From Roseicella sp. DB1501 (GTDB lineage Bacteria > Pseudomonadota > Alphaproteobacteria > Acetobacterales > Acetobacteraceae), in the NCBI RefSeq assembly GCF_013112485.1, contig NZ_JABFHG010000007.1:248001-312000 (forward strand): a stretch of DNA of 64,000 nt. The letters are read 5' to 3'. Position numbers and translations under genes: made by a program. Positions 1-64,000 of the stretch are shown piece by piece. Under the pieces are notes generated by a model. The model was not told the DNA's origin and ran no database searches. It saw only the letters and a list, made by a program, of their open reading frames with translations. The number at the start of each line of letters is the position of its first letter. Within the stretch, counting starts at the first letter, position 1.

Positions 1-456
1 CGCGGCGAGGTAGAAGGCCTTGGTCAGGTCCTTGCCGCTGCCCTCCTCGACCGAGAAGACGATCTCCTTGCAGTCCAGCGGGCCGGTGCTGATCACCCGG
101 CTGACCGCCACCTGGCCCTGCTCGTTCGGTTCGACCGGAACGGTGTGGTTGGTCTTCCAGGAGGCCGTGCCGCCAACCGGCAGCGGCCCGGCGGCGGCGG
201 CGATACGGTCCTGCTCGGCCCGGTGGGTGCGCCGCTGGGCGTATTGCAACCCGGCGCGGCCGAGCGCCTGCACCCCGAGGCCGATGCCGGTCGTCACCGC
301 CGGGTCGGCGCCGACACCGCTGGCGACGCTGGCGCCGAGGATGCCGGCCACCGTTGAGGTGGTCTCCGTCAGCAGCGCCTGGCAGCCTGGCAGGAGAAGC
401 AGGAGGGCCAGCAGCGCCAGGACGGGCGGCCGGGGGAGCAAGGCGGAGTGCGGCAT
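1..456 (-). CDS. Partial lipoprotein, C-terminus beyond window edge
   Basis: An open frame reads off the left edge; 152 residues are visible. From the ATG at 456 the protein has a short basic N-region, a leucine-rich core and an LPGC lipobox with Cys25, so it is a predicted outer-membrane or periplasmic lipoprotein. The mature part starts with Gly/Ala/Thr-rich sequence and then a basic stretch; I recognise no family. Two in-frame ATGs lie upstream, at 534 and 549. The one at 534 has a much better Shine-Dalgarno (GGAGGGGAGGG), but starting there gives an unusually long 50-residue leader before the lipobox cysteine. I kept 456 because of the signal-peptide shape; the start is uncertain. It diverges from rplY. 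Confidence 0.6.
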   Translation of the reverse strand, partial: MPHSALLPRPPVLALLALLLLLPGCQALLTETTSTVAGILGASVASGVGADPAVTTGIGLGVQALGRAGLQYAQRRTHRAEQDRIAAAAGPLPVGGTASWKTNHTVPVEPNEQGQVAVSRVISTGPLDCKEIVFSVEEGSGKDLTKAFYLAA

Positions 457-657
457 CGCCGGCGGCAACGCGGGCGGCAGGTGGCGGTTCGCCAGCGCCA
501 GGCACACGCGTGGCCCTTCCTTCCGGCTTTCCATTGCCCTCCCCTCCATGATCCGCTAATGCCGCCGCTGCGCCGGCACCCCTGGAGGCCGGCGCAGCCA
601 TGTCCGGGCCCTGGCGCCTCGGGATGGCCATTCTTCCCGAGCAAGCGGAGTTCGACC

Positions 658-1296
658 ATGGTCCAAACAATCCGGATCGAGGCCGAGGCGCGCGAGCGGG
701 CCGGTAAGGGGGCGGCGCGTGCGACCCGGCGTGAGGGGCTTGTCCCCGCAGTCATCTATGGCGCGAAGCAGGAGGCGACGCTGGTCGCGCTCGACCCGCG
801 CGACGTGATGAAGGAGCTGCACAAGGGCGGCTGGCAGGGCCACCTCTACGAGGTGGCGGTGAAGGGGGGCGACACGGTCCGCACGCTGATGCGCGACGTG
901 CAGTTCCACCCGGTGACCGACCGGCCGCTGCATGTCGATTTCCAGCGCGTCGCGCCGGGTGCCCGCATCCGCGTCCGCGTGCCGGTGACCTTCCTCAACG
1001 AGGAGAGCTGCCCCGGCATCAAGGAGGGCGGCGTGCTGAACATCGTCCGCCGCGAGATCGAGGTGCTGGCCGATCCGGATGCGGTGCCGGAGGCCTTCGA
1101 GATCGACCTCGGCGCGGCGACGATCGGCGATTCCCTCCGCTGGTCGGCGGTGAAGGACCGCTTCGGCACCCGCTCGGTGATCGACCGTGACTTCGTCGTC
1201 GCCACCATCGCCCCGCCGACGGTGGCCGAGGACGTGGTGGCGCCGGCTGAGCCGGCCCCGGCCCCGGCGGCGCCCGCCAAGGGCAAGAAGAAGTAA
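658..1296 (+). CDS. rplY: 50S ribosomal protein L25 (bL25, CTC family)
   Basis: Binds 5S rRNA in the large ribosomal subunit. At 212 residues it is the long two-domain CTC form rather than the short E. coli type: an N-terminal RNA-binding domain (about 1-95, with the typical VPAVIYG segment), a C-terminal beta domain (about 96-185), and an Ala/Pro linker ending in a lysine-rich tail (GKKK). The start is the ATG at 658, preceded by AGCGGAG. pth follows 16 nt downstream; rplY-pth-ychF is a common bacterial order, which supports co-transcription. Confidence 0.95.
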   Translation: MVQTIRIEAEARERAGKGAARATRREGLVPAVIYGAKQEATLVALDPRDVMKELHKGGWQGHLYEVAVKGGDTVRTLMRDVQFHPVTDRPLHVDFQRVAPGARIRVRVPVTFLNEESCPGIKEGGVLNIVRREIEVLADPDAVPEAFEIDLGAATIGDSLRWSAVKDRFGTRSVIDRDFVVATIAPPTVAEDVVAPAEPAPAPAAPAKGKKK

Positions 1297-1312
1297 GCAG
1301 GCGGGCCGGGCC

Positions 1313-1888
1313 ATGATGCTCTGGGTGGGGTTGGGCAATCCCGAGCCCTCCCAGGCACGGCACCGTCACAATATCGGCTTCATGGCGCTGGACGCGATCG
1401 CCCGCCGCCATGCCTTCTCCCCCTGGCGGCAGCGCTTCAAGGGGATGATCGCCGAGGGTCTGGTCGGGCGGCAGAAGATCCTCGCCCTCAAGCCGCTCAC
1501 CTATATGAACGGCTCGGGCGAAGCGGTGCAGCCGGCCGCCGCCTTCCACAAGATCGCACCCGACGGTATCTGGGCCTTCCATGACGAGCTCGACCTCGCC
1601 CCCGGCAAGGTCCGGGTGAAGCGGGGCGGCGGCGCGGCCGGCCATAATGGGCTGCGCGACATCCAGCGGGCGCTGGGCACGCCCGACTTCTGGCGGGTCC
1701 GGCTCGGCATCGGGCATCCCGGCCACAAGGACCGCGTGACCGGCCACGTGCTCGGCAATTTCGCCAAGGCCGATGATTGGGTGGCGCCGCTGCTCGATGC
1801 GGTCGCGGAGGCCGCGCCGCTGCTCGCCGAGGGCAAGCCGGAGGAGTTCATGACCAGGGTCGCCTTCCTCACGCAGGAGACGCGGTGA
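1313..1888 (+). CDS. pth: Peptidyl-tRNA hydrolase
   Basis: Cleaves peptidyl-tRNA released by stalled or aborted ribosomes, recycling tRNA in the cytoplasm. At 191 residues it is close to the family's usual length. It opens with the family GLGNP signature (residues 6-10), followed by the catalytic histidine in RHNIGF (His19). The conserved LTYMN segment (about 62) and FHDELDL (about 92, catalytic Asp) follow, then the GGGAAGHNGL loop (about 108). Two adjacent ATGs (1313 and 1316) could start it. Its TGA overlaps the ATG of the next gene (TGATG), indicating translational coupling. Confidence 0.96.
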   Translation: MMLWVGLGNPEPSQARHRHNIGFMALDAIARRHAFSPWRQRFKGMIAEGLVGRQKILALKPLTYMNGSGEAVQPAAAFHKIAPDGIWAFHDELDLAPGKVRVKRGGGAAGHNGLRDIQRALGTPDFWRVRLGIGHPGHKDRVTGHVLGNFAKADDWVAPLLDAVAEAAPLLAEGKPEEFMTRVAFLTQETR

Positions 1889-2358
1889 TGGAACCGGAGG
1901 AGGTTGCCGACTTCGCCGCCGGCATGGGCGGCCCGGGGCCGGAGGATTTCGCCAATGGCGCCGCGCTGCTCGCCGCCGCCCTGGTGCGCGAGGCCGGTGC
2001 CCTGGCGGCTGCCGCCGCGTCGCTGCGCAACGCGGCGGCGGTGGTGCCGGGCGACCCAACGGGCGGGCCGCTTTCCGATATCCGCCGCCAGCGCGGCGCC
2101 ATGGCGGCCTCGGGCGATGCGGCGATCCGGGCGGCCCTGCTGCTCGAGGCGGCGGAGGTGATCGGACCAGGCGGCGAGACCAGGGCACTGGCCGAGCGGA
2201 TCGCCACCTCGGCGCGGCGGGCCGGCGTGATGGCGGAGGCGCTCGTGCCCTCGCTGCGCGCGGCGGCGCTGGCGCCGGCGACGGATGATGGCGCGGCCCG
2301 CATCGCCGCAGCCAGCATCGCCGCCGCGCTCGCCGCCTCGCTGTCGGGAAGCCGCTAA
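1888..2358 (+). CDS. Alanine-rich helical protein of unknown function
   Basis: A 156-residue protein whose ATG overlaps the pth stop. It is almost entirely Ala/Leu/Arg-rich predicted helix, with no signal peptide or membrane segment. A glycine-containing turn near residue 12 followed by a long alanine-rich helix, plus the overall layout, faintly recalls the C-terminal cyclodeaminase domain of formiminotransferase-cyclodeaminase (FTCD_C). The clear PGGGS loop of that family is missing, so I do not assign the function. The position between pth and ychF and the overlapping start support a real gene. Confidence 0.7.
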   Translation: MEPEEVADFAAGMGGPGPEDFANGAALLAAALVREAGALAAAAASLRNAAAVVPGDPTGGPLSDIRRQRGAMAASGDAAIRAALLLEAAEVIGPGGETRALAERIATSARRAGVMAEALVPSLRAAALAPATDDGAARIAAASIAAALAASLSGSR

Positions 2359-2612
2359 GCGTTACAAACTGTGGACGGGCGGGCTCGCCCGACGCGGACG
2401 GCATGCGGTGGCGACCGTGGCCCGCTTGGCGCCGCCATGCAGGGACGGGCGCGGGCCGCGGCCGCCCGACACGAAATCGGCGCCCGACATCACTGGGGCG
2501 TTGTCACCCCGGCCGTGCAGGGCCAAACCGCTTCACATTATCGATTCGGAGAGGCGCGTCACGGCGCCGGGCCCCTGCCCTGCCGCGATCCGCTCCAGCT
2601 CAGGAGGTTGCA

Positions 2613-3707
2613 TTGGGCTTCAACTGCGGCATCGTCGGCTTGCCGAATGTGGGAAAATCCACTCTGTTCAACGCGTTGACCGAGACCGCGGCGGCGCAGG
2701 CAGCGAATTACCCCTTCTGCACCATCGAGCCCAATATCGGCCGCGTCGGCGTGCCCGATCCGCGGCTCGACACGCTCGCGCGCATCGGCAAGAGCCAGAA
2801 GACCGTCCCGACCAGCCTGGAGTTCGTCGACATCGCCGGCCTCGTCCGCGGCGCCAGCAAGGGCGAGGGGCTGGGCAACCAGTTCCTGGCCAATATCCGC
2901 GAGGTCGACGCCATTGTGCACGTGCTGCGCTGCTTCGAGGATGGCGACGTCACGCATGTCGAGGGCAGCGTGGATCCGGTGCGCGATGCCGAGACGGTCG
3001 AGACCGAGCTCATGCTCGCCGATCTCGAGGGACTGGAGAAGCGCGCCATCGGCCTCGGCAAGCGGGCCCGCGGCGGCGACAAGGAGAGCCAGCAGCAGCT
3101 CGCCCTGATCGAGCCGATCGTCAAGGCGCTCCAGGAGGGCCGGCCCGCCCGGACAGCGGTGCCGAAGGGTGAGGAGGCGGCGGCGGCGCGGCTGCAGCTG
3201 CTGACCACCAAGCCGGTGCTCTATGTCTGCAACGTCGAGGAAAGCTCGGCCGCGACCGGCAACGCGCATTCGGCGCGGGTCTTCGAGATGGCCGAGCGCG
3301 AGGGCAACCGCGCGGTCGTCGTCTCGGCGGCCATCGAGGCCGAGATCAGCCAGATGCCACAGGCCGATCGCGGCGAATTCCTGGCGAGCCTCGGCCTCGA
3401 GGATAGCGGCCTCGACCGGGTGATCCGCGCCGGCTACGCGCTGCTCGGCCTGCAGACCTACTTCACCGTGGGCCCCAAGGAGGCGCGCGCCTGGACCATC
3501 ACCCGCGGCACCAGGGCGCCGCAGGCGGCCGGCGTCATCCATGGCGACTTCGAGCGCGGCTTCATCGCCTGCGAATGCATCGCCTATGACGACTACGTCG
3601 CCCTCGGCGGCGAGCAGGGCGCCAAGGAAGCCGGGAAGATGCGCGTCGAGGGCAAGGACTACGTCGTCCGCGACGGCGACATCCTGCTCTTCCGCTTCAA
3701 CGTCTGA
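2613..3707 (+). CDS. ychF: Redox-regulated ATPase YchF (OBG family)
   Basis: A universally conserved P-loop ATPase that associates with ribosomes. The 364 residues match the family length of about 363. The G1 loop is GLPNVGKS (9-16) and the G3 region is DIAGLVRGASKGEGLG. The G4 position reads NVEE instead of NKxD, which explains the family's preference for ATP over GTP. A C-terminal TGS domain ends in LLFRFNV. The start is the TTG at 2613, chosen because AGGAGG lies 5 nt upstream and it gives the family's N-terminus. The 254-nt gap before it (2359-2612) shows no other gene. Confidence 0.96.
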   Translation: MGFNCGIVGLPNVGKSTLFNALTETAAAQAANYPFCTIEPNIGRVGVPDPRLDTLARIGKSQKTVPTSLEFVDIAGLVRGASKGEGLGNQFLANIREVDAIVHVLRCFEDGDVTHVEGSVDPVRDAETVETELMLADLEGLEKRAIGLGKRARGGDKESQQQLALIEPIVKALQEGRPARTAVPKGEEAAAARLQLLTTKPVLYVCNVEESSAATGNAHSARVFEMAEREGNRAVVVSAAIEAEISQMPQADRGEFLASLGLEDSGLDRVIRAGYALLGLQTYFTVGPKEARAWTITRGTRAPQAAGVIHGDFERGFIACECIAYDDYVALGGEQGAKEAGKMRVEGKDYVVRDGDILLFRFNV

Positions 3708-3725
3708 ACCGCCGGGCCGGGCATC

Positions 3726-4202
3726 ATGGAAGGGCTGCTCCGCTCGATCCTCGGCGACACCACCATCGCCGGCCTGCCCCTCGCCTTCGTGCTCGGCGCC
3801 CTGGTCGGCGCCGAGCGCGAATGGCGGCAGAGCAATGCCGCTGGCCTGCGACCCTGCGTGCTGATCTGCGTCGCCGCGGCGGCCTTCGCCGACCTGATGA
3901 CGACGCGCGTCGATCCCTCCAATCTCGGCGCCGGCTTCGGCGCGGTGGCGACCGGCGTAGGCTTCCTCGGGGCGGGCGCCATCATGCGGGAGGGGGCAAG
4001 CATCCGCGGCCTTTCGACCGCCGCGACCATCTGGTGCGTCGCCGCCATTGGCGCCCAGGCCGGCGCGCAGGAGACGGTCGGCGCCATCTGGCTCACCATT
4101 CTCGTCCTGCTGATCAACCTGCTGCTGCGGCCGGTGCAGCGGCTGATCCGTCGCAGGCGACCGCCGAATCCCTCCCCCGAGGATCGGGCGCTCGAGGGCT
4201 GA
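3726..4202 (+). CDS. MgtC/SapB family membrane protein (copy 1)
   Basis: A 158-residue inner-membrane protein with about four hydrophobic segments. It carries the MgtC family core: GALVGAEREW near residue 26 and the GVGFLGAGAIMREG-x-IRGLSTAATIW block (about 79-105). MgtC proteins act in growth under low Mg2+ and in membrane-potential or phosphate homeostasis in other bacteria; the role here is not known. It starts 18 nt after ychF and is followed by a second, related gene. A basic tail (RLIRRRRPP) closes the protein. Confidence 0.88.
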   Translation: MEGLLRSILGDTTIAGLPLAFVLGALVGAEREWRQSNAAGLRPCVLICVAAAAFADLMTTRVDPSNLGAGFGAVATGVGFLGAGAIMREGASIRGLSTAATIWCVAAIGAQAGAQETVGAIWLTILVLLINLLLRPVQRLIRRRRPPNPSPEDRALEG

Positions 4203-4267
4203 GCCCGGGCTGCAGCCATCACGAGGAAGGGATCGTTGCCGGGACGGCTTCGCGTGCCGCGTGGCGG

Positions 4268-4720
4268 ATGCTTCGCTGCGGCATGTCCAATGCCTGGGAA
4301 GATTCTCTTGCCGTCCTCCTGGCCTTCATCCTCGGCGCGGCCATCGGGGCGGAGCGGGAATGGCGGCGGCACCCGGGCGGGCTGCGCTCCTGCGCCCTGG
4401 TCGCCGGGGCGGCCTGCGTCTTCGCCCGGGTGGCGGTGAGCCATGGCGGCAGCAATCCCGGCGCCGCGCTCGGCTCCATCGCCACCGGCGTCGGCTTCCT
4501 CGGCGCCGGCGTCATCCTGCGCCGCGGCATGACGGTGCGCGGCCTGTCGACAGCCGCGACCTTCTGGGCGGTGGCGGCGGTAGGCACCGCCGCCGGGCTG
4601 CTCAAGCCCGGCCTCGCCCTCAGCCTCACCCTGCTGGTCTTCTTCGCGCATGTGCTGCTGCGCCGCCTCTCGAGCTGGATCGAAGACCGGGCGCCGCCAT
4701 CGCAATCCGGGCCGCGCTGA
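4268..4720 (+). CDS. MgtC/SapB family membrane protein (copy 2)
   Basis: A second MgtC-type protein of 150 residues from the ATG at 4268, or 145 from the ATG at 4283; neither has a good Shine-Dalgarno. It repeats the same landmarks as the preceding gene: AAIGAEREWRR, GVGFLGAGVILRRG and VRGLSTAATFW. The tandem arrangement suggests a local duplication followed by divergence, and the two could form a heteromer. It ends convergently 22 nt from the minus-strand lipoprotein gene. Confidence 0.85.
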   Translation: MLRCGMSNAWEDSLAVLLAFILGAAIGAEREWRRHPGGLRSCALVAGAACVFARVAVSHGGSNPGAALGSIATGVGFLGAGVILRRGMTVRGLSTAATFWAVAAVGTAAGLLKPGLALSLTLLVFFAHVLLRRLSSWIEDRAPPSQSGPR

Positions 4721-4742
4721 GGCGCCGCGCCGGGCCCGGGCC

Positions 4743-5186
4743 TCAGCCGCGCTTGGTCATGATCACGGCGTAGCTGCACAGCCCGTTGCGGTGCTCGCCG
4801 AGGAAGCGGCCATCGGTGAAGGTGCCGCTGGTGGCGATGGTGCGGTCGAGATTGTCCGACACGCGCAGGTCCCCCGCCTCCCCCACCGTCCCGGTCAGCA
4901 CGTGCTGCGTCCGCGGGTTCATCAGCAGCGTGGCGCGCCCCTGCTTCACGGTGAGGGTCCGGTCGGCCATCGGGGCCTGCGGGCAGGCGCGGGTGCGGTC
5001 GGGGTTCAGCGTGAACTTGCCGGCATAGGTGCCGTCGAACTCGGTCACCGGCGGCCGCGGCGCGCTGGCCTGCGCCGGACGATCGGGCCGGTCGGCATCG
5101 GTCGCCGCGGGGATGACGGTCTCGTTCGCGCAGGCGGCGAGCAGGCACGGCGCCAGCAGCGCCGGGATCAGGATGCGGACAGTCAT
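4743..5186 (-). CDS. Predicted lipoprotein of unknown function
   Basis: 147 residues beginning with a short lipoprotein signal and an LAAC lipobox (Cys19). A Pro/Ala/Asp-rich spacer follows, then a compact domain of about 95 residues that starts with FDGTYAGKFTLNPDR and contains two further cysteines (CPQAP and LCSY) that could form a disulfide. The alternation of short beta-like segments suggests a small periplasmic beta domain. GGAG lies 7 nt before the ATG at 5186. I do not recognise a named family. Confidence 0.75.
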   Translation of the reverse strand: MTVRILIPALLAPCLLAACANETVIPAATDADRPDRPAQASAPRPPVTEFDGTYAGKFTLNPDRTRACPQAPMADRTLTVKQGRATLLMNPRTQHVLTGTVGEAGDLRVSDNLDRTIATSGTFTDGRFLGEHRNGLCSYAVIMTKRG

Positions 5187-5227
5187 GGCAATCTCCGTAA
5201 GGCTGGTGCGGCAGCGGCGCCGATCCC

Positions 5228-5455
5228 TCAGGCCGGCCCGTCTTCCGCTGGCGTGTCCTCCGTTGGCGCGCCCGTCTCCGGCGTGTCCCGTCGCGCCCCT
5301 TCGAGCAGCGCCCGGCGACGGGCCTCGGCCCGCCGGTCATTCTCCTTCTCGGCCGCGTCGCGGCCGTGCCTGGCCCGGTTCGCGGCGGCCTGCGTCGCGG
5401 CCTCCGCCTTGGCCCGGGCCTTCCGCACGCGGTTCAGGTTGACGACATCGCCCAT
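5228..5455 (-). CDS. DUF4169 family protein
   Basis: A 75-residue, highly charged protein. The N-terminus MGDVVNLNRVRKARAK followed by an Ala/Arg/Glu-rich helix (AAANRARHGRDAAEKEND) matches the short DUF4169 proteins of alphaproteobacteria, whose function is not known. The C-terminal 20 residues are acidic and rich in Pro/Thr/Glu. The ATG at 5455 is chosen because it gives the family's N-terminus. It diverges from the hydrolase remnant that begins 39 nt away. Confidence 0.75.
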   Translation of the reverse strand: MGDVVNLNRVRKARAKAEAATQAAANRARHGRDAAEKENDRRAEARRRALLEGARRDTPETGAPTEDTPAEDGPA

Positions 5456-5494
5456 GGCCGCAGGATAGCCCGGTGCAACCCGCGGGGGAACGCC

Positions 5495-6166
5495 ATGACC
5501 ATCGAGCTGACGGCCGCCGACGGCCATACCCTCTCGGCCTATGTGGCCGGGCCGCAGGATGCGCGGCGCGGCCTGGTGGTCGTGCAGGAGATCTTCGGCG
5601 TGAACCGGCACATGCGCCGCGTTTGCGATGACTTCGCGTAGCAGGGCTATGCCGTCATCTGCCCGGCGCTGTTCGACCGGACGCAGCGCGGCGTCGAGCT
5701 CGGCTACGGGCCGGAGGACGTGACCCGCAGGCGCGACCTGCGCGGCACCATCGATGCCGGCAAGACGGTGCTCGACATCCTCGCCGCCGCCGCCGCGCTG
5801 CCGAAGGCGGCGAAGCGCGGCATCGTCGGCTATTGCTGGGGCGGCACCGTCGCCTGGCACGGGGCGACCCGCACCAGCGCCTTCGACGCGGCGGTCGGCT
5901 GGTATGGCGGCGGCATCGCCGCGGCCAGGGACGAGACGCCAACCTGCCCGGTGCAGCTGCATTTCGGCGAGACCGACGCCTCCATCCCGCTCGCCGATGT
6001 CGAGGCGATCCGCCAGGCGCGGGTCGGCAAGGCGCCGCCGGTCGAGATCTTCGTCTACCAGGGCGCCGGCCACGGCTTCGGCTGCGAGGAGCGCGGCAGC
6101 TACGTGGCGAAGGATGCGGCGCAGGCGCAGGAGCGCACGCTGGCCTTCTTCGCGCAGCATCTGTGA
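5495..6166 (+). pseudogene. Dienelactone hydrolase family gene interrupted by one TAG
   Basis: A dienelactone hydrolase-type alpha/beta hydrolase (carboxymethylenebutenolidase family) of 223 codons. The frame is intact from the ATG at 5495 to the stop at 6166 except for a single TAG at 5639-5641, directly after VCDDFA and before QGYAVICPALFDR. In relatives this spot normally reads FAAQGY or similar, so the TAG replaces a sense codon, by one base if it was GAG, CAG or AAG. All three catalytic residues lie downstream and are preserved: the nucleophile Cys in GYCWGG, Asp in GETDASIP and His in GHGFG. This points to a very recent nonsense mutation, a sequencing error or readthrough. No frameshift or decay is visible. 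Confidence 0.85.
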
Positions 6167-6244
6167 GAACCGGCGGGCTTCGCGGAAACCGGCGCGCCGG
6201 GCTCACGTTGCAGGCCCGTTCCAGACCGGCGCGGGAGGCGCGAG

Positions 6245-6400
6245 ATGAGTTCGACGCTGCTGCTGATCATCCTCATCATCCTGTTGCTCGGGGCGCTGCC
6301 GACCTGGCCCTATAGCCGCGGCTGGGGCTACTTCCCCTCTGGCACGCTCGGGCTGATCGTGGTGGTCCTAATCATCCTGGCGCTGATGGGCCGCATCTAG
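6245..6400 (+). CDS. DUF3309 family small membrane peptide
   Basis: A 51-residue peptide with two hydrophobic segments: residues 4-17 (rich in Leu/Ile), a short WPYSRGWGYFPSG hinge, then residues 34-48. This is the typical DUF3309 architecture of tiny proteobacterial membrane peptides of unknown function. A good Shine-Dalgarno (GGGAGG) lies 4 nt before the ATG. It sits between the hydrolase remnant and a palindromic intergenic element. Confidence 0.85.
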   Translation: MSSTLLLIILIILLLGALPTWPYSRGWGYFPSGTLGLIVVVLIILALMGRI

Positions 6401-6500
6401 AGCGTGATCGCTTGAGGTGGGATCACCGAAAAGCGTGAATCACGCGATCAAACAACGGCCTAGATCGTGATCCGTGAACTGTGTGAGCGGATCATGGTCT
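6401..6500. repeat. Intergenic palindromic element
   Basis: About 100 nt of non-coding, less GC-rich sequence directly after the DUF3309 stop. It contains a nearly perfect hairpin, GCGTGA-A-TCACGC (6433-6445), nested beside a wider inverted repeat TGATCGC (6405-6411) / GCGATCA (6444-6450). Variants of GATC-GTGA words recur to 6500 (ATCGTGATCCGTGA, GGATCATGGTCTAG). The shape resembles the dispersed palindromic units common in alphaproteobacterial intergenic DNA. I found no second copy in this window, so its repeat nature is inferred from form only. Confidence 0.5.
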
Positions 6501-6568
6501 AGCGCCCTCCACGGCGGGCATGGCAGGTCGCCCGGCATCCCGGCGGCGATTGCGGAAGAGGCAGAAGC

Positions 6569-7390
6569 ATGGACCAGGGGCTGCAGGAACGGGTGCTGCG
6601 CATCGGCGGCAGGGCGTGGCGCGTTGCCGGCCTGGCCGAGGACAGCTTCTTCCAGCACGCCGAGAGCCATGTCGCCGGCATGGCCGAGCTGGCAGCCGTT
6701 GCGGCCGCGGTCCTGCCGCCAGACGGCGCCGTGCTCGATATCGGGGCGAATATCGGTCTGTCGGCGCTGGCGCTGGCGCCGCTGGTGCCGCGCGGGCGCA
6801 TCCTGGCCATTGAGCCCTCACCAGGCTCGGCCATGGCGCTGCGGCACAGCTTGGCCCTGAACGGGCTCGGGGAGCGCGTCACGGTCGCCGAGATGGCGCT
6901 CGGCGCCGCGGCGGGCGAGGCGGAATTCCACGATGCCGGCCATTCCGCCGGGGCGCATCTGCTCGATCCTGGCACGCTCGGCGGCGCGGCGCTGCCGAAG
7001 CGCCGGGTCCCCATCGGCACGGTCGATTCGCTGGTGGCGGAGTATGGGCTCGACCGGCTGAACTTCGTGAAGATCGATGTCGAGGGTTTCGAGACGGAGG
7101 TGCTGGACGGAGCGCGGTCCACCCTGGCGCGCTTCCGGCCGCTGGTCTTCGTCGAGTTCAACGCCTGGACCCTGCAGTGCAACCGCAACGCCAACCCCAG
7201 GGCGGTGCTGGAGGACTGGCTGGCGCGCTTCCCGGTCGCGCATGTGCTGCGCGGAGCGGAACCGCCGCTGCGTATCGGGCCCGATACGCTGCTCGCCGTG
7301 CTGCACGACCATCTGGTGCTGCGCGGCTGCGCCGACGAGCTCGTTCTCGGCTTCGACGAGGGCTGGGTGGAGCGCTGGCGCCCCGCCTGA
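6569..7390 (+). CDS. FkbM family SAM-dependent methyltransferase
   Basis: 273 residues. The SAM-binding motif I is VLDIGANIGLSAL (55-67), followed by the acidic end of strand beta-2 (LAIEPSPGS, 79-87) and the FkbM signature FVKIDVEGFE (166-175). FkbM proteins O-methylate sugars, polyketides and other small molecules; the substrate is not predictable here. A glycosyltransferase and a GDP-mannose gene lie at the far end of the window but not nearby. The ATG at 6569 follows GGAAGAGGCAG, a fair ribosome binding site. Confidence 0.88.
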   Translation: MDQGLQERVLRIGGRAWRVAGLAEDSFFQHAESHVAGMAELAAVAAAVLPPDGAVLDIGANIGLSALALAPLVPRGRILAIEPSPGSAMALRHSLALNGLGERVTVAEMALGAAAGEAEFHDAGHSAGAHLLDPGTLGGAALPKRRVPIGTVDSLVAEYGLDRLNFVKIDVEGFETEVLDGARSTLARFRPLVFVEFNAWTLQCNRNANPRAVLEDWLARFPVAHVLRGAEPPLRIGPDTLLAVLHDHLVLRGCADELVLGFDEGWVERWRPA

Positions 7391-7431
7391 CGCTTCCTCC
7401 TGAAGCCGCGCCGACGGCTCCAGGGGATCGC

Positions 7432-8946
7432 TCAGTGGGCGACCTGCAGCGCCTCCTCGGCCGCGATGCCGAGGCATTCCTCGATCTGCGCCCGCAGCCG
7501 GCGCAGGTTGCGGTGCTGCGCGAAGCTCCGCTTCAACGCCCGTTGCGCCTCGATGCCAAGTGCCGGCAGGTCGCGCGCCGGGCAGCCGATATCGGCGGCG
7601 ATGCCCGCCAGCAGCCCGGCCAGCGTGCCTTCGAAGGCAGAGGCGGGCGGCGGCTGCACATGGTGCACCGAGAGGCGCGAAAGCAGCGGCGCCGGGATGC
7701 CGCGCGTCTCGTTCGCTGCCATCACCCAGACCACATGCCGCAGATCGGCCGTGGTGCGGAGGCATTCGTCGAACCAGTTGGCGGCACTCTCCGGCTCGAT
7801 CATGGCGAGCAGCGTGTCATGCGCCCGGCCGTTGCTGTCGCGCTGGCCGCCGGCCTTCTCGATCTCGTCGAGGAAGAGCACCGGGTTCGGCGCATGCAGC
7901 CGGGCGAGTTCGGCGACCGGCCAGGCGGGCGTCGCGGCCGACCAGCCGCGCGCCGTGCCCTGCAGGCAGCGATTGTCCGTCGCACCGCCGAGGTTGAGGC
8001 CAGCGAAGGGCAGGTCGAGGACCTGGGCCAGCCGGCGGGCGAACCAGGTCTTCCCGATGCCGGGCGCCCCAACCAGCAGGATCGGCCGGACCCGCGGCGA
8101 GGGCCGGCCGGCATGCGCGGCGAGAGCGAGGGTGCGGCGGATCTCCTTCAGCGGCGCGGCGAAGGCCGGCGCCTGCTCCGCAAGCTGGTCGATGCGTCGC
8201 CCGGCATCGCGCGGCACCTGCCGCAGCGGCATCGGTGCGGTCAGCGGCTGGTAGGAGAGCCATTCGACGCGGTCGTTCGGCGGCTCGAAGGGCTGCAGCA
8301 CCCGCACGGCGTTCGGCAACGGCTTGGGCCGTGGGGGCGGGGGCGGCTCGGCCGCGACGGGCGCCGGCGCCACGGCGGCCGGCAGGCCCAGCGCCTCCGC
8401 CAGGCGGCGCTGCAGCGGCCGGCTGCTATCGGGTCCCTGGACATGGCGCAGCCAAAGATCGGCGGAGAGGCGGCTGGCGAGCACGAAATGCCGTAGCCGC
8501 GCGGGATTCGCGGCAGCGGCGCCGAGGCCGCGCGCCTCGCTGTGCAGCCGTTGCTGCAGCGCCTCGATGCAGCTCATGGCGCCGAGGCGCGAGAGCGGGC
8601 CACCGCGCTCGGTCACGATCCGGGTCGCGGCGAGGACGAGATCGGAGCCCTGGGCGAAGCGGGCGGCGATGGCGCCGAAGCGCAGGGCGAATTCCAGCAA
8701 GCCGGCATCGTCGCCGGCCTGCAACGGCCCCTCGCCGATACGGGAGGGAAAGAGCGGGGAACGGAGATGGTCGAGCAGCGCCGCCTCGAGCGCCACCAGC
8801 TCCTCGCGCTCGATGGCGAGCCAGAGCCAGAGCGGCGGCGTCCTCTCATCCCCGAAGAGGAGCGCGGAGCCCTGCGGCGTCGTTTCGTTTGTCTGGCAAT
8901 CGGTGGATGCGGGCACGACGTGGCTGTCAATCTGCGTATCGGGCAC
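7432..8946 (-). CDS. Lon-type AAA ATPase lacking a protease domain
   Basis: 504 residues from a GTG at 8946. Residues 1-195 are helical with no recognised domain, followed by a proline-rich linker (about 199-210). The AAA module has Walker A GAPGIGKT (293-300), Walker B VLFLDEIEKA (356-365) and sensor 1 in WVMAANE (407-413). The stretch from Walker B through IPAPLLSRLSVHHV follows the AAA module of Lon protease almost position by position. The protein ends about 65 residues after this, with no S16 protease domain and no catalytic Ser-Lys dyad. It may be an unfoldase or remodelling chaperone; that role is inference. It is convergent with the FkbM gene, and no partner gene is adjacent. Confidence 0.8.
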   Translation of the reverse strand: MPDTQIDSHVVPASTDCQTNETTPQGSALLFGDERTPPLWLWLAIEREELVALEAALLDHLRSPLFPSRIGEGPLQAGDDAGLLEFALRFGAIAARFAQGSDLVLAATRIVTERGGPLSRLGAMSCIEALQQRLHSEARGLGAAAANPARLRHFVLASRLSADLWLRHVQGPDSSRPLQRRLAEALGLPAAVAPAPVAAEPPPPPRPKPLPNAVRVLQPFEPPNDRVEWLSYQPLTAPMPLRQVPRDAGRRIDQLAEQAPAFAAPLKEIRRTLALAAHAGRPSPRVRPILLVGAPGIGKTWFARRLAQVLDLPFAGLNLGGATDNRCLQGTARGWSAATPAWPVAELARLHAPNPVLFLDEIEKAGGQRDSNGRAHDTLLAMIEPESAANWFDECLRTTADLRHVVWVMAANETRGIPAPLLSRLSVHHVQPPPASAFEGTLAGLLAGIAADIGCPARDLPALGIEAQRALKRSFAQHRNLRRLRAQIEECLGIAAEEALQVAH

Positions 8947-9084
8947 GGGCGGAGCTCGCTCCCTAAATTCACGAACTTGAGAGACTAGAGAACATGGTCC
9001 TCATACATTTGTGAATACAATTCTACGAAACGAAAGCGGAATGAATTCCGTGGTTGCAACGTGGCGGGAGCCGTCCGTCCAGCA

Positions 9085-10074
9085 TCAGCGGATCACCAGC
9101 GCATTCCCTGGCGAGCCGATGCCGCCGCGCAGATGCAGCGGCGCGGCCGTGAAGAAGCCCGTGTAACGGCCGGAGGCGGCGCTGTCCGCGGCCAGTGCCT
9201 CGAAGTCGAAGAACTCGCCGATGACCAATCCGAGCCGGGCGATTCCCCAGTGCAACGTCGGCTTCCAGGGGAAATAGGGCCAGGTTTCCACCGTCGGGTT
9301 GTCGGCGCAGGTGGCGGCCACGCCCTGGTCCCAAAGGAAGCGCCACATATCCTCCCCGCCCGAGAGGCCGCTGTAATCCTGCCCCTTGTTGGTGCCGCGG
9401 ATGAGATGGTCGCGCGCATCCAAATCCGGCGTGGCGCGGAAGGCCTCGAGCCAACCGGTGCGGACCAGCAGGATGTCGCCCGGCCGCAGGGCCACGCCCT
9501 CGGCGGCGAGGCAGGCGGCGAGGTCCTCGGCCGAGGCGCGACGGCCGCCGAGCGGCCCCCAGTCACGCCCTGTGGCGGCGAAATGCCGGGCGAGATCGGC
9601 CAGAACCGCGCGCCCGGCGATGCCGTGGCGGAGCGCCTTGTCGATGCCGTTGCGGCTTTCGGCGCCATGCACCACGGCGCTGAGCGGGGCGTGGTTGTAG
9701 AAGCCGTGGTAGGGATCGGCGAAATGGGACAGCCCATCCCACTGCGTGCTGCCCTGCAGCCAGAAGCTGTCCAGCCGGTCGTCGCGGATCAGCCGGCCCG
9801 GCTGCTCGTCGGCGATCAGCGTCGGGCTCGGCGCGGTCCGGCGGCGATGGCTGCCCTGATGCGTGGCGCCGAAGGGCTCGTCGAGCGGCAGGTTCAGGTT
9901 GAAGCGCCGGCCGTTGCGGATCTCGCTGGCCGCCGCGGCGACCGTCGCATCGGTGATGCGGTTCAGCGTGCCGATCTCATCCTCCGGCCCCCAAACGCCC
10001 CAGGCGAGCGGCAGGCCGGAGCCGTCATCGGGTCGGGGCAATTCGTCGTAGCATGGCGGCATTCTTGGCCTCAT
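9085..10074 (-). CDS. Cyclase-family (kynurenine formamidase-like) metal hydrolase
   Basis: 329 residues belonging to the cyclase superfamily (PF04199), metal-dependent hydrolases that include kynurenine formamidase and isatin hydrolase. The metal-site motif appears as GSTQWDGLSHF, a variant of HxGTHxDxPxH in which the first histidine is replaced by Gln, as in a known subgroup annotated only as cyclase family. PGDILLVRTGW and the C-terminal TGFFTAAPLHLRGGIGSPGNALVIR fit the family. Starts at 10074 and 10062 are in frame; I prefer 10074. A divergent Bug receptor gene begins 49 nt away, a pairing often seen with small-acid catabolic genes. Confidence 0.8.
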   Translation of the reverse strand: MRPRMPPCYDELPRPDDGSGLPLAWGVWGPEDEIGTLNRITDATVAAAASEIRNGRRFNLNLPLDEPFGATHQGSHRRRTAPSPTLIADEQPGRLIRDDRLDSFWLQGSTQWDGLSHFADPYHGFYNHAPLSAVVHGAESRNGIDKALRHGIAGRAVLADLARHFAATGRDWGPLGGRRASAEDLAACLAAEGVALRPGDILLVRTGWLEAFRATPDLDARDHLIRGTNKGQDYSGLSGGEDMWRFLWDQGVAATCADNPTVETWPYFPWKPTLHWGIARLGLVIGEFFDFEALAADSAASGRYTGFFTAAPLHLRGGIGSPGNALVIR

Positions 10075-10123
10075 ATCGCCGGCAGGTGACGGCGGATCGT
10101 GCCGCCAAGAAGGGAACGCCACA

Positions 10124-11095
10124 ATGCATCCAACGCGACGCGGCCTGCTCTCGGCCGCCGGCGCCGTGCTCCTCGGCCCGGCGAGGCAGGCCCTTGCGGA
10201 GACCTGGCCGAGCCGGCCGATTCGCCTCGTGGTCCCCTTCGCCGCGGGCGGCGCCGCCGACAGCGCGGCACGGGCCATCACGCCGGCCATGGCGCAGCGC
10301 CTGGGCCAGAGCATCGTCGTCGAGAACCGCACCGGTGCCAGCGGCAGTGTCGGCGGCGGCGCGGTCGCCCAGGCCGCCCCGGATGGCTACACGCTGCTCT
10401 GGGACGCCTCCTCGCATCTGGTGAATCCGGCGCTGATGCGGAACCTGCCCTTCGACTACGCCCGCTTCACGCCTGTCTCGCTGGTGGTGAGCTTCCCCGG
10501 CGTGCTGGCGGTGAAGCAGGATTTCCCGGCGCGCAGCGTCGCGGAGTTCGTCGCGCTGGCCAAGGAGAAGCCCGGCACGATCAGCGTCGGCACCCAGGGC
10601 AATGCCACGGCGGGGCATATCGGCCTGCTGCAATTCTGCCGCCGGGCCGGGATCGAGGTGATCCACGCCCCCTATCGCGGCGGGGCGGAGGCGGCGCGCG
10701 ACCTGGCCGCCGGCTCGATCGACGCGGTCTTCATCACCACGGTCAGCGCCGGCCCCATCGTCGATAGCGGCCGCGCCCGCTTCCTGGCGGTGACGACGGC
10801 GGCGCGCGTCCCGAGCCGAGCCGAGGTGCCGACCCTGTCCGAGAGCGGCTTCCCGGGCTTCGAGTCCAGCGAATGGGCGGCGCTGTTCGGGCCGCACGGC
10901 CTGCCCGCACCCATCGTCGGCGGGCTGCACCAGGCGCTCGTCGCGGCGCTGGCCGAGGAGGGGGTGAAACAGCGCCTGACGCAGATCGGCGCGGTGCCGG
11001 TCGGCAGCGCGCCGACGGATTTCGCGCGCTTCGTGGCGGAGGGCCGGGCGCAGATGGCGAGCTTGGTGAAGGAGGCGGGCATCCGGCTGGATTGA
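10124..11095 (+). CDS. Bug family solute-binding protein (tripartite tricarboxylate transporter type)
   Basis: 323 residues with a twin-arginine-like leader (TRRGLLSAAG) ending in QALAET. The mature protein has the Bug landmarks WPSRPIRLVVPFAAGGAAD (about 28-46), the NRTGASG loop that contacts carboxylates, DGYTLL and GIEVIHAPYRGG. These periplasmic receptors bind carboxylic or amino acids; the cognate TctA/TctB membrane components are not in the window, as is usual for orphan Bug genes. An EamA transporter gene follows after 6 nt and could share its transcript. Confidence 0.92.
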   Translation: MHPTRRGLLSAAGAVLLGPARQALAETWPSRPIRLVVPFAAGGAADSAARAITPAMAQRLGQSIVVENRTGASGSVGGGAVAQAAPDGYTLLWDASSHLVNPALMRNLPFDYARFTPVSLVVSFPGVLAVKQDFPARSVAEFVALAKEKPGTISVGTQGNATAGHIGLLQFCRRAGIEVIHAPYRGGAEAARDLAAGSIDAVFITTVSAGPIVDSGRARFLAVTTAARVPSRAEVPTLSESGFPGFESSEWAALFGPHGLPAPIVGGLHQALVAALAEEGVKQRLTQIGAVPVGSAPTDFARFVAEGRAQMASLVKEAGIRLD

Positions 11096-11101
11096 TCCCC
11101 C

Positions 11102-11977
11102 ATGCCCTTCGATAGCGGCCTTGCGCCGCGCGGCCATGCCGCCGGCATCCTGCTGATGCTCGCCGCGGTGCTCCTCTTCTCGCTGAACGACGTGCTCGGC
11201 AAATGGCTGGTCGCCAGCTACGCGGTCGGGCAGGTGCTGGTGCTGCGCAGCCTGGCCGCGCTCACCGCGCTCTCGCCGCTCGCCTGGCAGCGGCTGCGGC
11301 GGGCGCGGTTCCGGGTGGAGCGGCCAGGCCTGCAGATCCTGCGCGTCGCGCTCGGCGCCGGTGAGTCAGCCTGCTTCTACTGGTCCGTCGGCCATATGCC
11401 GCTCGCCGATGCCATGACCTACTGGATGGCGGCGCCGGTCATGGTGGCCGGGCTGGCCGCGTTGCTGCTCGGCGAGCGGGTGGATGCGCGGCGCGGGGCG
11501 CTGGTGCTGCTCGGCTTCGCGGGCGTCGCCATCGCGCTCGGTGCCGATTTCAACGGACCGCTGCTGCCCTCCCTGGTCGCGCTCGGCGGCGCGCTGCTCT
11601 ACGCGCTGTTCCTGCTGTGCAGCCGGCAGCTGCGGGAGACGCCGGATGCCCTGCTCGCCACCTTCCAGATGCTCGGCGGGCTCGCCCTCGGCCTGGTGCT
11701 ACTCGGCTTCAGCGGCTGGCGCGCGCCCGGCCTGACGGATCTAGTCCTGCTGCTGCTGCTCGGCTTGGCGGCGACGCTCGGCCATGTCGGCGTGACCCGG
11801 GCGCTGAAGCTGGCGCCGGCCTCCGTGGTGGTGCCTTACCAGTACAGCTTCCTGCTCTGGGCAGCGTTCTTCGGCTGGCTTGTCTGGGGCGACCTGCCGG
11901 GCGCCGAGATGCTGGCCGGCGCGGCGCTCATCGTCGCCGCGGGGCTGCTGCTCTACCGGGTGCAGCGGCGCGGCTGA
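11102..11977 (+). CDS. DMT superfamily (EamA) transporter
   Basis: 291 residues with about ten hydrophobic segments arranged as two EamA repeats. The first runs from LMLAAVLLFSLNDVLGKWL to about residue 140; the second starts near LGGALLYALFLLCSRQL. This is the drug/metabolite exporter superfamily of the inner membrane; the substrate cannot be predicted. It lies 6 nt after the Bug gene. Its 3' end faces rplQ, with a shared GC-rich hairpin between them. Confidence 0.9.
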   Translation: MPFDSGLAPRGHAAGILLMLAAVLLFSLNDVLGKWLVASYAVGQVLVLRSLAALTALSPLAWQRLRRARFRVERPGLQILRVALGAGESACFYWSVGHMPLADAMTYWMAAPVMVAGLAALLLGERVDARRGALVLLGFAGVAIALGADFNGPLLPSLVALGGALLYALFLLCSRQLRETPDALLATFQMLGGLALGLVLLGFSGWRAPGLTDLVLLLLLGLAATLGHVGVTRALKLAPASVVVPYQYSFLLWAAFFGWLVWGDLPGAEMLAGAALIVAAGLLLYRVQRRG

Positions 11978-11998
11978 TGCCGGCGGCCCCATATGCGA

Positions 11999-12028
11999 AC
12001 GGGGCGGCAGGTTGCCCCGCCGCCCCGT
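11999..12028. terminator. Hairpin between convergent EamA gene and rplQ
   Basis: Perfect 10-bp stem ACGGGGCGGC / GCCGCCCCGT with a 10-nt loop, between the ends of two convergent genes. The minus-strand 3' flank reads TCGCATAT, a weak U-tract, so it best fits the end of the rplQ operon but could serve both directions. Confidence 0.6.
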
Positions 12029-12062
12029 CCCGCTCATCCATGCTCCGTGGCGGAGCCGGGGA

Positions 12063-12488
12063 TCAGGCTGCCGCCTGCTCCTCCTCCACCGCCTCGGGCT
12101 TCGGGCCGCTATCCTGGCCCTTCGCCGCGGCGTCGCGATCCACCAGCTCGATCACCGCCATGGTTGCGGCATCACCATAGCGCATGCCGGCCTTCAGCAC
12201 GCGGGTATAGCCGCCGTTGCGGGCCTTGTAGCGCTCGGCGATGGTGGTGAAGAGCTTGTCCACCACCTTCTCGTCCATGATCTGCGCATAGGCCTGACGC
12301 CGCGCATGCAGGCCGCCGCGTTTGCCGAGGGTGATGATGCGCTCCACGTAGGGACGCAGCTCCTTCGCCTTCGGCAGGGTGGTGGTGATCTGCTCGTGCT
12401 TCAGCAGGCTGGTCGCCATGTTGCGGAACATGGCGATCCGGTGGGCGGAGGTGACGCCGAGCTTCCGGCCGGCAAGTCCGTGACGCAT
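12063..12488 (-). CDS. rplQ: 50S ribosomal protein L17
   Basis: 141 residues. It begins with the L17 signature [17 protein letters not shown] and contains [16 protein letters not shown]. It binds 23S rRNA near the peptide exit tunnel. It is the last gene of the alpha operon (rpsM-rpsK-rpoA-rplQ), 75 nt after rpoA. The C-terminal 25 residues are acidic and Ala-rich, a modest extension over the E. coli protein. Confidence 0.98.
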
Positions 12489-12563
12489 TTTTCCCAGTTC
12501 CCAGGTTGCCGGCGGAGCGGCTCACTCATCGAACATTCGTGGCGCCGGAAGGCACCGTTCCTC

Positions 12564-13586
12564 TCAGAACGGCTCTTCCAGCTTCTTGGCGAGATCCTCG
12601 ATATTCTCCGGCGGCCAGCCCGTGACGGTCATCCCGAGGCCGAGGCCCATGGAGGCGAGGACCTCCTTGATCTCGTTCAGCGACTTGCGGCCGAAGTTCG
12701 GCGTGCGGAGCATCTCCTGCTCCGTCTTCTGCACCAGGTCGCCGATATAGACGATGTTGTCGTTCTTCAGGCAGTTCGCCGAACGGACCGACAGTTCGAG
12801 CTCGTCGACCTTGCGGAGCAGGTTACGGTTGAAGGGCAGGTCGTCCCGCTCCTCCTCCACCTTGCGCTCGCGCGGCTCGTCGAAGTTGATGAAGAGCTGC
12901 AGCTGGTCCTGCAGGATGCGGGCGGCGAGCGCCACGGCATCCTCCGGCGCGACCGTGCCGTCCGTCTCGACATTCAGGACGAGCTTGTCGTAATCGGTCA
13001 CCTGGCCGACGCGGGTCGGCTCGACGCGATAGGCGACGCGGCGGACCGGCGAGTAGATGGCATCGACCGGGATCAGCCCGATCGGCGCATCCTCGGGCCG
13101 GTTCTGCGCGGCGGGGACATAGCCCTTGCCGGTGTTGACGGTCAGCTCCATCGACAGCTTGGCGCCGTCGTCGAGCGTGCAGATCACCAGGTCGGGGTTG
13201 GAGACCTCGATATCGCCCGTCGTCTGGATCTGGCCGGCGGTCACCTCGCCCGGGCCGGTCGCGTTGAGCTGGAGCCGCTTCGGCCCCTCGCCCTGCATCC
13301 GGATGGCGAGCTGCTTCACGTTGAGGACGAGGTCGGTGACATCCTCACGCACGCCCTGGATGCTGCTGAACTCGTGCAGCACGCCGTCGATGCGGATGGC
13401 AGTCACGGCCGCACCCTGCAGCGAGGACAGCAGCACACGACGCAGCGCATTGCCGAGCGTCATGCCGAAGCCACGCTCCAGCGGCTCGGCCACGATGGTC
13501 GCGACGCGCTCCGGATCCGCTCCGGCATCGACCTCGAGCTTCTCCGGACGAATCAGCGACCGCCAATTCCTCTCGATCACCTGCAT
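12564..13586 (-). CDS. rpoA: RNA polymerase alpha subunit
   Basis: 340 residues. The N-terminal domain (about 1-235) dimerises and contacts beta and beta-prime; it includes the [18 protein letters not shown] helix. A linker then leads to the C-terminal domain (about 255-325), whose helix-hairpin-helix region [17 protein letters not shown] binds UP elements and activators. It lies 35 nt after rpsK in the alpha operon. Length and order are typical of alphaproteobacteria. Confidence 0.98.
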
Positions 13587-13621
13587 CTCCTTGCGGCCCC
13601 TTCCCGGATCCGTGGCGCCGC

Positions 13622-14023
13622 TCAGACGCGGCGACGCTTGCGGGGACGGCAGCCGTTGTGCGGGATCGGCGTCACGTCGCGGATCGCGGTGACGTAGAAA
13701 CCGACTGCCTGCAATGCGCGCAGCGCCGACTCACGTCCCGAACCCGGGCCGCTCACCATGATCTCGAGCTGCTCCATCCCGTGCTCGCGCGCCTTGCGGC
13801 CGGCATCCTCGGCCGCGACCTGCGCCGCATAGGGGGTGGACTTCCGGCTGCCCTTGAAGCCCTGGCTGCCCGAGGACGACCAAGCGATCGCGTTGCCTTG
13901 GGCGTCCGTGATCGTCACGATGGTGTTGTTGAAGGAGGCCAGCACATGCGCCACGCCGGTGGCGATGTTCTTGCGCTCCTTCTTGCGCGGCGCGCGGGAG
14001 CCGCCGCGGGGTTCGCGAGCCAT
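13622..14023 (-). CDS. rpsK: 30S ribosomal protein S11
   Basis: 133 residues. The typical core runs from [20 protein letters not shown] to the terminal [12 protein letters not shown], which lies in the small-subunit platform near the mRNA Shine-Dalgarno duplex. A basic N-terminal extension ([18 protein letters not shown]) precedes it. Only one base separates it from rpsM, implying translational coupling. Confidence 0.98.
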
Positions 14024-14024
14024 C

Positions 14025-14402
14025 TTACTTCGTCACCTTCTTCTTGCCGGCGATCGGCACGGCCTTGCCCTTGCGCGTGCGGGCATTGGTGTGGGTGCGC
14101 TGCCCGCGGACCGGCAGACCCCGGCGGTGACGGAGGCCGCGATAGCAGGCCATGTCCATCAAACGCTTGATGTTCATCGCCACTTCGCGGCGCAGATCGC
14201 CTTCGACCCGGTATTCGCGGTCGATCAGCTCGCGGATCTTGAGGATCTCCTCATCCGTCAGCTGGTTGACGCGGCGCTCCTCCGGGATGCCGAGGGCCTG
14301 GCAGATCTCGAGAGCATTCTTCGGCCCAATGCCGTAGATGTAGCGCAGCGAGATCGGCACGCGCTTGTTCGTGGGAATGTTGACACCGGCGATGCGCGCC
14401 AC
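14025..14402 (-). CDS. rpsM: 30S ribosomal protein S13
   Basis: 125 residues starting [15 protein letters not shown], with the helix-turn-helix region [12 protein letters not shown] and the conserved basic tail [15 protein letters not shown], which contacts P-site tRNA in this family. It is the first gene of the alpha operon and is preceded by a clear promoter about 160 nt upstream, so it does not depend only on readthrough from secY-adk. Confidence 0.98.
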
Positions 14403-14560
14403 TGCTCAGCTCCTGGAGCCTGTCGCTCCTGCTCGACACCGATGGACCGAGGCCACCCTGGCCCCTGCGCCCGATCGGCGAGGTGATCTCCGTTAAACCG
14501 ACGAACGGCTAAGCGCGGCCAGGGCGGTCTGAAGGCCACCCCTGCCCGCGAGAGGCGCGG

Positions 14561-14588
14561 ACTATAGCCACGCAACCCTGCCCGTCAA
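14561..14588 (-). promoter_or_regulatory. Sigma-70-type promoter of the rpsM (alpha) operon
   Basis: On the minus strand, -35 TTGACG (14583-14588), a 16-nt spacer and -10 TATAGT (14561-14566). This is the best promoter match in the block and lies in the adk-rpsM gap. It leaves a leader of about 150 nt before rpsM, long enough for autoregulatory RNA structure such as the S4-type control known in other bacteria. No such structure was verified here. Confidence 0.7.
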
Positions 14589-14626
14589 CCCCAATCCGCT
14601 AGCCGGGTGGCCGGGGCCGACCCACG

Positions 14627-15289
14627 CTAGGCTTTCGGCGGCAGGGGCCCGAGAATGGCCTCGATCTGCCGCGCGACCTCGTCCATCTCGGCCATGCCGT
14701 CCACCACCCGCAGGATGCCCTTGGAGGCGTAATAGGGCAGCAGCGGCGCCGTCTGACGGTGATAGGCCTCAAGCCGGGAGGCGACGGTCGCGGCATTGTC
14801 GTCGGCCCGGCGGCTGAACTCGGTGCCGCCGCATTGGTCGCAGACCCCCTCGGCCCTGGGGCGCTTGAAGCTGTCGTGGTAGCCCTCGCCGCATTTGGCG
14901 CAGGTGAAGCGGCCGGAGATGCGCTCGACCAGCGCCGCGTCGTCCACCTGCAGCTCGATGACGTGCTCGAGCGGCATGGCCTTCTCCTTCAGCACCACGT
15001 CCAGGGCCTCGGCCTGCGGCACGGTGCGGGGAAAGCCATCCAGGATGAAGCCCTGCGCCAAGTCAGGCATGGAGACGCGGGCGGCCAGCATGGCGATGAT
15101 GATGGCATCGGGCACCAGCTCGCCCCGCTCCATGATCGCCTTTGCCTGCTGACCAATCTCGCTGCCCGAGCGGACCTCGGCCCGCAGCATGTCGCCGGTG
15201 GAGATCTGCCTGAGGCCGTAGCGATCCTCCAGGCGTTTCGCCTGGGTTCCTTTGCCGGCGCCAGGCGGGCCCAGCAGGATCAGGTTCAT
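14627..15289 (-). CDS. adk: Adenylate kinase (zinc-type LID)
   Basis: 220 residues. Converts ATP + AMP to 2 ADP. P-loop [10 protein letters not shown] (7-16), AMP-binding region [12 protein letters not shown] and a long-type LID domain. The LID carries four cysteines (CAKCGEGYH and CDQCGG), the zinc-binding type found in many alphaproteobacteria and Gram-positives. It lies between secY and the rpsM promoter, a common alphaproteobacterial position. The 180-nt gap to secY contains an 8-bp inverted repeat (15399-15406 / 15424-15431). Confidence 0.98.
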
Positions 15290-15469
15290 ACCCGTCTTCC
15301 CCCATCATCGCGCGACCGCCCCCATGCCGGCGCCCGCGCCTCCCAAACGGCCTCACCCGGCCGCCCAGAGGCGGCCTTGGGGCACATGCGATCCTAGAGC
15401 AGAAGCGCGGCGGCGCGGCACAGGCTTCTGCGGGCCGGCAGGCACTTGGGCCCGCCGCGCCGCTCCCGC

Positions 15470-16849
15470 TTACCGGCTGCGCGGCGCGCCGCGCCCACCC
15501 AGCCGGGCCTTGCGGATCAGCCCCTCATACTGGTGGGCGAAGAGATGCGACTGGACCTGCGCCACCGTATCCATGGTGACCGAGACGATGATGAGCAGGG
15601 AGGTGCCGCCGAAATAGAAGGGCACCCCGTAATTGCTGATCAGGATCTCCGGCAGGATGCAGACGAGGCAGAGATAGAGCGCGCCCACCGCGGTCAGCCG
15701 GGTCAGCACCCGGTCGAAATAATCCGCCGTGTTCTGCCCGGGCCGGATGCCCGGCACGAAGCCGCCATACTTCTTCAGGTTGTCCGCCGTCTCCACCGGG
15801 TTGAAGACCACCGCGGTGTAGAAGAAGGCGAAGAAGATGATGAGCGCCATGTAGAGCGCCATGTAGAGCGGCCGGCCATGCGCCAGCGCGTTCGCCACCG
15901 TCTGCAAGACGCCTTCCTGCGTCGGGTCGGCGGCGAAGCCGGCCACGGTTGCCGGCAGCAGCAGCAGGGAGGAGGCGAAGATCGGCGGGATGACGCCCGC
16001 GGTGTTCAGCTTGAGCGGCAGGTGCGTCGATTCGCCGCCGAACATGCGGTTGCCGACCTGGCGCTTCGGATACTGCACCGGGATCCGCCGCTGCGCCCGC
16101 TCCACGAAGACGACCAGGGCGATGACCCCGAGCGCCACCAGCAGGAAGAAGATGATGAAGACGGTCGAGAGCGCGCCGGTGCGGCCGAGTTCGAGGGTCG
16201 AGACCAGGGCATGCGGCAGGTTGGCGACGATGCCCGCGAAGATGATGAGCGAGATGCCGTTGCCGACGCCGCGGGCGGTGATCTGCTCGCCCAGCCACAT
16301 CAGGAACATGGTGCCGCCGACCAGCGTGATGACGCAGGAAAGGCGGAAGAACATGCCCGGCTCATGCACCGCCGATCCGAAGCTGCCGCGCATGCTCTCG
16401 AGCCCGACGGCGATGCCCCAGGCCTGGAACATGGCGATGAAGACGGTGAGGTAGCGGGTGTACTGGTTCAGCTTCTTGCGTCCCGACTCGCCCTCCTTCT
16501 TCAGGGCCTCGAGCTGCGGGACGGCGGCGGACATCAGCTGGATGATGATGCTGGCCGAGATGTAGGGCATGATGTTCAGCGCGAACACCGTCATGCGGCC
16601 GAGCGCGCCGCCGGTGAACATGTCGAACATGCCGAGGATGCCGCCGCCATGCTGGGCCAGGATCTCGCCCATCACGGCGGCATCGACGCCCGGGACCGGC
16701 ACATAGGTGCCCAGGCGGTAGACGATCAGTGCACCCAGGGTGAACCAGATGCGCTTCTTGAGCTCGGTGGCCTTGGACAGGACGCCGAGATTCAGATTGG
16801 CCGCGAGTTGTTCGGCGGCGGAGGCCATGGGATTGCGAACCCTCCACAC
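15470..16849 (-). CDS. secY: Preprotein translocase subunit SecY
   Basis: 459 residues with the ten membrane segments of the SecYEG channel. Recognisable parts are the N-terminal ELKKRIWFTLGALIVYRLGTYVPVPG segment, the plug region near GGGILGMFDMFTGG, and the cytosolic loop QYPKRQVGNRMFGG. It follows rplO after 199 nt and ends the spc-type run of genes. secE lies in the same window at 48 kb. Confidence 0.98.
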   Translation of the reverse strand: MWRVRNPMASAAEQLAANLNLGVLSKATELKKRIWFTLGALIVYRLGTYVPVPGVDAAVMGEILAQHGGGILGMFDMFTGGALGRMTVFALNIMPYISASIIIQLMSAAVPQLEALKKEGESGRKKLNQYTRYLTVFIAMFQAWGIAVGLESMRGSFGSAVHEPGMFFRLSCVITLVGGTMFLMWLGEQITARGVGNGISLIIFAGIVANLPHALVSTLELGRTGALSTVFIIFFLLVALGVIALVVFVERAQRRIPVQYPKRQVGNRMFGGESTHLPLKLNTAGVIPPIFASSLLLLPATVAGFAADPTQEGVLQTVANALAHGRPLYMALYMALIIFFAFFYTAVVFNPVETADNLKKYGGFVPGIRPGQNTADYFDRVLTRLTAVGALYLCLVCILPEILISNYGVPFYFGGTSLLIIVSVTMDTVAQVQSHLFAHQYEGLIRKARLGGRGAPRSR

Positions 16850-17048
16850 GGCTGCGGCGCCCGCAACCAGGGAGGCATCCCCGGCCGTGGCGCCGCTGCC
16901 ACGATTCCCTGTCTAGGTAGCCCCCGCCCCATGGGGCGGCAAGCAGGATACCCCGCCTAGAACCGCAGGGCCGTCCGTCGCGGCCGCGGCGTGGCCGTGA
17001 GCCCGGCCAGCGCCTGCGCCCGCAGACGAGCGGCCCTGCCGCGGCGCC

Positions 17049-17540
17049 TCAGCCTTCGGCCGGAGCCTCGGCGGGCTGGTTCAGCAAGGTCACGCTGCCC
17101 CCCGCCGCCTGCACCGCCGCGATCGCGGAGGCGGAGGCGCCGGAGACGGTGATCGTCACCGCGCGCTTGATCTCGCCTTGGCCAAGCAGGCGAACGCCGG
17201 CGAGACGCGTGCCGGTACGGACCACGCCCGCCTCGCGCAGCTTCGCCTCATCGATCGGCTCGCCCGCCGGCAACCGGCCGGACTCGATGGCGCGGTCGAG
17301 CGCGCCGAGGTTCAGCGGCGCATATTCCTTGCGGAACAGGTTGACGAAGCCCCGCTTCGGCAGACGCCGATAGATCGGCAGCTGGCCGCCCTCGAAGCCG
17401 TTCAGCGACACGCCCTCGCGCGCCTTCTGGCCCTTGACGCCCTTGCCGGAGGTCTTGCCCTTGCCCGAGCCGATGCCGCGGCCAAGGCGCTTGGCCTTGT
17501 ACCGGGCGCCCGGATTGTCGCGCAACTCATTGAGCTTCAT
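17049..17540 (-). CDS. rplO: 50S ribosomal protein L15
   Basis: 163 residues. It starts [22 protein letters not shown] and includes the Gly-rich [18 protein letters not shown] stretch that threads into 23S rRNA, then [15 protein letters not shown]. It is slightly longer than the 144-residue E. coli protein because of the C-terminal tail (QPAEAPAEG). It starts one base after the rpmD stop, suggesting coupling. Confidence 0.98.
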
Positions 17541-17541
17541 G

Positions 17542-17727
17542 TCAGTCTCCCACCTTCACCAGGTGGGCCACCTTGCGGATCATGCCACGGACCGCCGGCG
17601 TATCCTCCAGCTCCCGCGTACGATGCATCTTGTTGAGACCGAGGCCGATCAGCGTCTCGCGCTGACCAGGCTTGCGGCCGATCGGCGACCCGGTCTGGGT
17701 CACCTTCACGGTCTTCTTCTCAGACAT
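17542..17727 (-). CDS. rpmD: 50S ribosomal protein L30
   Basis: 61 residues, the usual L30 length, with [22 protein letters not shown] and the [16 protein letters not shown] segment. The start ATG at 17727 overlaps the last 8 nt of rpsE in another frame, so translation is probably coupled. An upstream in-frame extension would run further into rpsE and is not family-like. Confidence 0.97.
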
Positions 17728-18367
17728 TCGGGGCCTCCGCCGCCGCGGCCTCAGCCGCCGGCGCATCCTTGCGCGGGCCGAGCAGGTCCGAGACCTTCTT
17801 GCCGCGCCGCGAGGCGACGGCGCGCGGGCTGGTCGAACGCGTCAGCGCCGCGAAGGTCGCCTTGATCATGTTGTGCGGGTTGGTCGAGCCGGTGCACTTG
17901 GCGACGACGTCGCCCATGCCGAGCGTCTCGAACACCGCGCGCATCGGACCGCCGGCGATGATGCCGGTGCCCGCCGGGGCCGCCCGCAGGATGACCCGGC
18001 CGGCGCCGAACTCGCCGATCACGTCGTGATGCAGCGTCCGGCCTTCCCGCATCGGCACGCGGATCATGGTCCGCTTCGCCTGCTCGGTGGCCTTGCGGAT
18101 CGCCTCCGGCACCTCGCGCGCCTTGCCCGCACCCCAGCCGACGCGGCCCTTCTGGTCGCCGACGACGACCAGCGCCGCGAAGCTGAAGCGACGGCCACCC
18201 TTCACGACCTTGGCGACGCGGTTGATGGTGACGAGCTTGTCCTTCAGCTCGTCGCCGTCCTGGCGCTCCTGCCGGTTGTCCCGCTCGCGGTCACGGCCGC
18301 GGCCGCGGCGACGATCGCCGCCCTCGCCGCCATGCTCGCCGCCACCGCCCCTCGGTTCACGTGCCAT
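17720..18367 (-). CDS. rpsE: 30S ribosomal protein S5 with a charged N-terminal extension
   Basis: 215 residues against about 166 in E. coli. The core (about 42-195) contains [27 protein letters not shown] and the [15 protein letters not shown] loop of the accuracy-determining domain. The first 41 residues are an Arg/Gly/Asp-rich, probably disordered extension ([20 protein letters not shown]), and the C-terminus adds an Ala-rich tail. The 3' end overlaps rpmD by 8 nt. The extension is in frame and ATG-started; no closer Met gives a standard N-terminus. Confidence 0.96.
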
Positions 18368-18379
18368 AGTTTCGGATCC

Positions 18380-18742
18380 TCAGAACGACAGCCCGCCCTC
18401 ACGGGCGGCGTCGGCCAGGGCCTTGACCCGGCCATGGTACAGGTAGGGCCCGCGGTCGAAGACCACGGCCGTGACGCCGGCGGCGATCGCCCGCTCGGCC
18501 ACGCGCTTGCCGACGACCACGGCGGCATCCTTGTCCGCCCCGGTCTTCAGGCTTTCGCGCAGCTCCTTTTCGAGCGTCGAGGCCGCGGCAAGGGTGCGGC
18601 CCTCGGCGTCGTCGATCACCTGCGCATAGATGTGGCGTCCGGAGCGGAACACGGAGAGCCGCGGCCGTCCACCGGACTTCAGCTTCAGCTGGTAGCGCAG
18701 CCGGGCGCGGCGGCGCTGCTGCAGTGCAAGCTTCTGGGCCAT
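18380..18742 (-). CDS. rplR: 50S ribosomal protein L18
   Basis: 120 residues of normal length. It binds 5S rRNA through its basic N-terminus ([13 protein letters not shown]) and the [20 protein letters not shown] core, ending [19 protein letters not shown]. Its first base overlaps the last base of the rplF stop (TAATG), indicating tight translational coupling. Confidence 0.98.
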
Positions 18743-19275
18743 TACTTCTTCTTACCCTCCTTCCGGAGGATGACCTCGTTGTCGTAGCGCACGCCCTTGC
18801 CCTTGTAGGGCTCGGGACCGCGATAGGCCCGGATCTCGGCGGCCACCTGACCGACACGCTGCTTGTCGGCGCCGCTCACCTTGATGGCGGTCGGACGCTC
18901 GCAGACGATGCTGATCCCGGGCGGGATCGGGTAGCGCACCTCGTGGCTGAAGCCCAGGGCGAGGACCAGGTCCTTGCCCTGCACCGCGGCGCGATAGCCG
19001 GTACCGGTGATCTCCATGGACCTGGTGAAGCCCGTGGAGACGCCTGTGACCATGCCGTTGATCAGGCTGCGGGTCGTGCCCCACATGGTGCGGCTGCGGC
19101 GGTCGTCCCGCCGCGGCTTCACGGCCACCTGATTGGACTCGACCTCGACCTCGACATCGTCCGTGAGGTCGAGCTTGAGCTCGCCGTTCTTGCCCTTCGC
19201 CACGAGGGTCCGGCCTTGCAGCGCCACCTGGACGCCGGCCGGGACCGGGACGGGATACTTGCCGACGCGCGACAT
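18742..19275 (-). CDS. rplF: 50S ribosomal protein L6
   Basis: 177 residues, matching the family. Two tandem L6 folds: [17 protein letters not shown] at the start and the C-terminal [20 protein letters not shown] followed by the [11 protein letters not shown] signature. It lies near the sarcin-ricin loop and factor-binding site. It follows rpsH after 14 nt. Confidence 0.98.
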
Positions 19276-19289
19276 TCTTTGCCCCTCCC

Positions 19290-19688
19290 TCAGAACACGC
19301 GGCAGAGGACCTCGCCGCCAACATTGGCGACGCGGGCCTCGGTATCGCTCATCACGCCGCGCGGCGTGGACAGGATGGAGATGCCGAGCCCGTTGTAGAA
19401 CTTCGGCAGCTCACGGATCTTGGAGTAGACCCGGCGGCCCGGCTTGGAGACGCGGGTGATCTCCTTGATCGCGGGCTCGCCCTCGGAATACTTCAGCTCG
19501 ATCTCGATGTTGCGCACGCCGGGGCGCAGCTCCTCGACGCGCCAGGCCCGGATGTAGCCTTCACGCTTCAGGACATCGAGCACATCGGTCCGCAACCGGC
19601 TGGCGGGGGCGACGCAGCGCGTCTGCCGGGCCCGCTGGGCGTTGCGGATACGGGTGAGCATGTCCCCGAGCGGATCGGATAGCGACAT
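19290..19688 (-). CDS. rpsH: 30S ribosomal protein S8
   Basis: 132 residues with the S8 opening SDPLGDMLTRIRNAQRA and the C-terminal signature ILSTPRGVMSDTEARVANVGGEVLC. S8 binds helix 21 of 16S rRNA and, in E. coli, represses the spc operon. It follows rpsN after 12 nt. Confidence 0.98.
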   Translation of the reverse strand: MSLSDPLGDMLTRIRNAQRARQTRCVAPASRLRTDVLDVLKREGYIRAWRVEELRPGVRNIEIELKYSEGEPAIKEITRVSKPGRRVYSKIRELPKFYNGLGISILSTPRGVMSDTEARVANVGGEVLCRVF

Positions 19689-19700
19689 GGCCAGCCCTCC

Positions 19701-20006
19701 TTACCAGCTCGCCTTGGTCAGGCCGGGAATCTGGCCGGTATTGGCCAGGTCCCGCAGCATGTTCCGGCTGAGCTTGAACTTGCGGTAGTTGCCGCGCGGG
19801 CGGCCGGTCAGCTCGCAACGCAGGCGAACGCGAACCTTCGCGCCGTTGCGAGGCAGCTGCGCCAGCTTGAGGGTCGCGTCGAAGCGATCCTCAACCGGCA
19901 GGCTGCGGTCCATCACGATGCCCTTCAGCGTGGCGCGCTTCGAAGCATGCGTCGCGGCGAGCTTCGCGCGACGCTTGTTCTTCTCGACTGCCGAAGTCTT
20001 GGCCAT
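19701..20006 (-). CDS. rpsN: 30S ribosomal protein S14 (zinc-free long type)
   Basis: 101 residues. It is the C-minus form: the zinc-ribbon cysteines are absent and the protein has the longer N-terminal helix ([21 protein letters not shown]). The conserved [26 protein letters not shown] region is intact. It sits 56 nt after rplE in the S10/spc order. Confidence 0.98.
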
Positions 20007-20062
20007 GCGGTTCTATCCTCCGGAACCTGCTCCCGGGCCTCGGCCCAGGCGGTCTTCCAAGA

Positions 20063-20731
20063 TCAATTCTGGAAAGGAAGCTGGAACGCCTTCAGCAGCG
20101 CCTTCGCTTCCTTGTCGGTCTTCGCCGTGGTGACGAACTGGATGTCCATGCCACGCACCGTGTCCACCCGATCGTAGTTGATCTCGGGGAACACGATCTG
20201 CTCCTTCAGGCCCATGGCGTAGTTGCCCCGGCCATCGAAGCCGCGATTGCCCGGAATCCCGCGGAAGTCGCGGACGCGCGGCAGGGCCACGGTCACGAGA
20301 CGATCGAGGAACTCGTACATCCGCGCCTTGCGCAGCGTCACCTTGCAGCCGATCGCCTGGCCTTCGCGGATCTTGAAGCCGGCAATCGCCTTCTTCGCCT
20401 TGGTCCGCACCGGCTTCTGGCCGGAGAGCGCCGTCAGGTCCGCGACCGCCGCGTCGAGCTTCTTCTGGTCGCCCGCCGCCTCGCCCACGCCCATGTTGAT
20501 GACGATCTTCTCGAGCTTCGGCACTTCCATGGGGTTCTTGTAGCCGAACTCCTTGGCGAGCTCGGCGCGAACCACCTCGGTGTAGTACTGCGCCAGGCGC
20601 GGCTTCTCAGCCGGCGCCGCAGAGGCCTTGCCGGCCTTCGCCGCCACCGCCTGCACGCGGCCCTCGCCGCCACCTTCGGCGCGCTTCGGGGTCTCGGCCT
20701 TGCCGCCGGCCTTTTTCTTCGTGTCGCTCAT
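20063..20731 (-). CDS. rplE: 50S ribosomal protein L5 with an N-terminal extension
   Basis: 222 residues against 179 in E. coli. The L5 core begins near residue 45 ([18 protein letters not shown]) and continues [16 protein letters not shown], the 5S rRNA/P-site tRNA-contacting fold, to the end. The first 43 residues are Lys/Ala/Gly-rich and look disordered. The ATG at 20731 overlaps the rplX stop by 4 nt (ATGA); no internal Met lies at the normal L5 start, so the extension is likely real. Confidence 0.96.
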
Positions 20732-21048
20732 GCGTCAAGCACCTCGCCCGAGGGCCTCGCCACGCGCACCTTCTTCCCGTCCCCAAGAAGCCGGAAACCC
20801 ACGCGGGTCGGCTTGTCGGACTTCGGGTCGATCAGCGCCAGGTTGGAGAGGTGGATCGGCGCCTCCTTCTCCTGGATGCCGCCGGGTTGGTTGATCCCCT
20901 GCGGCTTGCGGTGACGCTTCACCATGTTCACGCCCTGCACCAGGGCACGGCTCTCCGTCGGGTTCACGGCGAGGACCTCGCCGCGCTTGCCCTTGTCCCG
21001 GCCCGTCAGAACCTGGACCCGGTCGCCCTTCTTGATCTTCGCGGCCAT
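20728..21048 (-). CDS. rplX: 50S ribosomal protein L24
   Basis: 106 residues. KOW motif near the N-terminus ([23 protein letters not shown]), then [29 protein letters not shown]. An early assembly protein that binds the 5' end of 23S rRNA. It overlaps rplE by 4 nt and follows rplN after 4 nt. Confidence 0.98.
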
Positions 21049-21052
21049 GGCC

Positions 21053-21421
21053 TTACAGGACCTCCGGCGCCAGCGAGATGATCTTCATGTACTTCCGCGC
21101 CCGCAGCTCGCGCACAACCGGCCCGAAGATGCGGGTGCCGATCGGCTCGCCCTGCTTGTTGATCAGCACCGCGGCGTTGTTGTCGAAGCGGATCGCCGTG
21201 CCGTCAACGCGCCGCACCGGATAGGCGGTGCGGACGATGACGGCGCGATGCACCTCGCCCTTCTTCACCTTGGCGCGCGGGATCGCCTCCTTGACGGAGA
21301 CGACGATGATGTCGCCCACGCTCGCGGTCTTCCGCTTGGAGCCGCCCAGCACCTTGATGCACTGGACGCGGCGCGCGCCGGAGTTGTCCGCGACATCGAG
21401 GTTGGTCTCGGGATGGATCAT
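21053..21421 (-). CDS. rplN: 50S ribosomal protein L14
   Basis: 122 residues, the exact usual length. It starts [27 protein letters not shown] and ends FMK-type [13 protein letters not shown]. It lies at the subunit interface. rpsQ precedes it by 11 nt. Confidence 0.98.
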
Positions 21422-21432
21422 CTAACCCTCCC

Positions 21433-21702
21433 TCAGCCCTGCACGGTCGCCGGCTCGGCGAGCGGTTGCCCGTTGCGCTCCACCACCGTCCAGGCCTTGC
21501 GCTTGGAGATCGGCGGGCACTCCTCGATCTGCACGACGTCGCCTTCCTTGCAGAGGTTGGCTTCGTCATGCGCGGCATAGCGCTTCGAACGCCGGATGAA
21601 CTTCTTGTAGAGCGGGTGCATCACGCGACGCTCGACAAGGACGGTGACCGTCTTGTCCATCTTGTCGCTGACCACCCGGCCCGTGAGGACTCGCTTCGGC
21701 AT
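21433..21702 (-). CDS. rpsQ: 30S ribosomal protein S17
   Basis: 89 residues beginning [26 protein letters not shown], the family's N-terminus, which fixes the start at 21702 although the frame is open further upstream. The OB-fold core includes [27 protein letters not shown]. It binds 16S rRNA early in 30S assembly. It follows rpmC by 16 nt. Confidence 0.97.
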
Positions 21703-21718
21703 CGCCGCCGGTCTCCCC

Positions 21719-21934
21719 TTAAGCCGTGGGTTGGGATGCTGCCGAGCGCTTGCGCTCGGACAGGACGAATTTGATGCGCGCGATGTCGCGGCGCACCACG
21801 CGGACGCGGCCGGTGGCCTCAAGCTGCCCGGTCGCGCGCTGGAAGCGCAGGTTGAACTGCTCCTTGCGCAGGTCAAGGAGCTGCGCCTGCAGCTCATCCG
21901 CGGTCTTGGCGCGGATGTCGGCGATCTTGGTCAT
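21719..21934 (-). CDS. rpmC: 50S ribosomal protein L29
   Basis: 71 residues. Two helices as in the family: [37 protein letters not shown] and [21 protein letters not shown]29 lines the polypeptide exit and helps dock SRP and trigger factor. It starts 4 nt after the rplP stop. Confidence 0.98.
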
Positions 21935-21938
21935 GGCT

Positions 21939-22358
21939 TCAGGCCTCCGCGCCGAGGCGCTGCACGATCTTGGTCTTGATCGGCAGCTTGGCGGCGCCGA
22001 GCGTCAGCGCCTCCTTGGCGGTATCGACGGACACGCCGTCGATCTCGAACATGATGCGGCCGGGCTTGATCCGCGCCACCCAGTATTCCGGCGCGCCCTT
22101 ACCAGAGCCCATGCGGACCTCGGCCGGCTTGGTCGAGACCGGGACATCGGGGAAGATCCGGATCCAGACGCGGCCCTGACGCTTCATGGCGCGGGTGATC
22201 GCGCGGCGCGCCGCCTCGATCTGCCGCGCGGTCACCCGCTCGGGCTCGAGCGCCTTCAGGCCGAAGCCACCGAAGGACAGGGTAAAGCCGCCTTTGGCGA
22301 TACCCTTGATCCGGCCCTTATGGGCCTTGCGAAACGTCGTGCGCTTGGGTTGCAGCAT
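21939..22358 (-). CDS. rplP: 50S ribosomal protein L16
   Basis: 139 residues. It begins [19 protein letters not shown] and contains [34 protein letters not shown]. It contacts the A-site region of 23S rRNA and helps 50S maturation. It is located 13 nt after rpsC. Confidence 0.98.
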
Positions 22359-22371
22359 CTCACTCTATCCC

Positions 22372-23049
22372 TCAGCGCTGCGGCGCCTGCTCGGCGGCGC
22401 GCTTGTCCTGCGCCATCGGGTCGTGCGCCAGGATCTCGCCCTTGAAGATCCAGACCTTCACGCCGCAGGTGCCGTAGGTGGTCTTCGCGGTCGCCGTGCC
22501 GAAATCGATATCCGCGCGCAGCGTGTGCAGCGGCACGCGCCCCTCGCGGTACCACTCCATGCGAGCGATCTCCGCCCCGCCGAGACGGCCGGAGCAATTG
22601 ATTCGGATGCCGCCAGCGCCGAGGCGCATGGCGCTCTGCACCGCGCGCTTCATGGCGCGGCGGAAGGCCACCCGGCGCTCGAGCTGCTGGGCGATGTTCT
22701 CGGCCACCAGCGTCGCGTCGATCTCGGGCTTGCGGATCTCGACGATGTTCAGCGAGACCTCGGCCCCGGCGAGCTTCGCCAGGTCCTTGCGCAACACCTC
22801 GATATCGGCGCCCTTCTTGCCGATGACGACGCCCGGCCGCGCGGCGTGAATGGTCACGCGCGGCTTCTTGGCCGGACGCTCGATCACCACACGGGAGACG
22901 CCAGCGCCCTTCAGCCGCGTACGCAGCTTGTCGCGGAGCTTCAGGTCCTCGTGCAGCAGCTTCGAGTAGTCCGCATCGGCGAACCAGCGGCTGTCCCAGG
23001 TCCGGTTGATGCCGAGCCGGAAGCCGATCGGATTGACTTTGTGACCCAT
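22372..23049 (-). CDS. rpsC: 30S ribosomal protein S3
   Basis: 225 residues. It starts [16 protein letters not shown]; a KH domain follows with [20 protein letters not shown], then the C-terminal [25 protein letters not shown] signature. S3 lines the mRNA entry channel and has helicase activity with S4. One base separates it from rplV. Confidence 0.98.
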
Positions 23050-23050
23050 G

Positions 23051-23452
23051 TTACGCGGCCTCCTGCTCGGCCGTGGCGACCGCCTGCTGCTCGGCCACGA
23101 CGATCGTCAGATGGCTGAACCACTTCTCGACCCGGGCGGCGCGGCCGCGGCCACGGGCGTGGAAGCGCTTCATCACCTGGGACCGGCCGACCTCGACTCG
23201 CGAGACCACGAGCTGGTCGACATCCAGCTGATGGTTGTTCTCGGCGTTGGCGATCGCGCTCTCCAGCGTCTTCTTCACCGTCTGCGCGATGCGGCGCTTG
23301 CTGAAGGTCAGCGTGGCCACGGCATCGGAGGCGGTCCGGCCGCGGATCAGCCCCGCGGCCAGGCTCAGCTTGCGCGGCGAGACGCGGATGTTGCGCGTCA
23401 CAGCCTGCGCCTCGGTCTCGGCGAGCGAGCGTTCGTGCTTCGGCTTGCTCAT
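23051..23452 (-). CDS. rplV: 50S ribosomal protein L22
   Basis: 133 residues. [34 protein letters not shown], and the beta-hairpin region [35 protein letters not shown] that reaches into the exit tunnel. The N-terminus is about 18 residues longer than in E. coli. It follows rpsS by 4 nt. Confidence 0.98.
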
Positions 23453-23456
23453 CGGA

Positions 23457-23735
23457 TCAGCCCCGCTTGGCCTTCTTGTCGGCGCTATGGCCGGTGAAGG
23501 TCCGGGTCGGCGAGAACTCGCCGAACTTGTGGCCGACCATGTTCTCCGAGACCTGCACCGGGATGAACTTCTTCCCGTTGTAGACCCCGAAGGTCAGGCC
23601 GACGAACTGCGGCAGGATCGTGCTGCGGCGCGACCAGATCCGGATGATCTCGTTGCGCGTCGAGGCACGGGCGGCTTCCGCCTTGTTGAGCAGGTAGCCG
23701 TCCACGAACGGCCCCTTCCATACGCTGCGCGGCAT
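23457..23735 (-). CDS. rpsS: 30S ribosomal protein S19
   Basis: 92 residues, the standard length. It starts [16 protein letters not shown] and ends [25 protein letters not shown]. It lies in the head of the 30S subunit with S13. It follows rplB by 5 nt. Confidence 0.98.
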
Positions 23736-23740
23736 CGCGA

Positions 23741-24577
23741 TCAGCCCTTCGTCGCGTGGCGGCGCCGGATGATGAGCCGGTCGGTCCGCTTGTTGTTGCG
23801 CGTCTTCGCACCTTTGGTCGGCTTGCCCCAGGGGGTCACCGGATGGCGGCCACCGCTGGTCCGGCCCTCACCACCGCCATGCGGATGGTCGACCGGGTTC
23901 ATGACGACGCCGCGGTTGTGCGGGCGGCGGCCCAGCCAGCGCGAGCGGCCAGCCTTGCCGATCTGCTGGTTGGAATTGTCCGGGTTGGACACGGCACCGA
24001 TCGTCGCCATGCATTCGGCGCGCACCGTGCGGAGTTCGCCCGACATCAGCTTGATCTGCGCATAGCCGGCATCCTTGCCGACCAGCTGCACATAGGTCCC
24101 AGCCGAGCGCGCGATTTTGCCGCCCGCCCCCGGCTTCATCTCCACATTGTGGATGATGGTGCCGACAGGGATGGCGGCCATCGGCATGGCGTTGCCCGGC
24201 TTGATGTCGGCGCGCTCGGCGGCCACCACCTGATCGCCAGCCTTCAGGCGCTGCGGCGCGATGATGTAGGCGAGCTCGCCATCGGCATATTTCAGCAACG
24301 CGATCCAGGCAGTGCGGTTGGGATCGTATTCCAGCCGCTCCACCGTCGCCGCCACGCCGAGCTTGGTGCGGCGCTTGAAGTCGACGATGCGATAGGTCTG
24401 CTTGTGTCCGCCGCCCCGGAAACGCACCGTGGTGCGGCCATGGTTGTTGCGGCCGCCGGAGGAGTGCTTGCCCTCCGTCAGCTGCTTGACCGGCGCGCCC
24501 TTCCAGAGCTCGTCGCGCTTGACGAGGATGGTTCCGCGCAGGCTCGGGGTGACCGGGTTGAAGTTCTTCAGCGCCAT
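23741..24577 (-). CDS. rplB: 50S ribosomal protein L2
   Basis: 278 residues. The N-terminal OB domain starts with [26 protein letters not shown]; the C-terminal SH3-like domain has the near-catalytic-centre signature [18 protein letters not shown] with its conserved His. It is required for subunit joining and peptidyl-transferase structure. It follows rplW by 4 nt. Confidence 0.98.
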
Positions 24578-24581
24578 GGCG

Positions 24582-24905
24582 TCACGCGAGTCCCGTCGTG
24601 AGGTCGATGCTCTGGCCTTCGGCCAGCTTCACCATCGCCTTCTTCCAGTCCGAGCGCTGGCCCGGACGGCCCCGGAAGCGCTTGGTCTTGCCCTTGACCA
24701 CCAGCGTGTTGACCGCCAGCACCTTCACGCCGAACAGCTCCTCGACCGCCGCCTTGATCTCGGGCTTGGTCGCCTCGAGGGCCACGCGGAAGGCGAACTG
24801 GTTCTGCTCGGAGAGGGCGGTCGCCTTCTCCGTCACCAGCGGCGACAGGATGGTCTGGTACATCCGCTCCTTGGAGAGGAGCGGGCGCGTCGTGGCCTCG
24901 CTCAT
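24582..24905 (-). CDS. rplW: 50S ribosomal protein L23
   Basis: 107 residues. [23 protein letters not shown] and [26 protein letters not shown] mark the family. It forms the docking site for trigger factor and SRP at the exit. Its start overlaps the rplD stop by 4 nt. Confidence 0.98.
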
Positions 24906-25522
24906 GCCAGGCGCTCCTTCAGGGCCTCGACGCCGGCGCGCGTCACCGCGAGCACGTCGTGCTTGAGGATGTCGTAGACATTGGCGCCGATGGTCGGCAG
25001 CACCTGCACATGCGGCAGATTGCGCACGACGCGGCCGAAGCCCTCATCGACCTGCGCATCGACCACCAGCGCCGACTTCCAGCCGAGCGCCTTCACCTGC
25101 TTCGCCAGCGCGCCCGTCTTGGGCGTCGCGCCGGCGGATGCGACATCGAGCACCACCAGCTTGCCCTCGGCGGCCTTCTGGCTGAGCGCGGAGATCAGGC
25201 CGAGCCGCCGGACCTTCTTGTTCAGCGAATAGCCATGGTCGCGCACGACCGGGCCGTGCACGACGCCGCCAGTGCGGAACTGCGGCGCCCGCAGAGAGCC
25301 CTGGCGGGCATTGCCGGTGCCCTTCTGGCGATAGGGCTTCTTGGTCGTGCCAGAGACCTCGCCCATTCCCTTGACCTTGTGCGTGCCGGCACGGCGCTTC
25401 GCCAGCTGCCAGTGCACGACGCGGGCCATGATGTCGGCGCGGGGCGCTGCAGCGAACAGCGCCTCCGGCAGCTCGATCTCGCCTGCCGAGCCGTTATCCA
25501 GCGTGATGACCGGAACCTGCAT
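24902..25522 (-). CDS. rplD: 50S ribosomal protein L4
   Basis: 206 residues. The extended loop lining the exit tunnel is present ([31 protein letters not shown], about residues 50-80), then a Rossmann-like body. In E. coli L4 also represses the S10 operon; no leader can be judged here because the genes upstream are contiguous back to rpsL. It overlaps rplW by 4 nt. Confidence 0.98.
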
Positions 25523-25534
25523 CGTTCTCTATCC

Positions 25535-26254
25535 TCAGGCCCCAGCGTCCGGCGAAGCCGGCGCGTTCGAGGCGATACCCGCCGGGAAGGGCGCATCGGC
25601 GTGGCGCGCGCGCTTCACCGCGTCGCGCACCATCACATAGGTGCCCGTCGAGCCCGGCACGGCGCCCTTGATCAGCAGCAGCCCCTTCTCAAGGTCGTGG
25701 CCCGCCACCTCCAGGTTCTGGGTGGTGACGCGCTCCTGCCCGAGATGGCCGGCCATCTTCTTGTTCTTGAAGGTCTTGCCCGGATCCTGGCGGTTGCCGG
25801 TGGAGCCGTGCGAGCGGTGGCTGATGGACACGCCGTGCGAAGCCTCAAGGCCCGCGAAGTTCCAGCGCTTCATCGCACCGGCGAAGCCCTTGCCCTTGCT
25901 GACGCCCGTGACATCGACCTTCTGGCCGGCGACGAAATGCGCTGCGGTCAGACGCGCCCCCGGGTCGATCGCCGCATCCGCGCCGACTCGGAACTCGACG
26001 ACCTTCAGCGGCGCCTCGACACCAGCCTTGGCATAGTGCCCGCGATTGGCGCGCGTCACGTTCTTCGGCTTGGCCCGGCCGATGCCGAGCTGGACGGCTT
26101 CGTAGCCATCCTTCTCGGCATTGCGGCGGGCAATCACACGCACGTCGTCCAGATGCAGGACGGTGACGGGCACCGTGCTGCCGTCATCCTTGAACAGCCG
26201 GGTCATGCCCAGCTTCCTGGCGATCAGGCCGGTGCGGCCGGTCTTGGCGGCCAT
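25535..26254 (-). CDS. rplC: 50S ribosomal protein L3
   Basis: 239 residues. [19 protein letters not shown] at the start; the long finger reaching the peptidyl-transferase centre includes [30 protein letters not shown] and [20 protein letters not shown]-terminal Ala/Pro tail (about 20 residues) exceeds the E. coli form. It follows rpsJ by 22 nt. Confidence 0.98.
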
Positions 26255-26276
26255 GGTAGATTACTCCCCCTGCCGC

Positions 26277-26585
<309 letters not shown>

Positions 26586-26600
26586 GGGAGACGGACCCAA

Positions 26601-27804
<1,204 letters not shown>

Positions 27805-27828
27805 GTCGTCCTTCGATCGGTGTCCGGA

Positions 27829-28305
27829 TTACCAGCGGTAGTGGCTGAACGCCTTGTTCGCCTCGGCCATCCGGTGCGTGTCCTCGCGCTTCTTCACGGC
27901 CGTGCCACGGTTGTTCGCCGCATCCATCAGCTCCGCCGAAAGGCGCTCTTCCATCGTGTTCTCGCCGCGCTTGCGCGACGCATCGATCAGCCAGCGGATC
28001 GCCAGGGCCTGCCGGCGCTCCGGCCGCACCTCAACCGGCACTTGGTAGGTGGCGCCGCCGACGCGACGGCTGCGCACCTCGACGGCCGGCTTCACGTTGT
28101 CCATCGCCTCATGGAACATGCGCAGCGGGTCGCCATTCGGCCCGACGCGGCGCTTCAAGGTGTCCATGGCGGCGTAGACGATCCGCTCGGCGGTGCTCTT
28201 CTTGCCATCATACATCAGCACGTTCATGAAACGGCTGAGAACGATGTCGCCGAATTTCGGATCCGGCAGGACTTCGCGCTTCTGCGCGCTATGGCGGCGA
28301 GACAT
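27829..28305 (-). CDS. rpsG: 30S ribosomal protein S7
   Basis: 158 residues. [31 protein letters not shown], then [34 protein letters not shown]. It nucleates assembly of the 30S head and represses the str operon in E. coli. It lies 12 nt after rpsL and is followed by tuf, not fusA. Confidence 0.98.
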
Positions 28306-28317
28306 CCGTGCCTCTCC

Positions 28318-28689
28318 TTACTTCGGCCGCTTCGCGCCGTACAGCGACCGGCGCTGCCTGCGCTTGGCGATGCCCTGGGTGTCCAGCACGCCGCGAAGGA
28401 TGTGGTAGCGAACGCCCGGAAGATCCTTCACGCGGCCACCCCGGATGAGCACCACGGAGTGCTCCTGCAGGTTGTGGCCCTCGCCGGGGATGTAGCTCAC
28501 CACCTCGTACCCGTTGGTCAGGCGCACCTTGGCGACCTTACGCAGCGCCGAGTTCGGCTTCTTCGGCGTGGTCGTATAGACGCGCGTGCAGACGCCGCGC
28601 TTCTGCGGGCAGGCCTGCAGCGCGGGCACCTTGTTCCGCTTCGCGTTCGGCTCGCGCCCCTGGGCGATGAGCTGGTTGATCGTCGGCAT
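28318..28689 (-). CDS. rpsL: 30S ribosomal protein S12
   Basis: 123 residues from [15 protein letters not shown], the family start. It carries [17 protein letters not shown] (with the lysine corresponding to K43) and [12 protein letters not shown] (the K88 region). Both lysines affected in streptomycin resistance are the wild-type residues, and PNSA is intact. It is the first gene of the str-S10-spc run, with a likely promoter at 28902-28930. Confidence 0.97.
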
Positions 28690-28901
28690 GACGCCCCTTC
28701 GAATCCCGTCCGTCCGTCCCGCGGCCGCCGAAAGCCAATGTGCCCGCAGGGAACTGGATTGCTCCCCTGCAGGCGCCCTGACCCGCCCTCGACCTGATGC
28801 CGTCCCGAACAGCGGGACCGCGGTGCCGAACGCGCAGCGTTGTGGACCAAACACCTTCGGCAGCCCGCGCGGCGATGCGCGCGGCCGTGCCAAGGGACGG
28901 C

Positions 28902-28930
28902 TACCTACGCGCCGGCCCGTCGAGAGTCAA
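28902..28930 (-). promoter_or_regulatory. Candidate promoter of the rpsL (str) operon
   Basis: Minus strand: -35 TTGACT (28925-28930), 17-nt spacer, -10 TAGGTA (28902-28907). The -35 is strong and the -10 weak. It sits just downstream of the rpoC terminator, where a restart of transcription is needed. Confidence 0.5.
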
Positions 28931-28949
28931 GCGACGTGGAGCCCCAGAA

Positions 28950-28986
28950 AGAAAAAGGCCGGGCCCCCTGCGGGACCCGGCCTTTC
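28950..28986 (-). terminator. Rho-independent terminator of rpoBC
   Basis: 10-bp perfect stem AAAGGCCGGG / CCCGGCCTTT (28954-28963 / 28976-28985) with a 12-nt GC-rich loop. On the minus strand it is followed by TTCTTTCT. It begins about 20 nt after the rpoC stop and separates the rif and str operons. Confidence 0.85.
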
Positions 28987-29005
28987 TCGTTGCAATAGAA
29001 GCAGA

Positions 29006-33262
<4,257 letters not shown>

Positions 33263-33356
33263 GCGGCCTTCCTTGTGGTCCAGCCTGCCACCCGGGGAGA
33301 CGGGCGGCGGTGCATTCGGGTCACGGCCCCGGCGCTGCTGCGCCGGGGCGCCGCGG

Positions 33357-37535
<4,179 letters not shown>

Positions 37536-37645
37536 GCCTGTCCCGTGTCCCTGTCACCCTGGCCAGACGGCCTGGGTCTATCGCGTCCCTGTCCGCCCCG
37601 CCCTGCTCCACCGCGGCGGGGGCCACGGGGCGCAGAAATGGCGGC

Positions 37646-37727
37646 ACGGACGGCAACCCAAGGGGGTTCCCGCCCGTACCTCCGCAATCCAGACCCCTGG
37701 GCTGGCGACGGACGGCCAACCCAAGGG
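37646..37727. repeat. Short direct repeat pair between rplL and rpoB
   Basis: The word ACGGACGGC(C)AACCCAAGGG occurs at 37646-37664 and again at 37708-37727, differing by one inserted C. It lies in the 209-nt gap where ribosomal and polymerase gene expression diverge in other bacteria (attenuator plus RNase III site in E. coli). Its role here is unknown. Confidence 0.5.
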
Positions 37728-37744
37728 TAGAAAACCAGCGACTA

Positions 37745-38128
37745 TTACTTAACCTCGACAGTCGCGCCGTTATCCTCAAGCACCTTCTTGATCTTCTGGG
37801 CCTCGTCCTTGGACACGCCTTCCTTGACGGTCTTCGGCGCGCCCTCGACCAGATCCTTGGCCTCCTTCAGGCCAAGACCCGTGATGGTGCGGATCTCCTT
37901 GATGACGTTGATCTTCTTGTCACCGCCAGCGGCCAGGACGACGGTGAACTCCGTCTGCTCCTCGGCCGCGGCCGGCGCCGCAGCGCCGCCGCCGGCAGGC
38001 GCTGCCGCCACCGCGACCGGCGCCGCGGCGGACACGCCCCACTTCTCCTCCAGCATCTTGGAGAGCTCAGCGGCCTCCAGGACGGTCAGGCTGGAGAGCT
38101 CGTCAACCAGCTTTGCGAGATCGGCCAT
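37745..38128 (-). CDS. rplL: 50S ribosomal protein L7/L12
   Basis: 127 residues. An N-terminal dimerisation helix ([32 protein letters not shown]), an Ala/Pro/Gly hinge (about 34-55), and the C-terminal factor-binding domain with [28 protein letters not shown]. The stalk protein recruits EF-Tu, EF-G and release factors. It follows rplJ by 129 nt. Confidence 0.98.
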
Positions 38129-38257
38129 ATCTGTGTACCTCGTGATCTAATGGCTTGGCTTGCCGTTTGCAACACCCAGGTCCGGCGCTCGGTCTTTCGA
38201 CCCCGCCCGCCTGGTTCCATCCTCGGTCCGGTCGGCTCCTGCCCGCAGGCATAACCC

Positions 38258-38776
38258 TCAGGCCGCCTCGTCCTTCTTCGCGAAGGCACTGAACACCCGC
38301 GCCAGCTGCGAGCCAGGGGCCTGCAGCACGCCCGCGATGCGCGTCGCCGGGGTCTGAATGAGACCCAGGAGTTGCGCCCGCAGCGTCTCGAGCGAGGGCA
38401 GCTCGGACAGCGCCCTCACCCCGTCCGGGGTGAGGGTCTGTTCTCCAAGCGCCCCGCCCAGGATCACGAACTTGTCGTTCCCCTTGGCGAACTCCACGGC
38501 CGTCTTGGCCACGGCCACCGGGTCCTTCGACCACGCGAGCGCGGTCGGACCCCGGAGCAGCGGCTTGACGCCCTGGAAGCGGGTGCCGTCGAGGGCGAGG
38601 GTGGCCAGCCGGTTCTTCGCGACCTTGTACGTCGCACCAGCGCCCCGCATGCGGCGCCGCAGATCGCTCACATCCGCGACCGTCAGACCCTTGTTCTGGG
38701 CGACGAGCACGAAGGAGGTATCGGCGAACACCGCAGAGAGCTGGGCGATGAACTCGCGCTTTTCCGTGCGGTCCAA
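38258..38776 (-). CDS. rplJ: 50S ribosomal protein L10
   Basis: 172 residues starting (TTG)-DRTEKREFIAQLSAVFAD, the normal L10 N-terminus. The TTG at 38776 is chosen because GGAG lies 7 nt upstream and there is no nearby ATG; the open frame to 38902 is non-homologous. The rRNA-binding domain includes GLTVADVSDLRRRMRGAGATYKVAKNRL; the C-terminal helix anchors L7/L12 dimers. It is probably autoregulated through its leader, as in other bacteria. Confidence 0.95.
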   Translation of the reverse strand: MDRTEKREFIAQLSAVFADTSFVLVAQNKGLTVADVSDLRRRMRGAGATYKVAKNRLATLALDGTRFQGVKPLLRGPTALAWSKDPVAVAKTAVEFAKGNDKFVILGGALGEQTLTPDGVRALSELPSLETLRAQLLGLIQTPATRIAGVLQAPGSQLARVFSAFAKKDEAA

Positions 38777-39140
38777 ATCCCGTCTCCAACGATGACCGGC
38801 GCCTGGTGGAGGGGCTCCGGCCGGTTCACACGCAAGCCCCGGCAGCGGATCGCCGCCCGGGCCCTGGTTCGCCTGTCTGAGCCGGACCGCCAAGCCATGC
38901 ACGCCGGCCAGGAGCCTCCTCCCGGCTGGCGCGGATCTCTCGGCACCCCGTCTATCGCTGGCGGGACCATCGCCCCTTCAAAGCCAGCCAGCGGCCCAGG
39001 GCCTCCGGCGGCTACCCGCGGTCTCGGACAGGTTTCGGGAGGGGCCGATGGCCCTTCCCTGCCCGCCCGCCCCCGCAGGGGCAGGCGTATTTCATGCGCC
39101 GGGCCGCAGGGACCCGGCCGCCCCGATCAGGCCGCCCCGA
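38777..39140 (-). other. rplJ leader region
   Basis: 364 nt between rplA and rplJ without a gene. In E. coli this interval carries a promoter and the L10-L12 autoregulatory mRNA leader. I see GC-rich inverted segments but no structure I can assign, and no TTGAC-type promoter like those elsewhere in the window. Confidence 0.5.
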
Positions 39141-39848
39141 TCAAGCTGCGGGAGCGGCGGCGAGCGAGGCGATGTCGACCTTCACGCCCGGCCCCATGGA
39201 GGAGCTCACGGCCACCTTCTTCACGTAGGTGCCCTTGGCGCCGGCCGGCTTGGCCCGCTGGATCGCCTCGATGAAGGCGCGGGCATTCTCGAGCAGCTTC
39301 GCCTCGTCGAAGGAAGCCTTGCCGATGCCGGCATGCACGATGCCAGCCTTCTCCGCCCGGAACTCCACCTGGCCGGCCTTGGCCGCGGTCACCGCGCCCT
39401 TGACGTCCATGGTGACGGTGCCGAGGCGCGGGTTCGGCATCAGGCCGCGCGGGCCGAGGATCTTACCGAGCCGCCCGACCAGGCCCATCATGTCCGGCGT
39501 GGCGATGCAGCGGTCGAAGTCGATCTTGCCTTCCTGCACCGCGGCGGCCAGCTCATCGGCCCCCACCACATCGGCCCCGGCGGCCTGCGCCTCCTCGGCC
39601 TTGGCGCCGCGGGCGAAGACGCCGACGCGCACCGTCTTGCCGGTGCCGTTCGGCAGCCCGACCACGCCGCGGACCATCTGATCGGCATGCCGCGGGTCGA
39701 TGCCGAGATTCATCGAGATCTCGATGGTCTCGTCGAATTTCGCCTTGGCGTTCGCCTTGACGGTGGCGATCGCCTGCTGCAGCGGGATGATCGAGTCGCG
39801 GTCGAAGGACGCGTAGATCGCCTTCAGACGCTTGCCCTGCTTCGCCAT
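39141..39848 (-). CDS. rplA: 50S ribosomal protein L1
   Basis: 235 residues. [36 protein letters not shown] at the start and the signature [11 protein letters not shown] in the middle domain. L1 forms the mobile stalk at the E site and represses its own operon in E. coli. It lies 3 nt after rplK. Confidence 0.98.
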
Positions 39849-39851
39849 CGA

Positions 39852-40286
39852 TCAGCCCTCCACCACGGTCATGCCCATGGAGCGGGCCGAGCCGGCGAGC
39901 ATGCGCACCGCCGCCTCCACGTCATTGGCGTTCATGTCCTTCATCTTGGTCGCGGCGATCTCGCGCAGCTGGGTCTTGGTCACCCGCCCCACATTGCCGC
40001 CCTTGCCGGGGGTGGTGCTGCCCTTCTCGATCTTCGCCGCCTTGAGCAGGAAGTAGGTGTTCGGCGGGGTCTTGGTGATGAAGGAGAAGGTGCGATCCGA
40101 ATAGGCCGTAATCACCACCGGCGTCGGGGTGCCCGGCTCCATCTGCTGGGTCGCCGCGTTGAACTCCTTCACGAACTGCATGATGTTCAGGCCGCGCTGG
40201 CCCAGCGCGGGCCCGACCGGCGGAGACGGATTCGCCTTCCCGGCCGGGATCTGCAGCTTGATGTAACCGACGATCTTCTTCGCCAT
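39852..40286 (-). CDS. rplK: 50S ribosomal protein L11
   Basis: 144 residues. [37 protein letters not shown] is the N-terminal domain targeted by thiopeptides, with the proline-rich hinge intact; the C-terminal domain contains [23 protein letters not shown]. It starts the rif-type operon and has a good promoter at 40391-40419. Confidence 0.98.
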
Positions 40287-40709
40287 GGCACGTCCCTGGG
40301 GTCAGGGAGAGGCGGTACTGACGGCGCCGGAGCCCGCCCGAATGGCATGGCTCCGGGGCGCCTCCCGCATCCCGATGAGGTGAGCGGGCGCCTATGAGCG
40401 TCCCGGGCCATGGAGTCAAGCGGAATCAGCGCCCAGCCGGTCTTCGCTGCGAAGGCTGCTCCCGCAGTGCCGCAGGCGTCATGCTGCATCGCAGCAGGCG
40501 ATGGCCCCTGCCGCACCGGCCCTCGCCCCGGGCCGGTGCCATGGCATGCTGGCAACCGTCCCTATGGCCCGCCTCCCGCGCCTGGAGACTCTGCCTGGGA
40601 ACCCGGACGCAGGATGGCGGCCTTGATTGTCGGTCTTCTGCCCATGGCGGCCGGTCGCTCGCGGCCGCCATGGGCAGGACACTGGGCGGATCGCGGAGGC
40701 GTACCCCTG
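40287..40709. other. Divergent intergenic region rplK / FUSC gene
   Basis: 423 nt. It contains the rplK promoter on the minus strand and, near 40695, the Shine-Dalgarno of the efflux gene. The frame of the efflux gene is open across most of this region, but the residues encoded there are not family-like, so I treat it as non-coding. Confidence 0.6.
40391..40419 (-). promoter_or_regulatory. Promoter of the rplKAJL-rpoBC operon
   Basis: Minus strand: -35 TTGACT (40414-40419), 17-nt spacer, -10 CATAGG (40391-40396). It leaves a leader of roughly 100 nt before rplK. Confidence 0.6.
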
Positions 40710-42737
40710 ATGTCTTTTCTTCCCGGCTGGCGGGACTGGCTGTTCTCGGCCCGCTCCTTCGCGGCGGCGAGCCTCGCCCTCTACCTCGCCTTCTGGCTCG
40801 ACCTGCCGCGGCCCTATTGGGCGGTGGGCACCGTCTACATCGTCATCCAGCCCCTTTCCGGCGCGCTGCGCGCCAAGGCGGCGGCGCGCTTCCTCGGGAC
40901 CTTCGCCGGGGCCGCCTTCAGCGTCGCGGCGGTGCCCAACCTGGTGGACGCGCCGCCGCTCCTCGCCCTGGTCCTCGCCCTCTGGGTCGCCCTCTGCACC
41001 ATGGGCTCGCTCTATGACCCGACGCCGCGCAGCTACGCCTTCCGCCTCGCCGGCTATACCGCGGCGCTGGTCGCCTTCCCGGGCGTCGAGGCGCCGGGAG
41101 CGATCTTCGACACCGCCCTGGCGAGGGTCGAGGAGATCGGCCTCGGCATCCTCTGCGTCACGCTGATGGACCAGATCTTCCCCCGCCCGGCGACGCCCAT
41201 GCTGCTCGCCCGGCTGGAGGCCTGGACGGCGAGCATGGCCCGCTTCGGCGCCGAGGCGTTGGCCGGCCGCATGGAGGAGACGCGCTTCATCGTCGAGCGG
41301 CGCCGCGTCGCCCGCGACGGCGCGGCGCTCGACGGGCTGTTCCAGGAGGCCCGCTACGAGGATGCCGACCAGCGGGCCGGCCTCGCCTGGGTCCGCGCCC
41401 TCAGGGGCCGGGCGCGCACCGTGCCGGCGCTCATCTCGGCGGTCGCCGACCGGGCCCGGGCGCTGCGGCGGGACGATCCGGCCGGCCAGGCGAGCCTCGC
41501 GCCGCTGCTCGAGGCCGCGGCCGCCTGGCTCGCCGACACGGCGGATCCGGACCGGCGGCAGGCGGTGCGGGCCGCCGCCCCGGGCCTGCTCGCCCGGCTG
41601 CGCGCCGCGGAGCGGGAGGCCGGCGCCGGCACCGGCTGGCCGGCGCTGCTGCGGGAGGGGCTTCTCGCCCGGCTGCGCGAGCTGATCGAGACCTGGTCCC
41701 GGTCCCTCGCGCTGGAGCCGCGGGCCGGCGGCCTCGCCGTGCCGCCGCGCGAGGCGGTCGCGCCGGTCACCAGCGCCCATATCGACCCGCTGCTGGTCGG
41801 GCTGACGGGGCTTTCGGTGCTCCTCGCCGTGCTCGCCTGCAACGTCGTCTGGATCGCCACCGCCTGGCCGGAGGGGGCGACGGCGACGATGATGGCCGCG
41901 GTCGCCACCGCCATGTTCGCCCAGCTCGACGACCCGGCCCCCGCGATCGCCGGCTTCATCACCTGGACCCTCCTCTCCGCGGTCCTCGGCGCGCTCTACC
42001 TCTTCGCCGTGCTGCCGGCGATCGACGGCTTCCCGCTGCTGCTCTGCGCCCTTGGCGCCATCTACCTGCCCTTCGGCGCCCTGCATGCCCAGCCGGCCCG
42101 CATGGGCATGGCCCTGCCGCTGCTGGTGAACACCGTCGCCCTGATCTCGCTGCAGGAGACCTATGCCGCGGATTTCGCCGGCTACGTCAACGGCGCCGTG
42201 GCCCTGCTGTCCGGCTTCCTCGCCGGGCTGGTCAGCATGCGCCTGGTCCGCGCCTTCGGCATCGACTGGCGCATCCGGCGCCTGGTGGCGGCCGACCGGA
42301 TCGACCTCGCGCGGCTGATCGAGGGGCGGCGGGTCGATCTGCAGCGGAGCGTTGCGATGATGCTCGACCGCTTCGAATTCCTCGCCGGCCGCCTCGGCTC
42401 GGCCGATGCGGCGACGCTCGAGGTGAGCGAGCTCGCCGAGCTCCGTGCCGCCATCAACGTGCAGCGGCTGCGGGAGGCGGCGGAACGCCTGCCGCCCGGC
42501 CCGGCGGCCGCGGTCGCCGCGGCCCTGCAGGCGGTGCGCGAACAGCTTCGCGGCCGGCTGGCTGAGGCGGCGGTGCTGGCGCGCCTCGATGCCGCGCTGG
42601 CGGCCACCACGCCCGACCGGTCGCCGCCGGCCCGCGCCGCCGCCCTCGCCCTCTCCGGCCTGCGCCGCGCCCTCTATCCGGGGGCCGCCGCGCCAAGCCT
42701 CGGGCCCGCCCCCACGCCACTGGGGCAGGCCGCATGA
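40710..42737 (+). CDS. FUSC family efflux protein (AaeB-like)
   Basis: 675 residues, the size of the AaeB/FUSC aromatic-acid exporters. Two sets of membrane segments (about 15-150 and 365-500) flank a large cytosolic helical region, with another helical region at the C-terminus. It begins MSFLPGWRDWLFSARSFAAASLALYLAF and contains DLPRPYWAVGTVYIVIQPLSG, the family's N-terminal signature. The ATG at 40710 is chosen for GGAGG about 10 nt upstream and the family-like start. It overlaps the DUF1656 gene by 4 nt; together with the HlyD gene it would span the envelope. Confidence 0.9.
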   Translation: MSFLPGWRDWLFSARSFAAASLALYLAFWLDLPRPYWAVGTVYIVIQPLSGALRAKAAARFLGTFAGAAFSVAAVPNLVDAPPLLALVLALWVALCTMGSLYDPTPRSYAFRLAGYTAALVAFPGVEAPGAIFDTALARVEEIGLGILCVTLMDQIFPRPATPMLLARLEAWTASMARFGAEALAGRMEETRFIVERRRVARDGAALDGLFQEARYEDADQRAGLAWVRALRGRARTVPALISAVADRARALRRDDPAGQASLAPLLEAAAAWLADTADPDRRQAVRAAAPGLLARLRAAEREAGAGTGWPALLREGLLARLRELIETWSRSLALEPRAGGLAVPPREAVAPVTSAHIDPLLVGLTGLSVLLAVLACNVVWIATAWPEGATATMMAAVATAMFAQLDDPAPAIAGFITWTLLSAVLGALYLFAVLPAIDGFPLLLCALGAIYLPFGALHAQPARMGMALPLLVNTVALISLQETYAADFAGYVNGAVALLSGFLAGLVSMRLVRAFGIDWRIRRLVAADRIDLARLIEGRRVDLQRSVAMMLDRFEFLAGRLGSADAATLEVSELAELRAAINVQRLREAAERLPPGPAAAVAAALQAVREQLRGRLAEAAVLARLDAALAATTPDRSPPARAAALALSGLRRALYPGAAAPSLGPAPTPLGQAA

Positions 42738-42943
42738 TCGGCGAGTTCGACCTGCACGGCATCTTCATCCCGGCGCTGCTCGCCTGGTCGGTCCTGGCGC
42801 TGCTGGCCAACCTGCTGGCGCGGCGGTTGCTGCAGCATTTCGGCCTCTACCGGCTGATCTGGCACCGGCCGCTCTTCGACCTCGCGCTCTTCGTCATCCT
42901 GCTCGGCCTCATCGCCGCCATCGGTACCCGGATCCTCGCATGA
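42734..42943 (+). CDS. DUF1656 small membrane protein (AaeX-like)
   Basis: 69 residues with two membrane helices. It begins MIGEFDLHGIFIPALLAW, the hallmark of DUF1656 proteins such as E. coli AaeX, which always accompany FUSC/HlyD efflux pairs; their biochemical role is unsettled. It overlaps both neighbours by 4 nt (ATGA on each side), so the three genes are translationally coupled. Confidence 0.92.
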   Translation: MIGEFDLHGIFIPALLAWSVLALLANLLARRLLQHFGLYRLIWHRPLFDLALFVILLGLIAAIGTRILA

Positions 42944-43839
42944 CCTTCACCCATTCCCTCGGCCAGGCCATCCGCCTCGGCGTCACGCTGGTGGTGGTGG
43001 CGGTCGCCGGCCTCATCGGCTGGCAGCTCTGGCGCTACTACATGGAGGAGCCCTGGACGCGCGACGGCCGGATCCGCGCCGAGGTGGTGGGCATCGCCCC
43101 CGACGTCTCGGGGCTGGTGACCGAGGTGCTGGTCCGGGACAACCAGCAGGTCCGCCGCGGCGACGTCCTGTTCCGCATCGACCACGACCGCTTCGCCCTG
43201 GCGCTGCAGCAGGCAGAGGCGGTGCTTGCCTCCCGCCACGCCACGCTGCTGCAGGCGCAGCGCGACCAGCAGCGCTACACGCGGCTGGACCAGACCGCGG
43301 TCTCCATCCAGCGGCAGGAGCAGGCCATCACCGATGCCCAGGTGGCCGAGGCGTCCTGGCGGCAGGCCGAGGCGGACCGCGACGTGGCGCAGCTCAACCT
43401 GACGCGGTCGGAGGTGCGGGCGCCGGTGAACGGCTTCGTCACCAACCTGGAATTGCGGCCGGGCGACTATCTCGCCGCCGGCCACGCCGCCCTTGCCCTG
43501 GTCGATTCCGACAGCTTCCACGTCGCCGGCTATTTCGAGGAGACGAAGCTGCCGCGCATCCATCCGGGCGACCGCGCCACGGTCCGGGTGATGGGCGAGG
43601 CCGGCCTCATCGAGGGCCATGTCGACAGCATCGCCTCCGGCATCACCGACCGCGAGCGGAGCGAGAGCAGCAACCTGCTGGCCAATGTGAACCCGACCTT
43701 CAGCTGGGTGCGGCTGGCCCAGCGCGTGCCGGTCAGGATCGCCATCGACCATGTGCCGGAGGGGCTGCGGCTGATCTCCGGGCGGACCGCGACGGTGATG
43801 GTGATGCCGCGCGAGGCGGAGGCCGCCGCTGCTCGGTGA
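42940..43839 (+). CDS. HlyD/EmrA-type membrane fusion protein (AaeA-like)
   Basis: 299 residues. One N-terminal membrane anchor (about 12-32), then VGIAPDVSGLVTEVLVRDNQQVRRGDVLFRID (first lipoyl half), a coiled-coil hairpin (about 85-145), the second lipoyl half (SEVRAPVNGFVTNLELRPGDYL) and a beta-barrel (about 190-290). It is the periplasmic adaptor of the FUSC pump. The order here is B-X-A, whereas E. coli has X-A-B. The likely substrates are aromatic carboxylic acids, by analogy only. Confidence 0.92.
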   Translation: MTFTHSLGQAIRLGVTLVVVAVAGLIGWQLWRYYMEEPWTRDGRIRAEVVGIAPDVSGLVTEVLVRDNQQVRRGDVLFRIDHDRFALALQQAEAVLASRHATLLQAQRDQQRYTRLDQTAVSIQRQEQAITDAQVAEASWRQAEADRDVAQLNLTRSEVRAPVNGFVTNLELRPGDYLAAGHAALALVDSDSFHVAGYFEETKLPRIHPGDRATVRVMGEAGLIEGHVDSIASGITDRERSESSNLLANVNPTFSWVRLAQRVPVRIAIDHVPEGLRLISGRTATVMVMPREAEAAAAR

Positions 43840-43848
43840 TGCCCGGCC

Positions 43849-45357
43849 TCAGGCGATGACGCCATCCCCGAAGGTCGAGCGCCCTTCCAGCGCCCCGTAT
43901 TGCAGGTAGTGCAGCAGCGGATCGACCCCGGCATTGGCGACATCGGCATAGGCCGCCAGATAGGCGCGGGTGTCGAAGCCGGGCGCCGGATCGCGGCCCT
44001 CCCGCCAGCCATAGGCGTCGTAGTGCAGCAGGGGATCGAGACCCGCGGCCTGCACATCGGGATTGGCGGCCAGATAGTCCTTCACCTTGAAGACCGCGTT
44101 CGGGTCGCGGCCCTCGCGCCAGCCGCTGCTCTGGTACTGCGCATAGGCGACGGCATCCGGGTCGCCGCCGGCCGCGAGGGCCAGCCGCGCCACGTCGGGA
44201 TTGGCGAGGAGATAGTATTCGGCATCGAAGGAGCCATGGGTGAAGGAGGCCGGCGCGCCGATGGCGGCATGGATCGCGCGGCCTTCGAACCGGCCGAAGC
44301 TGAGATAGTGCACCAGCGGATCGACGCCGGTCGCGGCGACATCCGGATTGCGGGCCAGGTAGAGGCTGGTGTCGAACCAGGCGACGGCGTCGCGCCCTTC
44401 CTTCCAGCCGAATTGCTCGAAATGCAGCAGCGGGTTGAGCCCGGCCGTCACGACATCCGGATTGGCGGCGCGGTAGCCGGTGGTGGTGAAGGCGGCGCTG
44501 GGATCGAGTCCCGCGCGCCAGCCCCACTGGTTATAGTGATCGACCACGGAGACATGCGCCGCCGCCACCGAGGGGTAGGCCTGGGTGTAGAAGAAGGGAT
44601 CGAGCAGCGGGTCCCGGTTCACCCCGCTGATCACCGGCAGGCCGATATCCTTCAGCATGGCGAGGTCGAGATCGGAGATCGGGGTGCGCCAGCCATATCT
44701 GGCGCCGAGGCCCGTCATCAAGTCGTTGCTGGCCGGCTCGGTACGGGCGTTGCCGACATGGCCGTACTGCTCGCCATTCTTCAGGGTCGTGACGGGCACC
44801 GGCGCTCCATAGACGGCGCTGGCCGCGGCGCCGGTGAAGAAGAGCCCACGCGCCGTCTCCACCATGGTCGCGTCCCACCAGGTGGCGGCCCCTAGGGAGA
44901 AGCTGCCCGCGTCGTCCCTGAAGCTGATTATGCCGAGGCCGTGGCCGATCTCGTGCATGATGATGGACAGGCCGTCGTATTTGTTGACGGCCGGAGGGCT
45001 CGCGGGATCGAGCGAGAACGAAGGCAGGGCCGCCGGGTTGACGGTGATGAAGATGTCGGGGGTTGCGCCGTTCGCGTCCTGGCCTGTCCGCAGTTCTCTG
45101 GAGGCGCTTGCCTCATAGACCGGCAGGGCGCCCGTGCGGCCCACCAGCGTATAGAGGCCCGGCCCGCCGGTCGCCAGCGCCATGCCAACGACATTCGGCA
45201 ATTCCGGCGCCGCGACCGTCACCTGGATATCGATGCTGCCGGCGCCGTAGATATACTGCGACCACTGCGCCGCCGCAGCCGCGACGAGGGCCTGCAACGC
45301 GGCATCGTCCGCAGCACCCGCCGCATCGACCACCGAGACGGTATAGGCGAAGGTCAT
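43849..45357 (-). CDS. HExxH metalloprotease-like protein with six NPDV repeats
   Basis: 502 residues, no signal peptide. Residues 1-245 form a zinc-protease-like domain: HEIGHGLGI at 135-143 gives two His ligands and the catalytic Glu, and NDLMTG (211-216) resembles a metzincin Met-turn. The third His of HExxHxxGxxH is Ser, although a His occurs at 200. Residues 250-500 hold six copies of a 33-45-residue unit of the type YLAANPDVxxAGxDPLxHYxxYGWREGRDP. Such units occur at the ends of large secreted or surface proteins and of some glycosyltransferases. Secretion by a type I-like route is possible but no RTX repeats are seen. The start is at MTFAYTVSVV. Confidence 0.75.
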   Translation of the reverse strand: MTFAYTVSVVDAAGAADDAALQALVAAAAAQWSQYIYGAGSIDIQVTVAAPELPNVVGMALATGGPGLYTLVGRTGALPVYEASASRELRTGQDANGATPDIFITVNPAALPSFSLDPASPPAVNKYDGLSIIMHEIGHGLGIISFRDDAGSFSLGAATWWDATMVETARGLFFTGAAASAVYGAPVPVTTLKNGEQYGHVGNARTEPASNDLMTGLGARYGWRTPISDLDLAMLKDIGLPVISGVNRDPLLDPFFYTQAYPSVAAAHVSVVDHYNQWGWRAGLDPSAAFTTTGYRAANPDVVTAGLNPLLHFEQFGWKEGRDAVAWFDTSLYLARNPDVAATGVDPLVHYLSFGRFEGRAIHAAIGAPASFTHGSFDAEYYLLANPDVARLALAAGGDPDAVAYAQYQSSGWREGRDPNAVFKVKDYLAANPDVQAAGLDPLLHYDAYGWREGRDPAPGFDTRAYLAAYADVANAGVDPLLHYLQYGALEGRSTFGDGVIA

Positions 45358-45538
45358 GGCGCGGGCTCCTCCCCGGTTGCGCGCTGGCCATGCCCCCGGA
45401 GCAGGGTACCGGCTGGAAAACCCGGCTGAAACCACGACTTAAATCGATGGACCGCCCGGGCGCTGGCAACGCGAAATAAGCCCGAGCCTAGGCCGGATCG
45501 GATGCGGCGGGGAACGACAATCGTCCGGCGCCGGCCGC

Positions 45539-47266
45539 TCAGCGGAAAAGGTTGGTCCGGGCGAGCGCCACCACCTCGTCGCCGCGGCCGCTCAGGATCG
45601 CCTTGGCCAGGTAGAGCCCGAAGCCCTTGGCCTGTTCGAGGGTCGCCTTGGGCGGCAGGGCCAGTTCCATGCGGTTGGTCACCACATCGACCAGCGCCGG
45701 CCCGTCATGCCGCAACGCCCGCTGCAGCCCCTCGCGCAGATCGGCCGGATCCTCGACCCGGATGCCGAGCAGGCCCGAGGCCTCGGCCACCGCCGCGAAA
45801 TCCGGATTGCGCAGCGTGGTGCCGGTGTCGAGGAAGCCGCCCGCCTTCATCTCCAGCTCGACGAAGCCAAGCGTGCCGTTGTTCACCACCACGATCTTCA
45901 CCGGCAGCCCCACCTGCCGCAGGGTGAGGAGGTCGCCCATCAGCATGGCGAAGCCGCCATCGCCGGAAAGCGAGACCACCTGCCGCCCCGGGCTCGCCGC
46001 CTGGGCGCCGATCGCCTGCGGCATCGCATTCGCCATCGAGCCATGCCAGAAGGAGCCGAGCAGCCGGCGCCGGCCGTTCATGGTCAGGTAGCGCGCGGCC
46101 CAGACCGTCGGCGTGCCGACATCGCAGGTGAAGACGGCATCCTCCGCCGCCACCTCGTCCAGCACCCGGGCCAGGTATTGCGGATGGATCGGCCGCTGGC
46201 CGGGATGGCCGACCGCCAGCTCGTCCAGCCCCCTGCGCGCTTCGTAGTAATGCTTGAGCGCACGGTCGAGGAAGCGACGGTCCTGCTTCTCCCGCAGCAT
46301 CGGCAGCAACACGCCGAGCGTCAGCTTCACGTCGCCGACCACGCCGACATCGACCCGGCAGCGTCGGCCGATCACCTCGCCGCGCAGGTCCACCTGCGCG
46401 ATGCGGGCCTCGGTCGGGTAGAATTGCCGGTAGGGGAAATCCGTCCCCAGCATCAGCAGCGTCTCGCACTCCTTCATGGCGTGGTAGCCCGAGGAGAAGC
46501 CGATCAGCCCGGTCATGCCGACATCGTAGGGATTGTCGTACTCGACATGCTCCTTGCCGCGGAGCGCATGCACCACCGGTGCCTTCAGCGCCGCGGCGAG
46601 CGCCACCACCTCGTCATGCGCGCCGGCGCAGCCGCCGCCACAGAGCAGGGTGACGCGCGAGCAGTCGTTCAACATCCGGGCGAGCGCCGCCAGGTCGGCG
46701 GGGTTGGGATAGACCTCCGGCAGCGACGGCGCGGCCCAGCGTGCGGGCGGGGAATCGGTGGCCTCGGCCAGGGCCACGTCGCCCGGGATCACCACGACGG
46801 CCACGCCGCGCCTGGTCACCGCCTCCCGCATGGCGATCTCGAGCGTGCGGGCGATCTGCCCGACGGTGGCGACCGGGCCGATGTAATGGCTGCAGCCGGC
46901 AAAGAGCTGGCGCGGGTCCGTCTCCTGGAAATAGCCGCTGCCAAGCTCATCGCTGGGGATCTGCGCGGCGATGGCCAATACCGGCACCCGGCTGCGGTGG
47001 CAGTCGTAGAGGCCGTTGATGAGGTGCAGGTTGCCCGGACCGCAACTGCCGGCGCAGACCGCCAGCTCGCCGGTGAGCTCCGCCTCGGCGCCGGCGGCGA
47101 AGGCGGCGGCCTCCTCGTGGCGGACATGCACCCAGTCGATGCCGCCCTTGCGCTGCAGCGAATCGGTCAGCCCGTTCAGGCTGTCGCCGACCACGCCATA
47201 GATGCGGCGCACGCCTGCCCTTTGCAGCGTATCGGCGATCAGATCAGCGACGGTAGGCCGGGCCAT
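45539..47266 (-). CDS. poxB: Pyruvate dehydrogenase (ubiquinone), PoxB type
   Basis: 575 residues, close to the 572 of E. coli PoxB. A thiamine-diphosphate/FAD enzyme that oxidises pyruvate to acetate and CO2 and passes electrons to ubiquinone at the membrane. The N-terminal domain has [15 protein letters not shown] and the catalytic Glu in [15 protein letters not shown] (Glu51); the C-terminal domain has the ThDP motif starting [15 protein letters not shown] and ending in NN. The ATG at 47266 has GAGGAGA upstream. The frame continues upstream without homology. Other ThDP oxidases cannot be fully excluded. Confidence 0.85.
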
Positions 47267-47414
47267 GCATATCTCTCCTCGGCGGCCGGTCGCGGAGGCG
47301 GCGGGCGGCCCCGCCCGGGAGAGAGGCGCGCGACCGGCGATGCTGGCTTGCTGGCCCACCACGCCGGCCGAACGCAGCAGCGGCGCGACGGATCATTGCC
47401 AGCGAGACTTACCC

Positions 47415-47439
47415 GCGCGGGCCGGAGACAGGCCCGCGC
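47415..47439 (-). terminator. GC-rich hairpin downstream of nusG
   Basis: Perfect 9-bp stem GCGCGGGCC / GGCCCGCGC with a 7-nt loop, 8 nt after the nusG stop on the minus strand. There is no U-tract, so it may act as an RNA 3'-end stabiliser or a weak terminator. Confidence 0.5.
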
Positions 47440-47446
47440 CCTGGCG

Positions 47447-47980
47447 TCAGGCCTTCTCGACCTGGCCGTATTCCAGCTCGACCGGGGTGGAGCGGCCGAA
47501 GATGGAGACGCTGACCTTCACCCGGCCACGCTCCTCGTCCACCTCCTCGACCGTGCCCATGAAGCTGGTGAAGGGCCCGTCGGCGACGCGGATCTGCTCG
47601 CCCACCTCGAAGATCACGGCAGGCTTGCGCGGCTTCTCCACGCCTTCCTTCACCTGGTTGACGATGCGTTGCGCCTCGGCCTCGGTGATCGGGCTCGGCT
47701 TGTTCTTGTTGCCGAGGAAGCCGGTGACCTTCGGCGTGTCCTTCACCAGGTGCCAGGCCTCGTCCGACATCTCCATCTTCACCAGCACGTAGCCGGGGAA
47801 GAATTTCCGCTCGGAATTCACCTTCTGGCCGCGACGGACCTCGGTCACCTCCTCGGAGGGGACGAGGATCTCGTCGAACTGCTCGCCGAGACCCTTCTGC
47901 GCCGCCTGTTCCTTGATCTGCTGGGCGATCTTCTTCTCGAAGCCCGAATAGACGTGCACCACGTACCAGCGCTTGGCCAT
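47447..47980 (-). CDS. nusG: Transcription elongation/antitermination factor NusG
   Basis: 177 residues. The NGN domain (1-115) begins [24 protein letters not shown] and binds the beta-prime clamp; the C-terminal KOW domain (about 122-177) includes [38 protein letters not shown] and couples to S10 or Rho. It follows secE by 13 nt. In most bacteria rplK is next; here about 7.2 kb of other genes intervene. Confidence 0.98.
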
Positions 47981-47993
47981 CGTTCCGCTCCCC

Positions 47994-48188
47994 TCACCCC
48001 ATTCCGAACAGGCTGCGCATGCCGAGCGCGATCACCTGATCGACGACCAGGAAGAACACGGCCGCCAGCGCCGACATCGCCAGCACCAGGCCGGTGGTGA
48101 TCAGGGTTTCCTTGCGGCTCGGCCAGGTGACCTTCGCCACCTCCGACCGCACGTCCCGGACATACTGCGCGGGATCCAGCTTGGCCAA
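47994..48188 (-). CDS. secE: Preprotein translocase subunit SecE
   Basis: 64 residues, the short single-span form. The amphipathic helix [25 protein letters not shown] precedes one membrane helix (about 30-52). It pairs with SecY of this window. It is probably co-transcribed with tRNA-Trp upstream (122 nt) and nusG downstream. Confidence 0.97.
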
Positions 48189-48310
48189 CGCGAGGAACCT
48201 TCCCAGGCTACGGGTGAAACGCTTCGCGGGCGGCCGCCCGACCCCGAAGCATGGGGAGGGGCGCCGCCCAGATCAGGACATGGCCCGGCCTCCCGGCAGG
48301 GCCGGGCGGG

Positions 48311-48387
48311 TGGCAGGGGCGGAGGGTCTCGAACCCCCAACCTCCGGTTTTGGAGACCGGCGCTCTAGCCAATTGAGCTACGCCCCT
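48311..48387 (-). tRNA. tRNA-Trp (CCA anticodon)
   Basis: 77 nt including an encoded CCA end. Acceptor AGGGGCG / CGCCCCT, D-arm GCTC...GAGC, anticodon stem CCGGT / ACCGG with loop CTCCAAA (anticodon CCA), T-arm with TTCGAGA. tRNA-Trp just before secE is a widespread bacterial arrangement. Confidence 0.97.
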
Positions 48388-48421
48388 TCACGCCGGGCCA
48401 GGGCCGCGACGCGCGGCGACG

Positions 48422-48450
48422 CCTATAGGGCGGCGGCGCGAGGCTGTCGA
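48422..48450 (-). promoter_or_regulatory. Promoter of tRNA-Trp-secE-nusG
   Basis: Minus strand: -35 TCGACA (48445-48450), 17-nt spacer, -10 TATAGG (48422-48427), about 35 nt before the tRNA 5' end. Confidence 0.65.
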
Positions 48451-48498
48451 GGGGCTGTGGCGCCAGCGCGGCCGGCATCGCCACCCTCCCGACGCAGA

Positions 48499-48527
48499 AA
48501 GGGCGGGCCGACCTGCGACCCGCCCTT
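48499..48527 (-). terminator. Hairpin downstream of the second tuf gene
   Basis: 9-bp perfect stem AAGGGCGGG / CCCGCCCTT with an 11-nt loop, about 25 nt after the tuf stop on the minus strand; flanked by TCTGCGT, a weak U-tract. Confidence 0.6.
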
Positions 48528-48539
48528 CCCATGGTTATG

Positions 48540-49743
<1,204 letters not shown>

Positions 49744-49943
49744 CGGCTCCGCTACCCCATCTGGCCCATGCGGCCGACCATCGGCGCCAGGGCATCGTCC
49801 AGCCCATGAGGGCGAGGCCCGCCGCATCCGCCGCGAAGCTCGCCCCCAGTCCTTCAATGTCGGAACGGGCCGCCCCTGGGACCCATCCGCGCGGGACCGG
49901 TCCTGATCTGCGGCGATACCGCTCCGGCCCCTTGCCCGTGCGG

Positions 49944-50017
49944 TGGAGCGGGTGACGGGAATCGAACCCGCACAACCAGCTTGGAAGGCTGGGGCTCTAC
50001 CATTGAGCTACACCCGC
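49944..50017 (-). tRNA. tRNA-Gly (TCC anticodon)
   Basis: 74 nt with encoded CCA. Acceptor GCGGGTG / CACCCGC, U73 discriminator as in other bacterial tRNA-Gly, anticodon stem CCAGC / GCTGG with loop CTTCCAA (anticodon TCC), T-loop TTCGATT. Confidence 0.97.
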
Positions 50018-50071
50018 GCCCAACGCGCCGCTGGTCCAGGGAGCGCCGGCGAACCCGGCGCCGCAGGGATA

Positions 50072-50154
50072 TGGAGGGGGTTGGATTCGAACCAACGTAG
50101 GCGCTAGCCAACGGATTTACAGTCCGTCCCCTTTAGCCACTCGGGCACCCCTCC
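50072..50154 (-). tRNA. tRNA-Tyr (GTA anticodon)
   Basis: 83 nt, class II with a long variable arm (GGCTAGCGCC region). Acceptor GGAGGGG / CCCCTCC, anticodon stem ACGGA / TCCGT with loop CTGTAAA (anticodon GTA), T-stem GTTGG / CCAAC. The 3' end stops at the discriminator A; CCA is not encoded (the next bases are TAT), unlike the other three tRNAs here. Confidence 0.96.
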
Positions 50155-50191
50155 GCAGTCCTGCCTGTATCCCTGCCAGCGGGTGGCGCGG

Positions 50192-50219
50192 GTTATCCGG
50201 TTTCATCATGGCCTGTCAA
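50192..50219 (-). promoter_or_regulatory. Promoter of tRNA-Tyr - tRNA-Gly - tuf
   Basis: Minus strand: consensus -35 TTGACA (50214-50219), 16-nt spacer, -10 GATAAC (50192-50197), about 38 nt before the tRNA-Tyr 5' end. One of the two strongest promoter matches in the window. Confidence 0.75.
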
Positions 50220-50259
50220 CGTGGCCCGGCGACCGATTCACCTCCGGGCGAGCTTCGTC

Positions 50260-51258
50260 ATGGCTGGACAGCAGCGCCGACCTGGGCAGGATCGCGGCAT
50301 GCGCCGAGGCCCGCCGCGTAGCGGCTCACCCAACATACCGCGTAGCGGCACTTCCAACCCGCCGCGTAGCGGCCCTTCCAAGGCACCGCGTGGCGGCTTT
50401 TCCAACACGCCGCATGGCGGCCCGTCGAACCCCTCCCGCGGGGGCCCGAAGGGGCCGGCGCCGCACGCCCCGCCGCGCGCGCCCCGGCATTCGCCGCATG
50501 GCGGCCCCGACCGGGCTGGCCCGCGCGTGGCCGGCCTGCCGAGCGGCGGGGGGGTCTGGCTGCACGGGCTGCACGCCGTCGCCGCCGCGCTCGGCAATCC
50601 GGCGCGGCGGCTGCGGCGCCTGCTGCTGACCGCGGAGGCCGAGACGGCGCTGGCCGCCCGCCTGCCCGGCCCCTGGCGGATCGCCGCCGAGCGCGTCGAG
50701 CGCGGCCAGCTCGCCGGCCTGCTGGCGGAGGATGCGGTGCACCAGGGCGTGGCCCTGCTGGCCGAGCCGCTGCCCGCCATGCCGCTCGACCGGGCGCTGG
50801 AGCACGGGCACGGCCCGGTCCTCGTCCTCGACCAGGTGACCGATCCGCGCAATGTCGGCGCCATCCTCCGCTCCGCTGCCGCCTTCGGCGCCGCGGCGCT
50901 GGTGCTGCAGGACCGGCACGCGCCGCCCGAGACCGGCGCGCTGGCCCGCGCCGCCTCCGGCGCGCTGGAGCTCGTGCCGGTGGTGCGCGAGGTGAATCTG
51001 GCGCGGGCGATCGACGCCCTGAAGAAGGCCGGGCTCTGGGTGGTCGGCCTCGCCGGCGAGGCGCCGGTGACCCTGGCCCAGGCCGGGCTCGGCGGCCGTC
51101 GGGTGGCGCTGGTGCTCGGCGCCGAGGGCGAGGGCATGCGGCGGCTGACGCGCGAGCATTGCGACGAGCTCTGCCGCCTGCCCATCGCGCCGGAGATGGA
51201 GAGCCTGAACGTCTCGGCCGCCGCGGCGGTCGCGCTCTACGAGCTCGCCCGCGGCTGA
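50260..51258 (+). CDS. rlmB: TrmH/SpoU family rRNA 2'-O-methyltransferase (RlmB-like)
   Basis: 332 residues from the ATG at 50260 (alternatives GTG 50221, ATG 50299). The C-terminal SPOUT domain is complete: VLVLDQVTDPRNVGAILRSAAAFGA (motif 1), VALVLGAEGEGMRRL (motif 2) and LPIAPEMESLNVSAAAAVALYE (motif 3, knot). A TrmH substrate-binding domain (GVWLHGLHAVAAALGNP onward) precedes it, as in RlmB, which methylates G2251 of 23S rRNA. The first about 90 residues are a disordered Pro/Arg/Ser/Gly stretch coded by 24-nt tandem repeats. The exact rRNA position is inferred from family likeness. Confidence 0.85.
   Translation: MAGQQRRPGQDRGMRRGPPRSGSPNIPRSGTSNPPRSGPSKAPRGGFSNTPHGGPSNPSRGGPKGPAPHAPPRAPRHSPHGGPDRAGPRVAGLPSGGGVWLHGLHAVAAALGNPARRLRRLLLTAEAETALAARLPGPWRIAAERVERGQLAGLLAEDAVHQGVALLAEPLPAMPLDRALEHGHGPVLVLDQVTDPRNVGAILRSAAAFGAAALVLQDRHAPPETGALARAASGALELVPVVREVNLARAIDALKKAGLWVVGLAGEAPVTLAQAGLGGRRVALVLGAEGEGMRRLTREHCDELCRLPIAPEMESLNVSAAAAVALYELARG
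50314..50457 (+). repeat. 24-nt tandem repeat inside the RlmB-like gene
   Basis: The unit begins CCGCGTAGCGGC and recurs at 50314, 50338, 50362, 50386 and 50410, with a degenerate sixth at 50434; a stray copy lies near 50493. Because 24 is a multiple of 3, it encodes an in-frame eight-residue repeat of the form P-R-S-G-x-S-N-x and can change copy number without breaking the frame. Confidence 0.85.
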
Positions 51259-51322
51259 GGGCCAGCTTGCCTCGATTGCCACGCCCGCGCATGAGAAGGC
51301 CGACAGAAGGGAGGAAACGACC

Positions 51323-52087
51323 ATGAGCGCAGCCGCAGAGACGATCCTCGCCGCCCGCAAGGCGCGCCGGGTGCTCGCGCCGCTCGGCGCCGCGGCGCCC
51401 GGGACGCCGGAGGCGGGCTATGCCGTGCAGCGGGCGGTCGCCGAGGGCCAGGGCGCGGTGCCGCCGGCCGGCTTCAAGATCGGCGCGACGACGAAGCAGA
51501 TGCAGGACTATCTCGGCCTCTCCGGCCCGGCCGCCGGCTTCGTGCCGCGCAGCAGCCTCAACCCGGACGGCGCCGAGTTCCGCTTCGCCGATTTCCTCAA
51601 CCCCGGCGTCGAATGCGAGTTCGGCGTGCGGCTCGGGCGCGACCTGCCCTTCGGCCTGACGACGCGCGAGCAGGCGGCGGCGGCCGTGGCCGAGATCTTC
51701 CCGGCGATCGAGATCGTCGAGAAGCGCTATGGCGATCTGGCGGCGCTCGGCACGCCGACGCTCATCGCCGACCAGGTCTTCCATGCCTCGGGCGTGCTCG
51801 GCCGGCCGGTGGCCAATTGGCGCGATCTCGATCTCGGCGCGGCGAAGGGCACCTTCCATGTCGGCGGCAAGGTCGTGGGCTCGGGCCATGGCCGCGACCT
51901 GCTCGGGCATCCGCTGGAGGCGCTGGCCTGGCTGGCGGGCTCCGGCGCGGCCAAGGTCTTCGGCGGGCTGAAGGCCGGGCATGTGGTCTGGCTCGGCTCG
52001 GTCACGCCGCCGATCTGGCTGGAGGGCCCCTGCGAGGTGATCGCCGAGTTCGACCTGCTGGGGACGGCACGGCTCCGCTTCGTCTGA
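51323..52087 (+). CDS. 2-keto-4-pentenoate hydratase-like protein (FAH superfamily)
   Basis: 254 residues. The acidic metal-binding cluster appears as NPGVECEFGVRLGRDL (about 93-108) and AIEIVEKRYGD, and the C-terminal part ends with HVVWLGSVTPPIW. These enzymes (MhpD/DmpE type) hydrate 2-hydroxypentadienoate or decarboxylate related acids in aromatic meta-cleavage. No other catabolic gene is adjacent, so the substrate is open. It starts at the ATG 51323 after GGAGGAAACGACC. Confidence 0.88.
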   Translation: MSAAAETILAARKARRVLAPLGAAAPGTPEAGYAVQRAVAEGQGAVPPAGFKIGATTKQMQDYLGLSGPAAGFVPRSSLNPDGAEFRFADFLNPGVECEFGVRLGRDLPFGLTTREQAAAAVAEIFPAIEIVEKRYGDLAALGTPTLIADQVFHASGVLGRPVANWRDLDLGAAKGTFHVGGKVVGSGHGRDLLGHPLEALAWLAGSGAAKVFGGLKAGHVVWLGSVTPPIWLEGPCEVIAEFDLLGTARLRFV

Positions 52088-52193
52088 TCGAAGCCGGTTG
52101 TTAACCCCGGCCGGGCAGGATGGCCGCGCTGCCCATCCGGGGCGGCCGCAGCAGATTTTGCCCGCCAGGATGGCGCGCCGGAATGGAAACCCC

Positions 52194-52421
52194 ATGCCGC
52201 ACGCCGACTGGATTGCCCTGACCGATGACCAGCAGCTCGCCCTGGCGCGGGAAGCCCTACGCCGCGCCGCCGAGACGCTGGCCGACCACGCCGAGGTGCT
52301 GGCGACCGAGATGGATGACGGGATGCTCGCCGATCGCGGCGGCCCGGATTCGCTTCGCCTTTTCGCCGCGGTGATCCGCGCCACCAACCGCGATGCTTTC
52401 GGCCCGATAGGCCAGGCCTGA
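52194..52421 (+). CDS. Small protein of unknown function
   Basis: 75 residues from the ATG at 52194 (GGAA 7 nt upstream; an ATG at 52170 is also in frame). It is acidic and helical: WIALTDDQQLALAREALRRAAETLADHAEVLATEMDDG. No signal or membrane segment. I do not recognise a family. It lies between the hydratase gene and tRNA-Thr. Confidence 0.55.
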   Translation: MPHADWIALTDDQQLALAREALRRAAETLADHAEVLATEMDDGMLADRGGPDSLRLFAAVIRATNRDAFGPIGQA

Positions 52422-52453
52422 TCGGCCGTCCTGGAGCCGACGGGCCGGCGTGA

Positions 52454-52482
52454 TGGACCCTGCCGTCGCCCCGGGGTATGAG
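52454..52482 (+). promoter_or_regulatory. Promoter of tRNA-Thr
   Basis: -35 TGGACC (52454-52459), 17-nt spacer, -10 TATGAG (52477-52482). It predicts a transcript start only a few bases before the tRNA. Confidence 0.55.
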
Positions 52483-52490
52483 GCGGGCAG

Positions 52491-52565
<75 letters not shown>

Positions 52566-52914
52566 GCCTCTCCGACACCTCGCCTCGGAAGATCGTTTCG
52601 GGCCGCATTGTCGGGCCGTACGCCGATCCCGGCTCTCCGCCTCTGAGAGGCGGCTCCTTCTTCGCGCTGGCCGGTATCCGGCCCAGCCAGCCCCACGATC
52701 ACCGTAGCGAGAGCCGTTCGGGCAACGACGGACGAATTGGGACATCCGGGCGCTGTAGACGGCGTGCTCCCGGAAGGATCGCCGTGCCCGCCCGTCCGCC
52801 CCGCAACCTGCCCCTCGCGCCGGAGGTGTCAGCCCCTGCCGGCGGCATCACCTCGGGGCCGTTCCCCAGCCTGCGGCGGCCCCGACGCGGAGAATCGGCC
52901 GGTGACGCCGTCCC
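52566..52914. other. Intergenic region between tRNA-Thr and the histidine kinase
   Basis: 349 nt with no supported gene. It contains the hairpin at 52637-52653 and the undefined 5' region of the kinase gene. Frames crossing it are antisense shadows. Confidence 0.6.
52637..52653 (+). terminator. Terminator of tRNA-Thr
   Basis: 7-bp perfect stem CCGCCTC / GAGGCGG with a 3-nt TGA loop, followed by CTCCTTCTTC, a pyrimidine-rich tail. It lies about 70 nt after the tRNA. Confidence 0.6.
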
Positions 52915-55900
52915 GTGACCGAAGCCCCGTTTCCCGTCAACGGCAACGAGACAACCCGGCGCGAGCTCGTCGCGCTCAGGGCCGAGGCGGCGCGCTTGGG
53001 CGAGGCGCTCCGCGAAGCCGAGCGGCGGGAGGCCTGCGGCCGGGACGCCCTGACGGCGGAGCGCCTCCGGCATGAGGGCGAGCTGGCCGCGGCCCGGGCG
53101 GAGGTGGCCGCTGCCCAGGCCAGGCTTGCGGCGGTCACCACGGAACTCGACCGCATCCTGGCCGACGACCGGGCGGCAGCGCTTGCCATGCGGGAGAGCG
53201 GGACGGATTACCGTGCCCTGTTCGATGCTCGGGATGACGGCTCCTGCATCGTCGAGGTGTTGTTCGACTCCACCGGGCGCGCCGAGGATTACCGCTTCCT
53301 CGAGGTCAACGCCGCCTTCGAGCGACAGACGGGCCTGCGGGGCGCCGTCGGGCGGCGGGCGCGGGAACTGGCGTCGACGCTCGAGGAGCACTGGTTCGAG
53401 ACCTGTGGCCGCGTCGCGCTGACCGGCGAGGCGGCGCGCTTCGTCAACAATGCCGCCGCCCTCGGCAATCGCTGGTACGATGTCTGCGCGTTCCGCATTG
53501 GCCAGCCCGGGCAGCACCGGGTCGCCATCCTCTTCACCGACACCACCGGGCTGCGCCTGGCCGAAGGGGCGCTGCGCGAGGGCGAGGCGCGGCAGGCCTT
53601 CCTCCTGACGGTCGCCGATGCGCTGCGGCCCCTCGCCGACCCGGCCGAGATCGAGGGCGAGGCCTGCCGGCTCTTGGCCGAGCGGCTGGCCGTGGACCGG
53701 GCCTATTACGTCGAGCTGGACGAGGCCGCCGGCACCGCGCAGGTCACGCGCGACTTCGTGCGCGGCGACGCGCCCTCGTTCGCGGGGCAGCACCGGATCG
53801 CGGACTTCGCCTGGTCGGTCGCCATCCTCCGCCGTGGCGAGTGCCATGTCGTTGCCGACACGCAGGCCGCCTCCGACCTCGTGCCGCCCGCGGACCGCCC
53901 CGCCTGCGCCGCGCTCGGGATCATCGCCTGCATGGGGACGCCGCTGATCAAGGACGGAAGGCTGATCGGCGCCCTCTGCGTGACCGCCGCCCGCCCGCGC
54001 GCCTGGACCCGGGATGAGGTCGAGCTCCTCTGCGAGGTCGGCGAGCGGGCCTGGGCCGCCATCGAGCGCGTCCGGGCGGGGACGCGGCTGCGCGAGAGCG
54101 AGGCCTGGCTCGCCGGCGAGAAGGAGGCCTTCCAGGCCGCCGCCAGCGGGGCGCCGCTGGCCGTCGCGCTGGCGGCCCTCATCCGCACCGCCGCGGCGCA
54201 GCTGGGCGGCGGCGCGGGCTGCGCCTTCTACGTCGCCGACCGCGAGGCGGCGGTGCTGCGCCAGGTGGCCGGCAGGCCGGACGCCTATGCGGAATGCGGG
54301 GAGGGCTGCCGGATCGGCGCCGACTCGCTCGCCTGCGGCCTGGCCGCCCATACCGGCCAGCCGGTCATCACGCCCGACGTGACCCGCGAGCCGCGGTGGC
54401 GGTCCTGGCTCTGGATGGCGGAGAAGCACGGCTATCGCGGCTGCTGGTCCTTCCCGATCGAGACCCTGGAAGGGCGGGTCGTGGGGACCTTCGCCGCCCA
54501 CTTCCCCACCGAACGCACGCCGACGCCGCGCGATCTCGATCTCGCCGCCGTCCTGGCGCGGGCGGCGGCGGTCATCATCGCCCGGCATCAGGAGGCCGAG
54601 GACCGCATCCAGGTCGAGGCGGCGCTGCGGGCGAGCGAGGAGAGGTTCCGCGGCTTCGCGGAGAACTCGGCCGATGTCCTCTGGATCACCAATGGCGACG
54701 GCAGCCGCCTGGAATACCTCTCGCCGGCCTTCGAGCGGATCTTCGGCGAGCCGCGCGCCCGCATCCTGGCGGATCTTGGCCGCTTCATGGAGCTGGTGCA
54801 TCCCGAGGACCGGGGAGAGCTGTCCCGCTACCTGCCGCAGGCGCTGGCCGGCGAGGTGGCCGTCGCGCATTACCGCGTGGTCCGCCCCTCCGACGGCCGC
54901 GTCGTGCATCTGCGCGACACCGGCTTCCCGATCCGTGATGCGAACGGGGCGGTTGTCCGCGCCGCCGGCATCGTCCAGGACGTGAGCGACCTGCACGAGG
55001 CGGCGGCGGCGCGGGAGGCGGAGAAGGAGCGCTTCCGCACCCTGGCCGAGGGCCTGCCGCAGCTGGTCTGGCGCGCGGCGCCGAATGGCCGTTGGACCTG
55101 GGCGAGCCCGCAATGGAAGGCCTATACCGGCCAGACGGAGGCGGGCAGCGCGGGCGATGGCTGGCTGGCCGCGTTGCATCCGGCGGACCGCGCGACGGCG
55201 GGGGAAGCCTGGGACGCAGCGGAGCGCCTTGGGGTCTACCAGGCCGACTTCCGGGTCCGCCATGCGGGCACGGGCCGCCATGCCTGGTTCCAGACGCGTG
55301 GCGTGCCGTTGCGGGATGCCGGGGGGGCGCTCGTCGAATGGATCGGCGCCTGCGCCAATATCGACGAGCAGGTCCGGGCGCGGGAGACCCTGGCACGGAG
55401 CGCGGAGGAGCTCGACGAGCGGGTGCGGCAGCGCACCGCCGAGCTGCTGGCCGCCGAGGCGGCGCTGCACCAGGCCCAGAAGATGGAGGCGATCGGCCAG
55501 CTCACGGGCGGCATCGCGCATGACTTCAACAACATGCTGCAGGGCGTCGTCGGCGGCCTCGACATGGCGCGACGGCGGCTGGACGCGGGACGCAGCGCGG
55601 ATGTGGCCCGCTACACCGATGCGGCGCGGGATGCGGCGGTCCGCGCGGCGGGCCTGACGCGCCGGTTGCTGGCCTTCGCCCGGCGCCAGCAGCTCCAGCC
55701 GCGTCCGCTCGACCCTAATGCGCTCGTCCGGGGCATGGAGGAGCTGCTGCGCCGCTCCGTGGGGCCGGCGGTGGCGGTGGAGCTTCGGTTGCGCGACGGC
55801 GCCGGCCATGTGCTCTGCGATCCGAGCGAGCTGGAAAGCGCGGTGCTGAACCTCTGCATCAACGCGCGCGACGCCATGCGCGGCGGCGGCAGGCTCACCA

Positions 55901-56601
55901 TCGCGACCGACAGCCTGCGGCTGTCGGTCGCGGAGATCGCGCCGCACGAGGGCGCGGCGCCCGGCGAGTTCGTCTCCATCCGCGTCACCGATACCGGCAC
56001 CGGCATGATGCCGGAGATCCTGGCGCATGTGCTGGAGCCGTTCTTCACCACCAAGCCGCAGGGCGAGGGCACCGGTCTCGGTCTCAGCCAGGTCTACGGC
56101 TTCGTGCGGCAGTCCGGCGGCCTGCTGCGCCTCGACAGCGCGCCCGGCCGCGGCACGACGGTGCAGATCCTGCTGCCCCGCCGGGAGCCCGAGGCGGCCT
56201 CCGCCGGGTCGGAGGCGACGGGCGACGTGGCGGACCGCGCCGGCCACGGCGAGACGGTGCTGATGGTGGACGACGAGACCGCGGTCCGCACGCCGGCGGC
56301 GGAGCGGCTACGCGATCTCGGCTACCGCGTCGTCGAGGCCGGGAACGGGCCGGAGGCGGTCCGGCTCCTCGAGGAAGGGCTTCGCCCGGATATCCTCGTC
56401 ACCGATGTGGGCCTGCCGAACGGCATGGATGGCCGCGCCGTGGCGGAGGAGCTGGAGCGGCGCTGGCCGGGCCTGCCGGTGGTGTTCGCCACGGGCTACG
56501 CGCATGTCGCGCTGCCCGACGATGCCATGGTGGTCACCAAGCCCTTCGACCTGGACACCTTGGCGGCGCGCATCGTGGAGCTGCGCCGCCGCATCCGCTG
56601 A
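52915..56601 (+). CDS. Large hybrid sensor histidine kinase (PAS/GAF)
   Basis: 1228 residues from a GTG at 52915; no membrane segment, so cytoplasmic. Order: coiled coil (about 15-85), PAS (about 97-205), GAF (about 225-390), a second GAF (about 405-560), two more PAS/PAC domains (about 576-700 and 703-825), HisKA with GGIAHDFNNML (phospho-acceptor His869), HATPase with a DTGTGM box and GEGTGLGLSQ, and a C-terminal receiver with phospho-acceptor Asp1164 in VTDVGLP and the conserved Lys in VVTKPFD. The H-box HDFNN is of the type common in alphaproteobacterial hybrid kinases. No response regulator or output gene is adjacent. The signal is unknown. Confidence 0.92.
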   Translation: MTEAPFPVNGNETTRRELVALRAEAARLGEALREAERREACGRDALTAERLRHEGELAAARAEVAAAQARLAAVTTELDRILADDRAAALAMRESGTDYRALFDARDDGSCIVEVLFDSTGRAEDYRFLEVNAAFERQTGLRGAVGRRARELASTLEEHWFETCGRVALTGEAARFVNNAAALGNRWYDVCAFRIGQPGQHRVAILFTDTTGLRLAEGALREGEARQAFLLTVADALRPLADPAEIEGEACRLLAERLAVDRAYYVELDEAAGTAQVTRDFVRGDAPSFAGQHRIADFAWSVAILRRGECHVVADTQAASDLVPPADRPACAALGIIACMGTPLIKDGRLIGALCVTAARPRAWTRDEVELLCEVGERAWAAIERVRAGTRLRESEAWLAGEKEAFQAAASGAPLAVALAALIRTAAAQLGGGAGCAFYVADREAAVLRQVAGRPDAYAECGEGCRIGADSLACGLAAHTGQPVITPDVTREPRWRSWLWMAEKHGYRGCWSFPIETLEGRVVGTFAAHFPTERTPTPRDLDLAAVLARAAAVIIARHQEAEDRIQVEAALRASEERFRGFAENSADVLWITNGDGSRLEYLSPAFERIFGEPRARILADLGRFMELVHPEDRGELSRYLPQALAGEVAVAHYRVVRPSDGRVVHLRDTGFPIRDANGAVVRAAGIVQDVSDLHEAAAAREAEKERFRTLAEGLPQLVWRAAPNGRWTWASPQWKAYTGQTEAGSAGDGWLAALHPADRATAGEAWDAAERLGVYQADFRVRHAGTGRHAWFQTRGVPLRDAGGALVEWIGACANIDEQVRARETLARSAEELDERVRQRTAELLAAEAALHQAQKMEAIGQLTGGIAHDFNNMLQGVVGGLDMARRRLDAGRSADVARYTDAARDAAVRAAGLTRRLLAFARRQQLQPRPLDPNALVRGMEELLRRSVGPAVAVELRLRDGAGHVLCDPSELESAVLNLCINARDAMRGGGRLTIATDSLRLSVAEIAPHEGAAPGEFVSIRVTDTGTGMMPEILAHVLEPFFTTKPQGEGTGLGLSQVYGFVRQSGGLLRLDSAPGRGTTVQILLPRREPEAASAGSEATGDVADRAGHGETVLMVDDETAVRTPAAERLRDLGYRVVEAGNGPEAVRLLEEGLRPDILVTDVGLPNGMDGRAVAEELERRWPGLPVVFATGYAHVALPDDAMVVTKPFDLDTLAARIVELRRRIR

Positions 56602-57032
56602 CGGGGCCGCGCGAGGCGCCGAACCCAACCGGCCTCCCATGGACGGCCACTGCATTGTTCTGCACTGCAAAGGCGCTCGAACCTGGCCGATAGCGGCGAC
56701 GGAAATCCCGGCAACTTCGCGAGTGGCCGCGAGAAGGCCGCCGAGGCCGGCCGGAAGAGCGGGCAGCACTGATCGACCGGCCCGCGGGTTGCGGAGAAGC
56801 CAACCGATGGACGGGCTCGCTTCTCCTGTGCCCTGACGCGTTGCGTCGCGACCTGCCAGAGGCACCCTGTCAAGCCGCAGCGCCCGGCCGGGTTTACGGC
56901 CAGGGAGCCCGGCGATCCTCCGACGATGCCTGGACCGATGGCCCCGCCGGGCCCTGCGCCCGCTTGCAGCCCCCTGGTGCCGGCGGCGTTGTCGCGCCAC
57001 GTCATCGACACAGCCGGGCTCTCGCACAGGCC
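56602..57032. other. Gene-free stretch after the histidine kinase
   Basis: 431 nt. It holds no family-like frame, tRNA or clear hairpin. The frame of the downstream gene is open back to 56841 but its sequence there is not protein-like. Confidence 0.5.
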
Positions 57033-57548
57033 ATGACCAACGCTTCCAGCATCAAGATCAACCGCGCCCCCGTCCTCACCCTCTGGGCTGCGGTGGTGGC
57101 CGAGCGGCTCGGCCATCCGCCGGAGACCGCCCTCAGCCTCGCCAGCGCGGTCGCCGGCACCGCCGCCCATGCCAAGGCCCGCCGGCTCGGCATCGCCGAG
57201 GCATCGCGGGAGGCGCAGCCGGCGCCGGCCGAGGAAAGCGTGCAGTTGCTCGGCCGGGCGATCCGCCTCGCCCATGACGAGGACGGCGTGGTCCTGGCCG
57301 CGGGCGATGGGCGGCCGGCCCCCGCGGCGCCGGTCCGGGCTTATGTCGAGCGAGCCTTCGGCCGGCACCTGCCGGCGGTGCGGCAGGCGATGGAGGCCCT
57401 CGCTGCCCGCCACGCGCCGGAGGAACTCAACCGCATCGGCTTCCGCCTCTACGAGCACTTCCGGCCGGAGGTGCCCGCCGATATCCGCGGCTGGGGCGCC
57501 CGGGGGGTGCTCGAGCTCGGCCGGATCCGCGAGGCCGACCGGGCCTGA
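57033..57548 (+). CDS. Conserved protein of unknown function
   Basis: 171 residues. The opening KINRAPVLTLWAAVVAERLG, followed by ALSLASAVAGTAAHAKARRLGI, is of a type I recall from conserved uncharacterised proteobacterial proteins. The rest is helical and includes RPEVPADIRGWGARGVLELGRIRE near the end. No membrane or export signal. The start at 57033 is chosen because conservation appears to begin there. Convergent with the DUF1501 gene, 13 nt apart. Confidence 0.8.
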   Translation: MTNASSIKINRAPVLTLWAAVVAERLGHPPETALSLASAVAGTAAHAKARRLGIAEASREAQPAPAEESVQLLGRAIRLAHDEDGVVLAAGDGRPAPAAPVRAYVERAFGRHLPAVRQAMEALAARHAPEELNRIGFRLYEHFRPEVPADIRGWGARGVLELGRIREADRA

Positions 57549-57561
57549 CCCTGCCGGCGCG

Positions 57562-58791
57562 TCAGCCCCGGCCGAAGGGCGCCGCCGCGCCCGGTGCGAG
57601 CTCGGCCATCACCTGGCGGAAGGCGTCGCGGTAGTCGGTGGCGACGCGGAGATCGACGCCATCCTCGAGCGCATCGGTCGAGAGCCCCGGCCAGGGTCCG
57701 AAATGCCGCCCGAGGCCGAAGCCGCGCCGCCCGCCGCCGCCGAAGGCGAAGACCGTCCCGGCCCGGCCATGATCGGTGCCGCCGCTGCGGTTGGCGCGCA
57801 GCCGCCGCCCGAACTCGCTGGTCACCAGCACCGTCCAGCGGCGCGGCAGGTCCCGCAGATCGGCATCGAGCGCGGCGAGGCCGCGGCTCAGCAGCCGCAC
57901 CCTGGCCTCGAAGCGGCCGGCCTGGCCGTCATGCGTGTCCCAGCCGCCGAGATCGAGGGCCGCCGCGGCGAGGCCGGGCTGCAGCCGCGCCACCTGGGCG
58001 ATGGTGGCGAGGCCGCGCCCGAACTCGGCGGCCGGGCCGTAATCGGCGCCATTCGCCGGCACATAGGGCAATGGCTGGCCTCCAGGATCGCGCGGCAGCG
58101 CCCGGTCCAGGCTTCGCAGCCGGACCAGCGCGTCACGACCGGCCAGCGCCATCGGCCCGCCGGGCCGCGCATGCAGCGCCTCGAGCATCGCCGCGCCGAA
58201 GGCGCCGCCCGGCAGGTCGAGGCCGCGCGCCAGGCCCGGCACCGCCAGGCCGCGATGCCCGCCGGCGAGTTCCGCGGGCAGGCGTTCCTGCCCCGCCAGC
58301 GCCGCCATCGGCGCCGGGCCGCTCGCCCGTTCCGCCCAGGCGGCCAGCCAGCCGGCGCGACCCGCCGCCTCCCCCGTATGCCCCTGCCCCAGGCCCATCA
58401 TCGCCTGCGCCTCGAAATGGCTGCGCGTCGGCTGCGGCACGCCGGCCGCCGGCCAGATGGCCATCCGGCCCTGGCGCCAGATCGCGGCGAGGCCTGCCGC
58501 CTCGGGATGCAGCCGGAAATCCGTCGCCGGCGAGGCGTCGAGCCGCTCGCCCGCCCGCTCACCCTCGGCGGCGTTGCGCAGCGTCGGGACGCGCAGCGCG
58601 ACGAAATCGGCATCGTCGGCGGGCGAGAGGAAGTGCAGCCCGTCCATCCCGCCGCGCAGGAAGACGAAGATCAGCAGCGGCACCTCCGTCGCCGCCGCCG
58701 GCTGGGCGAAGGCCATGCCGCGCAGTCCCGGCGCGGCGGCGGTGGCGAGGCCGGCCCGCAGCAGGCCGCGGCGGCCGAGCAGCATCGTCAT
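57562..58791 (-). CDS. DUF1501 family secreted protein
   Basis: 409 residues with a twin-arginine signal (GRRGLLRAGLATAAAPG...MAFAQPA). The mature part has LLIFVFLRGGMDGLHFLSP and, near the end, VTSEFGRRLRANRSGGTDHGRAGTVFAFGG, which mark DUF1501 and its alkaline-phosphatase/sulfatase-like fold. The function is unknown. The start is at MTMLLGRRG (58791); the frame is open further upstream. It follows the DUF1800 gene by 151 nt, the usual pair. Confidence 0.88.
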   Translation of the reverse strand: MTMLLGRRGLLRAGLATAAAPGLRGMAFAQPAAATEVPLLIFVFLRGGMDGLHFLSPADDADFVALRVPTLRNAAEGERAGERLDASPATDFRLHPEAAGLAAIWRQGRMAIWPAAGVPQPTRSHFEAQAMMGLGQGHTGEAAGRAGWLAAWAERASGPAPMAALAGQERLPAELAGGHRGLAVPGLARGLDLPGGAFGAAMLEALHARPGGPMALAGRDALVRLRSLDRALPRDPGGQPLPYVPANGADYGPAAEFGRGLATIAQVARLQPGLAAAALDLGGWDTHDGQAGRFEARVRLLSRGLAALDADLRDLPRRWTVLVTSEFGRRLRANRSGGTDHGRAGTVFAFGGGGRRGFGLGRHFGPWPGLSTDALEDGVDLRVATDYRDAFRQVMAELAPGAAAPFGRG

Positions 58792-58942
58792 GGTCCGCGC
58801 ATCCCTCCGCTTGAAGCGCCTGTCAGAACCGTCGCTGTCCGTTGTCCTGTCGCGGCTTTGCCGCGGCAGGCTGTGACGCGGCTTGGGCAGGGGGGCTCCA
58901 CGGGTGCCCCGCAAAGCCGCGCAGCGGTCTCGTGGGGGGGTC

Positions 58943-60511
58943 TTAGGCCCATTGGAAAGCCGGCGCGGTCAGCACCCAGCCGGCCAGTTCCGCCACCTCG
59001 CCCGGGCCGGGGCGCGGGTTGCGGCCGGCGCCGGTCCAGACCGCCGCCACCGTCTCCGCCACCGGCCCTCCGCCTGGCCCGAGGGCGAGCTGTGCCAGAT
59101 ACGCGGCCACTGCCCCTGCCGGCTGCCTGGCCAGGATCTGGGCGAGCAGCGCATCGTCATGGCCCAGCCCGGTGCGGGCCAGGGAGAGCAGCATCGTCCA
59201 GCGGGCCCTGAGCGCCCCGGCGCCATCGTATTGCGTGGCGTCCAGCGGCTGGCCGTCCGGCGAGGGCCAGCCGAAAAGGAGCTGCCCGGCCGCCGCCATC
59301 TGGCCGAAGACCGCCGGGCCGGCGAAGGGCAGCCCATAGGCCCGCATCGCCGCGGCGACGGCATCGAGCGGCCGGCGCATGCGCCCGAGCGCCGGATCGC
59401 CGATCTCCGGCCCGGCGAGCACGGCGCGCACCACGCGGGCGATCTGGTCCGGCGCGGCGGCGTGCTGGCGGAAGGCGGCCACCGCCCGCGCCAGGACCGG
59501 CTCCGGCACGCTGCCCTGCGGCGTGGCGCCGACCAGCCAGCGCGCCAGCTTGGCGCAGACGAAGCGCGCCGTCGCCGGATGCCCGGCCAGCAGGTCGAGC
59601 ACCGCGCGGCCATGCGCCATGGGGCCGGCGAAGGGGTCGAGCTGCCGGCCGAGGACCTGCTTCTGGTAGGGGTCGTGCCAGGCTTCGACGAAGAGGAACT
59701 CGCCGGTATCCGGCAGCCGCCACCCGGGGCCGACCGGCTGCCCCGCCGCCACACTCCAGCCGGTGAAGGCGCGCGCCGCCTCCCAGACATCGGCATCGAC
59801 ATAGCCCGCTGGATGCCCTGCGGCGTTGCGCGGCACGTCGCGGTTGCTGCGCGCCGCGCCGAAATAGGCGGGCCGGCCCAGCGTGTGCAGCTCCAGCAGC
59901 TCCCGGGCGTAGTTCTCGTTCGGCGCGCCGGCGCGCGAGCTCTGGTTGTTGAGGTAGTAGAGCATTGCCGGCGCCGTCGCGGTCGCCTCCAGCAGGGCGC
60001 GGAAATTCCCGAGCGCCTGGCCGCGGATGCGCCGGTCGTAGTCGATGAGCGAGACGCTGACCTGGCCGCCGGCGACGCTGCCGACCGAGAAATGGTCGTG
60101 CCAGAACTCCACCAGCCGCTCACGCAGCTGCGCCTCGGCCGCCACCTTGCGGAGCAGGGTGGCGGTCATCAGCTCGACGCGGCCGCGATCCACCTCGGGC
60201 GGCGGCACCGGCCGGTCCTGGCGCGGGGAGAAGCGGTAATTCTCGCTCTGGCTCATCGCCAGCCGGGTCAGCGGCCGCTCCTCCTCCAGCGCCGGCCAGC
60301 GCCCTTCCGCAGCGGCGTAGCGGATCGGCAGGCGGATGGCGGCGAGCTGCGCCGCAAGGGCGGGCTCCTCCGCCGGCAGGGCGAGCTGGCGGTCGAGCCA
60401 GGGGCCAAGGCCGCCGCGGGCCAGCGCCTCCGCCTCGCCCGGACGGGCGCCGTAGGCGGCACGCGCGAGGATGCGATGGGCAGCGTCGAGGCTGGGTGCC
60501 GATGCGGCCAA
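58943..60511 (-). CDS. DUF1800 family protein
   Basis: 522 residues. Typical segments: AAHRILARAAYGARPGEAEALA at the start, LRERLVEFWHDHFSVGS, NFRALLEATATAPAMLYYLNNQ and NENYARELLELHTLG. DUF1800 genes nearly always precede DUF1501 genes; the pair has been linked to exported or surface functions, but no activity is established. The start is the TTG at 60511, with AGGAGA 5 nt upstream. No classical signal peptide is visible at this start. Confidence 0.88.
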   Translation of the reverse strand: MAASAPSLDAAHRILARAAYGARPGEAEALARGGLGPWLDRQLALPAEEPALAAQLAAIRLPIRYAAAEGRWPALEEERPLTRLAMSQSENYRFSPRQDRPVPPPEVDRGRVELMTATLLRKVAAEAQLRERLVEFWHDHFSVGSVAGGQVSVSLIDYDRRIRGQALGNFRALLEATATAPAMLYYLNNQSSRAGAPNENYARELLELHTLGRPAYFGAARSNRDVPRNAAGHPAGYVDADVWEAARAFTGWSVAAGQPVGPGWRLPDTGEFLFVEAWHDPYQKQVLGRQLDPFAGPMAHGRAVLDLLAGHPATARFVCAKLARWLVGATPQGSVPEPVLARAVAAFRQHAAAPDQIARVVRAVLAGPEIGDPALGRMRRPLDAVAAAMRAYGLPFAGPAVFGQMAAAGQLLFGWPSPDGQPLDATQYDGAGALRARWTMLLSLARTGLGHDDALLAQILARQPAGAVAAYLAQLALGPGGGPVAETVAAVWTGAGRNPRPGPGEVAELAGWVLTAPAFQWA

Positions 60512-60684
60512 GGCAGTCTCCTGGCGAAGCCGGTCGCTCCGGAACGATAGCCAAACGCTAGGCTCCGGCCGGCACGCAGGTCGAATGAAGTCGGGTGAAG
60601 AAATGTCACATGTCTTAACGCCGGACCGGTTCTGCCGCCGGACACCCGCTGGACACCCGCCCTGGCCTGGACTATCCGCCCGGC

Positions 60685-61816
60685 ATGCGTGCTGACGCCG
60701 AATCCCTGAACGAGCAGATCACCGCCTCGGTGTCCCTGCTGAGGAGGCATCTTTGACTGGGATGCCGCCCTTCGCCGCCTCGACGAGCTGAACGCCCGGG
60801 CCGAGGACCCCAGCCTCTGGAACGACGCCGCCGCGGCACAGGCGCTGATGCGCGAGCGCGGCCGCATCGCCGACCAGGTGGAAGGCGTGCGCAAGCTTGA
60901 ACAGGCGGTGCGCGATGCGCTGGAGCTGATCGAGCTGGCGGAGGCGGAGGCGGACAGCGCGACCGCCGATGCCGCCGTCGCCGACCTCAAGGCCCTGGCT
61001 GCCGAGGCCAAGCGGCGCGAGATCGAGAGCCTGCTCTCGGGCGAGGCCGATGCCAACGACGCCTATCTGGAAGTGAATGCCGGAGCTGGCGGCACCGAGG
61101 CGCAGGACTGGGCCGAGATGCTGCTACGCATGTACCAGCGCTGGGCCGAGCAGCATGGCTACAAGGTCTCGCTGACCGAGCGGAGCGACGGCGAGGAGGC
61201 GGGCGTGAAGTCGGCCACCATCCAGGTGAGCGGCCCGAACGCCTATGGCTGGCTGAAGACCGAGAGCGGCGTGCACCGCCTGGTGCGCATCAGCCCCTTC
61301 GGCGGCAACGACAAGCGCCAGACCAGCTTCGCCAGCGTCTATGTCTATCCGGTGGTCGACGACAGGATCGAGATCGAGATCAACCCGGCCGACCTGAAGA
61401 CCGACACCTTCCGCGCCTCCGGCGCCGGCGGCCAGCACGTGAACAAGACGGAATCCGGCGTGCGCTTCACCCATCTGCCGACCGGCATCGTGGTGGCCTC
61501 CACCCAGGATCGCAGCCAGCACCGCAACCGCGCCATCGCCATGGAGATGCTGAAGGCCCGCCTCTACGAGCTTGAGCTCTCGAAGCGCGAGGCGGTCGCG
61601 GCGGGCGTCGAGGCCGGCAAGACCGATATCGGCTGGGGCCACCAGATCCGGAATTACGTGCTGCAGCCCTATCAGCTGGTGAAGGACCTGCGGACCAACC
61701 TGGAGAAGGGCAACCCGGCCTCGGTCCTCGACGGCGACCTGGACGACTTCATGGCAGCGGCGCTGGCGGCCCGGGTCGGCGCCACCCGCTCTGAGGCGAG
61801 CGCAAACGCGCGTTGA
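60685..61816 (+). CDS. prfB: Peptide chain release factor 2, programmed +1 frameshift
   Basis: Terminates translation at UGA and UAA. Two joined frames give 376 residues: ATG at 60685 to CTT at 60753 (23 codons), then a +1 shift over the T of the in-frame TGA (60754-60756), resuming at GAC 60755. The joined sequence [28 protein letters not shown] matches RF2 closely. The stop-codon-recognising SPF tripeptide is in RISPFGG and the catalytic GGQ in [12 protein letters not shown]. Expression is autoregulated: low RF2 favours the frameshift. It diverges from the DUF1800 gene. Confidence 0.96.
60742..60757 (+). promoter_or_regulatory. RF2 recoding site
   Basis: An internal Shine-Dalgarno AGGAGG (60742-60747), a 3-nt spacer CAT, then the slippery CTT TGA C (60751-60757). 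This is the classical arrangement that pushes the ribosome forward one base on CTT when RF2 is scarce. Confidence 0.93.
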
Positions 61817-61907
61817 GTCGCGGTGCGGCGGGGCCCCTCGCCTGACCCCAGGCGGCCCAGGCCGCGCCGTCGGGACCGTCCCACCGGGCGGCGCCCAGGC
61901 CTCGCGA

Positions 61908-62195
61908 TCACGGATGCGGGTCGCGCCGCCCCCCGTTCTGCAGCCGCAAGGTCACGCCCTGCCGCACCGAAGGATGCCGTAGCGAGATCTCGCCGGTGCG
62001 GATCGCCGCCTGCCAGCCGCAGCTGCGGGCATGCCGCATCAGATTGGCGGGCAGGCGAATGACTCCCTCCGGGGCTCGACGGCTCGAGACCAGGATGCGG
62101 TCGGTGGCGAACTCCACACGCCAGCCATCGCGCTGGGCCATGCGGAGAAGCGTGGAGAGGACAGACCAATCGGTCCGGTCGAAGGCGGGCTGCAT
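61908..62195 (-). CDS. Small protein of unknown function
   Basis: 95 residues: MQPAFDRTDWSVLSTLLRMAQRDGWRVEFATDRILVSSRR, then RLPANLMRHARSCGWQAAIRTGEISLRHPSVRQGVTLRL. The mix of residues looks like a folded alpha/beta protein rather than an antisense shadow, but the ribosome binding site is weak and I recognise no family. Convergent with prfB. Confidence 0.5.
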   Translation of the reverse strand: MQPAFDRTDWSVLSTLLRMAQRDGWRVEFATDRILVSSRRAPEGVIRLPANLMRHARSCGWQAAIRTGEISLRHPSVRQGVTLRLQNGGRRDPHP

Positions 62196-62354
62196 GTGTC
62201 GAGGCTAATGACCGGCGCAGCACGGCGTTCCGATGCCCGCGTAAAAGTGCGGCCGGGCGGCCAGTCCGCCGCTGCGTGCTCTGGCCGCGGAGTCTTTCGA
62301 TCAACTTTTACCTTTTACACAGGGGTGAGTTTTCTATCTGCAAGGCCAGGCCGG

Positions 62355-63614
62355 ATGCGGGTTCTGTTCGTCCACCAGAATTTCCCGGCGCAGTACCGCC
62401 ATGTGGCGCCGGCCCTGGCGCGCCGCCCGGGGGTGCAGGTGCTGGCCCTGTCCGAGACGGCCGGGGAGACACTGCCTGGCGTCCGGCATGTCCGCTACAA
62501 GCCGCCGGCAACGGGGCAGGAGGGCACGCATCGCTACCTGCGCCGGCTGGAGAACGCCACCTATCGCGGGCAGCAGGTCGCCCGCGCCTGCCTCGCGCTG
62601 AAGGAGCACGGCTTCACCCCCGACCTGGTCTGCTGCCATCCCGGCTGGGGCGAAGGCCTCTTCCTGCGTGATGTCTGGGCGGATGCGCGCATGCTCTACT
62701 ACTACGAGTTCTACTACGCCGCCGCCGGCGGGGATGTCGGCTTCGATCCGCCCGGTCAGCCGCTGCCGATCGACGATGCCTGCCGGATCCGGATGCTGAA
62801 CGCCAATCACCTGCTCTGCCTGCAGGCTTCGGATTGGGGACATACGGCGACGCGCTGGCAGGCGAGCCGCTTCCCCGGCTGGGCGCGGCAGCGCCTCTCC
62901 GTGGTGCATGAGGGCATCGACACCGGGACCATCCGGCGTCTGCCGGACCCCCGCTTCCGCCTGCCGAACGGCGCCGTGCTGCGGCCGGGCGACGAGGTGG
63001 TGACCTTCGTCGGCCGCGGGCTCGAACCCTATCGCGGCTTCCCGACCTTCATGCGGGCGCTGCCGGCGATCCTCGCGGAGCGGCCCGCTGCCCAGGTGGT
63101 GCTGGTCGGCGGCGACGAGCCGCATTACGGCAGTCGGCCACGCGAGGGCGGCGCCACCTGGCGGGAGGTGATGCTGGCCGAGCTCGGCGACCGGCTCGAC
63201 CTCTCGCGGGTGCATTTCACCGGCAAGATCCCGCATGCCGAACTGCAGGCCTTGCTCGGCCTCTCCTCGGCGCATGTCTACCTGACCTATCCCTTCGTGC
63301 TGTCCTGGTCGATGCTGGAAGCCATGGCGAATGAGTGCCTGGTCATCGGCTCCGCCACGCCGCCGGTGCAGGAGGTCATCGAGGATGGTCGCAACGGCCT
63401 CCTGGTCGATTTCCATTCGCCTGAGCAGGTGGCGGCGGCGGTGGTGCGGGCGCTGGCCCGGCCCGAGGCCTACCTTCCGCTGCGGGCCGCGGCGCGACGC
63501 AGCATCCTCGATCACTACGATCTTCATTCCCGCTGCCTACCGGATCTGATTAGGCTGATCGACGCCGTCGCGGCCGGACAGTCACCAGCGGATTTTGATG
63601 CTTTGGTTGAGTAG
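62355..63614 (+). CDS. Glycosyltransferase family 4-like protein
   Basis: 419 residues from MRVLFVHQNFPAQYRHVAPAL (start at 62355; the frame is open upstream without homology). GT-B fold: VHEGIDTGTIRR in the hinge, TFVGRGLEPYRGFPTFMRALPAI at the start of the donor domain, VHFTGKIPHAELQALLGLSSAHVYLTYPFVLSWSMLEAMANECLVIGS (nucleotide-sugar site with the conserved E) and APPVQEVIEDGRNGLLVDF-type end. It resembles GT4 enzymes of polysaccharide synthesis. A GDP-mannose gene follows. AT-rich stretches flank the gene on both sides. Confidence 0.88.
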   Translation: MRVLFVHQNFPAQYRHVAPALARRPGVQVLALSETAGETLPGVRHVRYKPPATGQEGTHRYLRRLENATYRGQQVARACLALKEHGFTPDLVCCHPGWGEGLFLRDVWADARMLYYYEFYYAAAGGDVGFDPPGQPLPIDDACRIRMLNANHLLCLQASDWGHTATRWQASRFPGWARQRLSVVHEGIDTGTIRRLPDPRFRLPNGAVLRPGDEVVTFVGRGLEPYRGFPTFMRALPAILAERPAAQVVLVGGDEPHYGSRPREGGATWREVMLAELGDRLDLSRVHFTGKIPHAELQALLGLSSAHVYLTYPFVLSWSMLEAMANECLVIGSATPPVQEVIEDGRNGLLVDFHSPEQVAAAVVRALARPEAYLPLRAAARRSILDHYDLHSRCLPDLIRLIDAVAAGQSPADFDALVE

Positions 63615-63739
63615 GATTCTGTTCGTAGAAAATTATTAGGGAGAGCCAGGTGCCGCGGCCGCGGCGCAGCATGGCCCAACTCTCGCCTGCTTCCGGGCGC
63701 TTGTTCGGGTGGGCTCCAGATACGAAGGGCGGCTCAGCA

Positions 63740-64000
63740 GTGATCGTTCCGGTGATCCTTTCGGGTGGTACGGGCACCCGGCTCTGGCCCCTCTCGCGCG
63801 AGGGCTATCCGAAGCAGTTCTGGCCGCTGGTCTCGGCCCGGACCATGCTGCAGGAGACGGCGTCGCGCGCGACCGGTGCGGATTTCGCGCCGCCCATGGT
63901 CGTCTGCAACGAGGCGCACCGCTTCCTCGTCGCCGAGCAGCTGCGCGAGGCGGAGATCGAGGGCGCGCGCATCCTGCTCGAGCCGGCGGGCCGCAACAGC
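63740..64000 (+). CDS. Mannose-1-phosphate guanylyltransferase, partial
   Basis: The N-terminal 87 residues before the window ends. The nucleotidyltransferase signature ILSGGTGTRLWPLSREGYPKQFWPL identifies the GMP type (AlgA/ManC), which makes GDP-mannose from mannose-1-phosphate and GTP. I chose the GTG at 63740, which gives the family's N-terminus. A GTG at 63650 (with AGGGAG 6 nt upstream) and an ATG at 63671 are in frame and would add a 30- or 23-residue extension. Confidence 0.88.
   Translation, partial: MIVPVILSGGTGTRLWPLSREGYPKQFWPLVSARTMLQETASRATGADFAPPMVVCNEAHRFLVAEQLREAEIEGARILLEPAGRNS

Follow-up and report, generated by a model that had tools for sequence, protein, structure and literature searches.

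Can a Lon-type motor exist as a protein in its own right, with no protease on the same chain? This question is raised by a gene in the window, i.e., the whole stretch of 64,000 nucleotides of Roseicella sp. DB1501 analyzed here. In teaching, Lon is presented as a motor and a protease on one chain, and ClpX functions with or without ClpP. In an earlier note, made from the sequence alone, the coordinates of the gene (7432-8946) were given exactly; the strand, which was left out there, is the minus strand, and a plus-strand reading of the same interval as a gene was rejected. The minus-strand frame runs without internal stops and encodes 504 residues (Table 1). Its start residue, in the context (V/L)PD, is common to the window protein and its orthologues. 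When compared with three same-genus orthologues (Nei-Gojobori method), dN/dS was 0.10-0.16 for residues 24-190 and 0.13-0.19 for the AAA+ module, against 0.41-0.55 for the linker between them. Because of the shared start and the low dN/dS in both domains, we conclude that the gene is real and under selection.

Table 1. Gene, domains, motor residues and upstream element, in positions of the window
Feature	Position	Strand	Remarks
Whole gene, 504-aa protease-less Lon-type AAA+ protein	7432..8946	-	GTG at 8946, TGA at 7434-7432
Conserved upstream element GAATTGTATTCACAAA	9008..9023	-	~60-75 nt before the start codon
N-terminal domain, residues ~27-190	8377..8868	-	Predicted all-helical, with low to moderate confidence
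Pro/Ala-rich linker, residues ~191-226	8269..8376	-	Predicted disordered; evolves faster than both domains
Lon-type AAA+ module (alpha/beta + alpha subdomain), residues 227-504, to the C-terminus	7435..8268	-	Profile, PDB, AlphaFold, Foldseek
Walker A GAPGIGKT, residues 293-300	8047..8070	-	Lys in 68/68 family rows
Pore-loop-1 region GTARGWSAATPAWP, residues 330-343	7918..7959	-	Trp335 at the position of Lon's substrate-gripping Tyr
Walker B VLFLDE, residues 356-361	7864..7881	-	Asp and Glu each in 65/68 family rows
Sensor-1 Asn412	7711..7713	-	68/68 family rows
Arginine finger Arg424	7675..7677	-	68/68 family rows
Sensor-2 Arg482	7501..7503	-	67/68 family rows

By profile and sequence as well as by predicted fold and the distance between Walker A and B, LonA comes nearest to the AAA+ module (residues ~230-504). 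The Pfam AAA family (PF00004) covers residues 289-428 (2.8e-15), and the top NCBIfam model is lon (TIGR00763), which is matched in its AAA part only (1.8e-25, 89.6 bits) and thus far below its whole-protein curated cut-off of 608 bits. This model was also matched by 19/19 members of the family alignment. The competing NCBIfam scores of the window protein were 19.6 bits for ClpX, 17.9 for HslU and 12.0 for RuvB, and the Pfam models RuvB_N and AAA_3 remained below cut-off. With the Lon profile so far ahead, an identity of the ClpX, HslU, RuvB or MoxR type was rejected; the module had rightly been called Lon-type in the earlier note, and the closer match to another AAA clade that it had suggested looking for was not seen. 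The top PDB chains were human LONP1 (1.6e-19) and bacterial Lon, and all of the 50 matches listed by Foldseek for the AlphaFold model were Lon. In the full-length model, the AAA+ module has pLDDT mostly >90 and the final helix spans residues 481-503 of 504, so that nothing follows the AAA+ alpha subdomain, at the point where Lon's protease would start. Since the AlphaFold alignment (window protein, L041 and Lon segments, with orthologues excluded) was largely Lon, this fold result depends in part on the sequence result.

The window protein is therefore of the Lon type in its motor, and it lacks the domain by which Lon is defined, S16. A Pfam search of the protein gave no match to S16 (Lon_C, PF05362), the protease domain with the Ser-Lys dyad, or to the substrate-binding N-domain of Lon, as had been proposed, and no S16 match was found within the window. 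In the whole genome, PF05362 matched two places only, both of them full Lon frames (856 and 970 aa) on other contigs. Because S16 is confined to these two full-size frames, a protease missed through a frameshift was rejected. The second Lon (970-aa frame, G000:C1 609319-612803) directly adjoins a second FtsH, while the usual clpX-lon pair lies on C43.

The motor residues were then compared between 40 Lon rows and 68 rows of the family, of which 21 belong to the window clade and 47 do not. Compared with the LonA module (TIGR00763; LONP1, 7ksm; bacterial Lon, 6on2), the window protein shares Walker A and B, sensors 1 and 2, the arginine finger, an aromatic residue in pore-loop 1 and the predicted fold, and its ATPase motor residue set is complete. 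Walker A Lys and Walker B Asp are 60 residues apart, as in 40/40 aligned Lons; this spacing is 60 in LonA and 82 in LonBA (PMC9569914). The window protein differs from LonA in the absence of S16 and of the Lon N-domain, at an identity of 25-36%. It also has Trp for Tyr in pore-loop 1, where the family has Trp in 66/68 rows, with one Phe and one Tyr (aromatic in 68/68), and Lon has Tyr in 40/40. The pore-loop-2 position, which is aromatic in most Lons, is non-aromatic here, and the inter-subunit motif DPEQ of Lon is replaced by EPES. In human LONP1, threading is driven by the tyrosines of the pore loops together with the arginine finger and DPEQ, and the counterparts of the motor residues thread substrate and sense nucleotide (PMC12994072).

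The region preceding the motor was described in the earlier note as a novel, unrecognized N-terminus followed by a proline-rich linker, and all of these points were borne out. Residues 1-211 of the window protein and 17 orthologues matched no Pfam family, apart from a bpX6 match at 0.005 in two members of the N-domain set, which is too weak for use. A profile of the N-domains of the 17 orthologues found no PDB chain better than E=1.4. The pLDDT of this domain was mostly 50-70 in the full-length model and 46 when it was predicted alone from a single sequence; that of residues 186-231 was <50. The N-domain cannot be aligned even to those of sister proteins, and its profile, compared with two relative sets (two other family branches, with small alignments), gave probabilities of 0.9% and 0.2%. 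The domain is nonetheless conserved and under purifying selection. It seems that either one conserved motor has been joined to varied N-terminal regions, or these regions have diverged beyond recognition.

Of 398 genomes sampled from the same bacterial family, 26, in nine genera, contained orthologues with 63-89% identity. In two other genera and in two genomes of the window's own genus, contig ends interrupt the gene within or close to the linker, probably as an assembly effect of the repetitive linker. More distant relatives (34-42% identity over AAA+) occur in the same bacterial family, elsewhere in the Alphaproteobacteria and in further classes of Proteobacteria; among the matches listed for the latter two, most of those below ~160 bits were true Lons of ~800 aa and were not counted. 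A profile search of genome contigs likewise returned mostly true Lons among the matches listed. Plasmid copies, which read 'AAA family ATPase' or 'hypothetical protein' where they are annotated, were found in Azospirillum, Acidiphilium, Roseomonas, Bradyrhizobium, Variovorax, Klebsiella and others, and a phage search with a divergent relative gave only four weak unannotated matches. Thus, the proposal that a stand-alone Lon-like remodeller would be a new type of protein for this group was not supported: the protein has orthologues in the same bacterial family, and protease-less relatives are widespread in Proteobacteria and on plasmids. Our literature search, which covered subscription literature in part, found no paper on a protease-less Lon-type family and no characterized member of it. 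The family is already in sequence databases, and its description as a protein was not found in the literature searched.

The next gene downstream of the AAA+ gene encodes an FkbM-type methyltransferase on the opposite strand. The survey of neighborhoods that the earlier note had recommended revealed that the neighbors of orthologues vary by genus (FkbM methyltransferase, purine phosphorylase-like protein, NAD synthase, luciferase-like monooxygenase and others). Neighbor genes, recognized by a simple rule based on conservation and identified in part, were unrelated housekeeping genes, and no constant partner was found near window-clade orthologues. The window-clade gene is isolated and chromosomal, without a constant partner. 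Several other arrangements were observed among divergent relatives. At two loci (L168 and L171), a TniB/TniQ-type transposition module that includes a large transposase-like protein lies ~260 bases downstream of a relative. A DUF2130 gene stands directly 3' of the AAA+ gene at L258:7397-8827 and L302:6965-8239, one of which is on a conjugative Bradyrhizobium plasmid. At several loci, a metallophosphoesterase gene overlaps the AAA+ gene.

The relationship to Lon was further examined in a maximum-likelihood tree built quickly from 96 AAA+ domains (SH-aLRT only, no bootstrap). The 39 Lons formed one group (SH-aLRT 99) and 52 protease-less proteins another (96), in which the window clade (100) lies within a 44-row set supported at 98. 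L048, a protein of a Lachnospiraceae bin initially labelled Lon, fell outside both groups and is a 444-aa protease-less protein. The outgroup joins are weak, and the tree would fit either order of events, with the protease lost from this family or acquired later by Lon. One clade unites the window protein with an unnamed 'AAA family ATPase' family (WP_338928179.1 on a Roseomonas mucosa plasmid; WP_011930677.1 on pACRY02), which has the same C-terminal protease-less module and the same motor residues. The N-regions of that family cannot be aligned to that of the window protein, and its genes are often accessory, carried on plasmids or located beside transposition genes, in contrast to the chromosomal window clade. 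A short beta/gammaproteobacterial type (WP_068673841.1 on a Variovorax plasmid) belongs to the same tree family and has the same motor residues, but is mostly ~320-350 aa long, with little N-domain and an [IM]GF tip. ClpX, HslU and FtsH share with the window protein the AAA+ unfoldase class, to which the latter would belong by inference; they differ in profile score (15-20 bits vs ~90 for Lon) and lie outside its family in the tree.

Based on these results, we favor, with some reserve, the reading that the window protein is a stand-alone Lon-type AAA+ unfoldase or remodeller. Because all motor residues are kept, including the aromatic Trp of pore-loop 1, an ATP-driven unfoldase or remodeller is a sound inference, and the family probably unfolds or remodels proteins without digesting them. 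By analogy with Lon, from which hexamer, ATPase activity and threading are all carried over, the subunits would probably form a hexameric ATPase ring. The helical N-domain, held on a flexible proline-rich linker, would select a substrate or an adaptor, and a polypeptide would be pulled or threaded at the expense of ATP by pore loops with Trp335 at their tips. With the protease absent, the substrate would not be cut but unfolded, disassembled or refolded. The non-aromatic pore-loop 2, EPES in place of DPEQ, and the absence of a partner gene travelling with the AAA+ gene speak against a remodeller. If the reading is true, a widespread and conserved family with a complete motor and the protease dropped would represent a natural unfoldase-only version of Lon, which would be useful for studying the action of the Lon motor alone and the assembly of the ring without a protease.

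Several other explanations were weighed. The protein might be a switch-type or regulatory AAA+ protein that acts with a dedicated partner and was domesticated from a mobile-element or defence family, which we regard as rather unlikely. Many divergent relatives are plasmid-borne or beside transposition genes, at least seven loci have a metallophosphoesterase gene as a direct or close neighbor of the AAA+ gene (seen near it at L234, L242, L248, L250, L256, L258, L260 and L263), and DUF6634 adjoins several relatives (L162, L164, L170, L253, L258, L260). Some of the phosphoesterases match the candidate defence model PDC-S10 (2.2e-8 and 2.7e-12). However, the window clade is chromosomal and has neither of these partners, and the threading aromatic is kept in the whole family. 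A PADLOC search of the window protein gave no convincing match to a model of a known anti-phage defence AAA+ protein; the matches of the AAA+ proteins to PADLOC were weak and limited to the P-loop neighborhood, the best for the window protein being IetA (4.8e-5).

Another explanation, which we consider improbable on the present evidence, is that the protein is the ATPase half of a split protease, in which the ring would feed a separate peptidase docked by the C-terminal tail. The AAA+ tail sits where Lon's protease attaches, and its composition is unusual: in 72 family members, 41 tails end in His, compared with 2.3% His overall. In the short beta/gammaproteobacterial relatives, an [IM]GF motif, preceded by a variable basic stretch, is found at or within 3 residues of the C-terminus in 20/20 further loci (L277-L296), although these come from one order-wide sample of related rows, so that the counts overstate independence. 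VGF near the end was seen in Klebsiella and Aeromonas plasmid copies and MGF in a Variovorax copy, and the protease-less protein of the Lachnospiraceae bin (L048:2384-3715) ends in SVIGF. ClpX and ClpA dock ClpP via IGF loops (PMC9035409), and the [IM]GF tips of the short relatives suggest, by this resemblance, docking of a separate peptidase. On the other side, the window protein ends in QVAH, and the tails of its orthologues vary: the last residue of 25 window-clade tails is H in 13, C in 7, S in 3 and N in 2, and none of the 25 carries an IGF tip. No peptidase gene was recognized beside any member examined; moreover, docking is deduced from one tripeptide in rows related by descent. A broader proposal is a long shot: Lon-type AAA+ proteins without a protease would form a new class of unfoldases for separately encoded peptidases, docked via their C-terminal tails, with the [IM]GF tip of the short branch on ClpP and another tip in use in the window's branch. 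If true, Lon-type motors would exist in a split, ClpXP-like form. The [IM]GF tip of the short relatives makes service to ClpP by Lon-type motors a directly testable question. It was also observed that beta/gammaproteobacterial protease-less members at L235-L245 have an [IMV]GF tip.

It is very improbable that the protein acts as a regulatory subunit which enters the hexamers of the cell's Lon and modulates them. The module is of the same type and the genome encodes two full Lons, but the AAA+ core is ~35% identical to theirs, the inter-subunit motif is altered, and relatives have very different N-termini. A degenerate remnant of Lon or a frameshifted Lon, to which the missing protease might point, has a negligible chance, given the intact frame, the low dN/dS, a clade separate from Lon, the lack of any S16 remnant outside the two full Lons, and orthologues that are all protease-less.

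Besides the protein itself, the region upstream of the stand-alone Lon-type gene contains a conserved element, GAATTGTATTCACAAA, with the inverted repeat GAAT-TGT-ATTC. Among 17 orthologue upstream regions examined, its 13-base core is exact in 8 (besides or including that of the window) and has one mismatch in another, and the element is kept although the upstream gene of the orthologues differs. In other genera, TTCACA...GAATAC stands at a comparable upstream position. The element is a candidate promoter or operator. Single-sequence folds, examined for a hairpin sequestering the start codon, were inconsistent with one another. The exact core occurs once in the genome, at 9008-9023. The sole other near copy in the genome, with one mismatch (L276, 1501-1513), is located ~440 nt upstream of a PrkA-like AAA+ gene and may be there by chance.
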